DNA of 64,000 bases. It comes from Pseudoxanthomonas sp. SL93. GTDB taxonomy: Bacteria; Pseudomonadota; Gammaproteobacteria; Xanthomonadales; Xanthomonadaceae. The stretch lies in the NCBI RefSeq assembly GCF_026625825.1, contig NZ_CP113065.1:186001-250000 (forward strand), read 5' to 3'. A program made the position numbers and the translations under genes. A model generated the notes under the pieces. That model had not been told where the DNA came from. It searched no databases and worked only from the letters and a program-made list of their open reading frames with translations. Positions 1 through 64,000 of this stretch are shown one piece after another (position 1 is the first letter of the stretch; each line of letters begins with the position of its first letter).

Positions 1-104
1 GACCGTCAGCGGCACCGATTGACGTTATGCTTGCCATGGGGAACCCCTTGGGCCGCAGGTCCACGGGGTTGCAACCACTCTTTCCACGTACCGGGGAACA
101 TTGC

Positions 105-485
105 ATGAGCGAATTCGAGAACGTCACCGCACCGCCGCCGCCGCCGCCGTCGGGCAGCGCACCGCAGGAAGACCGCACCATGGCGCTGGTCGCGCACCTG
201 CTGGGCATCTTCACCGGCTTCATCGGCTGCCTGGTCATCTGGCTGATCAACAAGGACGACGCATCCAAGGCCTTCGTCACCGACCAGGCCAAGGAAGCCC
301 TGAACTTCCAGATCACCGTGGCCATCGCGTTCGTCATCTCGTGGATCCTGATGTTTGTGCTGATCGGTTTCCTCCTGCTGCCGGCCGTGGGCATCGCCAA
401 CCTGGTGCTCTGCATCCTGGCCGGCATCAAGGCGAACAACGGTGAGGCCTACCGCTATCCGTTCGCCCTGCGCCTGATCAAGTAA
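105..485 (+). CDS. DUF4870-family small membrane protein
   Basis: A 126-residue protein that I assign to the DUF4870 family, for which no biochemical role is firmly known. The first 25 residues are polar and hold a run of six prolines, which probably makes translation dependent on EF-P. A hydrophobic stretch follows at about residues 27-45, then the family-typical motif with DQAKEALNFQ near residues 63-72, and then two more hydrophobic segments. The chosen ATG is preceded by GGGGAA; an upstream in-frame ATG at 27 would add a non-hydrophobic extension with no ribosome site. A bidirectional terminator follows directly. The gene stands alone on the plus strand, convergent with ispA. Confidence 0.85.
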   Translation: MSEFENVTAPPPPPPSGSAPQEDRTMALVAHLLGIFTGFIGCLVIWLINKDDASKAFVTDQAKEALNFQITVAIAFVISWILMFVLIGFLLLPAVGIANLVLCILAGIKANNGEAYRYPFALRLIK

Positions 486-504
486 CCGTCGGCGCACGTG
501 CACG

Positions 505-531
505 AAAAAGCCCGGCAATGCCGGGCTTTTT
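505..531. terminator. Bidirectional intrinsic terminator between DUF4870 gene and ispA
   Basis: A perfect stem of AAAAAGCCCGGC and GCCGGGCTTTTT with an AAT loop. T-runs on both strands let it serve the two convergent genes. Confidence 0.9.
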
Positions 532-547
532 CTTTTCTGCCGGGCGC

Positions 548-1426
548 TCAGTGCGAGCGGTGGATGGCCAGCTCGCCCAGCGCGCGCAGGGCATCCGCAT
601 CCGCGCCATACGCCGCCAGCGCATCGCGCATCACCCGCGCAAGTTCCTCCAGCTTGGCCTTGGCGCCCTCCATTCCCAGCAGCGCGGGATAGGTGGACTT
701 GGCCTGCGCCACGTCCTTGCCAGCCGTCTTGCCGAGTTGTTCCGAGCTGCCCTCGATGTCGAGGATGTCGTCGCGGACCTGGAAGGCCAGCCCCAGTGCG
801 GTGGCGAAGGTGTCCAGTCGTGCCAGCGCAGCGGCATCGGCGTTGCCGGCCAGCGCGCCCATGCGGACCGCGGCGCGGATCAGCGCGCCGGTCTTCAGCG
901 CGTGCATGCGCTGCAGCTGTTCCAGTGTCTGCTGCGTGCCGGTGGCGTCGATGTCCAGCGCCTGCCCCCCGCACATGCCGCCCGCGCCGGAGGCCTGCGC
1001 CAGCGTCGCCAGCCAGTCGACGCGCAGCTGCGCGGGCGCATCGGCCGATGCGAGATGTTCGAACGCCAGCGTATGCAGGGCATCACCGGCCAGAATCGCG
1101 GTGGCCTCGTCGAAGGCGACGTGTACCGTGGGCTTTCCACGGCGCAGGTCATCGTCGTCCATCGCCGGCAGGTCGTCGTGCACCAGCGAGTAGGCGTGGA
1201 TCAGTTCCACCGCGGCGGCCGGCGCATGCAGCACGTCCTCATCCGCGCCCAGCAGCGTGCCGGCGGCATAGACCAGCCGTGCGCGCATGCGCTTGCCACC
1301 GCCCAGGACGGCATGCCGCATGGCGGCGTGCAGGCGCTGCGGGGTCGCCTCGGCGCGCGGCAGCAACGTGTCGAGGTGGTGTTCCAGCGCGGCCGCCCAG
1401 CGGGCGGACGCGTCGTCAGCGGCCAT
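548..1426 (-). CDS. ispA: Farnesyl diphosphate synthase (geranyltranstransferase)
   Basis: A cytosolic all-trans prenyltransferase of 292 residues that condenses IPP with DMAPP and GPP to make farnesyl diphosphate for undecaprenol and quinone synthesis. The first Asp-rich motif is DDLPAMD at residues 84-90, in the DDxxxxD form, with Tyr79 five residues upstream as expected for a short-chain bacterial enzyme. The second motif is DDILD at residues 219-223. The length matches bacterial IspA. The start overlaps the xseB stop by 11 nt, so the two are translationally coupled, the usual xseB-ispA arrangement. dxs, often next in other genomes, is not on this side. Confidence 0.96.
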
Positions 1427-1676
1427 CGGGTGCGGGGGCGAACGTTTCGCCGCTGTCGGGCTGCTCCGGGTCGCTCAACAGGCGCACGCGCAGTTCGGCC
1501 TGCTCCAGCGCGGTCTGGCACTGGCGGTAGAGGCCCACGCCGCGTTCGTACGCGGCCAGCGACTCTTCCAGGCTCAGGTCGCCGTGTTCCATCTTCTCGA
1601 CCAGTTTCTCCAGTTCGTCCAGCGACAACTCGAAATGGGCAACCGGGGAGGCGTCGGGGGTGCTCTTCTTTGCCAT
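1416..1676 (-). CDS. xseB: Exodeoxyribonuclease VII small subunit
   Basis: The 86-residue small subunit of exonuclease VII, which forms a helical hairpin that binds the large XseA subunit in single-strand DNA degradation. The family core is visible as [20 protein letters not shown] followed by [12 protein letters not shown]. The C-terminal 15 residues are Pro/Ala/Asp-rich and probably disordered. It lies directly upstream of ispA with overlapping ends and 45 nt downstream of the tilS stop, so all three could be co-transcribed. xseA is not in the window. Confidence 0.94.
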
Positions 1677-1721
1677 GGGCGAAGTGTGCGGACCCCGCCG
1701 CGCGAGGTCAACGCACGGGCG

Positions 1722-3029
1722 TCAGCCGCGTTGCCAGCGCAGGCTCGCTTCGTGCCGGCGCAGCCAGGCGTCGCAGTCGGCCGACAGCACCAGGTCGCCG
1801 GCGGCCCAGAGCGCCCCATCGGCGGTCCACAGCAGCGGCAACTGACGGCGTTCCCAGGGCGGGATGCCCTGTGCCTGCAGCACGTCCTTCAGGGCATGCG
1901 AGTGCGTGCGACCGGGCAGGGTGATGCGCTCCCCACCTTCCCGTGTACCCACGCGAAGCGCCACGTCGAAGAGGCTGCCGCCGTCCAGCGCCAGCACGCC
2001 GCCATCCGGCAATGCCAGCGGCGCACTGCCATCCCATCCGGCGTGCCATCCCCGCGGCAGGGCGTCGCGCTGGCGCTCGACGTGGAGCAGGTCACGCCAG
2101 CGGCGGACCACGGTGCCCTGCCAGGCGAACTCGGCGCAGGCATCCGCTGATGCGTTCAGCAGGTCGCTCTCGATGCGCGCCACGCCTAGCGCCGGCAGCG
2201 GGGGCAGTGCGTTTTCCTGCACCCATCGGCGCAGCACGCGGGCACGGCGGGTGGCGGGCAGGGCCGCGAGGACATCCGCCCGGAGTGCGGCCGGGTCGGC
2301 GGTGCGGACCTGCGCGAGCGCCTCCGCATCGCCCGCGTCCAGCAGCTCGCCGGCGTCGCGACACAACGCGGCACTGCGGGCGAACGCGTCGTCCGCATGC
2401 GGCCAGCGCTGGCGCAGCAGCGGCATCACCTGGTGGCGAAGGAAGTTGCGATCGAAGTCGAGCCGCTGGTTGCCGGGGTCTTCGATCCAGTCCAGCGCGT
2501 GCTGGCGCGCATGGCTCAGCAGGTGGGCGCGAGGCGTATCCAGCAGCGGACGCCACTGCCAGCCGCCTGCGAATGCGCGCCACGGACGCATCGCGGCCAG
2601 CCCATCCGGGCCGGACGCACGCAGGGCACGCAGCAGGAAGGTTTCGGCCTGGTCGTCCCGATGGTGGGCGGTGGCGAGGATTTCCCCCGGTGACAGTGCC
2701 TCGGCGAAGGCGCGATGGCGTGCACGCCGTGCGGCGCCTTCCGGGCCGTCGCCCGTGTCGTGTTCCACCTGCACGCGGACGATCAGCAGTCCGATGCCCA
2801 TTGCCTCGCATGTGCGCTGGCAGTGGGTGGCCCATGCATCGGCATCCGCATGCAGTCCGTGGTGCACGTGCACCGCACGCAGGCCACGCGCCTGTTGTTG
2901 CGCGTCGGCAGCCAGGGCGTGCAGCAGCACGGACGAATCCAGTCCACCGCTGAATCCCAGGCAGACCGGTGCCTGCAGCCGGGGTGCGGGCAGGCGCAGG
3001 GTGGCGGAAGCGGGGCGTGGATGGTCCAT
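1722..3029 (-). CDS. tilS: tRNA(Ile)-lysidine synthase
   Basis: An ATP-dependent enzyme of 435 residues that converts C34 of tRNA-Ile(CAU) to lysidine so that it reads AUA. The N-type ATP pyrophosphatase loop SGGLDS is at residues 27-32. The N-terminal catalytic domain continues with HVHHGLHADAD and the AHHRDDQAET motif. The C-terminal half holds the substrate-binding and TilS-C regions, with the conserved GRTHSHALKDVLQ and PPWERRQLPLL segments. The length is typical. In related genomes tilS often follows accA; here about 7 kb of accessory genes separates them. Confidence 0.95.
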   Translation of the reverse strand: MDHPRPASATLRLPAPRLQAPVCLGFSGGLDSSVLLHALAADAQQQARGLRAVHVHHGLHADADAWATHCQRTCEAMGIGLLIVRVQVEHDTGDGPEGAARRARHRAFAEALSPGEILATAHHRDDQAETFLLRALRASGPDGLAAMRPWRAFAGGWQWRPLLDTPRAHLLSHARQHALDWIEDPGNQRLDFDRNFLRHQVMPLLRQRWPHADDAFARSAALCRDAGELLDAGDAEALAQVRTADPAALRADVLAALPATRRARVLRRWVQENALPPLPALGVARIESDLLNASADACAEFAWQGTVVRRWRDLLHVERQRDALPRGWHAGWDGSAPLALPDGGVLALDGGSLFDVALRVGTREGGERITLPGRTHSHALKDVLQAQGIPPWERRQLPLLWTADGALWAAGDLVLSADCDAWLRRHEASLRWQRG

Positions 3030-3075
3030 CCCGCCATGCTAGCGGTTGCCATCTTCCGGTGCAGGAACCGGGGCG

Positions 3076-3264
3076 TTATTGCACGCGCTGCAGGATGAGG
3101 ATGATGGCGCCCAGCCAGCAGGCGGTAACGAACAACCCCAGCACCAGATGCTGGCTGGTGCCTTCGCGGTGGAAGCGCCAGTGGTTGACGGCCAGCACGA
3201 CGGCCAGCGGAACAGCGAACAGGGCCAGCGGCAACAACCACCAGGGATAGGCAAGCAGGTTCAT
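3076..3264 (-). CDS. Small membrane protein, 62 residues
   Basis: I do not recognise a named family. The protein has a first hydrophobic segment at about residues 3-26, a short charged loop (HWRFHREGTS) and a second hydrophobic segment at about residues 40-58, so it is a likely two-helix inner-membrane hairpin. It ends in a basic/polar tail. It lies between tilS and the TPR gene on the same strand, 46 nt upstream of tilS, and may be part of the same transcript. The start is the only ATG that precedes the hydrophobic segment. The coding call rests on the clean membrane topology and its fit in the gap. Confidence 0.65.
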   Translation of the reverse strand: MNLLAYPWWLLPLALFAVPLAVVLAVNHWRFHREGTSQHLVLGLFVTACWLGAIILILQRVQ

Positions 3265-3385
3265 GGCGCGTCTCCGGCGTGGGGCAGGGTGCCGGAGCGA
3301 TCCGGCAGCGCCATCCTGACGGCAGCGCACGGCCTGCGCCTTGATCGTGATCAACGGCGCCCCACCGCCATCGCGGACGCGGCCG

Positions 3386-4135
3386 CTAGGCGGGGAGGCT
3401 TGCCAGTTCGCGCCGGGCCACCTCGATCCAGTCGCGCTGTTCGCGCTGGTAGTACCGTGGGGCAGCGTCGGAGCGGGTGATGATCTCCTGGAATACCTGG
3501 CGCGCCCGCGCGGCATCGCCGGTGCGCCGCAGCAGCAGACCGAAACGCGCCCGGGCTTCCTCGCCCGGGTAACCCTGCACGACTGCTTCGTATTCCTGGA
3601 CGGCCGCGGCGGTGTCGCCCGTGTCTTCCACGGTGCGCGCATAAAGCAGGTGGCCATCGCTGGAACGGAACCCGGGATTGGCCTTGATCAGCGCATCCAG
3701 CGTGTCGCGGACCTGCTGCGATTCCCCCAGCCCGAACTGCGATTTCGCCAGGCCCAGCATCAGGTCCGGGTCGGTCGCATACAGGCCTTTCAGCGACTGC
3801 TGGTAGAGCTCGACCGCTTGCGCATAGTCGCCGCTGCGCAGGCTTTCCTCCGCCAGCCGGCGACGGTTCTCGGGCGTATCGGCGGCCTGCAGCAGGCGCG
3901 CGGCATCGCGCTTGTCGCGCTCGGGATCCAGGCGGTTGCGCACGCCGCGCACGGTGCGTCGGGCCGAGGGGTTGTGGCGCAGGTCGGGCAGGATCTCGGC
4001 GATGAAATAGGTCAGCACCGCGATATAGGAGAAGAGCAGCAGGATGAAGACCCAGTACAACGGGCGTCCGGTACGGACGACATGCACGCAGCAGGCGACC
4101 TGCAGCACGATGGAGAGGATGAAGACGGGACTCAT
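3386..4135 (-). CDS. Membrane-anchored tetratricopeptide-repeat protein
   Basis: A 249-residue protein with two N-terminal hydrophobic helices (about residues 2-20 and 25-47) and a cytosolic helical region of TPR-like repeats. Repeat signatures are visible in RSGDYAQAVELYQQSLKG, LGLAKSQFGLGESQQ and the later GDTAAAVQEYEAVVQGYPGE. It lacks an enzymatic motif, so a scaffold or adaptor role at the inner membrane is inferred. I start it at the ATG giving MSPVFIL because this places the first membrane helix at the N terminus; an ATG seven codons upstream is possible. A 121-nt gap separates it from the following small membrane protein gene. Confidence 0.82.
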   Translation of the reverse strand: MSPVFILSIVLQVACCVHVVRTGRPLYWVFILLLFSYIAVLTYFIAEILPDLRHNPSARRTVRGVRNRLDPERDKRDAARLLQAADTPENRRRLAEESLRSGDYAQAVELYQQSLKGLYATDPDLMLGLAKSQFGLGESQQVRDTLDALIKANPGFRSSDGHLLYARTVEDTGDTAAAVQEYEAVVQGYPGEEARARFGLLLRRTGDAARARQVFQEIITRSDAAPRYYQREQRDWIEVARRELASLPA

Positions 4136-4239
4136 GCGTGGGCGGCTCGAGGACAAGATGGCGGGCGGGCGGTGGCCCCTGCCAAGCTTCCTTCATCCGC
4201 GTGCGCCGCGCCAGATCTTGCTGCGGCGCCCCATGCAGA

Positions 4240-4261
4240 GCGGCCACCCGAAGGTGGCCGC
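4240..4261 (-). terminator. Hairpin downstream of the TonB-dependent receptor
   Basis: A perfect 9-bp stem GCGGCCACC/GGTGGCCGC. On the minus strand its loop is TTCG, an extra-stable tetraloop. There is no T-run, so termination would be factor-assisted, or the hairpin acts as a 3'-end stabiliser. Confidence 0.5.
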
Positions 4262-4273
4262 CTGATCCGCAAC

Positions 4274-6889
4274 TCAGAACTTCCAGCCTACGCGTGCGTA
4301 GTAGAAGCCACCGTTGAAACCGTACGGCGAGTGCACCGGATACTGCGCACCCGCAATGCCACCCCACGGGTTGTCGTCCGGCACTTCGTCGAACAGGTTC
4401 TGCGCGCCCACGTTGACATACAGGCCCGAGGCGAACTTCCAGCCCACCTCCGCATCCACGATGACCTTGCTGTCTTCGTAGATCGGCAGGCCGCCGTCGG
4501 CGGCCGAGATCACGCCGCTGTCCAGGTGGTCCTCGTACCACGAGCCGTAGTAGGCCACGCGCAGGTTGGCGTGGAAGACTTCGCGCTGGTGGTTGACGCT
4601 GAAGTAGCCCTTGGTCGTCGGCAGCGATTCCTCGATCTTGTACACGCGCGCTTCGTTGATGAAGTTGGCGTCGTAGCGGTCCACTTCGGTCTTGTTCCAG
4701 TTCGCCGCCAGCGAATACGTCGTGTCGCCCCCGAAGTGCTCGGTCTGGAGGCTGGCCACCACGTCCAGGCCGGTGGTGGTCGTGTCGAAGGCGTTGCCGA
4801 AGTAGGTCACCGACGTCAGCGAAGCCGCTTCCGGATTGCCCGAGGCCACCAGGGCGGCACGTTCGGCATCGGTCAGCTCGAAGCTGGTACTCAGCGCGAT
4901 GCGGTCTTCCACCTTGATCTGGTAACCGTCCACCGTGACCAGCCAGTCACCGCTGTCCCACACCATGCCCAGCGACACGCTCTTCGAGTCTTCCGGCGTC
5001 AGCGCGCGTGCGCCTTTCAGCTGTGCGATCGGGTTGGTCGGCGGCAGCGTGGCGATGTCGATCAGCGCATTGCCTTCGAAGGCGGTGGTGATCTGGCTGA
5101 TGTTGGCCTGGCCCGGCGTCGGCGCACGGAAGCCGGTGTTGACGGCGCCGCGCAGGGCGAAGGTCTCGCTGACATCGAAGCGGCCGGTCAGCTTGCCGTT
5201 GGTGGTGCTGCCGAAGTCTTCAAAATCTTCATGGCGAATAGCGGCGGCCAGCATGAACTGCTCGGTGAACTGCGCCTCCAGGTCCAGGTACACCGCCCAG
5301 TTGCTGCGGTCCCACTCGCCGGCGGTACGCGGGCTGAAGCCGTTGAAGCCGTTCGAGCCCAGCGCGAAGCCCTGCTGGGTCAGCGGGCCGATGGCGGTGG
5401 AAGCCGCGTCGCCGCCCTTCACCTCGAAGCTTTCCTCACGCCATTCCGCACCGGCCGACATGCGCAACGGTTCGGCGGTGAACGAGGTCTCGAAGTCACG
5501 ACCGGTATCGAAGTTCACGCCCTTCTCGGTCTGCGTGTTGCCGCCCGGATGGAAGCGCAGGCCTTCCGGCTGCGCCGCGCCGAGCGAGGCGTTGACCGTG
5601 TTGTAGATGACGAAGTCGATGTCGTTGCGGCCGTAGGTCGCGCTGACATCCCAATGCCATGCGTCGCCCCACATGCCCTTCACGCCGCCCACCACCGACA
5701 TGTCTTCCAGCGAGCCGCCGAAGCGCGGCGTGAAGCCGCCTGGCAGCGTGGACAGGAAAGTGAAGCAGTTGGCCGGCAGCGCGCCCACCGCCGTGCTGAC
5801 CGTGCTGTAGGGGATCAGGTTGCCGTTCGCATCGCGCAGGGCGATGGTTGGGCAGCCGCCGGCCCCGGTGGTGTCGCCGATCAGCAGCGTTTCGCCGCCG
5901 TCGTTGGAGTACACGCCGGAACGCGCGGTCGGGTCGCGGAAGTAGAACCCGCCATCCACTTCGCGCTGCGCGTAATTGCCGAACAGGTAGACATCCACGC
6001 TGTCGCCGCTGATGCCCAGGTTGGCGACGAACTTGAAGTCGTCCTCCACCTTCGGCGAACCCCAGATCTGTGCCGGCTCCGGCACGCCCGGATAGCCCGC
6101 CGCGATGGCGGCCGCCGCGTCGTCGCGCTGCACGCTGCGCGAGGTGTCATCGGCTTCGCGCCATTCGGCGGTCAGCGTGGCGAAGCCGCGCGAGGTCAGC
6201 GGCAGGCCGATCTGCGCGGAGTACTGCGTGGTGAAGCCGTCGCCTTCGTAATACTGGCCGGCGAAGACCTCGGCCGTGCCGCCTTCGCTGATCTTCTTCA
6301 GGCCGAAGTTGATCACGCCGGCGATGGCATCGGAACCGTATTGCGCCGCCGCGCCGTCGCGCAGCACTTCCACCTGGTCAAGCGCCAGCGACGGGAACAC
6401 CGAAAGATCCGGACCTTGCGAGCCGTCGGACAGGCCGTGGCCCAGGAAGGTGATGACGGCCGAGCGGTGGAAGCGCTTGCCGTTGACCAGCACCAGGGTG
6501 TTGTCCGGTGGCAGGCCACGCAGGTTGGCCGGACGGATCAGGCTGGCGGCGTCATCGATCGGGATGGTGCTGACGTTGAAGGAAGGCACCAGCACGCGCA
6601 GCTGGTCGAGCGCATCGGTCGCGCCCTGGTTGCGGAATTCTTCCGCGGTGATGATGTCGATGGGGACGGCGGACGAGGATACCGAGCGCGGCTGCGTGCG
6701 GCTGCCCAGCACGGACACCGTCTCCAGCGTGGCGGGGTCATCGGTCGTGGCCGGCGGGGTGGCCGGTGCTGCGGTCTGTGCGAGGGCCGTGTTGCCGGCC
6801 GACAGTACGGCGAGGGTCAGCGCCCATGTCACTGCGGAAGCCAGCCTGGTCTTTGAAACGCGTGCGCTTTTTTTCTCTCTCTGATTCAT
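4274..6889 (-). CDS. TonB-dependent outer-membrane receptor
   Basis: An outer-membrane active transporter of 871 residues. It has a signal peptide of about 37 residues ending ALAQ, a short linker, and a plug domain (about residues 55-190) with IRPANLRGLPPDNTLVLVNGKR and the VEVLRDGAAAQYGSDAIAGVINF signature. A long 22-strand-type barrel ends in the terminal aromatic residue of VGWKF. The plug belongs to the large receptor group common in Xanthomonadaceae; the substrate cannot be read from sequence, and there is no adjacent regulator pair or degradative enzyme to suggest one. The upstream region and first codons are rich in GA repeats and carry a run of seven A, which may matter for expression. 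Confidence 0.93.
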   Translation of the reverse strand: MNQREKKSARVSKTRLASAVTWALTLAVLSAGNTALAQTAAPATPPATTDDPATLETVSVLGSRTQPRSVSSSAVPIDIITAEEFRNQGATDALDQLRVLVPSFNVSTIPIDDAASLIRPANLRGLPPDNTLVLVNGKRFHRSAVITFLGHGLSDGSQGPDLSVFPSLALDQVEVLRDGAAAQYGSDAIAGVINFGLKKISEGGTAEVFAGQYYEGDGFTTQYSAQIGLPLTSRGFATLTAEWREADDTSRSVQRDDAAAAIAAGYPGVPEPAQIWGSPKVEDDFKFVANLGISGDSVDVYLFGNYAQREVDGGFYFRDPTARSGVYSNDGGETLLIGDTTGAGGCPTIALRDANGNLIPYSTVSTAVGALPANCFTFLSTLPGGFTPRFGGSLEDMSVVGGVKGMWGDAWHWDVSATYGRNDIDFVIYNTVNASLGAAQPEGLRFHPGGNTQTEKGVNFDTGRDFETSFTAEPLRMSAGAEWREESFEVKGGDAASTAIGPLTQQGFALGSNGFNGFSPRTAGEWDRSNWAVYLDLEAQFTEQFMLAAAIRHEDFEDFGSTTNGKLTGRFDVSETFALRGAVNTGFRAPTPGQANISQITTAFEGNALIDIATLPPTNPIAQLKGARALTPEDSKSVSLGMVWDSGDWLVTVDGYQIKVEDRIALSTSFELTDAERAALVASGNPEAASLTSVTYFGNAFDTTTTGLDVVASLQTEHFGGDTTYSLAANWNKTEVDRYDANFINEARVYKIEESLPTTKGYFSVNHQREVFHANLRVAYYGSWYEDHLDSGVISAADGGLPIYEDSKVIVDAEVGWKFASGLYVNVGAQNLFDEVPDDNPWGGIAGAQYPVHSPYGFNGGFYYARVGWKF

Positions 6890-6948
6890 GCATACGCCCC
6901 TGGAAGTTGTGTGGTTGTACTGCTCTCTCTCTTCTCTCTCTCTCTGAG
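6863..6948 (-). repeat. GA/CT tracts and A7 run around the TonB-receptor start
   Basis: On the plus strand the 5' untranslated region holds two CT-repeat tracts between about 6922 and 6946. A further T7 plus CT tract lies within the first ten codons of the receptor gene (about 6868-6884). On the coding strand these are GA repeats and an A7 run. Such tracts can slip during replication. The rest of the 259-nt gap up to 7148 holds no further gene that I can see. Confidence 0.55.
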
Positions 6949-7148
6949 TGCGCAGCGGCCGTCACGGCATGCCGCGCTGCAACAACCATTAACAGGATTT
7001 AAACGTTCTAGCAATGAAAGAGTGATACGAGGCGCCAGACGGTTGAAGCCGGTCGCGTTTCTTCCATTCGGTGGGGATCGGGCGGGTATGGAAAGGCCTG
7101 CCGGTACGCACTCACGGCACGATAATGCGGGTTACTGAATTGCCCGGA

Positions 7149-8600
7149 TCAGGCGATCAGGCGCCTTGAAGGCTCGCGCCGCCGCCTTGCTTCGGCCGCT
7201 TCGTCCGGCCACAAGGCAGCGATGCGCGTGATGGCATTGCGGAGGTCCTCTTCCGGCCTGGCGTAGGGAATGCGCAGCCAGTTGTCCGATCCCCCTTCCA
7301 CGCTGAAGACGGGACCCGGCGCCAAGTGGATGCCGACATGTTCCATGTGCGCCGCCAGGCGCGTGGCGCTGCCATGCGGCATCTGCAGCCACAGGGTCAG
7401 GCCGCCGTCGGGCAACCTGAAACGCCAGCCTGGCAGGTGTTCGCGTACCGCCCCTGCCAACGCATCCCGGCGTTGCCGCAACTGCTGGCGTCGCAGCGCC
7501 AGCACGTCGCGGTCATCGAGCAACTCAGTGACGACCAACTGGTCGAACAGGGAACTGCCCAGGTCCATCTGCACGCGCGTGGCGACGATGCGGCCGACCA
7601 GCTCGCGCGGTGCGCGGATCCAGCCCACGCGCAAGCCGCCCCAGAACATCTTGGAGGCGCTGCCGATGGTGACCGCGTCCGTGGCGTGCGCGGCGAACGG
7701 CGCGGGCATCGGGTCTTCCGACAGGTGCGTCGGCTGCAGGGTTTCGTCGACGATGGCGATGGTGCGCGCTGCCCGCAATGCGCGGGCATATCGCGCGCGC
7801 TGGGCTTCGCCCATCAGGAATCCGGTGGGATTCTGGAAATCGGGGATCAGGTAGGCGAGATGCGGCGAGGTCTGCCGCAGCGTCGCTTCGATGCCGTCCA
7901 TGTCCCAGCCGTCGTCCCCCAGCGCATTGGACAGCGGCGAGGTGATGAGGCGGGCACCCCCCAGTCGGAGCGCTTCGATCGCATTCGAATACACCGGCGA
8001 TTCGATCATCACGCGATCGCCCGGGCGTGACAGGGCACGCGCGACGATGGCGATGGCCGACAGCGCGCCGGAGGTCACGATGATCTGCCCGGGCATGGTC
8101 GGCAACCCGCGCCGCGCGTATTCCTCCGCGATGCGGGCCTGCAGGCAGGGCAATCCCGAAGGCAGGTAGCCATCGCTGCCAAGGCAGGCCGGCAGGGCGG
8201 CGAGGGCGCGTTCGTACGCGGCGGCGACCCCGGGCGTTGCCGCGCCCGCGGCGCAGTTGAGGTCGATGGTGCCTTCAGCGGGCTGCCGGCTGCCCATGGC
8301 ATGCAGCGCATGGTCGTGCGCGCGGCGCAGGTCGGGTGGCGACGCCGCATACGTTCCCGACCCTTGCCGGGCGGTGGCGAAGCCGCTGGCGATCAGGTCC
8401 GCATAGGCCCGCGTGGCCGTGTTGCGGGACACGCCCAGGGCGTCGGACACGCTGCGCTCACTGGGCAGGCGCGTGCCGATCGGGATGCGGCCATCCCCGA
8501 TCAGTTCCTGCAGCGCCTGGCGCAGGCCACGGTAGGCCGGGGCGCGGCTGAAGCCTGCCACCAGCGTCGCCAGCCGGTCGGGAGCCAAGGATCGGTTCAT
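7149..8600 (-). CDS. MocR/PdxR-subfamily GntR regulator with aminotransferase domain
   Basis: A 483-residue fusion of an N-terminal GntR-type winged helix (about residues 22-87, with LPSERSVSDALGVSRNTATRAY) to a fold-type-I PLP-dependent aminotransferase-like domain. The PLP-binding residues are visible: Asp285 in IAIVDE, Asn257 in FQNPTG and the Schiff-base Lys317 in TIGSASKMFWGG. Family members sense an amine or PLP-linked ligand and regulate a divergent or adjacent operon. It is divergent from the YczE-like membrane gene, and a perfect 9-bp inverted repeat lies in the 60-nt gap, the obvious operator. I infer that it controls the YczE and PhzF genes; the ligand is unknown. Confidence 0.92.
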   Translation of the reverse strand: MNRSLAPDRLATLVAGFSRAPAYRGLRQALQELIGDGRIPIGTRLPSERSVSDALGVSRNTATRAYADLIASGFATARQGSGTYAASPPDLRRAHDHALHAMGSRQPAEGTIDLNCAAGAATPGVAAAYERALAALPACLGSDGYLPSGLPCLQARIAEEYARRGLPTMPGQIIVTSGALSAIAIVARALSRPGDRVMIESPVYSNAIEALRLGGARLITSPLSNALGDDGWDMDGIEATLRQTSPHLAYLIPDFQNPTGFLMGEAQRARYARALRAARTIAIVDETLQPTHLSEDPMPAPFAAHATDAVTIGSASKMFWGGLRVGWIRAPRELVGRIVATRVQMDLGSSLFDQLVVTELLDDRDVLALRRQQLRQRRDALAGAVREHLPGWRFRLPDGGLTLWLQMPHGSATRLAAHMEHVGIHLAPGPVFSVEGGSDNWLRIPYARPEEDLRNAITRIAALWPDEAAEARRRREPSRRLIA

Positions 8601-8617
8601 GAGGCCACTATCGCATG

Positions 8618-8642
8618 ATTGGCTCTATGCGGAAGAGCCAAT
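8618..8642. promoter_or_regulatory. Inverted-repeat operator between MocR regulator and YczE gene
   Basis: A perfect inverted repeat ATTGGCTCT / AGAGCCAAT with a 7-nt spacer, centred in the 60-nt intergenic space of two divergent genes. The position suits autoregulation plus control of the divergent operon. Assignment to the MocR protein is inference. Confidence 0.7.
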
Positions 8643-8660
8643 TATCGGGATGGTAGCGCC

Positions 8661-9353
8661 ATGAACACTCCCGTGAAATCGACGACGTCTCCGGCCGGGC
8701 TGGCCAACCTGGGGCCCTGGGCCCAATTGAAGGCCGGGCGGCTGCCCGAGCGTCTGCTGCGGCTGATGCTGGGCCTGTGGCTCTATGGCCTGGCCATCGC
8801 GCTGATGATTCGGGGGGGCCTGGGTGCCTCGCCCTGGGATGTCTTCCACCTTGGGCTCGCGCAGCACGCGCCGATCTCGTTCGGACTGGTCATGGTCGTG
8901 ACCGCGGTGGGCGTACTGCTGGCGTGGATCCCGCTGCGCCAGATGCCGGGGCTGGGCACCGTGGCAAACACCCTGCTGCTGGGGCCGTTCGCCGACATGA
9001 ACCTGGCACTCCTCGCCACGCCGGACCATCTGGCATTGCGCACCGGCTACATGCTGGGCGGCGTGCTGGTCTGCGCGCTGGCGACGGCGCTGTATGTCGG
9101 CGCACAACTGGGCCCGGGTCCGCGCGACGGGCTGATGACGGGCCTGGCGCGCCGGACCGGCTGGTCCATCCGCCGCGTCCGCACCGTCATCGAAGTCGCC
9201 GTGCTGGCCGTCGGCGTGCTGCTGGGCGGTACCGTGGGCGTCGGCACGGTGGTGTTCGCGCTGGGCGTGGGCCCGGCGACGCAGTTCTTCCTGCGCTATC
9301 TGGTCGTCAGGCTGGATGCGCCCACCCCTGCCGCACTCTCCGGAGACGCGTGA
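8661..9353 (+). CDS. YczE/YyaS/YitT-like integral membrane protein
   Basis: A 230-residue inner-membrane protein with about five to six hydrophobic helices. The family motif is visible as LYGLAIALMIRGGLGASPWDVFHLGL near the first helix and the later GAQLGPGPRDGLMTGL segment. Members of this family are often found beside MocR-type regulators and have been proposed to be transporters or membrane partners of the regulated pathway; their activity is not established. The start is the ATG nearest the operator; an in-frame TTG at 8619 lies inside the inverted repeat and would add 14 non-hydrophobic residues. The stop overlaps the phzF start by one base, so the pair forms an operon. Confidence 0.88.
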   Translation: MNTPVKSTTSPAGLANLGPWAQLKAGRLPERLLRLMLGLWLYGLAIALMIRGGLGASPWDVFHLGLAQHAPISFGLVMVVTAVGVLLAWIPLRQMPGLGTVANTLLLGPFADMNLALLATPDHLALRTGYMLGGVLVCALATALYVGAQLGPGPRDGLMTGLARRTGWSIRRVRTVIEVAVLAVGVLLGGTVGVGTVVFALGVGPATQFFLRYLVVRLDAPTPAALSGDA

Positions 9354-10186
9354 TGAATACCTCCATCCAGCACTACAGCGCGTTCACCACCGATCCGCGC
9401 GGCGGCAACCCGGCGGGCGTGGTACTGGATGCGCGCGCGCTGGCCGACACCGACATGCAGCGGATCGCCGCGGACCTGGGCTATTCGGAAACCGCCTTCC
9501 TGCTGCTGCGCCCCGATGGCGAATTCGACATCCGCTATTTCAGTCCGCGTGCGGAGGTGAGCTTCTGCGGGCACGCCACCATCGCGGCGATGGTGGCGCA
9601 TGCCGAGCGCCATGGCAGTGGCGAGCGCGTGCTGCACACACAGGCGGGCGAGGTGCGGGTGACGGTGGATGATGCCGGCATGGCCACGCTCACCAGCGTC
9701 GCGCCACGCGTGGTGCCGATGACGGACGACGCACTCGACCTGTCCCTCGCGGCACTGGATTGGCGCCGTGACGAACTCGATCCCGCATTGCCGCCCGCCG
9801 TTGCCTATGCGGGCGCCTGGCATCCAGTGATCGCCGCGGCCACGCGCGCGCGCCTGGCGCGGATGGACTACGCCTTCGACACGCTGGCCAGCCTGATGGC
9901 GCAGCACGGTTGGACGACGCTGGCGCTGGTCTGGCGCGAGAACGCGGGCACCTTCCATGCACGCAATCCGTTTCCGCCCGGTGGCGTGGTGGAGGATCCC
10001 GCCACCGGCGCCGCGGCCGCCGCGCTCGGTGCCTATCTCGCCGCGCGGGGAGCGCTGCCTGCGGAACGCTCGTTCGTCATCCTGCAGGGCGAGGACATGG
10101 GCCGGCCCAGCAGGTTGCAGGTGTCAGTGCCGGCGGACTCTGGCGCTGGCGTCCGGGTCAGCGGCACGGCGGTGGCGATCGCCTGA
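9353..10186 (+). CDS. PhzF-family isomerase
   Basis: A 277-residue protein of the PhzF/DapF-fold family, whose members isomerise or epimerise small acids; most, including E. coli YddE, have no assigned substrate. Family marks are the N-terminal FTTDPRGGNPAGVVLDARAL with the following SETAFL segment (the conserved Glu is the catalytic candidate), the IRYFSPRAEVSFCGHATIAA signature and the C-terminal VEDPATGAAAAALGAYL. It is translationally coupled to the YczE-like gene, so it probably acts on, or is exported with, the compound sensed by the divergent MocR regulator. No phenazine genes are nearby, so phenazine synthesis is unlikely. Confidence 0.9.
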   Translation: MNTSIQHYSAFTTDPRGGNPAGVVLDARALADTDMQRIAADLGYSETAFLLLRPDGEFDIRYFSPRAEVSFCGHATIAAMVAHAERHGSGERVLHTQAGEVRVTVDDAGMATLTSVAPRVVPMTDDALDLSLAALDWRRDELDPALPPAVAYAGAWHPVIAAATRARLARMDYAFDTLASLMAQHGWTTLALVWRENAGTFHARNPFPPGGVVEDPATGAAAAALGAYLAARGALPAERSFVILQGEDMGRPSRLQVSVPADSGAGVRVSGTAVAIA

Positions 10187-10243
10187 GCAGTCGCGACGCA
10201 TGCGCGGGAAACGGCGCATCCTGTCGCGGAACGCCTGATGCGG

Positions 10244-10268
10244 AAACGCCGGGCGAGCCCGGCGTTTT
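10244..10268 (+). terminator. Intrinsic terminator after the PhzF gene
   Basis: An 11-bp stem AAACGCCGGGC / GCCCGGCGTTT with a GA loop, followed by T on the plus strand. It lies between the convergent PhzF gene and accA and can serve both. Confidence 0.85.
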
Positions 10269-10295
10269 CGTGCATTGCATGTCAGCGGTTTGCCT

Positions 10296-11255
10296 TCATG
10301 CCGCTTCGTAGGCCCCGTAACCGCGCAGGCGTGCGTAACGGCGCTTGAGCAGCTGGTCGACGGGCAGCTGTTCCAGCGCGTCCAGCTCGTTGAGCAGCAC
10401 GGCTTTCAGGCGCGTCGCCATCTGCCGCGGGTTGCGGTGCGCGCCGCCGATGGGCTCGCGCACCACCTTGTCCACCAGGCCGAGCGACAGCAGCCGCTTC
10501 GCGGTCAGGCCCAGTTGCTCGGCCGCATCCTTGGCCTTGTCGGCCGACTTCCACAGGATGGACGCGCAGCCTTCCGGCGAGATCACCGAATAGGTGCCGT
10601 ACTCCAGCATCAGCGTGCGGTCGCCGACGCCGATCGCCAGCGCGCCGCCGCTGCCGCCTTCGCCGATCACCGTGCAGATGACGGGGATTTTCAGCTCGGC
10701 CATTTCCATCAGGTTGCGTGCGATCGCTTCGGACTGGCCGCGTTCTTCCGCGCCCACGCCGGGGTACGCACCCGGGGTGTCGATGAAGGTCAGCAACGGC
10801 AGCTTGAAGCGCTCCGCCATCTTCATCAGGCGCAGCGCCTTGCGGTAGCCCTCGGGACGCGGCATGCCGAAGTTGCGGGCGATCTTGCTCTTGGTGTCGC
10901 GGCCTTTCTGGTGGCCGATGATCATCACGCTGCGGCCGTCGATGCGGCCCAGCCCGCCGACGATGGCGCTGTCGTCGGCATAGGCGCGGTCGCCGGCGAG
11001 TTCCTGGAACTCGTCGCAGAACACGCGGATGTAGTCCAGCGTGTACGGACGCGCCGGGTGGCGGGCCAGCTGCGAGACCTGCCACGGGCTCAGGTCGCGG
11101 AAGATCTGCGCGGTACGCACGCGCAGCTTGTCCTGCAGCGCGTGCACCTCGGCATCGACATTGACCGCCGGCCCGGTACTGGCGTTGCGCAGTTCCTGGA
11201 TCTTGGCTTCCAGATCGGCGATGGGCTGTTCGAAATCGAGGTAGTTCGGATTCAT
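10296..11255 (-). CDS. accA: Acetyl-CoA carboxylase carboxyltransferase subunit alpha
   Basis: The 319-residue alpha subunit, which with AccD transfers the carboxyl group from biotin to acetyl-CoA in the first step of fatty acid synthesis. The N-terminal coiled region ([19 protein letters not shown]) is followed by the crotonase-fold domain with [19 protein letters not shown], the [23 protein letters not shown] segment and the oxyanion-forming [15 protein letters not shown] motif. The length is as expected. It lies 108 nt downstream of dnaE on the same strand, the classical dnaE-accA pairing. Confidence 0.97.
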
Positions 11256-11363
11256 CTGCGGGCCATGGGCCGGAAAGGGGGAAAGTGTAGCCGAAGCCGC
11301 TCCGCGGTCACGTACGGGGGGGTAGGGCCGTGACGGCGCGCACGCGCGGGTCCGGCCCGCGCC

Positions 11364-14300
11364 TCAACTGGTCCAGGGACGGTGGAACGCCGGCTTGGCG
11401 GTACGCACGCCGGGTAGGGCACGCAGCGCGTCCAGCAGTTCGGTATCCACGCGCACGGCCTTCTGTCCGTTGAGATCGAGCATGCCCGCGATCGGACTGT
11501 TGCCGGCATCCATCAGCAGGTCCACGCGCAAGGGCGTGCCGCCCGGGCGGTGCTTGGCCATCAGCGCGTCCACGCGTTCCCACAGGCCGGGCACGCGCAG
11601 GTCCAGCCGCAGCTGCAGGCGTTGCGCGTGGTGCTGGCACAGCTGCGCGTAGTCCCACACCTGGCGGATGCGCAGGCTGAAGCCGCCGCTGAATTCGTCC
11701 TCGCGCAGGCCACCCTTGATCACCAGGATGCGGTCGCGCGTGAGCAGTGGGCCGAACTCGGCCAGCGCATCGGAGAACGCGCTGCATTCGATGCGCCCGC
11801 GGCCGTCTTCCAGCTGCACGAAGACCTGGCTGTCGCCCTTGCGGCGCACGCCGATCACCTGGCCGGCGACCACCGCGCCCACTTCGGGGCGCCAGCCCTT
11901 CTTTTCGCCCACCGGTTGCGAGGCCCAGATGCGGTCCAGGTCGCCCAAGTCGGTGCCCACCAGCGAACGCAGGTCCTCGCGGTACGGATCCATCGGGTGA
12001 CCGCTGAGGTAATGGCCCAGCGTTTCGCGTTCGCCATGCAGCTTCTGCGACAGCGGCCACTCGTCGGTTTCCTGCAGCTCGACGTGGATGTCGTCGGTGC
12101 CGCCGCTGGAACCGAACATGTCGACGATGCCCGCATTGCGGTTCTTGCTGAGCTGGTCGACGGCCTTCAGCACTTCCGGCAGCTGCAGCGCGAGCGAGGC
12201 GCGGTTCGCGCCCAGCGCATCCAGTGCACCGGCGTTGATCAGCGCCTCCAGCGCCCGCTTGTTGAGCTTGGAGGAATCGACGCGCTTGCAGAAGTCCAGC
12301 AGGTCGCGGAACGGGCCTCCGCTGCGGCGCGCGGCGACGACGGCCTCGCAGACGCCCTGGCCCACGCCCTTCACCGCACCCAGCCCGTAGCAGATGGTCC
12401 GCGCGTCGTTGGCCACGAACATGAAATCCGAATGGTTCACGTCCGGCGGCAGCATGGTCAGGCCCAGCCCGCGCGCTTCGTCGAGGAAGCCCACCACCTT
12501 TTCGGTCTTGTCCATGTCCGACGACAGCGTGGCGGCCATGAACTCGGACGGGTAGTGCTTCTTCAGCCAGGCGGTCTGGTAGGCGACCAGCGAATACGCG
12601 GCGGCGTGCGACTTGTTGAAGCCATAGCCGGCGAACTTCTCCATCAGGTCGAAGATTTCGTCGGCCTTGCGTTCGCTCACGCCGTCCTTGCCGGCGCCCT
12701 CGCGGAAGATCTCGCGGTGCTTGGCCATTTCGGCCGGCACCTTCTTGCCCATCGCGCGGCGCAGCAGGTCGGCGCCGCCCAGCGAGTAACCGCCGACGAT
12801 CTGCGCCATCTGCATGACCTGCTCCTGGTAGACCATGATGCCGTAGGTCTCCTTGAGCATGATCTCGGTGCGCGGATCGGGGTACTGGAACTCCTCGCGC
12901 CCGTGCTTGCGCTCGACGAACGACGGGATCATGTCCATCGGGCCGGGACGGTACAGGGCGTTCAGCGCGATCAGGTCCTCGAACCGGTCCGGCTTGGCTT
13001 CCTTCAGCGCGCGGCGCATGCCCGAGGATTCGAACTGGAACACCGAGCCGGTGTTGCCGTTGGCGAAGATGTCGCGGTAGACGCTGGCATCGTCCAGCGG
13101 GATGGTGGCGATGTCGATCGGCTCCAGCCCGGTCTCCGCGCGGCGCGCGTTGATGGCCTTCACCGCCCAGTCGATGATGGTCAGCGTGCGCAGGCCCAGG
13201 AAGTCGAACTTCACCAGGCCGACCGCTTCCACGTCGTCCTTGTCGAACTGCGTGACCGGTGACTTGCCGCGTCCGCCTTCGTCGTGTTCGGCGTACAGCG
13301 GGCAGAAGTCCGACAGCGGCGACGGCGCGATCACCACGCCGCCCGCGTGCTTGCCGGCGTTGCGGGTGAGGTCTTCCAGCTGGCGCGCCAGGTCGATCAG
13401 GTCGCGGACATCGTCTTCGCTGTTGTAGCGTTCGATCAGCTCCTGCGAGGCCATCTCGCTGCTGCCTTCGCCCATCGCATCGCGCAGCGACACGCCCAGG
13501 ATGTTGGGGATCAGCTTGGCGACGCCGTCGACCAGGCCGTAGGGGAAGCCGAGCACGCGGCCGGAGTCGCGCACCACGGCTTTCGCCGCCATGGTGCCGT
13601 AGGTGATGATCTGGCTGACGCGGTCGCGGCCGTACTTGGCGGCGACGTACTCGATGACTTCGTCGCGCCTGTCCATGCAGAAGTCGATGTCGAAGTCGGG
13701 CATCGACACGCGTTCGGGATTCAGGAAGCGCTCGAACAGCAACCCGTACGGCAGCGGGTCCAGGTCGGTGATCTGCAATGCCCAGGCGACCAGCGAGCCG
13801 GCACCGGAACCGCGGCCGGGACCGATGGGAATGCCATGGCTTTTGCCCCACTGGATGAAGTCGGCCACGATCAGGAAGTAGCCCGGGAACCCCATCTTGC
13901 AGATGGTGTCGAGTTCGAAATCCAGGCGCTTCTCGTAATCCTCGCGTGTGTGGCCGGGCGCCAGCGGATTCTTCTCGAGCCGTTTCGCGAGGCCCGCGTG
14001 CGACTGGCTGCGGATCCAGCTGTCCAGGGTTTCGTTGCTGGGTACCGGATAGGCGGGTAGGGCGTATTCGCCCAGTTTCAGTTCGATGTTGCAGCGCTGC
14101 GCCAGCGCCAGCGTGTTGTCGATCGCATCCGGCACGTCGGCGAACAGGGCGGCCATCTGCTCGGCCGACTTCATGTACTGCTCGGCGCTGTAGTCGCGCG
14201 GGCGCTTGGGGTCGTCAAGCACGCGCCCGGAGGAAATGCACACGCGCGCCTCGTGCGCCTCGAAACCATCGGGCGACAGGAAGCGGACGTCGTTGCTGGC

Positions 14301-14921
14301 GATCACCGGCAGGCTGCGCGCGGCGGACGCATGCAGGGCGAAGGCGTTGAAGGCTTCTTCGCCATCGCGCTGCGTGCGCGTCAGTTCCAGGTGCAGGTCG
14401 TCGCCGAAGCAGCGCTGCCAGTCGGCCAGGTGCTGTTCGGCCAGGTCGTGCCGTCCGCCCAGCGCCAGGCGGCCGGCCATGCTGGTGCGTCCGACGATGG
14501 CGAACAGGCCTTCATGGTCGGCCCGCAGCCATTCCGGATCGATGGCCACGCCGTCGGTGCGGTGGCCTTCCATCCAGGCGCGCGTCAGCAGGCGCGACAG
14601 CGACAGGTAGCCGGTGCGGTCGCGGCACAGCAGCGTCATCTGCCAGGGCGACTCGTTGCCTTCGACGATGCTGATGTCGGCGCCGGCGATGGGCTTCACG
14701 CCTACGCTTTCGGCAGCCTTGTAGAACTTGACCAGCGCGAACAGGTTGTTGCGGTCGGTGACGGCCAGCGCCGGCATGCCCAGTTCGACCGCGCGGCTCA
14801 GCACATTGGGCAGCTTGGCCTTTTTCGGGTCGGCCTGATCCGGCTTCTCGGGCACGCGGATGATGGAATCCGCCAACGAGAATTCGGTGTGCAGGTGGAG
14901 GTGAACGAAACGGGGAGACAT
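11364..14921 (-). CDS. dnaE: DNA polymerase III subunit alpha
   Basis: The replicative polymerase catalytic subunit, 1185 residues. It starts with the PHP domain (FVHLHLHTEFSL), followed by the polymerase domain with IGPGRGSGAGSLVAWAL and the catalytic aspartates in PDFDIDFCMDRRDEVIEYV. Further on are NAGKHAGGVVIAP, the tandem helix-hairpin-helix region, and the C-terminal OB fold (about residue 990 on) with the tau-interaction region. I use the ATG giving MSPRFVHLH because the PHP domain begins there in the family; an upstream in-frame start adds 21 residues with no homology feature. It sits between rnhB and accA in the usual order, although four accessory genes intervene before rnhB. Confidence 0.98.
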   Translation of the reverse strand: MSPRFVHLHLHTEFSLADSIIRVPEKPDQADPKKAKLPNVLSRAVELGMPALAVTDRNNLFALVKFYKAAESVGVKPIAGADISIVEGNESPWQMTLLCRDRTGYLSLSRLLTRAWMEGHRTDGVAIDPEWLRADHEGLFAIVGRTSMAGRLALGGRHDLAEQHLADWQRCFGDDLHLELTRTQRDGEEAFNAFALHASAARSLPVIASNDVRFLSPDGFEAHEARVCISSGRVLDDPKRPRDYSAEQYMKSAEQMAALFADVPDAIDNTLALAQRCNIELKLGEYALPAYPVPSNETLDSWIRSQSHAGLAKRLEKNPLAPGHTREDYEKRLDFELDTICKMGFPGYFLIVADFIQWGKSHGIPIGPGRGSGAGSLVAWALQITDLDPLPYGLLFERFLNPERVSMPDFDIDFCMDRRDEVIEYVAAKYGRDRVSQIITYGTMAAKAVVRDSGRVLGFPYGLVDGVAKLIPNILGVSLRDAMGEGSSEMASQELIERYNSEDDVRDLIDLARQLEDLTRNAGKHAGGVVIAPSPLSDFCPLYAEHDEGGRGKSPVTQFDKDDVEAVGLVKFDFLGLRTLTIIDWAVKAINARRAETGLEPIDIATIPLDDASVYRDIFANGNTGSVFQFESSGMRRALKEAKPDRFEDLIALNALYRPGPMDMIPSFVERKHGREEFQYPDPRTEIMLKETYGIMVYQEQVMQMAQIVGGYSLGGADLLRRAMGKKVPAEMAKHREIFREGAGKDGVSERKADEIFDLMEKFAGYGFNKSHAAAYSLVAYQTAWLKKHYPSEFMAATLSSDMDKTEKVVGFLDEARGLGLTMLPPDVNHSDFMFVANDARTICYGLGAVKGVGQGVCEAVVAARRSGGPFRDLLDFCKRVDSSKLNKRALEALINAGALDALGANRASLALQLPEVLKAVDQLSKNRNAGIVDMFGSSGGTDDIHVELQETDEWPLSQKLHGERETLGHYLSGHPMDPYREDLRSLVGTDLGDLDRIWASQPVGEKKGWRPEVGAVVAGQVIGVRRKGDSQVFVQLEDGRGRIECSAFSDALAEFGPLLTRDRILVIKGGLREDEFSGGFSLRIRQVWDYAQLCQHHAQRLQLRLDLRVPGLWERVDALMAKHRPGGTPLRVDLLMDAGNSPIAGMLDLNGQKAVRVDTELLDALRALPGVRTAKPAFHRPWTS

Positions 14922-15016
14922 GCCGACTCGGAATACTGTCGGGCCAGCGTAACGGCGGGGGTGGGGAGGGGCAAGGCTTGACATTGCCCCGGGCCGCGCA
15001 AAGCCCCGCGGTACGC

Positions 15017-15043
15017 AAAAAAAGAGCCGCCCCGGGGGGCGGC
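15017..15043 (-). terminator. Intrinsic terminator after the short YkvA-paralogue gene
   Basis: An 8-bp stem GCCGCCCC/GGGGCGGC followed on the minus strand by TC and a run of seven T. It lies 67 nt past the stop of the 143-residue gene and ahead of dnaE, so dnaE needs its own promoter. Confidence 0.85.
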
Positions 15044-15109
15044 ATTGGGGAAATCCCGAGGGCTCGGGTCGGGTACGGTGGGCGCGCCGGCGGGGCGCGC
15101 CCGGGTGTG

Positions 15110-15541
15110 TCAGTGGATGCGGAACAACGGACTGGGTTCGGGCACGTAGCTGCCGTCGCGCGCCTGGCGGTGGTGCGCGTGCAGGGCGGCCTCGGCAAGG
15201 CGCGAGACCTCCCAGTCGGCGCGGGTGTAATGCAGGTCGCGACGATCGCAGCCGCGCAGCTGTGCCTCCAGGTTGCCCAGCCGGCGGTAGTCCAGGTAGC
15301 TGGCGGTTTCGTCGGCCAGCAGCGTCCAGCTGGCTTCGTCGATGAAGCTTCCCTGCTGGTGCAGCTGGGCGACGATGCGCTCCAGGCGCGCGCGCAAGAC
15401 CGGGTCGCTGCTCCAGTCACGGTCGGCCAGCATGCAGCGCAGCAGCTGCAGGCGTTCGCCGCCGATGGCGTGGGAAGGCGCTTCGTGCGGGGACGTTCGT
15501 TCGGGCATGGAGCGTGATGCGGATGACAGGGGAATGGACAT
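15110..15541 (-). CDS. Hypothetical protein, C-terminal paralogue of the YkvA-like neighbour
   Basis: I do not recognise a family. The 143-residue product has no membrane segment or signal. Its last roughly 62 residues match the C terminus of the next gene upstream: both have a Y/F-R-R/L-LEA-LRGC core, then a conserved Trp (ADW or EAW), an Ala-rich helix ending in HAHHRQ or NAHRRH, GSY, and a final FR-I/V-H. The N-terminal half is not shared. The start is chosen for the good ribosome site GAGGTG ten bases upstream. The gene is co-directional with its paralogue after a 160-nt gap and ends at a strong terminator. Confidence 0.75.
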   Translation of the reverse strand: MSIPLSSASRSMPERTSPHEAPSHAIGGERLQLLRCMLADRDWSSDPVLRARLERIVAQLHQQGSFIDEASWTLLADETASYLDYRRLGNLEAQLRGCDRRDLHYTRADWEVSRLAEAALHAHHRQARDGSYVPEPSPLFRIH

Positions 15542-15701
15542 GGAACACCTCACGGGGGATGGGGAGATCCCGACCTCCTTGCCGGTGGGATGCGGGATCA
15601 TGGTGCCGGGTTGAACCCGCGTGCACGCCTGCTGGAAGCCACCGTGACCATGGACAGGGTGCCCCTGTCCACCCGATCGATGGCCGGCAAGGTGCCTTCG
15701 C

Positions 15702-16358
15702 TCAATGCACGCGGAAGCGGTCTGCTTCCACCGGTGCGTAACTGCCTTCGCGTACGTGGCGCCGGTGCGCGTTCAGTGCGGCTTCGTGCCGACGGGCGGC
15801 TTCCCACGCTTCGCGGCTGAAGGGCAGTTCCTGCGGGGCGCACCCGCGCAGGCAGGCCTCGAGCGTGCGCAGGCGCTGGAAGTCGCGGTAGCTGGCCACT
15901 TCGCGTGCCAGCGTGGGCCAGGCGGCTTCCACCACGATGGCGTCGTCCAGCCGGCCGACGCGCGGCAGCCAGTCCGGGATCAGGTCCTGCGGGTCGCCGG
16001 CATAGTCCAGCACCAGTTGCGCGCAGTCGGCGGCGTCGTTGGCGGCCTCCCACGCGGTGTCCCGGACCATCGCGGCGACCGATTCGAGCCGCGCAATGCG
16101 TTGGGCAATACATTCGGGCGCCGTGTCGCCCCCCGGCGCGGCCAGCTGCCGGGCGGCGGTGACCACCTGGTCCATCGCCAGCGGACCCTGGCGGCGCCCC
16201 AGCCGCGCCAGCAAGCGGTTGAAACGGTCCAGATCCACCGAGTTCAGGCGGTAGTGGCCGATGCTCTTGCGACGGCGCAGCAGGCTGAAGGCCGGCACCG
16301 AGTCCAGGATGGACGGCAGCGGGAAGGTCGGGTTCTGGATGTTCTGCAGGGTGTTCAT
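15702..16358 (-). CDS. YkvA/DUF1232-containing protein
   Basis: A 218-residue protein. A central segment DLIPDWLPRVGRLDDAIVVE (about residues 125-144) matches the DUF1232/YkvA signature (D-L-I-P-D-x-x-P-x-x-G-x-x-D-D). The family is of unknown function, and many members are membrane-associated. The rest is helical and polar, and the C-terminal 62 residues are shared with the downstream 143-residue protein. The start ATG follows GGAGCAC. It is divergent from the CadC-like regulator across a 139-nt region carrying repeated CATGAGG boxes, which suggests that it is a target of that regulator. Function unknown. Confidence 0.8.
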   Translation of the reverse strand: MNTLQNIQNPTFPLPSILDSVPAFSLLRRRKSIGHYRLNSVDLDRFNRLLARLGRRQGPLAMDQVVTAARQLAAPGGDTAPECIAQRIARLESVAAMVRDTAWEAANDAADCAQLVLDYAGDPQDLIPDWLPRVGRLDDAIVVEAAWPTLAREVASYRDFQRLRTLEACLRGCAPQELPFSREAWEAARRHEAALNAHRRHVREGSYAPVEADRFRVH

Positions 16359-16430
16359 GGTGTGCTCCAGGGAAGGAAGGGCGCCGCAATGCCGGCGCGC
16401 GGTCAGGTTCCCGGCAACGCACCCGCCGGT

Positions 16431-16491
16431 CATGAGGCAAGCGCGATCTTTCCGTCCCTGTTGTCTGATTCCATGAGGCAATCATGAGGAA
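16431..16491 (+). promoter_or_regulatory. CATGAGGCAA direct repeats upstream of the CadC-like regulator
   Basis: Exact CATGAGGCAA occurs at 16431-16440 and 16472-16481. A near-copy CATGAGGAA lies at 16483-16491, overlapping the regulator's ribosome site. Start-to-start distances of 41 and 11 nt place all three on roughly one helix face, as OmpR/CadC-type winged helices prefer. The operator role is inference. Confidence 0.5.
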
Positions 16492-16497
16492 GTGGCG

Positions 16498-18675
16498 ATG
16501 AAGCCGGCGAATGACGGCCACGCCCCCGACAACGGCGCGGAGAACGGGCGTTACTGTTTCGACGGCGTGGTGGTCGACGAGGCCGCGCACACGGTGGTGC
16601 GCGACGGCCAGCCGCAGCCGCTGGAGCCGAAGGCATTCGCCGTGCTGCTGGCACTGGTCAGGCGCCCCGGCGAGCTACTGCCGCGCGATGAGCTGCTGGA
16701 CAGCGTGTGGGGCCACCGGCACGTCACCCCGGGCGTGTTGACGCGCGCCATCGCCCAGCTGCGCAGCGCACTGGACGATGACTCGCAGCATCCGCGCTAC
16801 ATCCAGACCCAGCATGCCTTGGGCTATCGCTTCATCGGGTCGCTGCGGCCGGAGCGTCCTGCCGCGGAGGCAGCGCCCGCAGAGACGCACGACGCCGCCG
16901 GCAGCGACACGCCGCCGGTCGCCGCTGCCGTCGATCCCGACACGATCCGGCCGGCGACGGGGGAGGTGGCCGCACATCCCCCACGCCCGCGCTTGCGGCG
17001 CTGGCCCGCCTGGCTGGCAGCGGTCGTGTTGCTGGCCGTCGTGGTGCTCGGCTGGAAAGCATGGCGTCCGCCGGCGTCGACCGTGCCGCCTGCGGCCCCG
17101 TCGATTGCCGTGATGCCGTTCACCAGCGTCAGCGACAACCCGCAGGACACCTACTTCGCCGAAGGACTGGCGGTGGAAATGCACGACGCGCTGGCCAGCG
17201 TGCCTGGCTTGACCGTGGCCGCCCGCCTGCGCGACCCGGATGCATTCCAGCGCTCCGACGTGAAGGCGATCGGCAAGGCGATGGGCGTGGCGACGCTGCT
17301 GGATGCCACCGTGCGCCGCGATGGCGACCGCATCCGCGTCAACGCACGCCTTTCCGACACCGCCACCGGCGACACGGTGTGGAACCACCATTACGACCGC
17401 GCCATCACCGACGTGTTCAGCACGCAGAGCGAAATCGCCGAACAGGTGGTGCGGTCGCTGCTGGGCGCGCTGCCGGACATGAAGCGCGGCCTCGCCACCC
17501 GGCTGGCACCCACCCGCAACCTGGCGGCGTTCGATGCGTACCTGCGCGGACTGCACGCGCTGCAGGGAAGCGCCGGCAAACCGGATTCGGAAGGCGCCAT
17601 CGGCTACTTCAACCAGGCGCTGGTGGCGGACAGCGGGTTCGCACGCGCGCAGGTGGGCCTGTGCCGTTCGCAGTTGTCGCGCTTCCGCATCCTGCGCGAT
17701 GCAGAGGCGTTCAATCTCGCGAACGAAGCATGCCTGAAGGTGCGCGCGATGGATCCCGCCGAGGGCGAAGTGAACCTCGCCCTCGGCGACCTGCAGCGCG
17801 TGCAGGGCAACGGCAAGCAGGCCATCGCGCTTTACCGCAAGGCGGAGGAAGATCCGTCACTGCGCCCCGAGGCCAGCCTTGGCATGGGGCTGGCGTATGC
17901 GGAACTGGGCGACAGGGAACGTGCGGTCGAATACCTGGAGCGCGCCATCGCACTCCGTCCCGGCAACGCGAGCGCCTACAGCGAACTGGGCTACCTGCGT
18001 TACCTCAACGACGACGTGCCCGGAGCCATCGCCGCGTACGAGCAGGCCACGCTGCTGCGCCCGAGCTCCGCAGGCCTGTGGAGCACGCTGGGCGCGCTCT
18101 ATTTCTACATGGAGGATCTGCCGGCCGCCGACCGCGCGCTGGACCGCTCCATGAAGATCGAGCCGACCGACGGCGCGCTGAACAACCTGGGCACGCTGCG
18201 CTTCCACCAGGGCGACCATGCGGGGGCGGCGGAGATGTTCCTGCGCGCCACGCGGCTCAGCGCGGGGGATTTCCTGATCTGGGGCAACCTGGGCGATGCG
18301 CTGCGCGCGGACCCCGCGACCGTGGGTGAATCGCGTGCGGCCTATCTGAAGGCCGCGACGATGGCGCAGCCTTACCTGGAACTCAAACCCAGCGACGCGC
18401 GCGCGACGGCATCGCTGGCATGGTACAGCGCGAACCTGGGCGAGGACGCGCGCGCCCGCGAACTGCTGGCACGCGCCGAGGCGCTGGGCACCGAACGCGC
18501 CGAAGTGGCGCTGCTCAATGCGCAGACCTTGATGCAACTCGGAGACGCGGCGGGTTCGCAGGAGCGACTGATGACCGCGCGCGATGCGGACATCAAGGAA
18601 ATCCGCATACGCAGCAACGCATCGCTGTCACCGGCACCCGCCCCGGCGCTGCCGCGGCAGCCCGGCAAACGTTGA
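16498..18675 (+). CDS. CadC-like winged-helix transmembrane regulator with TPR sensor region
   Basis: A 725-residue protein. A cytosolic OmpR/PhoB-type winged helix lies at about residues 18-115 (LEPKAFAVLLALVRRPGELL, then VTPGVLTRAIAQLR and HALGYRFIG). A Pro/Ala linker and one membrane helix (about 162-184) follow. Next is a TolB/FlgO-like domain (PSIAVMPF, then TYFAEGLAVEMHDAL and DTVWNHHYDR), and finally a long run of TPR units to the C terminus. By analogy with CadC it would sense a periplasmic state and regulate transcription directly from the membrane. I chose ATG over GTG at 16492 because GAGGAAG lies six bases ahead. The divergent YkvA-like gene is the likely target. Confidence 0.9.
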   Translation: MKPANDGHAPDNGAENGRYCFDGVVVDEAAHTVVRDGQPQPLEPKAFAVLLALVRRPGELLPRDELLDSVWGHRHVTPGVLTRAIAQLRSALDDDSQHPRYIQTQHALGYRFIGSLRPERPAAEAAPAETHDAAGSDTPPVAAAVDPDTIRPATGEVAAHPPRPRLRRWPAWLAAVVLLAVVVLGWKAWRPPASTVPPAAPSIAVMPFTSVSDNPQDTYFAEGLAVEMHDALASVPGLTVAARLRDPDAFQRSDVKAIGKAMGVATLLDATVRRDGDRIRVNARLSDTATGDTVWNHHYDRAITDVFSTQSEIAEQVVRSLLGALPDMKRGLATRLAPTRNLAAFDAYLRGLHALQGSAGKPDSEGAIGYFNQALVADSGFARAQVGLCRSQLSRFRILRDAEAFNLANEACLKVRAMDPAEGEVNLALGDLQRVQGNGKQAIALYRKAEEDPSLRPEASLGMGLAYAELGDRERAVEYLERAIALRPGNASAYSELGYLRYLNDDVPGAIAAYEQATLLRPSSAGLWSTLGALYFYMEDLPAADRALDRSMKIEPTDGALNNLGTLRFHQGDHAGAAEMFLRATRLSAGDFLIWGNLGDALRADPATVGESRAAYLKAATMAQPYLELKPSDARATASLAWYSANLGEDARARELLARAEALGTERAEVALLNAQTLMQLGDAAGSQERLMTARDADIKEIRIRSNASLSPAPAPALPRQPGKR

Positions 18676-18731
18676 ATCAGACAGGGGGCGACCTTCTGTC
18701 CCACGGAACGGGACCCAACCTGGAGCATGTC

Positions 18732-19250
18732 ATGACAACCGAATCAGACCTTCGAGCCACGGGACCACTGGATGAGAATCCAATCGGGCTGCTCGACAAT
18801 CCCGGCGATCAGATGTTGTGCCTGTTGATCCGGGTCGCGGCAACGCCACACGGACTGGTAGCGATTCCAAACCCGGCCACGGTGGCCATGGACGACAGAG
18901 TCTTATGGGTAGCCGACCCGGGCGTGGGACCTTTCAAGATCGGCATGGAGGCTGAGGACCTGCTCGAAGTACGGGGGGCCGATCACGTCGACGCCGATTC
19001 GCCCATGCCGTTTTCCGCCCTGGCGGCAGGCAGGGACACGTCGGCCGTCGCGGGACTGCCGAATGTGTGGCGCTCCGGTGCCAGTCACGTGGTCGGCGGA
19101 TGGCCCACGCGCCCTGCGGAAATGCTGCGCTACCGGTTGTGGGAAGCCGGCAGCGACACCCCGGGGGCTGTCATGACGCTGTTCGTCACCAATGGGCGCC
19201 GCGAGCTTTTTGGTGCCAGTGGCACCGTAAGACCCAACGATCCGTTCTAG
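18732..19250 (+). CDS. Hypothetical protein, 172 residues
   Basis: I do not recognise this protein. It is acidic, has no signal peptide or membrane segment, and contains a few short hydrophobic strands ([25 protein letters not shown]). The composition suggests a small soluble beta-rich domain. It follows the CadC-like regulator by 56 nt on the same strand and could be co-transcribed with it. The ATG is preceded by GGAGC at a suitable distance. Its stop overlaps the convergent rnhB stop by 4 nt. Confidence 0.7.
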
Positions 19251-19861
19251 ACGGGACCGCTCGCGTTCTGCCAGTCACGCACCGGCGCGAAGCTGCGCCG
19301 GTGCTGCACGCACGGGCCGTGCTGCGCCAACGCAGCAAGATGGGCCGGCGTGGGGTAGCCCTTGTGCACGGCAAAGCCGTACATCGGGAATGCGTCATGC
19401 ATCGCGACCATCGCGCGGTCGCGCGAGACCTTCGCCAGGATCGACGCGGCCATGATCGCCGGATCAAGGCGGTCGCCGCCCACCAGCGTTTCGGCGGCGC
19501 AGCGCAGGCCTTTCGGCGCACGGTTGCCATCGATGCGCGCCAGTTCCGCAGCGGGCTGCAGGCCGGCGATGGCGCGCCGCATGCCTTCCAGCGTGGCCTG
19601 CAGGATGTTCAGTTCGTCGATCTCGCGTGGCTCCACGAATTCCACGCGCCATGCCAGCGCCCGCTCGATGATGATCGGGAAGAGCGCTTCGCGCCTGGCT
19701 TCACTGAGTTTCTTGGAATCATCCAGCCCCACGATGGGGCGTTGCGGGTCCAGGATCACCGCCGCCACCGACACGGGCCCGGCCAGTGGACCGCGTCCGG
19801 CCTCGTCGACACCGGCCACGCGTTGGAACGCCGGCGCGGGAAACAGGCTGCCGCTCTTCAT
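19247..19861 (-). CDS. rnhB: Ribonuclease HII
   Basis: The 204-residue enzyme that cleaves RNA in RNA-DNA hybrids and starts ribonucleotide excision. The catalytic acidic pair is Asp19-Glu20 in [11 protein letters not shown]. Further family segments are [18 protein letters not shown] and the [24 protein letters not shown] region, which holds the third and fourth acidic residues, followed by [13 protein letters not shown]. It is coupled to lpxB by a 4-nt overlap, as in many proteobacteria (lpxB-rnhB), and closes the envelope operon. Confidence 0.97.
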
Positions 19862-21057
19862 CGTCCGACCAGTTCCGACACCGCGTCCGCGGCGCTCGAC
19901 GAGGCATCCTGCCGGAGTGCTTCATGCAGGCGCAGGTATGTGGGCTGCAGCGCGGCAACGGCGTCGGGATGCCGGAACCACTGCAGCACCGCCTGGCCGA
20001 GCCGGTCAGGCGTGCAGTCGTCCTGCATCAGTTCCGGCGCCAGGTCCTCGCCCGCCAGCACGTTGGGCAGCGCGTAGCGCTCCACCTTCAGCATGCCCAG
20101 GCCCTTCACGATGCGATAGGTCAGCGGGGCGATGCGGTAGCCCACCACCATGGGGCGCTTGCACAGCATGGTTTCCAGCGTGGCGGTGCCCGATGCCAGC
20201 AGCACCACGTCGCTGGCGATCAGGGCATCACGCGCCTGTCCGTCGAGCAGCCGGCAACGCGGCAGCGTGTATCGTGGATCGGCCAGCAGGGTTGCCAGCG
20301 CCGCGCGGCACGCTGCATTGGCGGCAGGGATCACCACCTGCAGGCCGGGAATCTCTGCCGCCACCTGCCGTGCCGCCTCGAGGAAGGCTGGCGCCAGTCG
20401 ATGGATCTCGCCGAGCCGGCTGCCGGGAAGGACGGCAAGCACGGGGGCTTCTTGGGCTAATGCCAACGTAGCGCGCGCCGCGGCGCGATCCGGTTGCAGC
20501 GGAATCTCGTCTGCCATCGGATGGCCGACGAATCGCGCATCCACGTGATGGCGCGCATAGATCGGAGGTTCCATCGGGAACAGGCACAGCACGCGGTCGG
20601 CGCTGTTGCCGATCTTCTCGGCGCGCTTCTCCCGCCACGCCCACACCGAGGGGCTCACGTAGTGGACGGTGCGGATGCCGCGCTGCTTCAGCCAGCGTTC
20701 CACGCCCAGGTTGAAGTCGGGTGCGTCGATACCGATGAACACATCCGGCTGCCAGTCAAGCACGCGCTGGCGGAAGGTCCTGCGCAGTGCCAGCAGTCGC
20801 GGCAGATGGCGCAGCACTTCGGCCAGGCCCATCACCGCCAGCTCGCCCGCGTCGAACCAGGTATCGCAACCGGCCGCGCGCATCGCGTCGCCGCCGATGC
20901 CCGCGAAGCGCGCCTGTGGGTAGCGCTTGCGCAGTTCGTCGATCAGGCCCGCCCCCAGTGCGTCGCCGGAGGATTCACCGGCCACCAGCGCGATGCGGAC
21001 CACGCGATCGTCCGGCGCGAAGGGAGTCGGGGCGGGCTCCCTGACGATGGTCGTCAC
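19858..21057 (-). CDS. lpxB: Lipid-A-disaccharide synthase
   Basis: The 399-residue GT19 glycosyltransferase that joins lipid X to UDP-diacylglucosamine, making the beta-1,6 disaccharide core of lipid A at the inner membrane surface. Family marks are [16 protein letters not shown] near the N terminus, [19 protein letters not shown], the [19 protein letters not shown] motif, and [15 protein letters not shown] before the UDP-binding half with LASGTATLE. It is longer than E. coli LpxB by about 17 residues, mostly at the N terminus. It overlaps lpxA and rnhB by 4 nt at each end. Confidence 0.97.
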
Positions 21058-21842
21058 CGTTGCAACGGCCTTTCGCCGCTCTCGATGAAGTGCAGCAGGG
21101 CGCGCACGTCCTCGCTGGCCTGCGCCTGTTCGGCCAGCTGCTGCTTGGCTTCCGCCAGCGGCAGGCCGGCAACGTAAAGCGTGCGGTACGCGCGCTTGAT
21201 GGCGCTGATGCGGTCGGCATCGAAACCGCGGCGCTTCAGGCCTTCGCTGTTGATGCCGCGCGGCCGGCCGGACGCTTCACCCGCCACCATCGTGAACGGC
21301 GGCACGTCGCCACTCAGCAGCACGCCCATGCCGATGAAGGCATGCGCACCGATGCGGCAGAACTGGTGCACGCCGGCAAAGCCGCTCATGATCACCCAAT
21401 CCTCCACGGTCACGTGGCCGGCCAGCGTGGCGTTGTTGGAGAACACGCAGTGGTTGCCAACCTGGCAGTCGTGGGCGACATGGGTGTAGGCCAGCAGCAT
21501 GTTGTCGCTGCCGATCCGGGTGATGCCGCCGCCGGTGGCGGTGCCGCGATTCAGCGTGACGAACTCGCGTACCTGGTTGCGGTCACCGATGACCAGCTCG
21601 ACGCGCTCGCCCTTGAACTTCTTGTCCTGCGGATCGCCGCCGATGGCGGCATGGCCGACGAAGTGGTTGTCGCGGCCGATGCGGGTGGGGCCGGTGATGC
21701 TGCAGTGGGGCCCGATGAGGGTGCCGTCACCGATTTCGACCTCCGCGCCGATATGCGCGAACGGACCCACGCGCACGCCTTCGCCGAGGCGCGCGCCGGG
21801 ATCGACGACGGCACTGGGATGGATGAGCGTGGAAGGATTCAT
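21054..21842 (-). CDS. lpxA: UDP-N-acetylglucosamine acyltransferase
   Basis: A left-handed beta-helix acyltransferase of 262 residues that carries out the first step of lipid A synthesis. Hexapeptide repeats start at [20 protein letters not shown] and continue to about residue 190. The catalytic His lies in [20 protein letters not shown]. The C-terminal helical domain includes [21 protein letters not shown] use the ATG giving MNPSTLIHP, which overlaps the fabZ stop by 4 nt; the upstream in-frame ATG lies inside fabZ. Confidence 0.97.
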
Positions 21843-22303
21843 GCGTCGGTCTTCGGGGTTTCGGCGCACAGCACGTCCGCCGTGGCCACTTCCTTGCCAT
21901 CCACCTTGGCGACGCAGGTGTACAGCGTCATGTTGCGGATGACGCGCTTGATGTCCACGTGCAGTTCCAGCACATCGCCCGGCACCACCATGCGCGAGAA
22001 GCGCACGTTGTCCACCTTCACCAGGTAGAACAGCCGGTCGCCGTTGCAGAGGCCGCGCGACACCTGGGTCAGCACGCCGCCGGCCTGCGCCAGCGCCTCG
22101 ATCACCAGCACGCCGGGCATGACGGGATGGCCGGGGAAGTGGCCCTGGAAGAACGGTTCGTTGATGGTGACGTTCTTGTGCGCGACGATGCGCTTGTGCG
22201 GTTCGAACTCGACCACCTTGTCCACCAGCAGGAACGGATAGCGGTGCGGCAGCACGCGCTGGATGGTGGCGATGTCGATGGTCTGCGGTACGTTTTCGGT
22301 CAT
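21839..22303 (-). CDS. fabZ: 3-hydroxyacyl-ACP dehydratase
   Basis: The 154-residue hot-dog-fold dehydratase of type II fatty acid synthesis. Typical segments are [40 protein letters not shown] (catalytic His) and [11 protein letters not shown] (catalytic Glu). Two ATGs are possible. The one at 22309 overlaps the lpxD stop by four bases; the one at 22303 is preceded by AAGGA at six-base spacing and is preferred. The genes between lpxD and lpxA have almost no spacing, so translation is coupled. Confidence 0.96.
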
Positions 22304-22305
22304 GT

Positions 22306-23322
22306 TCATTCCTTGTCCGCCGCCAGCACGCGGCGGGCGAGCGTATCGAGTTGCTTGAAACGGGCGGCGTTCTTGCGCCACGTCCGGTTGTCGGTGAGCG
22401 GCGTGCCCGAGGAGTACTCGCCGGGCTCGGTGATGGAACTGGTCACCAGCGACATGGCGGTGATCACCACGCGGTCGCAGATCTCCAGGTGGCCCAGCAC
22501 GCCCGCCGCGCCGCCGATCAGGCAGTAACGGCCGATGCGCGCGCTGCCCGCCACGGCGCTGCATCCCGCCATGGCCGTATGCGCGCCGACGCGCACGTTG
22601 TGGCCGATCTGGATCTGGTTGTCGAGGCGGACGTCTTCTTCCAGCACCGTGTCGTCGAGTGCGCCACGGTCGATGGTGGTGTTGGCGCCGATCTCGCAAT
22701 CGTCGCCGATCACCACGCCGCCGAGCTGCGGCACCTTGATCCAGTGCCCACTGTCCATGGCCAGTCCGAATCCGTCGGCGCCGATCACCGCGCCGGGGTG
22801 GATGAGTACGCGACGGCCCACGCGCACGCGCGTGACCAGCGTGATGCGTGCGATCAGTTCGCTGCCGTCACCGACCTCGCAGTGATCGCCGATCACGCAG
22901 CCCGGCCCGATGATGCAGCCATCGCCGATGGTGGCGTGTGCGCCGACGGTGACGAACGGGCCGATGTGGGCGCCAGCCGCGATGCGCGCCGTGGGATCGA
23001 TCACCGCACTGGGATGGATCCCCGCTTCGCGCACGGGCTTGATGTCGAACAGCGCGGCCATCTTGGCGAACGCGGTATAGGGGTCCTTGGCGATCAGCAC
23101 GGCCCCCGGCGCCGCATCCGCATCTTCGGCACGCAGCACGACCAGCGTGGCCTGGCTGTCGGCCAGTTGGCCGCGGTAGCGGGAATTGGCCAGGAAGGCG
23201 AGTTGGCCTGCCTCGGCGCGCGCCAGGGTGGCGACGCCGCCGATGCGCAGCGTGCCGTCGCCGCGCAGCGTCAGCCCGAAACGCTCGGCAAGTTCGTCGG
23301 CTGAGAAGGTGGGGGTGGTCAT
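22306..23322 (-). CDS. lpxD: UDP-3-O-acylglucosamine N-acyltransferase
   Basis: The 338-residue third acyltransferase step of lipid A synthesis. The N-terminal uridine-binding domain (about residues 1-100) is followed by a left-handed beta-helix with hexapeptides from [20 protein letters not shown] to about residue 300 and a C-terminal helix. The [24 protein letters not shown] segment contains the catalytic His. It follows a strong terminator after bamA, and no skp/ompH gene lies between them, so lpxD probably has its own promoter in the 117-nt gap. Confidence 0.97.
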
Positions 23323-23386
23323 AAGGCGCGTAGTTTAGCGCCTGCCGCCGCGGGGTTGCCGGGTGGGCGATCCAGGGACCCAAAAC

Positions 23387-23415
23387 ATACGGGGGGCTAT
23401 GGAAGCCCCCCGTAT
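23387..23415 (-). terminator. Intrinsic terminator after bamA
   Basis: A perfect 12-bp stem ATACGGGGGGCT / AGCCCCCCGTAT with a 5-nt loop, followed by GTTTTG on the minus strand. It separates bamA transcription from the lpxD-rnhB group. Confidence 0.88.
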
Positions 23416-23439
23416 CGTGTCACGCCCTTTCGGACGGGA

Positions 23440-25923
23440 TCAGAACGCGCCGCCGAAGGTGAACTGCAGGCGTTCGATTTCGTCGCCGTCTTCCTTCTTG
23501 ATCGGGAAGGCGTAGCTGATCGAGATCGGGCCCACCGGTGCGCGCCACAGCAGCGCCACGCCCGTGGAGGCACGCAGCTCGCCGGCATCGAAGTTGTCCA
23601 CGCCGTCGAACACGTTGCCGAAGTCGAAGAAGGCCGACACGCGCGCCGCGTTGGAATCGAACAGCTTCGGGAAGATCAGCTCGACCGATCCGGTGGTCTT
23701 CAGCGAACCACCCAGCGGCTGGCCTTCGTAACCGCCGATGATCTCCGAGCGCGGGCCCAGCGTGTTGTCGCGGAAACCACGCACGGAACGCACGCCGCCG
23801 GCGTAGAAGTTCTCGAAGAAGGGCAGGCCGGTGGCGGTCAGGGTGCGGTCGATCGTCCCGCCGTCCGCGCAGGTCGGGTTGCTGCCGCCGGTCGCCGGAT
23901 AGGTCTGGCCCGGGATCATCGGGTCCGAACCGTTGGCGCGGCAGATATAGCGGACCTGGTCAGAGCCGTAGCTGTCGCCGTAACCGATTTCGGCGCGCGT
24001 ATTGAGCACGAACGCCGGGCTCAGCGACCAGTACTTGGAGAACTCGTAGTTGAGCTTGTAGTACTCGACCGTCGAGCCGGGCAGGGCGACTTCCGCCGAC
24101 ACGCGCTGGTACATGCCGCCGGTGGGCATGAAGAAGTGGTTGCGCGTGTCGCGCGCCCAGCCCAGTTCCGCGCGCCAGGCGTGGAAGGTGCGCTGGCCGA
24201 CGGCATCGATGTAGTCGATGATCGACTGCGGCGTGGAGCCGGGGAAGGTCAGGATCTCGTTGCTGTCGATGCCGAACAGCAGCGACACGGTGTCGTTCTC
24301 GGTGATCGGCAGGCCCAGCACGCCCTGCGCCGCGGCGCTGGTGGTGGAGTACTGCGCGGTGTTGAAGTCCGAATAGTCGAACTCGCGCCACCACAGGTTG
24401 TAGCCCAGCGACATGCCTTCGTCGGTGAAGAACGGATTGGTGAAGGAGAACGAGTAACGCTGCAGGTAGTCGCTGCGCTGGGCTTCGACCGAGACGCGGT
24501 TGCCGCCGCCCAGGAAGTTGTTCTGCGACAGCTGGATCGAGGTGGTCAGGCCGGACAGCTGCGAATAACCCAGGCCGAACACGAAGCTGCCGGAGGTGGT
24601 TTCCTTGACGTTGAAGACCACGTCCACCTGGTCGCTGGTGCCGGGCACGGCGGGCGTTTCCACGTCCACCGTCTCGAAGTAGCCCAGCCGGTTGAGGCGG
24701 ATCTTGGAGCGGTCGACGGCCGCCTGCGAGAACCAGCTGCCTTCGAACTGGCGCATCTCGCGGCGCAGCACTTCGTCCGACGTGCGCGTGTTGCCCTTGA
24801 AGACGATGCGGCGCACGTTGACGCGCGGACCGGGCACCACCTGCAGGTTGATCGCCACCGTGCGGTTCTCGCGGTCGATGGTCGGGATGGGGTTCACCTG
24901 CGCGAAGGCATGGCCGATGTTGCCCAGCGTGGCGGTGATGGCATCGGAGGTCAGCTCCAGCAGCACGCGCGAGAAGGTCTGGTCCTTCTTCACGATGACC
25001 AGCTTCTCGATCTCTTCCTTCGGCAGCACCGTGTCGCCGCTGACCTTCACGTCGGAGATCTTGTAGATCTCGCCTTCGGTGATGCCCGCGGTGATGAACA
25101 TGTCGCGCTTGTCGGGGCTGATCGACACCTGGGTGGAGTCGATGGCGAAGTCCACGTAGCCGCGGTCGAGGTAGAAGGAGTTCAGGCGCTCGATGTCGCC
25201 GGACAGCTTTTCCTTCGAGTACTGGTCATCGCGGCGGTACCAGGACAGCCAGCTGGTCTCCTTGGATTCCCAGCCTTCCAGGATGTCCTCGGTGGGGAAC
25301 TTCTCGGCGCCCACCACGTTGACGTGGCGGATCTTGGCGGCCTTGCCTTCCTTCACCGCGATGGTCACGTCGACGCGGTTGCGGTCCAGCTGGCTGACCG
25401 TGGGCGTGATCTCGACGTTGTACTTGCCGCGGTTGTTGTACTGGCGGGTCAGTTCCTGGGTGACGCGGTCCAGGCTGAGGCGGTCGAAGGTCTCGCCTTC
25501 GGCCAGGCCGATGTCCTTCAGGCCTTTCAGCAGGTCATCGGTCTTGATGTCCTTGTTGCCGGTCAGCGTCAGCTTGTTGATGGCCGGGCGCTCGGTGACC
25601 GTCACCACCAGGATGCTGCCCTGGCGGTCGAGCTTCACGTCCTCGAAGAAGCCGGTCTTGTACAGCGCGCGGATCGACTCCACGACGGTGCTCTGGGTGA
25701 CGGTGTCGCCCCGCTCGATCGGCAGGTAGGTCAGCACGGTGCCGGCGGAAATGCGCTGCAGGCCGTCGATGCGGATGTCGGTGGCGGTGAACGCCTCGTT
25801 GCTGAGCGGTGCGGCCGCGGCGGGGGCCGGGGCCGGCTCCGTCGTCTGCGCGAGTGCCGGCATGGCGATGGCCGAGGCCAGGGCGAGGGCAAGCAGGCGG
25901 CGGGAGGGCAGTCGCGTCATCAT
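23440..25923 (-). CDS. bamA: Outer membrane protein assembly factor BamA
   Basis: The 827-residue Omp85 core of the BAM complex that inserts beta-barrel proteins. It has a signal peptide of about 25 residues (ending ALAQ), a Pro/Ala linker, five POTRA domains (about residues 50-450; DIRIDGLQRISAGTVLTYLPI begins the first) and a 16-stranded barrel. The barrel ends with the terminal aromatic residue of LQFTFGGAF and includes the conserved GGVRSVRGF segment. I start it at the first of two adjacent ATGs before the signal peptide; an ATG 41 codons upstream would put a polar stretch in front of the signal. rseP lies 119 nt upstream, the usual order. Confidence 0.97.
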   Translation of the reverse strand: MMTRLPSRRLLALALASAIAMPALAQTTEPAPAPAAAAPLSNEAFTATDIRIDGLQRISAGTVLTYLPIERGDTVTQSTVVESIRALYKTGFFEDVKLDRQGSILVVTVTERPAINKLTLTGNKDIKTDDLLKGLKDIGLAEGETFDRLSLDRVTQELTRQYNNRGKYNVEITPTVSQLDRNRVDVTIAVKEGKAAKIRHVNVVGAEKFPTEDILEGWESKETSWLSWYRRDDQYSKEKLSGDIERLNSFYLDRGYVDFAIDSTQVSISPDKRDMFITAGITEGEIYKISDVKVSGDTVLPKEEIEKLVIVKKDQTFSRVLLELTSDAITATLGNIGHAFAQVNPIPTIDRENRTVAINLQVVPGPRVNVRRIVFKGNTRTSDEVLRREMRQFEGSWFSQAAVDRSKIRLNRLGYFETVDVETPAVPGTSDQVDVVFNVKETTSGSFVFGLGYSQLSGLTTSIQLSQNNFLGGGNRVSVEAQRSDYLQRYSFSFTNPFFTDEGMSLGYNLWWREFDYSDFNTAQYSTTSAAAQGVLGLPITENDTVSLLFGIDSNEILTFPGSTPQSIIDYIDAVGQRTFHAWRAELGWARDTRNHFFMPTGGMYQRVSAEVALPGSTVEYYKLNYEFSKYWSLSPAFVLNTRAEIGYGDSYGSDQVRYICRANGSDPMIPGQTYPATGGSNPTCADGGTIDRTLTATGLPFFENFYAGGVRSVRGFRDNTLGPRSEIIGGYEGQPLGGSLKTTGSVELIFPKLFDSNAARVSAFFDFGNVFDGVDNFDAGELRASTGVALLWRAPVGPISISYAFPIKKEDGDEIERLQFTFGGAF

Positions 25924-26042
25924 CACATCCGATTGGGGTCGTTCCTGCAAGGCAGGGGTTTGCCGGGAAAGGGCTGGCGTAAGGCTTGCTGATGGAAAGC
26001 AGGCCGTTTTGGAGCGGGCCGGCATGAAAAAGTTCAAAGGCA

Positions 26043-27404
26043 TCAAGTCACCAGACGGAGAATGTCGTTGTAGAACGCCAGGCCCATCAGGCCGGCCAGC
26101 AGGGCCAGACCCACATATTGCCCTGTTGCCATGGTGCGTTCACTCAACGGGCTGCCTTTGACCAACTCGATAAGGTAATACAGCAGGTGCCCGCCGTCCA
26201 AGACGGGGATGGGCAGCAGGTTGATGATGGCCAGGCTGAGGGACAGCAGGGCCAGGAAGTAGAGGAACCAGTCCGCGCCCCGCTGGGCGGTGACGTTGGC
26301 CGTCCGCGCGATGGTGATGGGGCCGGAAATGTTCTTCAGCGACGCGTCGCCGGTCAGCATGCGACGCATCATGCCCAGCGAATCGGTGGCCAGGTTGCGG
26401 GTTTCGCGGAAGGCCGCCGGTATCGCGGCCAAGGGACCGTACTGCTGGGTCGCGTCGTAAGGGGGGAGTTCCCGGGTTTTCGGCGACTCCAGGCCCAGGC
26501 CCCAGTAGGACGCGCCGGTTTCGGGATTGCGCATGGAGCGGGGGGTCAGCTCCAGCGCGAGGCGCTCGCCAGCGCGGTCGACTTCCACCATGGCGCTGCC
26601 GCCGCGCTCGCCCAGCGCCTTGACCAGATCGGGGATCTGGCCGAAGTCGCTCACCGGGTGGCCGTCGATGGCCGTGACCAGGTCGCCGGGCTTGATGATG
26701 CCGGCGGCAGGCCCGTCGGGCTTGACAGCCCCCACCAGCGCGGGGACTTCCCAGTGGCGCCATGCCAGCCCGGTCAGGGAGGCGACGTTTTCCTGGTCGA
26801 AGCCGACCGGCAGCCGCGACAGCGGCAGGACGCGGCTCTGGGTATCCCCGTTGGCCTTCTCGACGCGAACCGGCACGTCGGCACCGTCGATGGCGGCCTT
26901 GGTCAGCACCATGGAGGCTTCCGTCCACGTACCGACAGGACGGTCACCGATCGCCAGCAGCCGATCGCCACGTTCGAAGCCGGCGTCGGCGGCGATACCG
27001 TCCACGTTGCCCAGCGTCGCGGAAAAGTCCTGCTTGCCGATGACGAACATGGCCCACAGCAGGGCCACGCACAGGACGAGGTTGGCGATGGGGCCGGCGG
27101 CGACCACGGCGATGCGCTGCCAGACCGGCTTGCGGTTGAAGGCCTGGTCCAGTTGCGAGGCGGGGACGTTGCCCTCGGCTTCGTCCAGCATCTTCACGTA
27201 GCCGCCCAGCGGGATCGCGGCGAGGGCGAACTCGGTGCCATGGCGATCGCGGCGCGACCAGAACGGCTTGCCGAAGCCGACCGAAAAACGCAGCACCTTC
27301 ACGCCGCAGCGGCGCGCCACCCAGAAGTGGCCGAACTCATGGAAGGTGACCAGCACGCCCAAGGCCACGATCATCCACCAGATCGAGCCCAGCAGGTCAC
27401 TCAT
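26043..27404 (-). CDS. rseP: RIP metalloprotease RseP (site-2 protease)
   Basis: A 453-residue inner-membrane zinc protease that cleaves anti-sigma factor RseA and removes remnant signal peptides. The zinc site is HEFGH at residues 22-26 in the first helix. Two tandem PDZ domains lie in the periplasmic region (about 110-310), and the third zinc ligand is in the NLLPIPVLDGGHLLYYLIE helix. There are four membrane helices in total. It lies 12 nt downstream of dxr and is part of the same operon. Its stop lies 119 nt from bamA. Confidence 0.97.
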   Translation of the reverse strand: MSDLLGSIWWMIVALGVLVTFHEFGHFWVARRCGVKVLRFSVGFGKPFWSRRDRHGTEFALAAIPLGGYVKMLDEAEGNVPASQLDQAFNRKPVWQRIAVVAAGPIANLVLCVALLWAMFVIGKQDFSATLGNVDGIAADAGFERGDRLLAIGDRPVGTWTEASMVLTKAAIDGADVPVRVEKANGDTQSRVLPLSRLPVGFDQENVASLTGLAWRHWEVPALVGAVKPDGPAAGIIKPGDLVTAIDGHPVSDFGQIPDLVKALGERGGSAMVEVDRAGERLALELTPRSMRNPETGASYWGLGLESPKTRELPPYDATQQYGPLAAIPAAFRETRNLATDSLGMMRRMLTGDASLKNISGPITIARTANVTAQRGADWFLYFLALLSLSLAIINLLPIPVLDGGHLLYYLIELVKGSPLSERTMATGQYVGLALLAGLMGLAFYNDILRLVT

Positions 27405-27416
27405 GGTTGTGCGTGC

Positions 27417-28601
27417 TCATGGTGTGTGGCCTGCAAGGTTGTGTTCGGTGACACGTCGGGCCTGCGCATCGGCGGCCAGCAACGCCTCCAGTGAATCGGC
27501 GGGCGTTGCGGGCAACGCCGCCAGGGAGGCTTCGACCAGCGCGGGAATGGATAGGAAACCGATTTCGCCCTGAAGAAAGGCTGAAACCGCCACTTCATTG
27601 GCCGCATTCAGCACCGCCGGGGCGGTGCCGCCGGCCTCCATCGCGTGCCACGCCAGGCGCAGGCAGGGGAATGCGTCGGTATCCGGCGCCTCGAACTCCA
27701 GTTTCGGATGCGCCAGCAGGTCCAGCCCACCGACCCCCGACGCGATGCGGTCGGGCCAACCCAGACCGACCGCCAGCGAGGTGCGCATGTCGGGAAGTCC
27801 CAGCTGGGCCAGCGTGGAGCCGTCCACGAACTCCACCAGCGAGTGCACCAGGCTCTGCGGGTGCACCAGCACGTCAAGGCGTTCGCGCGAGACGTCGAAG
27901 AGATGGTGCGCTTCGATCAGTTCCAGGCCCTTGTTCATCAGCGTGGCCGAGTCGACCGAGATCTTCGGGCCCATCGACCACTTGGGGTGCGCGACGGCCT
28001 GTTCGCGGGTCACCGCGGTCAATTCGGCCCGCGTGCGCCCACGGAAGGGACCGCCCGAGGCCGTCAGCACGATGCGCCGCACATCCGCCTGAGCCCGGCG
28101 TGAACGCAGGCACTGGAAGATGGCGTTGTGTTCGCTGTCGATGGGGATGATCTCGGCCCCCGCGGCATCGGCGGCGGTGGTCAGCAGTTCACCGGCCAGT
28201 ACCAGCGATTCCTTGTTGGCCAGCAGCAGGCGCTTGCCCGCGCGCGCGGCCGCCAAGGTCGAGGACAGACCGGCGGCGCCGACGATCGCGGCCACCACGG
28301 TATCGCAGGCGTCGCTGGCGACCAGCTGGTCCAGTGGTGCATCGCCTGCATGGGGTTGGGTCGACAGGCCGGCGCCGGCGAGTCCGTCGCGCAGCGCGGC
28401 GAACAGTGCCGGGTCCGCAATCACGGCGTGCGCGGGTCGATGCGCGACGCACAGGGCCACCAGCGCGTCGACATTGCGGCCGGCGGCCAGCACGCTGGCC
28501 CGATAGCGGTCGGGGTGGCGGGCGATGACGTCCAGCGCGGACGCCCCGATCGAGCCCGTGGCGCCCAGCACCGCTACGTTGCGTAATGCCTGTTCGGCCA
28601 T
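27417..28601 (-). CDS. dxr: 1-deoxy-D-xylulose 5-phosphate reductoisomerase
   Basis: The 394-residue NADPH-dependent enzyme of the MEP isoprenoid pathway. The N-terminal nucleotide fold is [16 protein letters not shown]. The substrate and metal site is in [15 protein letters not shown], and the flexible loop region contains [31 protein letters not shown]. The C-terminal helical domain is complete. The start ATG lies one base after the cdsA stop; a more upstream in-frame start would overlap cdsA extensively. It shares the operon with uppS and so links precursor supply to undecaprenyl synthesis. Confidence 0.97.
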
Positions 28602-28602
28602 G

Positions 28603-29463
28603 TCAGAACCCGAACAGTTCCTTGCCCAGCGCGAACACCGGCAGCGCGGCGAGCACACCATCCAGCCGGTCCAGCACGCCACCGTGGCCCGGGATCAGGT
28701 CGCCGGAATCCTTGGCGCCCACGTGCCGTTTCAGCAGGCTCTCGAACAGGTCGCCCACTACCGAGAACAGCACGGTGAACACGGCCACCAGCAGCACGGC
28801 CGGCAGCTGCGCCGCGCCGGCGCCGGCGATCAGCGCGCCGGCGACGGCGACCAGCATGCCGGCGGCCAGGCCGCCCAGCAGGCCCTCGATCGTCTTGTTC
28901 GGGCTGATGCGCGGGGCCAGCTTGCGGGTGCCGAACCACCTGCCGCCGAAATGACGGCCGGCGAAATACGCCCCGCTGTCCGCTGCCCAGACGATGGCCA
29001 ACGCGACGAACAGCCACACATGCCCGTTCGGCTGGCTCGCGTGGATCAGCCCCAGCGCGCACCACGCCGGCACGACGGCCAGGGTCCCGGCGGCCAGCTT
29101 GAACACGCGCGCCCAGGTCTCATGGTTCGAGGCAAAGGAGAAGCGGCCCAGCCAAAACAGCGCCAGCAGCCACCACACCACGCCCAGCAGCGACACCAGC
29201 CGCAATGGCACCAGGTCGGGCGACCCCTGCGAGGCCCACACCAGCAGCACCATCAGCAGCAGGTTGGTGGTCAGCAGCACCGTGCGTTGCAGGGTGTCGT
29301 CGATCTCCGCCAGCTTGAACCATTCCCACAGGCCCACCAGGAAGACCAGCGCGGCCAGCATGGCCAGCCATGACGTGGGCAGCAGCAGGATGGCGCCGAT
29401 GGCGAACGGGGCCATCACCAGGGCGGCGATGACGCGGACCTTGGTCGCGCTGGGATTGCTCAT
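28603..29463 (-). CDS. cdsA: Phosphatidate cytidylyltransferase
   Basis: A 286-residue inner-membrane enzyme that forms CDP-diacylglycerol from phosphatidate and CTP. About eight hydrophobic helices are visible, and the C-terminal CDS signature is present ([13 protein letters not shown], then [18 protein letters not shown] with its acidic residues). The start overlaps the uppS stop by 4 nt, and the stop lies one base from dxr. The length is normal. Confidence 0.96.
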
Positions 29464-30218
29464 GCGGGGAGTTTCTCCGTGGCGCCACCGGCCACCTGGG
29501 CACTGGTCAGGCCGAAGCGGCGTTCGCGTTGCGCATAGTCGTCCAGCGCACGCTGCAGCAGGGGTGCATCCAGGTCGGGCCACAGCACGTCGGTAAACCA
29601 GAGTTCGGTGTACGCCAGTTGCCACAGCAGGAAATTGCTGACGCGATGGTCGCCGCCGGTGCGGATGAACAGGTCCGGCGCCGGCAGGTCGGCCAGCGAG
29701 ATGCGCGCCCCCAGAGCGGCTTCGTCGATGTCCTCCGGCTTCAGCCGCCCGGCCGCGACATCGGCGGCCAGCGCGCGCGCGGCCTGCGCGATGTCCTGCC
29801 GGCCACCGTAGCTGGCGGCAACGTTGAGGTGCAGGCGCGTGTTGCCGGCGGTCAGCGATTCCGCGACCTGCATGCGCTGGCGGATGTCGGCGGCGAAGCG
29901 TTCGCGTTCGCCGATGAAACGCACGCGCACGCCACGGCGATGGAGTTCTTCGACTTCACGGTCCAGGGCGCCGAGGAACAGCTTCATCAGCGCGCCGACT
30001 TCCTCTTCCGGCCGGCCCCAGTTCTCGCTGGAGAACGCGAACAGTGTCAGCGCCTGGACGCCGCGTTCCAGGCAGAAGTCGATGCAGACGTTGACCGCAC
30101 GCGCGCCGGCACGATGGCCGATGGCGCGTGGACGGCGGCGACGCTCGGCCCAGCGCCCGTTGCCGTCCATGATGACGGCCAGGTGGTGGGGCACGGGCGG
30201 GGAGGCAGCAATGGACAT
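29460..30218 (-). CDS. uppS: Isoprenyl transferase (undecaprenyl diphosphate synthase)
   Basis: The 252-residue cis-prenyltransferase that makes the C55 carrier precursor for peptidoglycan and LPS. The catalytic Asp18 is in VIMDGNGRWAERR, and Arg/His residues of the IPP site follow (GHRAGARAV). SSENWGRPEEEV and the C-terminal PDLFIRTGGDHRVSNFLLWQ and LWFTDVLWPD motifs are complete. It starts 8 nt after the frr stop and overlaps cdsA by 4 nt. Confidence 0.97.
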   Translation of the reverse strand: MSIAASPPVPHHLAVIMDGNGRWAERRRRPRAIGHRAGARAVNVCIDFCLERGVQALTLFAFSSENWGRPEEEVGALMKLFLGALDREVEELHRRGVRVRFIGERERFAADIRQRMQVAESLTAGNTRLHLNVAASYGGRQDIAQAARALAADVAAGRLKPEDIDEAALGARISLADLPAPDLFIRTGGDHRVSNFLLWQLAYTELWFTDVLWPDLDAPLLQRALDDYAQRERRFGLTSAQVAGGATEKLPA

Positions 30219-30226
30219 GGCAGTCT

Positions 30227-30784
30227 TCAGACCGCCATCAGTTCCTGTTCCTTGGCCTTGACCACGTCATCGACGTCCTTGATGGACTTGTCGGTGAGCT
30301 TCTGGATCTCTTCCTCGGTCCGGCGCTCTTCATCCTCGGTGATCTGCTTGTCCTTCAGCAGATCCTTGATCTGCTGGTTGGCGTCACGGCGGATGTTGCG
30401 GATGGCGACCTTGGCGTCTTCGCCTTCCGAATGCACGACCTTGGACAGCTCCTTGCGGCGCTCCTCGGTCAGGGCGGGCAGGTTGAGGCGGATCGTGGTG
30501 CCCGCGGTGTTCGGTGTCAGGCCCAGGTCGGAAGCCAGGATGGCCTTCTCGACCGCACCCACCATCTGCTTCTCCCACGGGGTGATCGTCAGGGAGCGCG
30601 CATCGGAGACGGCGACGGTTGCAACCTGCGACAGCGGCATGTCGGAGCCGTAGTAGTTGACCTTCAGGTGTTCGACGAGCGCCGTGGATGCACGGCCGGT
30701 GCGGACCTTGACCAGCGTGTGGCGCAGCGCGTCGATGCTCTTGGCCATGCGCGCCTGTGCGTCTTTCTTGATGTCGTTGAGCAT
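30227..30784 (-). CDS. frr: Ribosome recycling factor
   Basis: A 185-residue factor that splits post-termination ribosomes with EF-G. Typical segments are [21 protein letters not shown] near the N terminus, [40 protein letters not shown] and the C-terminal helix with [16 protein letters not shown]. The length equals the family norm. In most proteobacteria it directly follows pyrH; here a cation efflux gene is inserted between them, on the same strand, with 77 nt before frr. Confidence 0.97.
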
Positions 30785-30861
30785 CGCGGATTCCATTGCA
30801 AAGCCTGTAAACGACCGATTATAGGGCGATTCGCCGCCGTTGCCGACCGTCCCGGCGGCGT

Positions 30862-31779
30862 TCAGTGCGAATGATGCGGCGCGGCATCGTGCAGATCGTG
30901 CTGGCAGGAGCCGCCGCGCTCGATCTGCAGGGTGGCGTGGTTGATGCCGAACCGGTGGTCGAGTGCATGGAGGGTGGTATCGATGAACGCATCGTTGTCG
31001 TCCCCGCGGGGACGGACCAGATGCGCGGTCAGGGCGATTTCGCCTGCGCCCAAGGGCCAGATGTGCAGGTGGTGCACGGCGGTGACGCCCGGCTGGGCAC
31101 CCAGGAACGCCGCGACCGCCGCCTGGTCGATACCGGAGGGCACCGCGTCCATGGCGGCATTGAAGCTGTCGCGCAGCAGGCCGAACGTGCCCACCGCGAT
31201 CACCACACCGATCAGCAGTGCGGTCGCCGGGTCCAGCCAGGCCCAGCCGAACACGGCCATGCCGATGCCGGCAAGCACCGCTGCCAGCGACACGGCCGCA
31301 TCCGCCATCAGGTGCAGGAAGGCGCCGCGCTTGTTCAGGTCATGCGCATGGCCGTCCTTGACCAGCCACGCCGCGCCCAGGTTGACCACGATGCCCAGTG
31401 CCGCGACCACGATGACCGGCGTGGCGGGAATGGCAGGCGGAGCACTGAACCGGCGCACGGCCTCCCAGCCCAGGGCGCCGGAGAACACCATCAGCAGGAT
31501 GGCGTTTGCCAGCGGCGACAGCAGGGTCGCGCGCCGCCAGCCATAGGTGTGGCGGCCGCTCGGGGGGCGCCGCGCCAGCGAGGCGGCGGCCCAGGCCAGG
31601 CCAAGCCCGAGCACATCGCCCAGGTTGTGCAGGGCATCGGACAGCAAAGCCAGTGAATTGGTGTAGAAGCCGTAACCCGCTTCCAGTGCCGTATAGGCCA
31701 GGTTGATCAGCGTGACCAGCGCGAAGGCGCGCGTCGCCGAGCCGTGCGGGTGATGGTGTGCGCCGTGTCCGTGTCCCAT
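30862..31779 (-). CDS. Cation diffusion facilitator (zinc/cobalt-type efflux)
   Basis: A 305-residue inner-membrane proton antiporter of the CDF family. It has six membrane helices, with the metal-site motifs [16 protein letters not shown] in helix 2 and [16 protein letters not shown] (HxxxD) in helix 5. The N terminus is His-rich ([12 protein letters not shown]), the C-terminal cytosolic domain contains [20 protein letters not shown], and the tail is also His-rich. These features favour zinc or cobalt. I start it at ATG 31779; an upstream GTG adds 11 residues. It sits between pyrH and frr, an unusual place that probably reflects insertion. Confidence 0.92.
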
Positions 31780-31882
31780 GGCGTCAGCGTGCCGTCGGTG
31801 CGGCGCGGACACTATTACAGCGAGGCATCAGGCCGGCGACCGTCGCGGGCGGATCCGCGGACGGCGCGCCAGTCGATGTGGC

Positions 31883-32608
31883 TCAACCCCGGCCCTTCAC
31901 CAGTGTGCCGACGTGCTCCCCGCGCAGGATTCGCATCAGGTTGCCGGGCACGGACAGGTCGTAGATGCGCAGCGGCACGTCGCTGTCGCGGCACAGGGCG
32001 AAGGCGGCGGTGTCCATCACCTGCAGGTCGCGGGCGAGGACTTCGTCGTAGGTCAGCTGGTCGAAGCGCTTGGCGTCGGCGTGCTTGCTGGGGTCCTTGT
32101 CGTAGACGCCATCCACCTTGGTGGCCTTCAACAGCAGGTCAGCGCCGATCTCGATGGCGCGCAGCGCGGCGCCCGAGTCGGTGGTGAAGAAAGGATTGCC
32201 GGTACCGGCGGCGAAGATCGCGATGCGGCCCTTTTCCAGGTGGCGGATGGCGCGGCGGCGGATGTAGTCCTCGCACACGTCGTTGATCTTCAGCGCGCTC
32301 ATCACGCGGCACTTGGCGCCAAGTTTTTCCAGCGCGTCCTGCATGGCCAGCGCGTTGATGACGGTGGCCAGCATGCCCATCTGGTCGCCGGTCACGCGGT
32401 CCATGCCGCCTGCCGCCAGGCCCGCGCCGCGGAAGATGTTGCCGCCGCCGATGACCAGGCCCACCTCGGCGCCGGCTTCGCGCGCCTCGATGATCTCGCG
32501 CGCGATGCGGCCGATCACCACCGGATCGATGCCGTAGTCTTCGGCCCCCATCAGCGCTTCGCCGGACAGTTTGAGCAGGATGCGGCGATAAGCGAGGGGT
32601 GCGGGCAT
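31883..32608 (-). CDS. pyrH: Uridylate kinase
   Basis: The 241-residue hexameric UMP kinase of bacterial pyrimidine synthesis, in the amino-acid-kinase fold. Key segments are [13 protein letters not shown] at the N terminus, [54 protein letters not shown] and the C-terminal [10 protein letters not shown]. It is the expected gene between tsf and frr, but here a cupin gene lies 51 nt upstream on the same strand and a CDF gene about 100 nt downstream. Confidence 0.97.
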
Positions 32609-32659
32609 GGGATTCTCGGCGTGGGGGCAACCAGGGCAATTCTAGCCGAGCGCGCCCCG

Positions 32660-33016
32660 TCAGTCGCCCGGTTCGTAGATCGCGTAGAGCTTGCGGGCGG
32701 TTTCCAGCACTTCCCAGGTACCGCTGAAACCCGCGGGCACCACGAAGCTGTCGCCGGCCACCAGCAGCGTTTCCTCGCCGTCATCGCCACGCAGGCGCAC
32801 GCGGCCGCTCAACAGGTGGCAGAACTCGTGTTCCGTGTACTGCACGCGCCAGTGGCCGACGCCACCCTCCCAGACGCCACAGTGGAAGCGGTTGCCCGCA
32901 TCGGAGTAGGCATTGGCCACCGCCTGCAGCGGCGTGCCGGCCAGCAGGCGGTCGGCGGGCACGGGTTCATGGGGAGCGTCGCCCAGCGTGTGCGACAGGC
33001 GGAGGATGCGGGGCAT
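32660..33016 (-). CDS. Cupin-domain protein
   Basis: A 118-residue single-domain protein of the cupin superfamily, closest by eye to small sugar- or ethanolamine-type cupins (EutQ/COG3450-like). The first cupin motif region is WRVQYTEHEFCHLLSGRVRL, with the metal-type Glu and His residues. The second is DSFVVPAGFSGTWEVLETARKLY, which ends in Gly-Thr-Trp as in COG3450 members. The substrate is unknown. It is divergent from the AIM24 gene with 66 nt between starts, and it lies just upstream of pyrH. Confidence 0.85.
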   Translation of the reverse strand: MPRILRLSHTLGDAPHEPVPADRLLAGTPLQAVANAYSDAGNRFHCGVWEGGVGHWRVQYTEHEFCHLLSGRVRLRGDDGEETLLVAGDSFVVPAGFSGTWEVLETARKLYAIYEPGD

Positions 33017-33082
33017 GGGCGGGGCCGGCCGGGAGTCCGCCGTATGATGGCGCTCCCGTTCCATCATGATCAAGGAAGCCCC

Positions 33083-33778
33083 ATGAGCGTGCGTACCCTG
33101 CAGGAATTCCTCGCGTCCTCGAAAGAGAAGGATGCCAGTGCCGATGCTTTCGAACTGGAAAGCCCGCATCTGCTGGAAGTCCGGCTGAACGGCCTGGTCT
33201 GGGCCAAGGCCGGCGCGATGGTCGCGCGCAAGGGCAGCGTCAAGTTCACCCGCCAGGGCGTGCTGGAACAGGGACTCGGCAACCTGCTGAAGAAGGCCGT
33301 CAGCGGCGAAGGCATGCAGCTGATGAAGATCGAGGGGCAGGGACGCGTCTACCTGGCCGATGCCGGCAAGAAGATCACCCTGCTGCGCCTCGCGGGCGAA
33401 TCGATCTTCGTCAACGGCAACGATGTGCTGGCGGTGGAATCGGGCATCGAGAGCCGCATCACCATGATGCGCAAGGTGGCCGGCATGCTGTCCGGCGGCC
33501 TGTTCAACGTGCGGCTGAGTGGCCATGGCATCGTGGCCATCACCTCCCACTACGAACCGCTGACCTTGCCCGTCAATGCGCAGACCGGCCCCGTCTTCAC
33601 CGATCCGAATGCCACCGTCGCCTGGTCGGGCGGACTGTCGCCGGAAATCATCACCGACGTATCGCTCGGTACGCTGCTGGGGCGTGGGTCGGGTGAAAGT
33701 ATCCAGCTGCGCTTCGCCGGCGAGGGTTGGGTGGTGGTGCAGCCCTACGAAGAGGTCGCGCTGCAGCCGAGGCCCTGA
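33083..33778 (+). CDS. AIM24-family protein
   Basis: A 231-residue all-beta protein of the AIM24/TIGR00266 family. The visible features are the N-terminal LLEVRLNGLVWAKAGAMVARKG, GSVKFTRQG, then LADAGKKITLLRLAGESIFVNGNDVLAVE and a Gly-rich end with VQPYEEVALQ. The family is widespread but functionally unassigned in bacteria; the mitochondrial relative affects membrane organisation. The ATG is preceded by AAGGA at eight-base spacing. It stands alone on the plus strand, convergent with the HDOD-GGDEF gene. Confidence 0.9.
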   Translation: MSVRTLQEFLASSKEKDASADAFELESPHLLEVRLNGLVWAKAGAMVARKGSVKFTRQGVLEQGLGNLLKKAVSGEGMQLMKIEGQGRVYLADAGKKITLLRLAGESIFVNGNDVLAVESGIESRITMMRKVAGMLSGGLFNVRLSGHGIVAITSHYEPLTLPVNAQTGPVFTDPNATVAWSGGLSPEIITDVSLGTLLGRGSGESIQLRFAGEGWVVVQPYEEVALQPRP

Positions 33779-33798
33779 CGCAGGGCGGCGGTCGCGCG

Positions 33799-35298
33799 TC
33801 AGCCGCCCATCGTCGCGCCGACCGCGACACGGTTGCGGCCCTCGCGCTTGGCGCCGTAGAGCGCCTCGTCGGCCGCGCGCAGCAGGTCGTCCACGTCCTG
33901 GTACTGGTCCAGCGTGCCTTGCGTGGCGAGGCCGGCCGAGAAAGTGATGTACAGCGGTGCGCCCGCAGGATGCGCCATGGCGAGCCCGGACACGTCGGCC
34001 AGGATGCGGCGCACGACGTGGGCAGCGGCGTCTTCGCCGATGCCGGGCAGCACGATCAGGAATTCCTCACCGCCATAGCGCGCCACGATGTCGCTGCTGC
34101 GCACATGCCTCACCAGCGCCTGCGCGAAGGTGCGCAGCACTTCGTCGCCGACCAGGTGCCCCCAGCGGTCGTTGACCTGCTTGAAATCGTCCAGGTCGAT
34201 GAAGGCGATCGACAACGGCCAGCCGTGGCGGGTCGCCGTCTCGAACTCCTTTTCCAGCACGGTTTCCAGCTGCCCGCGGTTGTAGACGCCGGTCAGCGGG
34301 TCGCGGCGCACTTCCTCGGCCAGGCGACGGGCGCGGCTCTCCGATTCGTCGGCGTCCTTGCGCGCGCGCGCCGCATCCTGGATCTCGCGCAGGTTGCGCA
34401 CCACCAGCAGTTCGCGCGCCTGGTCCAGCAGGGCTTCGATGCGGGCCGGCGCGCTGACAGGGATATCGAACAGGGCGCAGATCTCGGGAAGCATGGTGGC
34501 CATCTGCTCGATCACGCCGACGAAGGCCAGCTCGTCCAGTCCCAGTCGCGCGGCGGATTCGGCCGCAGCGCGTTGATGTGCGGCGTGCGTTGCCGCGGGA
34601 TCGGCGGCAAGCCAGATGTCGGCGACCAGGCCGGAAACCGCCACGCAGGCGTGGAACGGGTGGCTGGATGCATCCGATTCGCTCTCGGAGATGGCCGTCT
34701 GCAGCAGCGCCGGCAGGTTCCAGTGCCGCGCCATCCAGTCGCCGACGGCGGCATGGTCGCTGCCGAAGCGCTCGCGTTCGGCCTCCCGCAGGCCGGCGCG
34801 GTCGTCGGCATGGCGGGCCAGCAGCACGGCGTAGTCGTCGGGGTGTACCTGCAGCAGGGCCAGCATGCCGATGTCCTGCAGCAGGCCGGCCAGCATCAGT
34901 TCTTCCAGCTTGCGCAGGCCGACCCGCTGGCCGAGCAGGCGGCTGGCGAGCGCGGCGATCACGCTGCGGCGCCACACGCGTTCCTGCGCCGCGGGATGGT
35001 GGCCACCGCGCGGCCCCTGGGCCAGCGAGAACCCCAGCGCCAGGGTCAGCGTCGCGTTGAGTCCCAGCAGCGTCAGCGCCTGGCTGAGGTTGTCCACCCG
35101 GCGCCGGCTGGCGTACAGCGGCGAGTTGGCGATGCGCAGCATGCGCGCGCTGAGGGCGGCATCCAGGCCGATCGTGTCGGCGGCGGTGGCCATCACCACG
35201 TCGGGGTCCTGTGCCAGTTCGATGATGCGCAGCGCGACGCCCGGCGGGCTAGGCAGGTTTCGGCAATTCAGCAACAGGGCTTCAAGGTCGGAACGCAT
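33799..35298 (-). CDS. HDOD-GGDEF diguanylate cyclase
   Basis: A 499-residue cytosolic protein. The N-terminal HDOD domain (about residues 12-210; LPSPPGVALRIIELAQDPD and MLRIANSPLYA) is followed by a helical linker and a C-terminal GGDEF domain. The active loop is GGEEF at residues 409-413, so cyclase activity is likely. The product-inhibition I-site RSSD is at residues 400-403, the correct five residues ahead. DPLTGVYNR marks the domain start. There is no membrane segment, so it senses through HDOD. It lies 192 nt downstream of tsf behind a terminator. Confidence 0.94.
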   Translation of the reverse strand: MRSDLEALLLNCRNLPSPPGVALRIIELAQDPDVVMATAADTIGLDAALSARMLRIANSPLYASRRRVDNLSQALTLLGLNATLTLALGFSLAQGPRGGHHPAAQERVWRRSVIAALASRLLGQRVGLRKLEELMLAGLLQDIGMLALLQVHPDDYAVLLARHADDRAGLREAERERFGSDHAAVGDWMARHWNLPALLQTAISESESDASSHPFHACVAVSGLVADIWLAADPAATHAAHQRAAAESAARLGLDELAFVGVIEQMATMLPEICALFDIPVSAPARIEALLDQARELLVVRNLREIQDAARARKDADESESRARRLAEEVRRDPLTGVYNRGQLETVLEKEFETATRHGWPLSIAFIDLDDFKQVNDRWGHLVGDEVLRTFAQALVRHVRSSDIVARYGGEEFLIVLPGIGEDAAAHVVRRILADVSGLAMAHPAGAPLYITFSAGLATQGTLDQYQDVDDLLRAADEALYGAKREGRNRVAVGATMGG

Positions 35299-35440
35299 CG
35301 CGAATGCGGCACTACACAGGTAAGGGCATGCAGCATGCCAGCAGAAGGCGACGGAATGTCACCTTTGTACCCAGTTTCGGCCCCGATCCGGCAAACTTTA
35401 GCGGGCGCGGCGCGAAGGGCCCGCAGGCATCAGAACGGAA

Positions 35441-35464
35441 AAAGCCGCGGTTTCCCGCGGCTTT
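35441..35464 (-). terminator. Intrinsic terminator after tsf
   Basis: A 10-bp stem AAAGCCGCGG/CCGCGGCTTT with a 4-nt loop and further T on the minus strand, 27 nt past the tsf stop. Confidence 0.85.
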
Positions 35465-35490
35465 CCCTGTGCAACGAAACGGACGGTGGC

Positions 35491-36369
<879 letters not shown>

Positions 36370-36388
36370 GGGATTACCTCAATTTAGA

Positions 36389-36523
36389 TTGGCAAAGCCC
36401 CTCTCCGTCGGAAGAGGGGTTGGGGTGAAGGTCCGGCGGGTCGCGACGCCTTCAGCGCCAACGTGCCTGCCGTACCCTCATCCGCCCTGCGGGCACCTTC
36501 TCCCGATGGGAGAAGGGATGAAC
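36389..36523. repeat. Interspersed repeat-like element between rpsB and tsf
   Basis: Two complementary-looking parts are visible: GCCCCTCTCC with GGAAGAGGGG then TTGGGGTGAAGG at about 36397-36430, and CCCTCATCCGCCCTGCGGG then CACCTTCTCCC and GGGAGAAGGG at about 36476-36519. This resembles the short palindromic repeats scattered through Xanthomonadaceae genomes, which I recall but cannot check here. Only one copy is in this window. Confidence 0.55.
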
Positions 36524-36527
36524 ATGA

Positions 36528-36553
36528 GCAGCCGCGCACTTTGGCGCGGCTGC
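36528..36553 (-). terminator. Hairpin directly after rpsB
   Basis: A perfect 10-bp stem GCAGCCGCGC/GCGCGGCTGC with a 6-nt loop, 12 nt past the rpsB stop, without a T-run. It is probably an mRNA processing or partial termination signal that adjusts tsf relative to rpsB. Confidence 0.5.
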
Positions 36554-36565
36554 ATTGCAGCCGGA

Positions 36566-37378
36566 TTACTCGGCGGCAGCGGCGTCGTCGGACTTCTTGG
36601 CGGCGGCCTTCTTGGCCGGCGCGCGACGGGCGCCCTTGGCGTCGCCTTCCGCACCTTCGACGAACTCTTCCTCGCGCACGGTGGCAGCGTTCGGCTGGGC
36701 GGCCTTGCCTTCCAGCACGGCGTCGGCAGCGGCACGTGCATACAGCTGCACGGCGCGGATGGCGTCGTCGTTGCCGGGGATGGCGTAGTCGACCAGGGCC
36801 GGGTCGTAATTGGAGTCGACCACCGCGATCACCGGGATGCCGAGCTTCTTGGCTTCCTTGATGGCGATGTCTTCATGGCCGATGTCGATGACGAACAGCG
36901 CGTCCGGCAGGCGGTTCATTTCCTTGATGCCGCCCAGCGAGGCCAGCAGCTTCTCGCGCTCGCGGCGCAGGCCCAGCACTTCGTGCTTGACCAGCTTCTC
37001 GAACGTGCCGTCGGTTTCGGCGGCTTCCAGTTCCTTCAGGCGGGCGACCGACTTCTTCACGGTGGCGAAGTTGGTCAGCGTGCCGCCCAGCCAGCGCTGG
37101 GTCATGAACGGCATGCCGCAACGCTCGGCTTCTTCCTTCACGGCCTCGCGCGCACTGCGCTTGGTGCCCAGGAACAGGATGGTGCCGCGCTTCTGCGCGA
37201 CGCCCGAGATGAAGTTCATCGCGTCGTTGAACAGCGGAACGGTCTTCTCGAGGTTGATGATGTGGATCTTGCCGCGGGCACCGAAGATGTACGGTGCCAT
37301 CTTGGGGTTCCAGTAGCGGGTCTGGTGGCCGAAATGGACGCCGGCTTCCAGCATCTGGCGCATGGTGACTTGGGGCAT
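36566..37378 (-). CDS. rpsB: 30S ribosomal protein S2
   Basis: The 270-residue small-subunit protein. It starts [22 protein letters not shown] after five residues and has the typical [36 protein letters not shown] and [32 protein letters not shown] segments. A Lys/Ala-rich C-terminal tail (AKKAAAKK) is common in this lineage. It is preceded by a long 217-nt leader and a clear sigma-70-type promoter. Confidence 0.97.
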
Positions 37379-37594
37379 TGCATTAACTCCATCGATGGGG
37401 AACCCACCGTCCGGTTCAATGGGGGACGGCGCCGGTGAGGGCGGGGTTCCGGGGTTGGGCCTCCCTGCGGCTTCCGTTTCCGAACCCTTCAGCGAAGGGC
37501 ACCCCGGCACGGGTTGGGGCAGCAGGTGTGGATTCGTCGGTGTGGCCCGACGTGGGCCGCGTTGGACGGGCAACCGCCCGGGCAAAGCCTGCGG

Positions 37595-37624
37595 AGTATA
37601 GCGGGCCCGGGGGTTCTGCCGCAA
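37595..37624 (-). promoter_or_regulatory. rpsB promoter
   Basis: On the minus strand, TTGCGG (37619-37624) and TATACT (37595-37600) are separated by 18 nt. The promoter starts two bases after the stop of the upstream chaperone gene and gives an rpsB leader of roughly 210 nt. Confidence 0.7.
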
Positions 37625-37626
37625 AC

Positions 37627-38349
37627 CTACCGGGCCTGGGCGGCCGGCAGGGGGCGTTCGGTGCGGTCCTGGTTCACCTTGGCGACGAACTCGCCGTCCG
37701 CATACCCGCCCGGCCGTTCGGGTAACGCCCAGGTCTTGTACTGGCCGGGCAGCACGTAGCCGGCCAGGCGGTCGGCCACCGCCACGCGGCGGCCGTCGGC
37801 ATCGCGATACCCCAGATCGGCCAGCCGGGCATGGGTGCTGCCATGGTTGTCCACCCGCAGCAGGGTGCGCCGGTCTTCGCGGGACAGCGAGGCGCTCAGG
37901 CGGGGGGCGCCGGGCGCGGCGGGGGCCACGAACACCGGCGCCGAGTAGCGCAGCACGGTCTGCTGGCCGGTGACGCCCGGCCGGGGCAGCTGGTCGATCA
38001 GGATGCGGTAACTGCCTTCCTGCGGCGTGGCGTCATCGCCCAGGCGGATCAGCCGCACCACCTGCCGCTGGCGGGGGGCGATTTCCATGATCGGGGGACT
38101 GACGGCCATGTCGCGCGTGGGCGTGAGTTTTTCCTGGCCCTCATGCTGGGTCCAGCGGTAAAGCCGCACCTGCGCGTGCAGGGGCTGGTCACCGGTGTTG
38201 CTGATGCTCAGTTCGGCACTCTTCTGTCCGGCGCCCAGGGTGAGCCAGCTGGGCGAGGTGCGCAGGCCGGTCGCCGCCGTGGTGGCGCAGCCCAGCCACA
38301 GCAGCACCAGGCAGGCGAGGGTGGGCAAGCGGCGGGCTGCCACGGCCAT
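37627..38349 (-). CDS. Second pilus chaperone (PapD-like, Csu-type)
   Basis: A 240-residue periplasmic chaperone with an N-terminal signal peptide (cleavage near residue 26) and two immunoglobulin-like domains. Family marks are the G1-strand segment [11 protein letters not shown], the preceding [10 protein letters not shown] and the N-terminal [22 protein letters not shown]. It is the last gene of the archaic chaperone-usher cluster and shares the domain layout of the first chaperone (42355-43149) with modest identity. The two-chaperone arrangement suggests that it serves the mini-pilin encoded just upstream. A Cys near the signal peptide end does not form a good lipobox. Confidence 0.87.
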
Positions 38350-38358
38350 GGGAAACGA

Positions 38359-38745
38359 TCAGAAGGTGATCGTCGCGATGCGGATCTGGTCCGTACGCGG
38401 GTCGGCGGGGAACGGCGCCGCTTCCGCCGGGAACAGGCGGGCGTCACGCTCGTGCGGGAAGGCCTGCAGGGTGGGGTCGGGCATTGCATCTGCAGGTCGT
38501 GCGTTGGACGGCGTCCACGGCGTCACCGCCAGCTGGTGCGGCATGAAGGCGCTGCAATCGACCTGGGCGGCATCGGACTGTCCGGCCGGCTGGGCGGACA
38601 GCGCGATGTCGCAGCTGTCCACGACCGTCAGGCTGATGCGCAGTTCCGCTTGCCGGTTCTGGCCATTGGCGTCGGCCGGCGAAGCGGATGCCATCGCCAG
38701 CAGCGCCAAGGCGCCCAGGGGCAGCATCAAGGGACGGAAACGCAT
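38359..38745 (-). CDS. Secreted mini-pilin-like protein (spore coat U-like, shortened)
   Basis: A 128-residue protein with a signal peptide of about 26 residues. After it, LRISLTVVDSCDIALSA resembles the first strands of the SCPU domain (compare VQIVITESCDI in the major pilin), and a second Cys follows as in VDCSAF. The end RIATITF resembles the last strand VIATVTY of the pilin. The middle of the domain is missing or replaced by a Pro/Ala-rich stretch. It may be a minor subunit or an evolving remnant. It lies 9 nt upstream of the second chaperone, so they are coupled. It is preceded by a 150-nt gap with no gene. Confidence 0.7.
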   Translation of the reverse strand: MRFRPLMLPLGALALLAMASASPADANGQNRQAELRISLTVVDSCDIALSAQPAGQSDAAQVDCSAFMPHQLAVTPWTPSNARPADAMPDPTLQAFPHERDARLFPAEAAPFPADPRTDQIRIATITF

Positions 38746-38895
38746 GGCCTGACTCCTGTACCCACGCCGTCCTCATGACGAACGTGCTCTGGTCAGGCTT
38801 TCGGCCGGTAACGGGAAGAATTGAGCCCCGGCGGGTGCCGGGAGACGCGAACTGTGACCCCGGTCGCGCAGGAGGGGGCGGCGCGGCCCGGGGCT

Positions 38896-39933
38896 TCAGT
38901 AGGTCAGGGTGACCGTGATGGTGTCCGAATAGGTGCCGCCGGGCACGTTGCCCTGGGCGGGCACCCGCCCGTACACCGTCAGCGACTGCGCCGCATTGGT
39001 GCCGGTGCCGTTGATGCCGTTGTTGGTGGCATTGCCCCATCGGTTCTGGCGCGCGGCGTCCCGGTACAGCTCATAGGTGATGCGGTTGGCGCCGGACGCC
39101 ATGCGCCGGCTATTGCCCGCCGCATTGACGCCGTTGTCCAGGTTGACCCGCCAGGCCGTGCCGTTGGGGCATTGCAGCTGGATGGTCGATGTCTGGTCGC
39201 GGTTGGCGCTCAGGGTGCCCGCGCTGCCGAAGTCCAGATCGGTGGCCACGACCACGCGGCAGGTATTGGCGAAGGTGGCATAGACCCCCGACCAGCCGAA
39301 AGCGGCATCACCGGCGCCACCCCCGAACCCGGCCACGCCATTGCGGCAGTCCGCCTCCGAGGGTGTTATCAGATAGCCGTAGCTGTAACGGACGATGGCG
39401 TTGGCGGGAAACCCCTGGAACGGAAAGGCCGCGGGCAGGTTCTGCCCGGCGGGGACGCGCCCGTACAGCGGTACCTGCGCCAGGTAGGTGCGGCTTTCCT
39501 GCACGTCGAACGCCAGGCTGTAGAGCGGATAGGTGCTGCCCAGCGGGCCTATCAGCTGCGTGCGCGCGGCATTGGAGTACAGGTCGTAATTCATGAAGGC
39601 GCCGTTGTAGTTGGTCATCCGCCGCGGCGCCATGCCGGTGGGATTGCCTTCGCCCACGAACACGCAGACGCGGAAGCGCGCCGCCAGTCCGAACGGTGCG
39701 TTGAAGCTGGCCTGGCAGTTGAGCGCGATGTTGGTCTGCGCATCGGTGTTGCCGGCCGCGGTGACCGTGCCGAAATTGAGCGTGGCCGCGCCGGATACCC
39801 AGCAGCTCTGCGCACGGGCGGTCGTCGGCAGCAGGCACAGGCAGGCCAGCAGCACCAGCAGCCCCAGCCAGGCGCACGTCCGCGGCCACGAGGCCGCCAT
39901 GCCGGTAGCAGCGGGGGACGGATTCGATGTCAT
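38896..39933 (-). CDS. Two-domain spore coat U tip adhesin (CsuE-like)
   Basis: A 345-residue secreted protein with a long signal peptide (about residues 1-42, ending ARAQ) and two tandem SCPU domains, about residues 43-200 and 215-345. Each contains the paired Cys residues and a terminal beta strand; the second ends TYSDTITVTLTY. In Csu-type pili the two-domain subunit is the distal adhesin. It starts at an ATG that overlaps the usher stop by 4 nt, so the two are translationally coupled. Confidence 0.87.
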   Translation of the reverse strand: MTSNPSPAATGMAASWPRTCAWLGLLVLLACLCLLPTTARAQSCWVSGAATLNFGTVTAAGNTDAQTNIALNCQASFNAPFGLAARFRVCVFVGEGNPTGMAPRRMTNYNGAFMNYDLYSNAARTQLIGPLGSTYPLYSLAFDVQESRTYLAQVPLYGRVPAGQNLPAAFPFQGFPANAIVRYSYGYLITPSEADCRNGVAGFGGGAGDAAFGWSGVYATFANTCRVVVATDLDFGSAGTLSANRDQTSTIQLQCPNGTAWRVNLDNGVNAAGNSRRMASGANRITYELYRDAARQNRWGNATNNGINGTGTNAAQSLTVYGRVPAQGNVPGGTYSDTITVTLTY

Positions 39934-42404
39934 TGGCACTTCAACTCCCCAAGATCCAAGCGGCCTTCGCGCGCCGGCAGGGCCGGCAGTGGCGCCATGC
40001 ACTCATTCCCCTTGTGGCGCACGCGCAGACGGGCGCCCTCGGGCGGATCCTGCAGGTACACCATCCCATCGTGGCCCACGATGGTGGTCGCAACGCGGTT
40101 GCCATCGGCCGATTCCATCCATGCGGTACTGCCTACGGGCAGCCATTGGCCGTCGACGCTCTTCACCGCCAACTGCACCGACAGCGAGCGCCGCATCGCG
40201 AATCGCGCCAGCATGCCGCTGCGGCTTTCCGGCACGGCCTCCATCTGCGTGCTGCCCAGTTGCATGTCGGCGGGCAGGTCCATGGGGTCGATGGAAAGCT
40301 GGTTGCGCTGCCAGGCATTCAGGCGATTGATGAGCAGCAGGCCGTTGTCGTCGGTCTGGCCGACCACGCGGTTTTCCAGCCGCACCGGCACGCCGGGTAT
40401 GCCGCTGGTATCCACCAGCGCGAAGGCATCGTCGACGCGGCGCATGGCATAGGTGTGCCCCTGCATCCAGACCAGTCCACCATTGGCGCTTGCGTAGGCG
40501 ACGGTGGACGAATCGATGTTGCCGGTTCCGCGCTGATGGTCCAGGCCCGCTGTCCACTGGCCGTAACGGCCCAGCTGGCTGACCTGCGCCTGGCCGCTGC
40601 GCGTGTCGCCGACGGTGGCCTGCGCGCGCCAGCCCCAGCCGCCCAGATCGCTGGGGACGGCGCGGTTGGCTTCCAGCGTCAGGCTGTCGGCATTGTCGGT
40701 ATGGCGCAGCGATGCCGACACGCTGGTCATGCGGTCCAGTGGCATCGACCAGTAAAGGAAGGCGCTGTTGCCCGTATCGTTTTCCAGGTCGCGGTTCACG
40801 CTCAGGCTGAGCAGTGAATTGCCGGGCAAGGAACGCGACCAGTTGAGGCTGGCATATCGGCTCAGCCCGACCACGGGGTAATCCTGGGTGATGTAGCTCA
40901 TTCCCCATTGCCCCAGCGAGGTGCTGACGCCGATGAACGCCTGGTCGGTGCGGCGCGGCAGGTCGGCCTGTTCCAGCAGGCTGGCGACATCGCGGAACTC
41001 CGCGCTGCGCCGCAAGGTGTTCAGCGACACGCTCAGCACGCGCGAATTCCACTGATAACCCAGTCCGTACTGATGGCCGGCCAGGTCGTTGCCGCGACTG
41101 CCCGCCAGCGAAGCATTGACCACGCCGCCGCGTTCGCCCAGGCGCATCACGCCCCCGATGCCGGCCTGCGCGATACCGCGGCTGCCTTCGGCGTGGCCTT
41201 CCAGGGTGATGCGATCGGTCAGGCCATAGCGGCCGGTGGCACTGAAGAGGGGATCGTCGCCGTACTCGAACGAACGCAGGCCGTATTCGCGCCGCGTCAC
41301 GCCCAGGTCCAGCGACCAGTCGGACAGGCCCGCCTGCAGCAGTTCGGGCGAGCCATACATGGAAAAGCCCACGACGCGGCTCTGCCCGTTGATGTCGGTG
41401 ATGACCAGCTGCGCCTGCCCGGCACCATTGAGCGAAGGCACGCTGTCGATCTGGAAGCGGCCCGGCTGCACGTCCTGCGTGGACTGCCGCAGTCCGTCGA
41501 TGTACAGGTCGACGGTGGAAGGCAGCACCGCTTCGCCGGCGAACGAGGCCAGCGGCGTGGTGATGCGATAGGGCTGCAGGGTGAAGTTGCGTGCCAGCCG
41601 CACGCCGCCGATGCGGGTGGCGCGGGTCCAGTCCAGTGCGCCGGTGATGCTGTCGCCCACCGTCAACGACACCATCGTGTCGGGCAGGTCCAGCTGCCAG
41701 TACGTGTCCAGCCGTACGCTGCGGGTGCGCTCGACGGTGGCGGCGTCGCCGGTGTTGAAGCGGGTGGACAGGGTGTTGCTCCACACGCCCGGTCCCAGCC
41801 CGAACACGCGCAGTTCGCTGAAGCCGGTCAGCGTGCCGTAGTGCTCCGCGCGCTGGCCATAGAGGTCGTAGTTGAAGATCACGCCCGGTGCACGTGTGGC
41901 CGGGTCCACGCGCGGCCTGTCCGGTTGCACGAAGCCTACGCGCTCGGTCTCGCGGTCCAGCATGGCCACGGGTACGAGCAGCGCGATGGTTTGCGTGGCG
42001 GCATCGTATTCCGCCTGCACGCCCGGCAGTTCGGCCACCGCGACCAGCCCGCTGCTGTCCGCACTGCCTGACCAGCGCAGTCCGAGTTCGCGCAGGGTGG
42101 CAGCGCTGGCGTACAGCGCGCCGTCGCGGATGACGAAGCGCGCCAGGCGGCCGGTGGTCGCGCGATTCACGCTGACTTCCAGGTAGAGCTCCTGGTCGGT
42201 GGTGGCACCGGCGTCTTCCGCGCGCGGTTCCTGCACCAGCGACAGGCCGGACACGCCGGTGGCGGCGGACTGGCCGAGGGCGTGCGCGGCAGGCGGGCCG
42301 GGAGCGGCGATCGAAGCGCCTGCCATCCCCGTCCCGGCCAGCACGGCGCACACGCTAACGGCCAGTGCCGGGCAACGGCAGCGGCCGCTCTTCCTGGTCG
42401 TCAT
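39930..42404 (-). CDS. Outer-membrane usher protein (CsuD-like)
   Basis: An 824-residue outer-membrane usher. It has a signal peptide of about 38 residues, an N-terminal chaperone-binding domain (ELYLEVSVNRATTGRLARFV), a 24-stranded barrel (from about residue 160) with a plug in LPSTVDLYIDGLRQSTQDVQPG, and two short C-terminal domains (PVRLENRVVGQTDDNGLLLI and later). It belongs to the archaic FimD/PapC group lacking the longer classical C terminus. The start chosen gives a proper signal peptide and overlaps the first chaperone gene by 50 nt, a larger overlap than usual. Confidence 0.93.
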   Translation of the reverse strand: MTTRKSGRCRCPALAVSVCAVLAGTGMAGASIAAPGPPAAHALGQSAATGVSGLSLVQEPRAEDAGATTDQELYLEVSVNRATTGRLARFVIRDGALYASAATLRELGLRWSGSADSSGLVAVAELPGVQAEYDAATQTIALLVPVAMLDRETERVGFVQPDRPRVDPATRAPGVIFNYDLYGQRAEHYGTLTGFSELRVFGLGPGVWSNTLSTRFNTGDAATVERTRSVRLDTYWQLDLPDTMVSLTVGDSITGALDWTRATRIGGVRLARNFTLQPYRITTPLASFAGEAVLPSTVDLYIDGLRQSTQDVQPGRFQIDSVPSLNGAGQAQLVITDINGQSRVVGFSMYGSPELLQAGLSDWSLDLGVTRREYGLRSFEYGDDPLFSATGRYGLTDRITLEGHAEGSRGIAQAGIGGVMRLGERGGVVNASLAGSRGNDLAGHQYGLGYQWNSRVLSVSLNTLRRSAEFRDVASLLEQADLPRRTDQAFIGVSTSLGQWGMSYITQDYPVVGLSRYASLNWSRSLPGNSLLSLSVNRDLENDTGNSAFLYWSMPLDRMTSVSASLRHTDNADSLTLEANRAVPSDLGGWGWRAQATVGDTRSGQAQVSQLGRYGQWTAGLDHQRGTGNIDSSTVAYASANGGLVWMQGHTYAMRRVDDAFALVDTSGIPGVPVRLENRVVGQTDDNGLLLINRLNAWQRNQLSIDPMDLPADMQLGSTQMEAVPESRSGMLARFAMRRSLSVQLAVKSVDGQWLPVGSTAWMESADGNRVATTIVGHDGMVYLQDPPEGARLRVRHKGNECMAPLPALPAREGRLDLGELKCQ

Positions 42405-43149
42405 TGAATTTGGCCTGGAAGGTACCGCCGGTGCGGGCGGGCACGGGCAGGGACACGGTCCACTGCATCTGCTGGCCCGCCAGCACATAGCCCAGCAGTC
42501 CCGGTACCACCGGTGTGCGTTGGCCATCGGGGGCGACATGGGTCAACTGGCTGATGCGGATGCGCTGGCGTCCGGCATTGCGCAGGGTCAGTTGCGCCGA
42601 TTCGCCCTGCGCCTGCCAGGACCCGCTCAGGGCAGACAGGTCGGTGGGAGGGCGCGTACCGGTCTGCGCCAGCGTCGGCGTGGCACCGGTCGGCAGGGCG
42701 AACACCGGCACCGAATAGCGCAGCAGGAACTGCAGGCCCGGCGCGTCCGGCGCCTCTTCCACAGGCAGTTCGTCGACCAGCAGTCGATAGGAGACTTCCT
42801 GCGCCATCGGCGAGATCTCGCGCCTGACGATGCGTACCAGCTGACGCTGGCCGGCGGCGATTTCGAGGATGGGCGGGCTGGCGACGAGCGCATCCGTCGC
42901 GGCCAGGGCCTCCGTGCCGTCGGCCTGCGTCCATTGCTGGACACGGACCTGTGCACGGATCGGCTGCGTGCCGCTGTTGCTCAGCCACAGCCCCTGGGCC
43001 TGCTCTTCAGGCGCGAACTCCAGCGAGATCGGCGTGACCTGCAGGCTGCCGGCAAGCGCCGGCAGCATGGGCAGGCACAGCAGGGCCGCCAGGGTGGCGG
43101 CCCCCAATCCCTGCCAGCGCGTCCGCAGGGAAGACAGGCCAACGTGCAT
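42355..43149 (-). CDS. Periplasmic pilus chaperone (CsuC-like)
   Basis: A 264-residue chaperone with a signal peptide (ending ALAG, about residue 34) and two Ig-like domains. It carries the conserved SLEFAPEEQAQGLWLSNSG, the IRAQVRVQQW strand, SYRLLVDELPVEE and LLRYSVPVFALP, the G1-type donor strand for folding pilins in the periplasm. It lies 6 nt downstream of the major pilin gene and overlaps the usher start by 50 nt. It is the primary chaperone of the operon; the second at 37627-38349 is the extra one. Confidence 0.92.
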   Translation of the reverse strand: MHVGLSSLRTRWQGLGAATLAALLCLPMLPALAGSLQVTPISLEFAPEEQAQGLWLSNSGTQPIRAQVRVQQWTQADGTEALAATDALVASPPILEIAAGQRQLVRIVRREISPMAQEVSYRLLVDELPVEEAPDAPGLQFLLRYSVPVFALPTGATPTLAQTGTRPPTDLSALSGSWQAQGESAQLTLRNAGRQRIRISQLTHVAPDGQRTPVVPGLLGYVLAGQQMQWTVSLPVPARTGGTFQAKFNDDQEERPLPLPGTGR

Positions 43150-43155
43150 GGTGGA

Positions 43156-43665
43156 TCAGTAGGTGACGGTGGCGATGACCGTGTCGACGTACGTGCCGGC
43201 CGGTGCATTGGTGGACGGCACGCGGCCGAAAACCGGGATGGACTGGTTGGTGGCGTTGCCGGTGCCGGCGACGGTGTCCGTGCCGATCACGTTGCCCCAG
43301 AACAGGGTACGTCCGGAATCGCGGTACAGGCCGTAGGGCACGAAATTGGTGCCGTTCGCCATGCGGCGGTTGTTGGCGCTGGCGGTGGCGGACGTGGAGT
43401 TGGCGCCGGCATTCAGGCCGATGGTGTACGGCGTGCCGTTGGTGCAGTTGACCTGCAGCGTGCCCTGGGCGTCGACCGGTGCGCCGGTGCTGCGGGCCTG
43501 GGTGGCGAAGTCGATGTTGCTGGCCGACACGGCCTGGATGTCGCAGGACTCGGTGATGACGATCTGGACCTGGAACTGGGCGGTGTCGGTGGCGGCGTTG
43601 GCCGAGGCCGACATGCCGGCGGCAACCAGGGCGGTAGCGATCAGGGTGGTCTTGAACAGGTTCAT
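43156..43665 (-). CDS. Major pilin, spore coat U domain (CsuA/B-like)
   Basis: A 169-residue secreted subunit. The signal peptide is about 24 residues (ending ASANA), followed by one SCPU domain with Cys41 and Cys74 as the expected disulfide pair. The conserved IPVFGRVPSTNAPAGTYVDTVIATVTY-type end ensures donor-strand exchange. It is the first gene of the operon, with the start placed after a long upstream region. An upstream in-frame start would put a polar stretch ahead of the signal peptide and is rejected. The Clp-type site about 220 nt upstream suggests regulation. Confidence 0.92.
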   Translation of the reverse strand: MNLFKTTLIATALVAAGMSASANAATDTAQFQVQIVITESCDIQAVSASNIDFATQARSTGAPVDAQGTLQVNCTNGTPYTIGLNAGANSTSATASANNRRMANGTNFVPYGLYRDSGRTLFWGNVIGTDTVAGTGNATNQSIPVFGRVPSTNAPAGTYVDTVIATVTY

Positions 43666-44069
43666 GATTCTCTCGGCTTCGACGCAGGTGCGCCATTCAG
43701 GTGGACCGGCGGCTGCCGGGCGAAACGGGTGCAGCAGAATGCGTGCCAACTTTCTGACGGACGCCCCTTCGACCGACCGGCGGTGACTTTTGCCCGCTTT
43801 TGTGAAGGAGTTGGCAATATATTGAGCAAATTACTTCACGCGTTTACAACTTTTCGTCACTTTCAAGAGACCGAAAACGTCGTTGTGTGACTTCAGTCAC
43901 ATTATTTCCGGGGCTCGTTTTTGAAGGCGGCGACCGATGCAAGTCCTGTGCCGGACCCAGGGCGGTTTCTCGGCGGCCGAGTTTCCGCGGGGTGTCCTGC
44001 GCGCGCCACGCGCACCCTTGCCGCGCTGTGCCCGTTCAGCCTCTGCGGCAAATAAGCGATAATCCGGAC
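43666..44069. other. Intergenic region between pilus operon and map
   Basis: A 404-nt gap without a gene. The stretch 43795-43910 is much more AT-rich than its surroundings and contains a TATATT box (minus strand, 43816-43821) and a perfect TGTGA-N6-TCACA palindrome at 43886-43901. The remaining part to map is GC-rich with no further signal I can support. Confidence 0.7.
43886..43901. promoter_or_regulatory. Clp/CRP-type binding site
   Basis: TGTGACTTCAGTCACA is a perfect match to the CRP/Clp consensus TGTGA-N6-TCACA. Its centre lies about 75-85 nt upstream of the candidate start region near the TATATT box of the pilus operon and about 175 nt upstream of map. In Xanthomonadaceae the CRP homologue is Clp, whose binding is antagonised by cyclic di-GMP. 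Confidence 0.75.
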
Positions 44070-44864
44070 ATGGCAATCCAGCTCAAAACCCCCGAAGACC
44101 TCGAGAAGATGCGTGTGGCCGGCCGTCTGGCCGCCGAAGTGCTGCAGGTCGTCGCCGCGCACGTGAAGCCCGGCGTCACCACTGCCGAACTCGACCGCAT
44201 CTGCCACGACCACATCGTCAACGTGCAGAAGGCCATTCCGGCCAACATCGGCTACGGCGGCGGGCACGGACGCATTCCGTTCCCGTCCACGGTCTGCACC
44301 TCCGTCAACAACGTGATCTGTCACGGCATGCCCAGCGAGGGCAAGCTGCTGAAGGAGGGCGACATCCTCAATATCGACGTCACCGTCATCAAGGACGGCT
44401 GGCATGGCGACACCAGCCGCATGTACTTCGTCGGCACGCCGTCGGTGATGGCCAAGCGACTGGTGGAGACCACCCGCGAGGCCATGTTCCGCGGCATCCG
44501 CGCGGTCAAGCCCGGCGCGACGCTCGGCGACGTGGGCCATGCGATCCAGCAGTACGCGGAAGGCGAACGCTTCAGCGTGGTCCGCGAGTACTGCGGCCAC
44601 GGCATCGGGCAGATCTACCACGACGAGCCGCAGGTGCTGCATTACGGACGGCCCGGCGAGGGCGTCGTGCTCAAGCCCGGCATGACCTTCACCATCGAAC
44701 CGATGATCAACGAAGGCACCCGCCACTCCAAGGTGCTGCCGGACGGCTGGACCGTGGTCACCAAGGACCGCAAGCTGTCCGCGCAGTGGGAGCACACGGT
44801 GGCGGTCACCGACACCGGCGTCGAAATCCTCACCCGCGTACCGGGTGACGACAACGACCTGTGA
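44070..44864 (+). CDS. map: Methionine aminopeptidase, type I
   Basis: The 264-residue cytosolic metalloprotease that removes the initiator methionine. All dinuclear metal ligands are in recognisable positions: Asp in NIDVTVIKDGWHGDTSRM (two Asp), His in EYCGHGIGQIYHDEP, Glu in FTIEPMIN and Glu in QWEHTVAVT. The substrate His is in FPSTVCTSVNNVICHG. The start giving MAIQLKTPEDLEKMR is the family norm. Here it is upstream of glnD, whose GTG start overlaps its stop by four bases. Confidence 0.97.
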   Translation: MAIQLKTPEDLEKMRVAGRLAAEVLQVVAAHVKPGVTTAELDRICHDHIVNVQKAIPANIGYGGGHGRIPFPSTVCTSVNNVICHGMPSEGKLLKEGDILNIDVTVIKDGWHGDTSRMYFVGTPSVMAKRLVETTREAMFRGIRAVKPGATLGDVGHAIQQYAEGERFSVVREYCGHGIGQIYHDEPQVLHYGRPGEGVVLKPGMTFTIEPMINEGTRHSKVLPDGWTVVTKDRKLSAQWEHTVAVTDTGVEILTRVPGDDNDL

Positions 44865-47503
44865 ATAGTCCCGTAGCCGCGAACGGACTTGCGCCGCGGC
44901 TGCCGGACATCGGTCCCGACGCCGCCGACGATGCCGCCTGGTCGGCGGCGGCACGCACCTCGCTTTCGCACACCGACGCGCGCCTGGACAAGCGTTTCGA
45001 CCAGAACGACGGCATGGACCGCGTGCTCGCGCTGCGCGCACGCGCGGTCGACCACCTGCTGAAGGAAGCTTGGGCGCGCTGCATCGGCGCGGACCTGCCG
45101 ATGGCGCTGTTCGCCGTGGGGGGCTATGGCCGGGGCGAGCTGTTCCCGCATTCCGATGTCGACCTGCTGGTGCTGGCCAGCACCGAGACGCAGCAACAGC
45201 ACCATGACGCGGTCGCGCGCTTCTTCGCGCTGCTGTGGGATGCCGGGCTGCCCATCAGCCACGCCGTGCGGTCGGCGGTCGAATGCACCAGCGCGGCCGC
45301 AGCCGACCAGACCGTGCTGACGGCGCTGATCGAGGCGCGCATGCTGGAGGGCGAGCCGGTCGACGATGCGCGCCTGATCGATGCGGTGTCCGCCGCGCTT
45401 GTCTGGCCACCGCGGGATTTCTTCGTCGCCAAGCGCGAGGAACTGCGCATCCGCCATGCGCGTTTCGGTGATACCTCCGACAACCTGGAACCCAACATCA
45501 AGGATGGCCCCGGCGGCCTGCGCGACCTGCACACGCTGGGCTGGATGGCGCTGCGCACGTTCGGGGTGCGCGACCTGGAGCCGCTGGTCGGCCTGGGCCA
45601 CCTGGGCCAGGACGAAGCCGCCGCGCTGGCGCGCGAACGCCGTGCGCTGGGTCGCCTTCGCTACGGGCTGCACCGCGTTGCCGGACGGCCGGAAGAGCGC
45701 CTGCGTTTCGACTACCAGAAGACGCTCGCCCAGCAGCTCGGCTTCGTCGACGACGCCGAGAGCCTGGCGGTCGAGAAGATGATGCAGGGGTTCTACCGCA
45801 GCGCCGCCATCGTGCGCCGCATCAGCGACCGCCTGCTGCAGCGTTTCGAGGAACAGTTCGACGGCGAAGCGCTGGCCGAGCCGCTGGATGCACAGTTCGC
45901 GTCGCGTCGCGGCTATCTGTCCGCGCGCGACACGGGTTGGCCGCAAGGCGATGCCGCCCAGGTATTCGCGCTGTTCGCGACGTGGGCCGCGCACCCGCAG
46001 TTGCGCGGCCTGCATTCGCGCACCGCACGCGCGCTGGCCGAAGCGCTGCCGCGCCTGCCGTCCTACGAGGTGGCGGACACGGCGCAGCGCGAGGCGTTCA
46101 TGCGGCTGCTGCGCGCGCCGCGCGCGGTGGAAACACTGACGCGGATGGCGCGGCTGGGCGTACTGGGGCAGTGGATCCCGGCATTCGCCCGCGTTTCCGG
46201 CCGCATGCAGTTCGACCTCTTCCACGTCTACACGGTGGACCAGCACACGCTGATGGTGCTGCGGAACATCGCGGCCTTCGCCGCGGGCCGGGCGGACGAG
46301 CGTTTCTCCATCGCGCACGAAGTCTGGCCGCGCCTGCGCAAGCCGGAGCTGCTGCTGCTGGCGGGCCTGTTCCACGACATCGCCAAGGGGCGTGGCGGGG
46401 ACCATTCCGAACTCGGCGCAGTGGACGCACGCGAATTCTGCGCCGCCCACCAGCTGAGCGAGTCGGATACCGAACTGGTGGCCTGGCTGGTGGAACAGCA
46501 CCTGCGCATGTCGGTGACCGCGCAGAAGCAGGACATCGCCGATCCCGACGTCATCCACGCGTTTGCCGCCCTGGTGAAGGACCGTGAGCGACTGGACTAT
46601 CTGTACCTGCTGACCTGTGCGGACATCGCCGGCACCAGCCCCAAGCTCTGGAATGCGTGGAAGGACCGGCTGCTGGCCGACCTTTATTTCGCCGCGCGTC
46701 GCGTGCTGCGCGAAGGCCTGGAAAATCCGGTGGCCGTCAACGAGCGTCTGGCCGAAGCCCGCGGTGCCGTGCGTGCATTGCTTGGCATCCAGGGCGTGGG
46801 GCCCGAACGGGCCGATGCACTGTTCGCCGCCATGCCGGAGGAAAGCCTGCTGCGTTTCCGGCCCGAACAGCTCGCCTGGCAGGCGTTGGCCATCCAGGGC
46901 GCGGCCGCGGGCGAGACCCGCGTGCGCGCGCGCCACTTCGCCGATGATGCCGACGCGATGGAAGTGTTCGTGCATTCGCCGGATCGCGATGGCCTGTTCG
47001 CCGCCATCCTCGCCACGCTGGACCGCATGGGATTCGCCATCCACCAGGCGCGCGTGCTGGTTGGCCCGCACGGCACCATCTTCGATACCTTCGAGGTGCT
47101 TCCCGCGGACGCCTATGCGCCGCGTGCGCCGGCGGACGTCGAGCAGCGACTGGCCGAGGCCCTGTCCGGGCCGCTGGACGCGGTACGCACGTCGCGTCGT
47201 GCGGTGCCGCGGCAGCTGCGGCATTTCCGTTTCCCGCCGCGCATCGAATTCGGCACCACGCCCGATGGGCGCCGGACGGTGTTGAGCCTGGTCGCGCCTG
47301 ACCGCCCGGGCCTGCTCTCGGACGTCGCGCAGGTGCTGCGGCGGCAACGCCTGCGCGTGCACGACGCGCGCATTGCCACGTTCGGCGAACGCGCCGAGGA
47401 TATTTTCCAGATCACCGACGAGAACGACCAGCCACTCGCCGGCGAAGAACCCCGGCAGGCGCTGCGCGATGCGCTGCGCGCCAGCTTCGATACCCCACCA
47501 TGA
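44861..47503 (+). CDS. glnD: [Protein-PII] uridylyltransferase/uridylyl-removing enzyme
   Basis: The 880-residue glutamine sensor that uridylylates PII (GlnB/GlnK) when nitrogen is low. The nucleotidyltransferase motif is [19 protein letters not shown], with Gly87-Gly88 and Asp99/Asp101. The GlnE/GlnD domain follows. The HD domain contains [19 protein letters not shown], and two ACT domains end the protein ([13 protein letters not shown] and [16 protein letters not shown]). The GTG start overlaps the map stop. The gene leads into dapD, so nitrogen sensing and the lysine/DAP branch are clustered. Confidence 0.96.
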
Positions 47504-47522
47504 ATGCCGCACAGGATTGTTG

Positions 47523-48374
47523 ATGACCCGCAAGACGACCAAGACCGACGAACTGAAGTCCACCATCGAGAGCGCGTTCGAGCGCCGCGCCGAGCTGACA
47601 CCGGCCGAGATCGAGGGCTCCACCCGCACCGCCGTGGAACTGGCCATCGATGGCCTGGAAAGCGGCAAGCTGCGCGTGGCCGAACCGGACGGCAAGGGGG
47701 GCTGGAAGGTCAACGAATGGCTGAAGAAGGCCGTGCTGCTGTATTTCCGCGTCAACGAGATGGAACTGGTGGAAGCCTATCCCGCGCCGTTCTGGGACAA
47801 GGTGGAGGCGCGCTTCGGCGCCTTCGACGAGAACGATTTCCGCAAGCTGGGCGTGCGCGTGGTGCCGGGCGCCATCGCCCGCCGTGGCACGTACTTCGGC
47901 AAGGATGTCGTGCTGATGCCCAGCTTCGTCAACATCGGCGCGTACGTGGGCGAGGGCACGATGGTCGATACGTGGGCCACGGTCGGCTCATGCGCGCAGA
48001 TCGGCAAGCATTGCCACCTGTCCGGCGGTGCCGGCATCGGCGGCGTGCTGGAGCCGCTGCAGGCCAGCCCGACGATCATCGAAGACCATTGCTTCATCGG
48101 CGCGCGTTCGGAAGTGGTGGAAGGCGTGGTGGTGGGTCATCACAGCGTGATCGGCATGGGCGTGTTCATCGGCCAGTCCACGCGCATCTACAACCGTGCG
48201 ACCAAGGAAATCACCTACGGCTACGTGCCGCCGGGCAGCGTGGTGGTCTCCGGCTCGCTGCCGGCCGCGGACGGTTCGCACTCGCTGTACTGCGCGGTGA
48301 TCGTCAAGCAGGTCGACGAGAAGACGCGCAGCAAGACCAGCGTCAACGAACTGCTGCGCGGGCTGGCGGACTGA
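47523..48374 (+). CDS. dapD: 2,3,4,5-tetrahydropyridine-2,6-dicarboxylate N-succinyltransferase
   Basis: The 283-residue succinyltransferase of the DAP/lysine pathway, in the left-handed beta-helix fold. Typical segments are [50 protein letters not shown] and the hexapeptide series to [13 protein letters not shown]. The C-terminal region has [14 protein letters not shown]. It forms an operon with the ArsC-like gene and dapE, the usual dapD-yffB-dapE order. Confidence 0.97.
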
Positions 48375-48381
48375 GCGCGCG

Positions 48382-48741
48382 ATGACCACGATCTACGGCC
48401 TGAAGAACTGCGACACCTGCAGGAAGGCGACCAAGTGGCTGGACCGCTTCGGCGTGGCTTACACCTTCGTCGACTACCGCGACAACCGCCAGTCACCTGA
48501 AACGCTGAAGGACTGGGCAGAGAAAGCGGGTGGATGGGATGCCCTGATCAACAAGTCGTCGACGACCTGGCGGCAGTTGCCGGAGAACCGCAAGGCGCCC
48601 GGCTCGGAGGCGGAGTGGAAGTTGCTGCTGAAGGAGTACCCGCAACTGATCCGTCGTCCGGTGGTGGTGACGGGTGAAGGCGGCTTTTCACAGGGCTTCA
48701 GCGACAATGGCTTCAAGAAGATCTTCGGAGTCGGCGCGTGA
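48382..48741 (+). CDS. ArsC/Spx-family protein, YffB-like
   Basis: A 119-residue thioredoxin-fold protein related to arsenate reductase. CDTCRKA near the N terminus (Cys10 and Cys13, in [13 protein letters not shown]) corresponds to the family active site, and the C-terminal [25 protein letters not shown] is the YffB-like end. In E. coli the equivalent gene (yffB) also precedes dapE and is glutathione-dependent; its physiological substrate is unknown. The dapE start overlaps its stop. True arsenate reductase activity is unlikely without ars genes nearby. Confidence 0.9.
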
Positions 48742-49880
48742 GCGATGTGGTCGAACTGTCCAGTGAGCTGATCCGCCGCCATTCGGTGACGCCGGATGAC
48801 GCCGGATGCCAGCAGGTGCTGGCGACGCGGCTGACCCAGGCCGGGTTCCACTGCGAATCGCTGCGCTTCGGCGACACCGACAACCTGTGGGCGGCGCATG
48901 GCACGGGTTCGCCGGTGCTGGTGCTGCTGGGACACACCGACGTGGTGCCGCCCGGCCCGCTTGATGCATGGACCAGCGATCCGTTCATTCCCACCGTGCG
49001 CGACGGCGTGCTGTACGGGCGTGGGACCGCCGACATGAAATGCAGCGTGGCCGCGTGCACCATCGCACTGGAGCGGTTTGTCGATGCGCATCCGGACCAT
49101 CCGGGTACCGTGGCGTTGCTGGTCACGTCGGACGAGGAAGGCGATGCGCATGACGGCGTGAAGAAAGTGGCCGCGCTGTTCCGCGAACGCGGGCAGAAGA
49201 TCGACTGGTGCATCACCGGCGAGCCGTCCTCCAAGGAGACGCTGGGCGACCTGCTGCGCGTGGGGCGCCGCGGCACCCTGACCGGCACGCTCAGCGTGCG
49301 GGGCGTGCAGGGCCATGTGGCCTATCCGCACAAGGCGCTGAATCCCATCCACAAGGCCTTGCCGGCGCTGGCGGAGTTGGCCGCGCGGCAATGGGACGAG
49401 GGTTACGAGACGTTCCCGCCGACCAGCCTGCAGATCTCCAACATCCATTCCGGCACGGGCGCCAGCAACGTCATCCCCGGTGAGCTGCAGGTGGTGTTCA
49501 ACCTGCGCTTCAACCCCAGCTGGACCGCGGAGAAGCTGGAGCAGGAAATCGAAGGCCTCCTGCGCCGGCATGGCGTGGACTATCGCGTCCACTGGCACCG
49601 CGGCGGCGAGCCGTTCTACACGCCGGAAGGCCACCTGCGCGCGACGGCGCGTGCGGTGCTGGCCGAATTCGCCGGCGCGCCACCGGAAGAAAGCACGGCC
49701 GGCGGCACCTCCGACGCGCGTTTCATCGCCCCACTGGGGGCGGAGTGCATCGAGGTGGGGCCGGTCAACGCCAGCATCCACAAGGTGGACGAGCACGTCG
49801 CCCTTGCCGACCTGGAGGCGCTCCCCGGCCTCTACCAGGCGCTGGTGGAGCGGCTGATGCTCGCGGACCGGGCTGGCTGA
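48738..49880 (+). CDS. dapE: Succinyl-diaminopimelate desuccinylase
   Basis: A 380-residue dinuclear zinc M20 peptidase-family enzyme that makes LL-DAP for lysine and peptidoglycan. Metal ligands: His66 and Asp68 in [11 protein letters not shown], Asp in [13 protein letters not shown], Glu pair in [14 protein letters not shown], and a late His in [11 protein letters not shown]. The dimerisation lid region has [25 protein letters not shown] start overlaps the preceding stop by 4 nt. The asnB attenuator region begins right after its stop. Confidence 0.96.
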
Positions 49881-49918
49881 GATACCGGGGCGGCGTGTTT
49901 CGCTTTCGGATGAAACAG

Positions 49919-49947
49919 TTGCCAAGCGGCGGCGCGACCGGTTACGT
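49919..49947 (+). promoter_or_regulatory. Candidate promoter of the asnB leader
   Basis: TTGCCA (49919-49924) and TTACGT (49942-49947) at 17-nt spacing. Transcription would start about 49953-49956, at or very near the leader ATG at 49955, implying a leaderless leader peptide. The -10 match is only moderate. Confidence 0.45.
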
Positions 49948-49954
49948 TCGCCCC

Positions 49955-50038
49955 ATGCCCTGCCGCACCGCCACCAATAACAACCGCAACAACCTGCGCG
50001 CGAACAATCGTGCGCGGGCGATGCGGCTCTGCGACTAG
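49955..50038 (+). CDS. Asparagine-rich leader peptide of asnB
   Basis: A 27-codon open frame directly upstream of asnB. Seven codons are Asn, in three clusters: AAT AAC AAC (49976-49984), AAC AAC (49988-49993) and AAC AAT (50003-50008). The rest is Arg/Ala-rich. It ends TGC GAC TAG, 26 nt before the terminator hairpin. A longer in-frame start at 49910 (42 codons) exists but has no ribosome site. The density of Asn codons, the position and the alternative RNA structures identify it as a regulatory leader peptide whose translation would stall when Asn-tRNA is uncharged. Not recognised as a known named leader. Confidence 0.85.
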   Translation: MPCRTATNNNRNNLRANNRARAMRLCD

Positions 50039-50092
50039 GCAACGAAAGACCTGCCGGATACCAGAAACCCGCATCGCAAGATGCGGGTTTTT
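49993..50092 (+). promoter_or_regulatory. Transcription attenuator of asnB (asparagine-responsive)
   Basis: Three competing RNA structures. Protector: CCTGCGCGCG (49993-50002) pairs with CGTGCGCGGG (50009-50018), a 10-bp stem with two G-U pairs; its loop is the Asn-Asn codon pair. Antiterminator: GCGATGCGG (50018-50026), inside the last leader codons, is perfectly complementary to CCGCATCGC (50069-50077), the 5' arm of the terminator and its loop. Terminator at 50065-50092. A ribosome stalled on the Asn codons disrupts the protector and frees the antiterminator; fast translation allows termination. Inference from sequence, with all parts visible. Confidence 0.82.
50065..50092 (+). terminator. 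Attenuator terminator of asnB
   Basis: A 10-bp stem AAACCCGCAT/ATGCGGGTTT with a CGCAAG loop, followed by more T. It sits between the leader stop and the asnB ribosome site (AGGAG). Confidence 0.93.
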
Positions 50093-50135
50093 CCGTTTCT
50101 GGCGACCCCTTCGAACCCCACCCAGGAGTTTTCCC

Positions 50136-51839
50136 ATGTGTTCCATCTTCGGCATCTTCGGCCTGCAACCCGGCGACGATCACGCGGCGCTGCGACGACA
50201 GGCGCTGGAACTCTCCCAGCGCCAGCGCCATCGCGGTCCCGACTGGAGCGGGGTCTATCTCGACGACGGTGCGATCCTGGTGCACGAACGGCTCGCCATC
50301 GTCGATCCGGCGGGCGGTTCGCAGCCCCTGCTGTCCGAGGACGGAGGCTTGGCGCTGGCCGTCAATGGCGAAATCTACAACCACCGCGAACTGAAGAAGG
50401 CGCTGGCCCAGCCCTATGCGTTCCAGACCGGCTCGGACTGCGAAGTCATCAATGCCCTGTACCGCGAGGACACACCGGCGTCGTTCCTCAACCGCCTCAA
50501 CGGCATCTTCGCGTTCGCACTATGGGACAAGGCCAAGGGCAGGGTGCTGGTCGCGCGCGACACGATGGGCGTCTGCCCGCTGTACTGGGGCCATGACCGT
50601 GAGGGCCGCCTGCGCGTGGCGTCGGAAATGAAATCGCTGGTCGACAGCTGTGCCGACGTGGCGCAGTTCCCGCCGGGCCACTATTACGACAGTGCCAGCG
50701 GCGAGCTGGTGAAGTACTACCAGCGTCCCTGGCGCGACTACGACGCGGTCGCCGACGTGGAAGTGGACCGGCAGGAGCTGCGCGAGGCCTTCGAGCGGGC
50801 CGTGCACCGGCAGCTGATGACCGACGTGCCGTATGGCGTGCTGCTGTCGGGCGGGTTGGATTCGTCGCTGGTCACCGCGGTGGCCGCGCGCTATGCGCGC
50901 CATCGCATCGAGGAGGACGACAAGTCCGAAGCCTGGTGGCCGCGCCTGCATTCGTTCGCGATCGGACTGAAGGGTTCGCCCGATCTCGCGGCGGCGGCGG
51001 TTGCCGCGCAGGCGCTGGATACCGTGCACCACGGGTTCGAATACACCTTCGAGGAAGGACTGGACGCATTGCCGGAGGTCATCCGGCACATCGAAACCTA
51101 CGACGTCACCACCATCCGCGCCTCCACGCCGATGTACCTGCTGGCGCGCCGCATCAAGGCGATGGGCGTGAAGATGGTCCTGTCCGGTGAAGGGTCGGAC
51201 GAGATCTTCGGCGGCTACCTGTACTTCCACAAGGCACCCAACGCGCGCGAATTCCATGAGGAACTGGTGCGCAAGCTGGATGCGCTCCACAACTACGACT
51301 GCCTGCGCGCCAACAAGTCGATGATGGCGTGGGGCGTGGAGCCGCGCGTGCCGTTCCTGGACCGCGAGTTCATGGACGTGGCGATGCGGATGGACGCACG
51401 CTACAAGATGGTGGAAAAGCGCAGCACCGGGCCGGAACGCATGGAAAAAGGCATCCTGCGCGCCGCGTTCGAAGGTTATCTGCCCGATTCCATCCTGTGG
51501 CGCCAGAAGGAGCAGTTCAGCGATGGCGTGGGCTATGGCTGGATCGACGGGCTGAAAGCGCATGCCGAAGCACAGGTGAGCGATCGCGAGCTGGCCGCTG
51601 CCGCCAGGCGCTTCCCGGTCAATCCGCCGCTGACCAAGGAGGCCTACTACTACCGCAGCCTGTTCGAACAGTTCTTCCCGACACCGGCCGCGGCGGAGAC
51701 GGTGCCTGGCGGCAAGTCCATCGCGTGTTCGTCGCCGGCGGCCATCGCATGGGATGCCAGCTTCGCGAACGCCGCCGATCCTTCCGGTCGCGCCGTCGCG
51801 GGCGTGCACGAGTCGGCCCTGCAGGCCTCGCCGACATGA
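50136..51839 (+). CDS. asnB: Asparagine synthase (glutamine-hydrolysing), AsnB type
   Basis: A 567-residue cytosolic amidotransferase that makes asparagine from aspartate, glutamine and ATP. The class II glutaminase nucleophile is Cys2 in MCSIFGIFG, which remains exposed after Met removal. RHRGPDWSGV, HERLAIVDP and VNGEIYNH complete the glutaminase half. The synthase half has the PP-loop LLSGGLDSSLVTA, then GEGSDEIFGGYLYFH and EPRVPFLDREFMD. AGGAG lies ahead of the ATG. The NTF2-like gene overlaps its stop by 4 nt. Regulated by the Asn-codon attenuator upstream. Confidence 0.97.
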   Translation: MCSIFGIFGLQPGDDHAALRRQALELSQRQRHRGPDWSGVYLDDGAILVHERLAIVDPAGGSQPLLSEDGGLALAVNGEIYNHRELKKALAQPYAFQTGSDCEVINALYREDTPASFLNRLNGIFAFALWDKAKGRVLVARDTMGVCPLYWGHDREGRLRVASEMKSLVDSCADVAQFPPGHYYDSASGELVKYYQRPWRDYDAVADVEVDRQELREAFERAVHRQLMTDVPYGVLLSGGLDSSLVTAVAARYARHRIEEDDKSEAWWPRLHSFAIGLKGSPDLAAAAVAAQALDTVHHGFEYTFEEGLDALPEVIRHIETYDVTTIRASTPMYLLARRIKAMGVKMVLSGEGSDEIFGGYLYFHKAPNAREFHEELVRKLDALHNYDCLRANKSMMAWGVEPRVPFLDREFMDVAMRMDARYKMVEKRSTGPERMEKGILRAAFEGYLPDSILWRQKEQFSDGVGYGWIDGLKAHAEAQVSDRELAAAARRFPVNPPLTKEAYYYRSLFEQFFPTPAAAETVPGGKSIACSSPAAIAWDASFANAADPSGRAVAGVHESALQASPT

Positions 51840-52204
51840 CGCCGTCCGAGGTCGTCCGCGAATGGGTCCGCCGTTTCAACGCGGCCGATGTGGAGGGACT
51901 GGCCACGCTCTATGCGGAAGATGCGGTCAACCACCAGGTGGTGACCGATCCGTTGCATGGCCGCGCGGCGATCACGTCGCTGTTCCGCACCGAATTCGCG
52001 CGCGCCACGATGGTCTGCGAGGTGGAGCAGATCCTGCAGGACGGCGAGTGGGCCGTGCTGGAGTGGCGCGATCCGCTGGGATTGCGCGGCTGCGGATTCT
52101 TCCATGTCCGGAATGACCGCATCGTCTTCCAGCGCGGCTACTTCGAGCAGCTCAGCTTCTTCCGGCAGCAGGGCCTGCCGGTACCGGATCGCTATCTGGC
52201 CTGA
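51836..52204 (+). CDS. NTF2-like/SnoaL-fold protein coupled to asnB
   Basis: A 122-residue single-domain protein with the SnoaL-like fold: helix VVREWVRRFNAADVEGLATLYAEDAVNHQV is the typical first element, followed by a beta sheet with EWAVLEWRDPLGLRGCGFF. The start ATG overlaps the asnB stop by 4 nt, so translation is coupled and it is controlled by the same attenuator. The specific function is unknown. A link to asparagine metabolism, such as hydrolysis or binding of a product, is inference from coupling only. Confidence 0.85.
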   Translation: MTPSEVVREWVRRFNAADVEGLATLYAEDAVNHQVVTDPLHGRAAITSLFRTEFARATMVCEVEQILQDGEWAVLEWRDPLGLRGCGFFHVRNDRIVFQRGYFEQLSFFRQQGLPVPDRYLA

Positions 52205-52223
52205 GCGCGGGTGGCCAGCCGCA

Positions 52224-54623
52224 TCAGTTGACCTTCGGTCGCAGCGTGAGCGTGTATGCCGCGGTGCCCGGCAGGAAGGGCGTCGGGCGGCCGTGCACCC
52301 AGTCGTCATGGCCGGCGCCCCAGAACGGCGACATCGGGTGGCCACTCTGGCCGCCCGGCATGTGGATGATGCCGTCGGCTTCGTGCCCCGGCGACACCAC
52401 CATGCGTTCGGACGCACCGAACGCAGGGCCTTGCACGCGCGGCATGGCGCCATCTCCGTCGAGGGGCTCGGCCGGCATGCAGAGCGAAGACTTGATGGCG
52501 CCGGGCAGGGCATTGGCGAGCGGGTGGCAGATCTTCGCGCTGTTGCGTTCGCCCCAACTGCGTTGTGCCAGCGGACCCGTTTCCGACAGGTCGTCGCGGA
52601 CTTCACTGGCGGCATCTTCCATCAGGGCTTCCCAGCTGTCGAAGCGGCGCGACAGCAGGTGCATGGGGCGCTGTTCCAGCAACGGCCACACGATGCCTTC
52701 CAGTTGCGGCAGGTCGGGCATGATGAAGTCATCGCCCAGCGCCGCCTGCGCGGGCGCCGTCAGACCATCGGCGATGCGCGCATGCACGGCAAGGCGCCAC
52801 GCACGCACGATGCGGTAGCTGACGGAGTCGGCGCTGGCGCGTCCTTCCCAGGTCTTGCCGGCCTCGGCGAGTGCCTTCATCGGGGAGCCCGCTGGTCGCC
52901 GCTTCGCTTCGTCCTGCAACAGGTCCCACCAGCGCTGCAGGAACAACGCGCGGTCGTCCAGCTGGATGGCCAGCAGATCCTTTTCGGTGAAGGTCTCCCT
53001 GGCGAACAATCCGTCGCGGATCTGCTTCGCGCGCGCGCCCAGCGCGTAGCCGCCGTCCCCTGCGCGCGCCAGCGCCGCGCCGTCCAGCACGCGTGCATTC
53101 GCGGTCCACAGACGGTGCTGGGTGGGCGCGGTGAGCACGGGTGCCAGCTGGGTGGACGTATCCCATGGCAGGCAGGCGATCGGCGCCGCCGCGGCGGCGT
53201 CCACGGCCGCTGCCGTGTCCTGCAGCGGTGACGGGCAGGCACCCGCGCGCGACGCCAGCGGCCCCAGGATGCGCCACGCGATGCGTCCGTTGTGGTCGGC
53301 GATGATCAGGTTCTGCGCGGGTGTCGCGGTGCGCTGCGCCACGGCGAGCGCGGCGGAAAGATCTCCTGCGCGTGCGAAATCGGACAGGCCGAAGTTCAAG
53401 GCACCCGGCTGGTGAGCCACCCAGCGCAGGGCAAGCGCGGGCCGGCTCGCGCCGGCTTCATGCATCACGGGTCCGTAGCGGCTCTCCGTTACCTCGAAAC
53501 CGACGGCGTCCTGTCCGGCCACCTTGATGCTCTCCTGATGGCGCACGACCGCATCGCAGCCGGCCGCCGGTGGCGCGCCCTTGCCGCAGGGCCGCACCGG
53601 ATACCAGTCCGCGGTATCCGCATAGCTGTTGGTGAAGCCCCACGCGACATGGCCGTTGCTGCCCACGATGACGGCCGGCAGGCCGGGCAGGGTGAAGCCG
53701 GAAACATCCACCCTGCCACCCGGCGCGCGGACATCCGGATAGCGCAGGCGTGCGCGGAACCAGATGTTGGGCGCGCGCAGGCCCAGGTGCATGTCGTCGG
53801 CGACGATGGCGCGGCCATCCGTTGTCAGGGCGCCGGCGACCGCCCAGTTGTTGCTGCCGGGCGTGCCCTTGTCGGCCAGGCGCCGATGCGTGGCGGCGTC
53901 GGGCATGGGCAGCTTGCGGAGATCCACCTGCTCCGCCGTCGGCAGCACGGCATTGCCGCGCGCTTCCCCGAACAGCGGGGCATCCCACTCGGTACCGTCA
54001 TGCATGAGCAGTTGGTGCAAGGAGGACGGCACGTGCTGGCCGATCTTCCACAGCCCCAGTTCGCGCACGTTCTGCGAATCCTGCAGGTCGAAGTACATCG
54101 CATACCCGGTCAATGCCGAATCCAGGGCCTCCCAGCGCCGCGGCGTCTGCCGCAGCAGCAGGTACGGCCAGGGACGCGAGCGCAGGGCGCCCAGCCCGGC
54201 GTTGACGCCGTCGGCATAGGCTTGCAGTTGCGGCAGGCGATCGCCGGCGAAAGCCTCCAGGTCCTTGCCCACGCGCGCGCGGATCCGATGCACGCGCCGC
54301 TCCTTGTCCAGGTTGACCGCGATGGGGCCGAACAGCTCCGCCAGTTCACCCGCGGACGTACGGCGCATCAGGTCCATTTCGAAGTAGCGCTCCTGCGCGT
54401 GGACGTATCCCAGCGCCCGCAGCGCATCCGCTTCGCTGGCGGCGTCGATCGTCACCACGCCCAGTGCGTCGCGCTCGATCGACACGGGTGCCGTCAGGCC
54501 CGTCAGGGCCACTTCGCCCTCCAGCCGGGGCAGGCTGCCCCGCACCAGCCACCACGCCACCAGCACTGCCACGACGATGAGGGCCAACAGCAGCAGCGCG
54601 ATGCGCCGGGTCCACCTGAGCAT
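52224..54623 (-). CDS. Penicillin acylase-family Ntn hydrolase (membrane-anchored)
   Basis: A 799-residue protein with an N-terminal hydrophobic helix (about residues 8-28) as signal or anchor. The alpha chain is followed by a spacer and the self-cleavage site, GSNNW: Ser257 would become the catalytic N-terminal residue of the beta chain after autoproteolysis, as in penicillin G acylases and AHL acylases. [19 protein letters not shown] follows, and near the C terminus [14 protein letters not shown] contains the conserved GQSGHP block. Substrates in the family include penicillins, acyl-homoserine lactones and N-acyl amino acids; which applies here cannot be told. Divergent from ftnA. Confidence 0.9.
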
Positions 54624-54781
54624 TGCGGAGTCCTTGTGGTCGGGAAGTCGGGGGCGGCCGATTATTCCACGGAAGCCATGACCGTCGTCGCCCCGGTGCG
54701 ATGACGAACGCGAGTGATTCCGATTCGGTCATCGCGTGGCGCGATGGGTCATCATGCGCGCCTGATCAGCGGAGCTCCCCC

Positions 54782-55267
54782 ATGAAAGGTCATCCCGACG
54801 TCGTCGACTACCTGAAGCAACTGCTGCGTGGCGAACTGGCCGCGCGCGACCAGTACTTCATCCATTCCCGCCGTTACGAGGACCAGGGACTGAAGGCGCT
54901 GTACACGCGGCTCGACCACGAGATGCAGGAAGAGACCCAGCATGCCGATGCATTGCTGCGCCGCATCCTGTTCCTGGAGGGCGACCCGGACATGCAGCCG
55001 ACGCCGTTCGTGCCGGGCAAGACCGTGGAGGAAATGCTCCAGCGCGACCTGGAAGTCGAATACGAAGTCCGCGCCGCCCTCGCGAAGGGCATGGCCCTGT
55101 GCGAGCAGCACGGCGACTACGTCACCCGTGACATGCTGCTGGCGCAGCTGCAGGATACCGAGGAAGACCACGCGCACTGGCTTGAGCAGCAGCTGGGCCT
55201 GATCAAGCGCCTGGGCATCCAGCTGTACCTGACCTCCAAGCTGGACGAGAAGGGCGTCGGCGAATAA
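54782..55267 (+). CDS. ftnA: Ferritin of FtnA type (bacterioferritin-like without haem ligand)
   Basis: A 161-residue four-helix iron-storage subunit. Ferroxidase residues align well with E. coli Bfr numbering: Glu18, Glu51, His54, a central Glu near residue 93, Glu127 and His130. Residue 52, Met in haem-binding bacterioferritins, is Thr here. The N-terminal [14 protein letters not shown] and [19 protein letters not shown] pattern is that of Pseudomonas FtnA, formerly called BfrA, which lacks haem. The gene may therefore be misnamed bacterioferritin in routine annotation. It stands alone, divergent from the acylase gene. The 158-nt gap holds no clear Fur box. Confidence 0.9.
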
Positions 55268-55276
55268 GCAGCGACG

Positions 55277-55939
55277 TCAGGCCCGGCGCAGGCGATAGAC
55301 CGCCGTTTCCAGCGCGCTCAGGCCTTCTTCGCGGAAGCGCGGCTCCTGGTCCAGGATGTCGCGCCGCTCCAGCAAGGTGTGCCGCCACGGAGCGGCGAAC
55401 AGTGTCTCGACTTCCTGCTGCGCCACCGAAAACGGCGGACCCGCCTTCTCGGCCTGCGCGTACTCGAGCGTGATCAACAGCCCCTGGCAGCCGGCAGGCA
55501 GCGATGCGTAGACCGTATCGCGATAGCGCAGGCGCAGGTCCGGCGGCAGTGCGATGAGGGCGGCGCGGTCGTACACGCCGGCCACGTCGGCGAGCAGGGC
55601 CGGGTCGAGCGCAAAGGCGTCGCCCAGGATGATCTCCACCGGCCCCGCGCTGAAATGCTCGCCGTAGCGGGTCGTAGTGCGTACGGGCTCCAGCCCGGCT
55701 TCCTCGAAGAACTGTGTCACCGCCAGCGGCGACAGCTCCACCCCGAGTACGCGATGGCCCTGCGCGGCCAGCCAGTGCATGTCCAGCGACTTGCCGCACA
55801 GCGGCACCAGCACGCGGCTGCCTGCGGACAGCTGCAGTGACGACCAGTGCTTTTCCAGCAGCGGCATCACGTCGTCGCGGTGGAAGCCGATCTGGCCTTC
55901 CTGCCAGCGCTGCAGCCAGAAGTCGGCGTCCATCTTCAT
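55277..55939 (-). CDS. tpm: Thiopurine S-methyltransferase
   Basis: A 220-residue SAM-dependent methyltransferase. Typical segments are DFWLQRWQEGQIGFH at the N terminus, SRVLVPLCGKSLDMHWLAAQGHRVLGVELSPLAV, YDRAALIALPPDLRLRYRDTV and the C-terminal RDILDQEPRFREEGLSALETAVYRL. Bacterial TPMT methylates thiopurines and has been linked to tellurite and selenium volatilisation in Pseudomonas. Convergent with ftnA with 9 nt between the stops. Confidence 0.95.
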   Translation of the reverse strand: MKMDADFWLQRWQEGQIGFHRDDVMPLLEKHWSSLQLSAGSRVLVPLCGKSLDMHWLAAQGHRVLGVELSPLAVTQFFEEAGLEPVRTTTRYGEHFSAGPVEIILGDAFALDPALLADVAGVYDRAALIALPPDLRLRYRDTVYASLPAGCQGLLITLEYAQAEKAGPPFSVAQQEVETLFAAPWRHTLLERRDILDQEPRFREEGLSALETAVYRLRRA

Positions 55940-55993
55940 GCTCCTCGTCGCGATCTCTTCGCTCTCAGTGTCCGAGCGCGATGACCCTGGCGG

Positions 55994-56278
55994 TCACTCG
56001 GTCACGGGGATTGTATGGCGAGCCGTCGACTCGTCGTAGCAGACGACGCAAACGATGGCCATGCCATTGTACTGTTTGAAGGCGTCTGTCATCCCGCCTT
56101 CAAGCTGGAACGTCTCCTCGCAGCGGTGGCACCACGCTTGGAGATCATGGGGGTCGCCGTTGTTCTCGACAAAACCGCACGGAGCAGGATCCCGTTGAAC
56201 CAGGTGCCTGCAGACCACGGCTGAAACCCGTTTTCCATGCGGGCCGCAGTCAATCATCATCGGTTCGGTCGCGGTCAT
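55994..56278 (-). CDS. Cys-rich small protein, 94 residues
   Basis: I do not recognise a family. Seven Cys residues occur: Cys11 and Cys23 in the first quarter, Cys34, a CHRC knuckle (WCHRCEE) near residues 50-53, and VCVVC near 76-79. The arrangement of two CxxC pairs plus His residues suggests a small zinc-binding protein. No signal or membrane segment. It lies between tpm and parC on the minus strand; the start is the ATG at the beginning, with MTATEPMMIDCGPHGKRVS. The upstream 108 nt before parC's stop contains a short segment resembling the parC 3' end. Confidence 0.65.
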   Translation of the reverse strand: MTATEPMMIDCGPHGKRVSAVVCRHLVQRDPAPCGFVENNGDPHDLQAWCHRCEETFQLEGGMTDAFKQYNGMAIVCVVCYDESTARHTIPVTE

Positions 56279-56386
56279 CGGTTACATATACCTACTGGAT
56301 CACGAGTCCCATCGACCTTCTGCCGCGCCCCCTGGAACAAGGGCGAAGAAGATGGCGGACGCGCCGCAGCGCGCCCGTGCGCTGAA

Positions 56387-58630
56387 CTATTGGACTTCCA
56401 GTCCATCGACTTTCTGCCACCCCCGCGGCAACAACCCGCCCCGGCTCGCACGCGCGCCGACATACTCGTCCAGGTCCTTGAACGACAGGCTCATCGTGCG
56501 CTGCCCGCTCTTCACCAGCAGGGTGCTGCCCGGGGAGACGGCGGCAATGGCGACCACGCGTTCGGTGCCCAGCTTGGCCTTCGGGATCTCGATGATCTTG
56601 TTGCCTTTGCCCTTGTCCAGTTCCGGCAGGTCGCTGATCGGGAACGCCAGCAGGTGGCCAGCACTGGTCACCGCGACGATGCGGTCGGCTTCGGTGTTCG
56701 CCACCGGTGCGGGCTGCAGCACTTTCGCGCCCGCGGTCAGGTTGAGCATCGCCTTGCCGGCCTTCTGGCGGCCGGTGAGGTTCTCGAAGCGGGTCACGAA
56801 GCCGTACCCGTGCGACGACGCCAGCACGAAGCGCGCATCGTTGTCGCCGGTGGCCAGCGTCTGGAACGAGGCGCCCGGTGCCGGCGAGAAGCGGCCCGTC
56901 AAGGGCTCGCCGTTCCCGCGCGCGGAGGGCAGGGTGTGCACGGCGGTCGAGTAGCTGCGCCCCTCGGAGTCGAGGAACGCCACCTGCTGCGTGCTGCGCG
57001 AGCGGACCGCGCCGAGCAGGCTGTCGCCGTCCCGGTACGACAGCGTGGCCGCATCCACGTCGTGGCCCTTGGCCGCGCGGATCCAGCCCTTCTCCGACAG
57101 CACCACCGTCATCGGCTCGCTGGCGACCAGTTCGGTCTCGTCCAGTGCCTGCGCCGCATCGCGCTGCACCAGCGGCGACATGCGCGCGTCGCCGAACTTC
57201 TTCGCGTCGGCGGTCAGCTCGTCCTTGATCAGTTTCTTCAGCTTGGCCTTGGAATCCAGCGTGGCGATCAGCTTTTCGCGCTCGGCGGCCAGTTCATCCT
57301 GCTCGCCGCGGATCTTCATCTCCTCCAGCCGCGCCAGCTGCTTGAGCCGGGTTTCCAGGATGTAGTCCGCCTGTTCCTCGCTCAGGGCGAAGCGTGCGAT
57401 CAGCGCGGCCTTGGGCTCGTCCTCGGTGCGGATGATGCGGATCACTTCGTCCAGGTTGAGGAAGGCGACCAGCAGGCCCTCCAGCAGGTGCAGGCGGCGC
57501 TCGACCTTTTCGAGGCGATGCTTCAGGCGACGGGTGACCGTGTCGCTGCGGAACGCCAGCCACTCGGTCAGCAGCGTCTTCAGGTTCTTGACCTGCGGAC
57601 GGCCATCCAGGCCGATGATGTTCAGGTTGACCCGGTAGCTCTTCTCCAGGTCGGTGGTGGCGAACAGGTGGCCCATCAACTGTTCGGCATCCACGCGGTT
57701 GGAGCGCGGGATCAGCACCACGCGCACCGGGTTGGCGTGGTCGGATTCGTCGCGGATGTCTTCCAGCCACGGCAGCTTCTTCGCGCGCATCTGCGCGGCG
57801 ATCTGCTCGATCACCTTCGACGGCGACACCTGGTAGGGCAGGGCGTCGATCACCAGGTTGCCGTTGTCCTTGCGCCAGGTGGCGCGCGCGCGGACGCTGC
57901 CGTTGCCGGTTTCGTACATGGTGCGCAGGTCGGCGGGCGCGGTGATGATCTCGGCATGGCTGGGATAGTCCGGGCCGCGCACGTGCTCGCACAGGTCGGC
58001 CACCGTCGCATCCGGATCGTCGATCAGGCGGATGCACGCGCTGACGATCTCGTTGAGGTTGTGCGGCGGCACGTCGGTGGCCATGCCCACGGCGATGCCG
58101 GTGGTGCCATTGAGCAGCAGGTGCGGCAGGCGTGCCGGCAACCAGGTGGGTTCTTCCAGCGTGCCGTCGAAGTTGGGCGTCCAGTCCACCGTGCCCTGGC
58201 CCAGTTCGCCCAGCAGCACCTCCGCGATCGGGGTCAGCTTGGATTCGGTGTAACGCATGGCCGCGAACGACTTCGGGTCGTCGGTCGAGCCGAAGTTGCC
58301 CTGGCCTTCGATCAGCGGATAGCGGTACGAGAACGGCTGCGCCATCAGCACCAGCGCCTCGTAGCACGCGCTGTCGCCATGCGGGTGGTACTTGCCGATG
58401 ACGTCGCCGACGGTGCGGGCGGACTTCTTGGGCTTTGCGCCGGCATTGAGCCCCAGCTCGCTCATCGAATAGATGATGCGCCGCTGTACCGGCTTCAGCC
58501 CGTCACCGATGAAGGGCAGGGCGCGGTCCAGCACCACGTACATGGAGTAGTCGAGGTAGGCGCGCTCGGCGTACTCGCGCAGCGGGATCTGCTCGAAGCC
58601 GTGGAAGGTGGGGCGGATCGTTTCGGTCAT
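56387..58630 (-). CDS. parC: DNA topoisomerase IV subunit A
   Basis: A 747-residue type IIA topoisomerase subunit that decatenates chromosomes with ParE. The catalytic Tyr127 is in SFAAMRYTE, and the DNA-gate segment [16 protein letters not shown] carries Ser87 and Glu91 at the equivalents of E. coli ParC Ser80 and Glu84, the wild-type, quinolone-sensitive state. The long coiled coil and the C-terminal beta-pinwheel ([14 protein letters not shown] and [16 protein letters not shown]) are complete. Its start is the ATG giving [13 protein letters not shown]; an upstream start adds 13 residues. Confidence 0.96.
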
Positions 58631-58687
58631 TGCGGAAGGCAGTCTGTGGATCGTGATTGACCCGGCCATTCTACCCGTCGCCCCGTG

Positions 58688-60508
58688 TCAGCCGTTGCTT
58701 CCCGGCAGCAGTGGACCATCCAGCCACAGCCAGCGGGCCAGCCAGGCCGTGGTGAACGCGATGGCGAGGGTCAGCGGAATGCCTACCCGCAGGAAGTCGC
58801 CGAAGGTGTATCGGCCCGGGTTGAGGATAAGCAGGTTGCCATGGTGGCCGATCGGCGTCAGGAACGAGGCCACCGCGCCCATTGCCGTGCAGACCACGAA
58901 CGGCACCGGGTCCAGGCCCAGGCTGCTGGCCAGCGCCAGTGCGATGGGCGCCAGCAGCACCGTGGTGGCCGCGTCGGACAGGATCTGCGTCAGCAGGGCG
59001 GCGGTGCCGAACATCACCAGCAGCAGGGCAAGGGGCGACCAATGGGCTGCGTGGTTGAGCAGCAGGTCGGCCACCAGCGCTGCCGTGCCCGTCTTCTCCA
59101 TGGCGATGCCCATCGGGATGACGCCGGCGATCATCACGAAGATGCGCACGTCGATCTCCTGATATGCGCGTTCGATGTCCACGCAGCGTGTCAGGACCAT
59201 CGCCACCGCGCCTGCGAGGAAAGCGACATGCGGTGGCAGCAGCTCGGTAGCGGCGGCCGTTACCGCGGCCGCCATGATCAGCAGGGCCACCGGCGCGCGG
59301 CGGCGCGGTTTCTCATGGCCGCCGAACGGCATCAGCATCAGGAAGCCATGGTGCGTCGCCAACGGTTCGAAGTTCTGCTGCTGGCCCCACAACACCAGCA
59401 GGTCGCCTTCTTGCAGCACCATCTCCGACAGTTCGCCGTGCAACCAGCCTTCCCGGCGCCACAGGCCAACCACCACGACGCTCAGATTGCGCAGGAAATC
59501 GATGTCGGCCACGCTGCGGCCGACGAATTCCGAATGCGGCGCCACCACGGCCTGTACCAGTTGCTCCTCGCCCAGTGCCTCGGTCTTCGGGTCTTCGCCG
59601 GGCTTCTCGCCGTACTTGGCCACGGCATGCAAGGCCAGGCCAGGCTCGTTGCGGATGGAGGCGATCTCGTCGGGTGAAGCGCGCACCAGCAGCACGTCGC
59701 CCTCGGCCAGCCTGCTGTCCGGGCGCTGGTTGCGGCGGCGCATGCCATGGCGCAACCAGTCCACCACCTGCAGCCTGCCGTCGAACGCCTCCGCGAATTC
59801 GCCGCGGGTCTTGCCTACCCAGGGCGACGCTTCCTGCACCAGCAGTTCGGTGTAGTAGCGGTCAAGTTTCAGGTAGTCGCCCTGTGGCGTTTCGCCCTCG
59901 CGCCTGGGCAACAGCCAGCGGCTCAGCAACATGTAAGCCGTGCCAAGCACCACCAGCGCGGCGCCGATCGGGGTGACGGCGAAGATGTCCAGTGCAGGGA
60001 GGCCGGCACGCTTGATCAGATCGTTGGACAGGAGGAACGCTGGTGCGCTGAACAAGGTCAGCGTCGTGCCGAGCGAAGCCGCCAGCGACATCGGCATCAG
60101 CAGGCGTGAAGCCGCCAGCTTCTGTTCGCGCGCGATCCGCATCAGGATGGGCAGCATCATCGCGGTGACCATCACGTGGTGCGAGAACGCAGCCAGCGCC
60201 GCGGTGGCGGGCATGACGACGGCGATGGTGCGCCACTCGCTACCCCCTGCCGCCCGGCCGATGCCGGCACCAATGCGATCGGTGATGCCGGTGGCCGACA
60301 GGCCCGCCGAAAGCACGAAAACCGCCGCCACGATGATCGCCGGCTCGCTGGCGAAGCCCGACAACGCGTCCCTGGGTTCCAGGATGCCCGTCAGCGTCAG
60401 CGCAAGCAGGGCAAGCAAAGCCACCAGGTCGATGCGCAATCTTTCACTGATGAACAGCACCAGCGTGATCGCCAGGATGGACAGGAAGAGGATCTGTTGA
60501 AGTTCCAT
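58688..60508 (-). CDS. SLC13/DASS-type transporter with RCK/TrkA-C domains
   Basis: A 606-residue inner-membrane protein. It has two transport halves of hydrophobic helices at about residues 5-190 and 410-600, separated by a cytosolic segment with two TrkA-C-like domains (EGDVLLVRASPDEIASI and EGDLLVLWGQQQNFEPL). The helix pattern and SDAATTVLLAPIALALA with the later TPIGHHGNLLIL resemble SLC13/CitMHS carriers, such as sulfate or dicarboxylate transporters. The substrate is unassigned. It lies 58 nt downstream of parC's start, on the same strand and upstream of it. No regulator is adjacent. Confidence 0.88.
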   Translation of the reverse strand: MELQQILFLSILAITLVLFISERLRIDLVALLALLALTLTGILEPRDALSGFASEPAIIVAAVFVLSAGLSATGITDRIGAGIGRAAGGSEWRTIAVVMPATAALAAFSHHVMVTAMMLPILMRIAREQKLAASRLLMPMSLAASLGTTLTLFSAPAFLLSNDLIKRAGLPALDIFAVTPIGAALVVLGTAYMLLSRWLLPRREGETPQGDYLKLDRYYTELLVQEASPWVGKTRGEFAEAFDGRLQVVDWLRHGMRRRNQRPDSRLAEGDVLLVRASPDEIASIRNEPGLALHAVAKYGEKPGEDPKTEALGEEQLVQAVVAPHSEFVGRSVADIDFLRNLSVVVVGLWRREGWLHGELSEMVLQEGDLLVLWGQQQNFEPLATHHGFLMLMPFGGHEKPRRRAPVALLIMAAAVTAAATELLPPHVAFLAGAVAMVLTRCVDIERAYQEIDVRIFVMIAGVIPMGIAMEKTGTAALVADLLLNHAAHWSPLALLLVMFGTAALLTQILSDAATTVLLAPIALALASSLGLDPVPFVVCTAMGAVASFLTPIGHHGNLLILNPGRYTFGDFLRVGIPLTLAIAFTTAWLARWLWLDGPLLPGSNG

Positions 60509-60636
60509 CCGCGAGAATCCGTATCACTTCGGCAGCGATGGGCGTTCGACTCTAACGCGCTGACGGACGCGTGTGCAGGGTGCAAGGCCTTCGTCGGCCG
60601 CAGGACAGCAGAGATCGCGTTTGATCGGCGCTAACG

Positions 60637-60660
60637 AAAAACCCCCGCTTGCGCGAGGGT
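60637..60660 (-). terminator. Intrinsic terminator after tRNA-Leu
   Basis: An 8-bp stem ACCCTCGC/GCGGGGGT with a GCAA loop and five T on the minus strand, 12 nt past the tRNA 3' end. Confidence 0.85.
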
Positions 60661-60671
60661 CTCGTTATGCG

Positions 60672-60756
<85 letters not shown>

Positions 60757-60849
60757 AGGTGTGCAGGGCGCGAATTTTGGTGGGTACGCGCAGGATTGTC
60801 AACGCCTGATTTCGCGCGGCGTTATTCGGCCGGGGTGTACCATGGCCGG

Positions 60850-63336
60850 ATGACCAGAAAAACCACGAGTGGCGGCGGTAAAACGCCAGCAGGAAAGTCC
60901 GGCAAATCCAGCGGTGCTGGCGCACGCGGGCATCAGGGCGGTACATCCGCCAAGTCCGGCAAGCCGGCGAAGAAATCGTTGCCCCCCTGGATGCCCGACC
61001 TGCCCGCCGGCAAGCCGCCGGCACGCGGCAGATCCGCGCCCGCGGCGCGAAGCCAAGGGCCGCGGCGCTCGCCATCCCCGGGGGGCGGCATCCACGACCC
61101 CCACGCCGCGCGCGAAGCGCAACGCTATGAGCAACCCATCGCCAGTCGCGAGGCCATCCTGGCCTTCCTGGAAGCCGCGGATGGTCCACAGACCGCAGAG
61201 CAGATCGCCGGTCCGCTTGGCCTGGACGCACCCGACCGCTTCGACGCGCTGAACAAGCGGCTGGGGGCGATGGTCCGCGATGGCCAGCTGGTGCAGAACC
61301 GGCGTGGCGGTTTCGCCCCGGTGGAGCAGACCGACCTGATCGCCGGCGTGGTGATCGCCAATCCGGACGGCTTCGGTTTCCTGCGCCCGGAGGCGGGGGG
61401 CGACGATCTGTTCCTGCCGCCCTATGAAATGCGCAAGGTCATGCATGGTGACCGCGCGCTGGCCAACGTCACCGGCATCGACCACCGTGGCCGCCGCGAG
61501 GGCAGCATCGCGCGCGTACTGGAGCGCCGCCTCAACCGCCTGATCGGCCGTTTCAGCCTGGAGGCCGGCATCGCCTACGTGGTGCCGGACGACAAGCGCA
61601 TCCAGCGCAACGTCCAGGTGCCGCAGGATGCCACCGGCGGTGCGCGCGATGGCCAGCTGGTGGTGTGCGAACTGACCCAGGCGCCGGACGCGCGCCGTCC
61701 ACCCATCGGCCGCATCATCGCCGTGCTGGGCGACAGCCTGACGCCTTCGCTGGTGGTGGAAGCGGCCATCCATGGCCACGACCTGCCGCACGAATTCCCG
61801 CAGGAAGTGCTGGACGAAGCCACCGCCGTGCCGCTGGTGATCGAGCCTTCGATGATCGGCAACCGCGTCGACCTGCGCGACATGCCGCTGGTCACCATCG
61901 ACGGTGCCGATGCCAAGGACTTCGACGATGCCGTGTATTGCGAAAGCAACCGGCAAGGCCTGCGCATGAAGAACCGCAGCGGCTACCGCCTGGTGGTCGC
62001 CATTGCCGACGTATCGCATTACGTGCGTCCCGGCACCCCGCTGGACGACGAGGCGCAGAAGCGTGCGACCTCGGTGTACTTCCCGGGTTTCGTGGTGCCC
62101 ATGCTGCCGGAGACCTTGTCCAACGGCATCTGCTCGCTGAACCCCAACGTGGACCGCATGTGCTTCGTCTGCGACATGCAGGTGAACAGCGAAGGCGAAG
62201 TCACCCAGTCCAAGTTCTACGAGGCCGTGATGCGTTCGCACGCCCGCCTGACCTACGACCAGGTCTGGAAGGCGGTCGGCGAGAACGATGCCGAGTCACG
62301 CGCGTCCATTGGCGCGCTGCTGCCGCAGGTCGAGCGCCTGCACGAGCTGTATGGCCTGTTGGCGAAGGCACGCGAGAAGCGGGGCGCGATCGAGTTCGAG
62401 ACCTCCGAGGTCCGGTTCGAGCTGGACAACCGCGGGGAAGTCACCCAGGCCGGCATGTTGCAGCGGAACGACGCGCACAAGCTGATCGAGGAGTGCATGA
62501 TCGCGGCCAACGTGGAAGCGGCCAGGTATCTGCTGGGCGCGCGCATTCCCGCGCCTTACCGCGTGCACGACCGGCCGCCGGAATCGAAGTACGCCGACCT
62601 GCTGGAGTTCCTGAAGGAGTTCAAGCTGAGCCTGCCGCCGTGGGCCAAGGTGCAGCCCCGCGATTTCACCCAGCTGCTGAAGAAGATCCGCGAGCGTCCC
62701 GATGTGGCCCTGCTGGAGTCGGTGGTACTGCGCAGCCAGAGCCTGGCCGTGTATTCGCCCGACAACGCCGGCCATTTCGGCCTGGCGCTGGAAGCCTATG
62801 CGCACTTCACCTCGCCCATCCGGCGCTACCCCGACCTGCTGGTCCACCGGGCCATCAAGTACGCGTTGACCAAGGGCAAGCCGGAGAAATTCCAGTACTC
62901 CCCGCACGAGATGGCCGCGCTGTCGCTGCAATGCTCGGAACGCGCGCGCCGTGCCGATGATGCGGAACGCGAAGTCGACGAGCGCTACCGTGCCGCCTGG
63001 ATGGAGAAGCACGTCGGCGGCCAGTTCGATGGCGTCATCAGCGGCGTGACCAGCTTCGGCCTGTTCGTGGAGCTGGACCAGTCCAAGGTCAACGGCCTGG
63101 TCCACGTGACCCAGTTGCCGCACGATTACTACCACTTCGATCCGTTGCGGAAGACCCTGTCCGGCGAGCGCCGTGGCAGGTCGTTCCGGCTGGGCGACCG
63201 CGTGCGCATCATCGTGCTCAAGGCCAGCCTGGAGGAGCGCAAGATCGACTTCCGTCTTGTCGACGAGAAGGACGCCGCTGACGTGCCGCCGCCCCCGCGC
63301 GGGCAGCCGGCCAAGCGCAGGAAACAGAAGTACTGA
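60850..63336 (+). CDS. rnr: Ribonuclease R
   Basis: An 828-residue 3'-5' exoribonuclease that degrades structured RNA. The N-terminal extension (about residues 1-75) is Gly/Ser/Lys-rich and disordered. A winged-helix region (SREAILAFLEAADGPQTAEQIAGPLGL) follows, then the cold-shock domains, the RNB catalytic centre with ITIDGADAKDFDDAVYCE (the Asp residues are the metal ligands), and a C-terminal S1 domain (FDGVISGVTSFGLFVEL). The start is the ATG giving MTRKTTSGGGK. It precedes rlmB, the usual rnr-rlmB pair. A Lys-rich C-terminal tail is short (AKRRKQKY). Confidence 0.96.
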   Translation: MTRKTTSGGGKTPAGKSGKSSGAGARGHQGGTSAKSGKPAKKSLPPWMPDLPAGKPPARGRSAPAARSQGPRRSPSPGGGIHDPHAAREAQRYEQPIASREAILAFLEAADGPQTAEQIAGPLGLDAPDRFDALNKRLGAMVRDGQLVQNRRGGFAPVEQTDLIAGVVIANPDGFGFLRPEAGGDDLFLPPYEMRKVMHGDRALANVTGIDHRGRREGSIARVLERRLNRLIGRFSLEAGIAYVVPDDKRIQRNVQVPQDATGGARDGQLVVCELTQAPDARRPPIGRIIAVLGDSLTPSLVVEAAIHGHDLPHEFPQEVLDEATAVPLVIEPSMIGNRVDLRDMPLVTIDGADAKDFDDAVYCESNRQGLRMKNRSGYRLVVAIADVSHYVRPGTPLDDEAQKRATSVYFPGFVVPMLPETLSNGICSLNPNVDRMCFVCDMQVNSEGEVTQSKFYEAVMRSHARLTYDQVWKAVGENDAESRASIGALLPQVERLHELYGLLAKAREKRGAIEFETSEVRFELDNRGEVTQAGMLQRNDAHKLIEECMIAANVEAARYLLGARIPAPYRVHDRPPESKYADLLEFLKEFKLSLPPWAKVQPRDFTQLLKKIRERPDVALLESVVLRSQSLAVYSPDNAGHFGLALEAYAHFTSPIRRYPDLLVHRAIKYALTKGKPEKFQYSPHEMAALSLQCSERARRADDAEREVDERYRAAWMEKHVGGQFDGVISGVTSFGLFVELDQSKVNGLVHVTQLPHDYYHFDPLRKTLSGERRGRSFRLGDRVRIIVLKASLEERKIDFRLVDEKDAADVPPPPRGQPAKRRKQKY

Positions 63337-63427
63337 TCGAAGGGCATGCCGGAGCGGCGATGGCCGCGAAGCCTTCCGTGCATGCCCTGCCGCGCCCCCG
63401 GGCGCATCAACCTGACTGCAGCGAAAG

Positions 63428-64000
63428 ATGAGCAAACAGAACCAATGGATCGTCGGTGTCAACGCGGTGGCTTCGGCCATCGAGAACGATGCCGAGAACG
63501 TGCGCGAAGTACTGGTTGAAGGCGGCAGCAAGAATCCGCGGCTGACCGAGATCGAAGAGAACGCGCGCCGCAAGGACATCGAAGTGCGCCGCGTCACCGC
63601 CCAGGCGCTCAGTGGCGTGGCGGGTTCGCTGCGCCACCAGGGCGTGGCCGCACGCTATGCGGCTGCCAAGACGTGGGACGAAGGCGAGCTGCCGGCGCTG
63701 GTCGAGGCCGCCGAAGGCAAGGCGCTGGTGCTGGTGCTGGACGGCGTGCAGGACCCGCACAACCTGGGTGCCTGCCTGCGCAGCGCCGCCGCCGCAGGCG
63801 TGACGGCGGTGGTGTTCCCGAAGGACAAGTCGGTCGGCATCAACGCCACCGTCCGCAAGACATCCGCCGGTGCCGCCGACCGCATCCCGGTGTTCGCCGT
63901 GACCAACCTGTCGCGCTGCCTGCGCGACCTGCAGCAGCTGGGTGTGTGGATCTACGGCCTTGCCGGCGAAGCGGAGCAGTCGCTGTATGCCACCGACCTG
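63428..64000 (+). CDS. rlmB: 23S rRNA (guanosine(2251)-2'-O)-methyltransferase, 5' part
   Basis: The first 191 codons of a SpoU-family methyltransferase that runs off the window end. The N-terminal substrate-binding domain (VGVNAVASAIENDAENVREVLVEGGSKNPRLTEI) precedes the catalytic domain, which shows the SpoU motif 1 LVLVLDGVQDPHNLGACLRSAAAAGVTAVVFP and the later RKTSAGAADRIPVF. The full protein should be about 245 residues. ATG at 63428; 91 nt after rnr, same strand. Confidence 0.95.
   Translation, partial: MSKQNQWIVGVNAVASAIENDAENVREVLVEGGSKNPRLTEIEENARRKDIEVRRVTAQALSGVAGSLRHQGVAARYAAAKTWDEGELPALVEAAEGKALVLVLDGVQDPHNLGACLRSAAAAGVTAVVFPKDKSVGINATVRKTSAGAADRIPVFAVTNLSRCLRDLQQLGVWIYGLAGEAEQSLYATDL

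Follow-up and report, generated by a model that had tools for sequence, protein, structure and literature searches.

Upstream of asnB, the 64,000-nt stretch of Pseudoxanthomonas sp. SL93 DNA analysed here (hereafter, the window) carries what is very probably a transcription attenuator of the classical ribosome-mediated kind, by which charged tRNA-Asn would be sensed and this gene controlled. The reading draws on the parts of the leader, their conservation, the covariation of their pairings and their dependence on ribosome position, all computed here; transcription start, leaderless translation and the response to Asn we infer. If the reading holds, leader-peptide attenuation would extend to one more amino acid, asparagine, and asnB would gain a testable mode of control in this group of bacteria. 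The locus comprises the following features:

49919..49924, + strand: –35-like element TTGCCA, part of a conserved TTGC-N17/18-TNNNNT arrangement
49943..49948, + strand: –10-like element (TACGTT; spacer 18) that ends 6 nt upstream of the ATG, called by comparison with relatives
49955..50038, + strand: leader peptide ORF of 27 codons, seven of them Asn, read from the sequence and kept in relatives
49962..49972, + strand: segment 1, pairing with 50017–50027 in the ribosome-free fold of 49945–50100
49976..49984, + strand: first putative control cluster, Asn codons 8–10, read from the sequence
49988..49993, + strand: second putative control cluster, Asn codons 12–13, read from the sequence
49993..50018, + strand: predicted hairpin of 11 bp spanning the third Asn cluster, arms 49993–50003 and 50008–50018
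50003..50008, + strand: third putative control cluster, Asn codons 17–18, read from the sequence
50018..50026, + strand: segment 2, the putative antiterminator 5′ strand GCGATGCGG, complement of 50069–50077
50063..50092, + strand: conserved intrinsic terminator (–20.7 kcal/mol, z –6.9), with 5′ arm (segment 3) at 50063–50075, loop at 50076–50079 and 3′ arm (segment 4) with U-run at 50080–50092
50124–50128, + strand: AGGAG, before asnB
50136..51839, + strand: asnB, the putatively regulated gene (NF006949, 883 bits vs. a cut-off of 499)

By its match to the NF006949 profile, asnB encodes a glutamine-hydrolysing asparagine synthase B. It is preceded in the window by dapD, an ArsC/Spx-like gene and dapE, the last of which adjoins it and ends 255 nt before its start; a gene further upstream is, from reading its ORF, presumably glnD. 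The leader peptide, MPCRTATNNNRNNLRANNRARAMRLCD, runs from an ATG at 49955 to a TAG at 50036–50038 and agrees with the initial annotation of this DNA, which had described a leader of 27 codons, seven of them for Asn and grouped in three clusters. The same annotation had placed all parts within 100 nt of asnB, which is too narrow: leader and terminator (49955–50092) lie within about 180 nt of it.

Across the 3.85-Mb genome, the pattern AAYAAYN{0,9}AAYAAY matched 20 times, three of them, more than expected by chance, within the asnB leader, and the backwards pattern used as a control matched 17 times. Screened by open frame, the other 17 Asn-pattern matches lay mostly inside long frames, and two (L203 and L204) fell in short frames according to ORF lists; at L203 (1490–1530), the Asn-pair motif NNSNN is found within a 35-aa open frame. 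No match was located near asnS of the same genome. An asparaginyl-tRNA synthetase is encoded (631 bits vs. a curated cut-off of 342.6), so that free Asn can be loaded onto its tRNA and charging follows the free amino acid.

For comparison, loci were collected from named genomes (L001–L080) and from 250 genomes of the same order, 207 of which gave some asnB match; 190 loci were read over the 450 nt nearest the gene start, and five duplicates removed. The 119 distinct upstream regions from close asnB relatives comprise 47 of family f1, read as Xanthomonadaceae because its named duplicates are Stenotrophomonas, Thermomonas and Lysobacter; 30 of family f12, read as Rhodanobacteraceae because its named duplicates are Dyella, with 31 of the 46 genomes carrying a full-length asnB sampled; three of family f2; and 39 from L001–L040, L020 having been left out from the start on account of its Rhodococcus label. 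Named records of Xanthomonas, Stenotrophomonas, Lysobacter, Dyella and Rhodanobacter are included. A short ORF with at least four Asn in 12 codons was present in 109 of these 119 regions as against 9 of 2380 dinucleotide shuffles, and one with at least five in 102 as against 0 of 2380, the regions being related sequences that here and in our other statistics on relatives are counted as if independent.

Ten regions fell below the Asn threshold (L013, L014, L015, L038, L130 and L165–L169). In four of them (L013, L015, L130, L165) the element was nonetheless recovered, despite the low Asn count, by a covariance model built from 54 sequences with terminator pairs only and run on the 250 genomes. 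ORF count and covariance model together thus find the element absent from 7 of 120 regions (L014, L038, L166, L167, L168, L169 and L020). The asnB genes of L014, L020 and L038 are 75–83% identical to that of the window and lack the leader, on contigs labelled Holophagales, Rhodococcus and Deltaproteobacteria, respectively; these genes may have been transferred without the leader, or the contigs may be mislabelled.

None of 200 shuffles matched or beat the folding energy of the window's terminator hairpin, in keeping with the strong terminator that had been described before asnB. In 106 of the 109 leaders, a hairpin with a U-tail and an energy of at most –8 kcal/mol follows 20–36 nt 3′ of the leader stop; our script missed it in the other three (L030, L032, L142), which the covariance model finds whole. 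Segment 2 of the window (GCGATGCGG, 50018–50026) perfectly complements CCGCATCGC at 50069–50077. The 9-nt perfect complement of the first reading therefore stands, yet it does not fall wholly in the terminator 5′ arm as stated there, with seven nucleotides in the arm and two in the loop. Taken by itself, the window's complementarity is marginal against shuffles (p = 0.063), and it is the comparison with relatives that makes the antiterminator firm.

Between the last Asn codon and the terminator, where segment 2 lies, a contiguous run of at least seven complementary to segment 3 was found in 90 of 106 leaders; 76 of the 106 had complementarity above that of shuffles at p ≤ 0.05, and 48 at p ≤ 0.01. 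The last Asn codon begins 14 nt upstream of the start of segment 2 in 52/106, and segment 2 ends 5–7 nt short of the leader stop in 69/106. Across lineages, its pairing is retained through compensatory changes, with GATGCGGGT/ACCCGCATC, GCGGGCC/GGCCCGC and CGCGGGC/GCCCGCG replacing one another, and GCAGGCC/GGCCTGC in L017 and L129. Over 54 aligned sequences picked to differ, compared with 500 shuffles, 83.2% of antiterminator cells were paired (27.6–41.8% when slid by 1–3 columns), 34 cells had changed on both sides vs. 17.1 in shuffles, and the covariation score was 0.164 vs. 0.090 (0/500); further pair types, one of the five measures, did not rise above shuffles (76/500). The corresponding values for the terminator were 94.1% paired cells and a covariation score of 0.266 vs. 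0.135, with two of five measures not above shuffles (237/500 and 464/500). A core-anchored table places 95 of the 106 leaders; the window is among the 11 dropped, because its core reads GCGGC. Finally, the native segment 2/segment 3 duplexes of 86 distinct pairs were stronger than all 20000 permuted pairings, a result that holds with the 56 pairs left after similar leaders were collapsed. Conserved Asn codons and antiterminator covariation in related asnB loci, which the initial annotation had named as a check, are thus both seen, compensatory changes included, and the ribosome-mediated attenuation architecture that it had proposed is supported by the Asn codons, terminator and antiterminator shared with relatives.

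The third Asn cluster does lie in a hairpin, of 11 bp instead of the 10 bp first given. This hairpin had been taken for a protector; it covers no antiterminator segment beyond the shared base 50018, so it is no protector in the trp sense, and is possibly a pause hairpin. Folding of 49945–50100 in silico, likewise suggested at the outset, did reveal an alternative pairing, in which the partner of segment 2 is segment 1 (49962–49972) and not the proposed protector. According to this fold, segment 1 can cover the antiterminator segment and would thereby block the antiterminator in an untranslated leader; the antiterminator energy computed for the window without a ribosome is just –2.1 kcal/mol.

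Dependence on ribosome position was computed with the ribosome front placed 14 nt past the point where the A-site codon begins, energy being the hold of the upstream RNA on segment 3 and equilibrium folding taking the place of the kinetic race. In the window, the codons of the first Asn cluster gave –10.4, –10.4 and –8.2 kcal/mol, those of the second –5.6 and –5.6, and those of the third –8.2 and –10.2; two codons later the value was –0.5, and with the ribosome at the stop –2.5 kcal/mol. Medians over the 106 leaders were –10.9 kcal/mol at the last Asn codon, –1.3 at the stop and –3.7 without a ribosome, and last Asn and stop differed by at least 3 kcal/mol in 85 leaders. Thirteen of the 21 leaders under this difference belong to family f12; in L023, whose last Asn codon stands alone, the preceding run gives –17 kcal/mol, and such a lone last codon may explain the f12 exceptions. 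Asn positions were stronger than the mean of rotated positions in 106/106 leaders and the best of all rotations in 56/106. The computed geometry is therefore one in which a ribosome on the control codons frees segment 2 and a ribosome at the stop covers it. Control codons of known leaders from E. coli ranked similarly among rotations (thrL 2 of 22, hisL 1 of 17, leuL 2 of 29), as did those of four ilvC-type leaders (3 of 38, 3 of 39, 2 of 38 and 2 of 43). An earlier, probability-based test was less clean (≤0.3 at the stop in 42/106 leaders; 0.82 at the stop and 0.87 without a ribosome in the window) and was replaced by the energy version because it counted weak arm-flank pairing.

As any ribosome stalled in the control region would act in this way, and the link to Asn is drawn from sequence only, attenuation might be real and yet sense a general slowing of translation or a leader-binding protein instead of Asn-tRNA charging. 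We consider this very unlikely, since Asn is the only residue enriched across the families' leaders and folding predicts a control position that falls on the Asn codons. The same leaders argue against the ORF encoding a functional small protein whose Asn codons serve the peptide: although a RANNRARPM stretch, which would favour such a role, is kept in many Xanthomonadaceae leaders, lengths range from 20 to 45 aa, little besides the Asn runs is common between families, and the common peptide stretches coincide with pairing RNA segments, leaving that role extremely improbable.

In 108 of 109 relatives, all but L136, a TTGC-N17/18-TNNNNT arrangement lies ahead of the leader start. A strict promoter (TTG box, 15–19 nt, NANNNT ending 4–9 nt before an in-frame start) is present in 74 of the 109, to which TTGC with a looser –10 element adds 34. 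The –10 element ends 6–7 nt before the leader start in 98/108 cases and the spacer is 17 or 18 in 107/108, with starts (107 ATG, 1 GTG) chosen among 2.5 candidates per leader on average; at any position, the background is 305/42404 for the loose test with 6–7 nt and 740/42404 for the strict test with 4–9 nt. A stricter sigma-70 scan found no site in the window's leader promoter region, and the promoter call consequently rests on the comparison. Given this conserved position, transcription should start on or next to the leader AUG. Shine-Dalgarno-like 4-mers precede 14/108 leaders vs. 103/109 asnB genes, and none was seen before the leader ORF of the window; judging from these sequences, the leader mRNA is probably leaderless. 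Neither the conserved promoter nor the probable leaderless start featured in the initial annotation. If the leaderless start is true, ribosome–polymerase coupling would begin at the first nucleotide of the transcript, and the attenuator would offer a simple case for studying how coupling is set up.

That the terminator instead ends the upstream dapE operon, with the asnB promoter below it and the Asn-rich ORF incidental, would suit the window, where dapE is directly upstream, but the conserved promoter sits between upstream gene and leader, the terminator-to-leader-stop distance is fixed, only 20 of the 70 loci tested have the dapE end no further than 433 nt from asnB, and 37 of the 40 loci without dapE in the examined upstream DNA (345–2500 nt) keep the leader, so that this reading, to which we attach almost no credence, was rejected because the dapE neighbourhood is not kept at many of the other leader loci.

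Under the attenuation reading, RNA polymerase would start at or within 1–2 nt of the leader AUG from the promoter at 49919–49948, and the first ribosome would probably load on a leaderless mRNA. When Asn-tRNA is ample, this ribosome would reach the stop at 50036 and cover segment 2 (50018–50026), leaving segment 3 to pair with segment 4 and transcription to end after about 138 nt. When Asn-tRNA is scarce, it would wait on an Asn codon with its front edge just before segment 2; the free segment 2 would then pair with nascent segment 3, no terminator would form and asnB would be transcribed. Without a ribosome, segment 1 (49962–49972) would hold segment 2 and the terminator would form.

This organization resembles E. 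coli thrL, leuL and hisL, which likewise combine runs of cognate codons with an antiterminator and a terminator and yield the same folding profile, peaking at the control codons and falling just after; they differ in amino acids and operons and are annotated as ordinary leader genes. Within the SL93 genome, the second-best match to the asn model (E 9.2e-9) is an ilvC leader (L226; G000:C1:3483195-3483316, minus strand) with the peptide MLQRHTPPTTDLTAPAAASVLVLVLITSPTGAGRTGA, and similar leaders occur at L227–L230, the ilvC identity being confirmed by NCBIfam for L226 only. It shares with the asnB leader a segment 2 containing GTGCGGG, a terminator 23 nt after the stop and the folding profile, but is rich in Val/Leu/Ile, senses branched-chain amino acids and controls ilvC; being of the classical type, it serves as an internal control. 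A leaderless counterpart is the Sinorhizobium meliloti trpL/rnTrpL attenuator RNA, which by 5′-end mapping begins with the ATG of its leader ORF, and which differs from the asnB leader in responding to Trp and in being alphaproteobacterial (PMC7298713).

Control of Asn genes by tRNA-Asn charging also has a precedent in the Asn-specific T-boxes of Firmicutes, found at asnS in a few species; there, tRNA binds the RNA directly with no leader peptide or ribosome, unlike at asnB, and T-boxes occur in 2 of 125 proteobacterial genomes (PMC2494555). No T-box was among the Rfam matches up to E 10 for 49880–50180, and at gathering score the whole window returned only a tRNA, located elsewhere. The best weak matches were to the terminators of Thr_leader (17.9 bits, gathering score 55) and Leu_leader (13.9 bits, gathering score 50). 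Among the papers listed by full-text searches of the openly accessible literature, none with an Asn attenuator came up, and the initial annotation likewise knew of no established one. Vitreschak and colleagues (2004) reportedly surveyed the attenuators of proteobacteria, and an earlier mention may stand there. Main-text sections of two further attenuator surveys contain no Asn leader (PMC2965389, PMC1262725). We file as new the addition of Asn to the amino acids of ribosome-mediated attenuators that the asnB leader, on its sequence, would represent.

Of 728 Asn codons in the leaders, 345 are AAU, as compared with 50 of 332 for asnB itself in L001–L040 (Fisher odds 5.1, p = 8e-26, kinship ignored), and 8 of 38 in five genes of the window. 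To our knowledge, Asn is without isoacceptor tRNAs. For this reason, the AAU excess is not accounted for by the argument of Elf and Ehrenberg that the choice of synonymous control codons matters for sensitivity, which, in passages of their paper, concerns isoacceptor tRNAs (PMC1183508). An unlikely but conceivable extension is that the attenuator also reads the state of tRNA-Asn itself, by AAU-dependent stalling, e.g. through wobble modification, together with a trans-acting role of the ~138-nt terminated RNA, as RNA or peptide, like that of rnTrpL.

Across the 99 genomes of families f1, f12 and f2 with a full-length asnB, cross-reading of model and asnB match lists placed a covariance-model match (E 1.1e-8 or better) directly upstream of asnB in 95, about 28 of which had contributed to the model; the misses were G091, G237, G067 and G230. 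The sample's nine other families gave a best match of E 3.1e-7 (G064:C24:7299-7434, minus strand), and the genome concerned had no hit in the asnB search. Weak matches were common (225/250 genomes at E ≤ 0.01) and mostly terminators, so only strong matches adjoining asnB were counted. Among asnB loci outside the three families (L041–L080), 3 of 40 had at least four Asn in 12 codons, their own shuffles giving 8.4%, and families f7, f9 and f5 of the same order showed an Asn-rich short ORF in just 1 of 25 regions. Class-wide, where the covariance-model search covered 274 genomes, this type of asnB was found in 4 of 203 (search at E 1e-100). Twelve secondary model matches from the order-level and class-wide runs were inspected: five proved to be ilvC-type leaders, and in the other seven a terminator followed the end of a gene or a tRNA.
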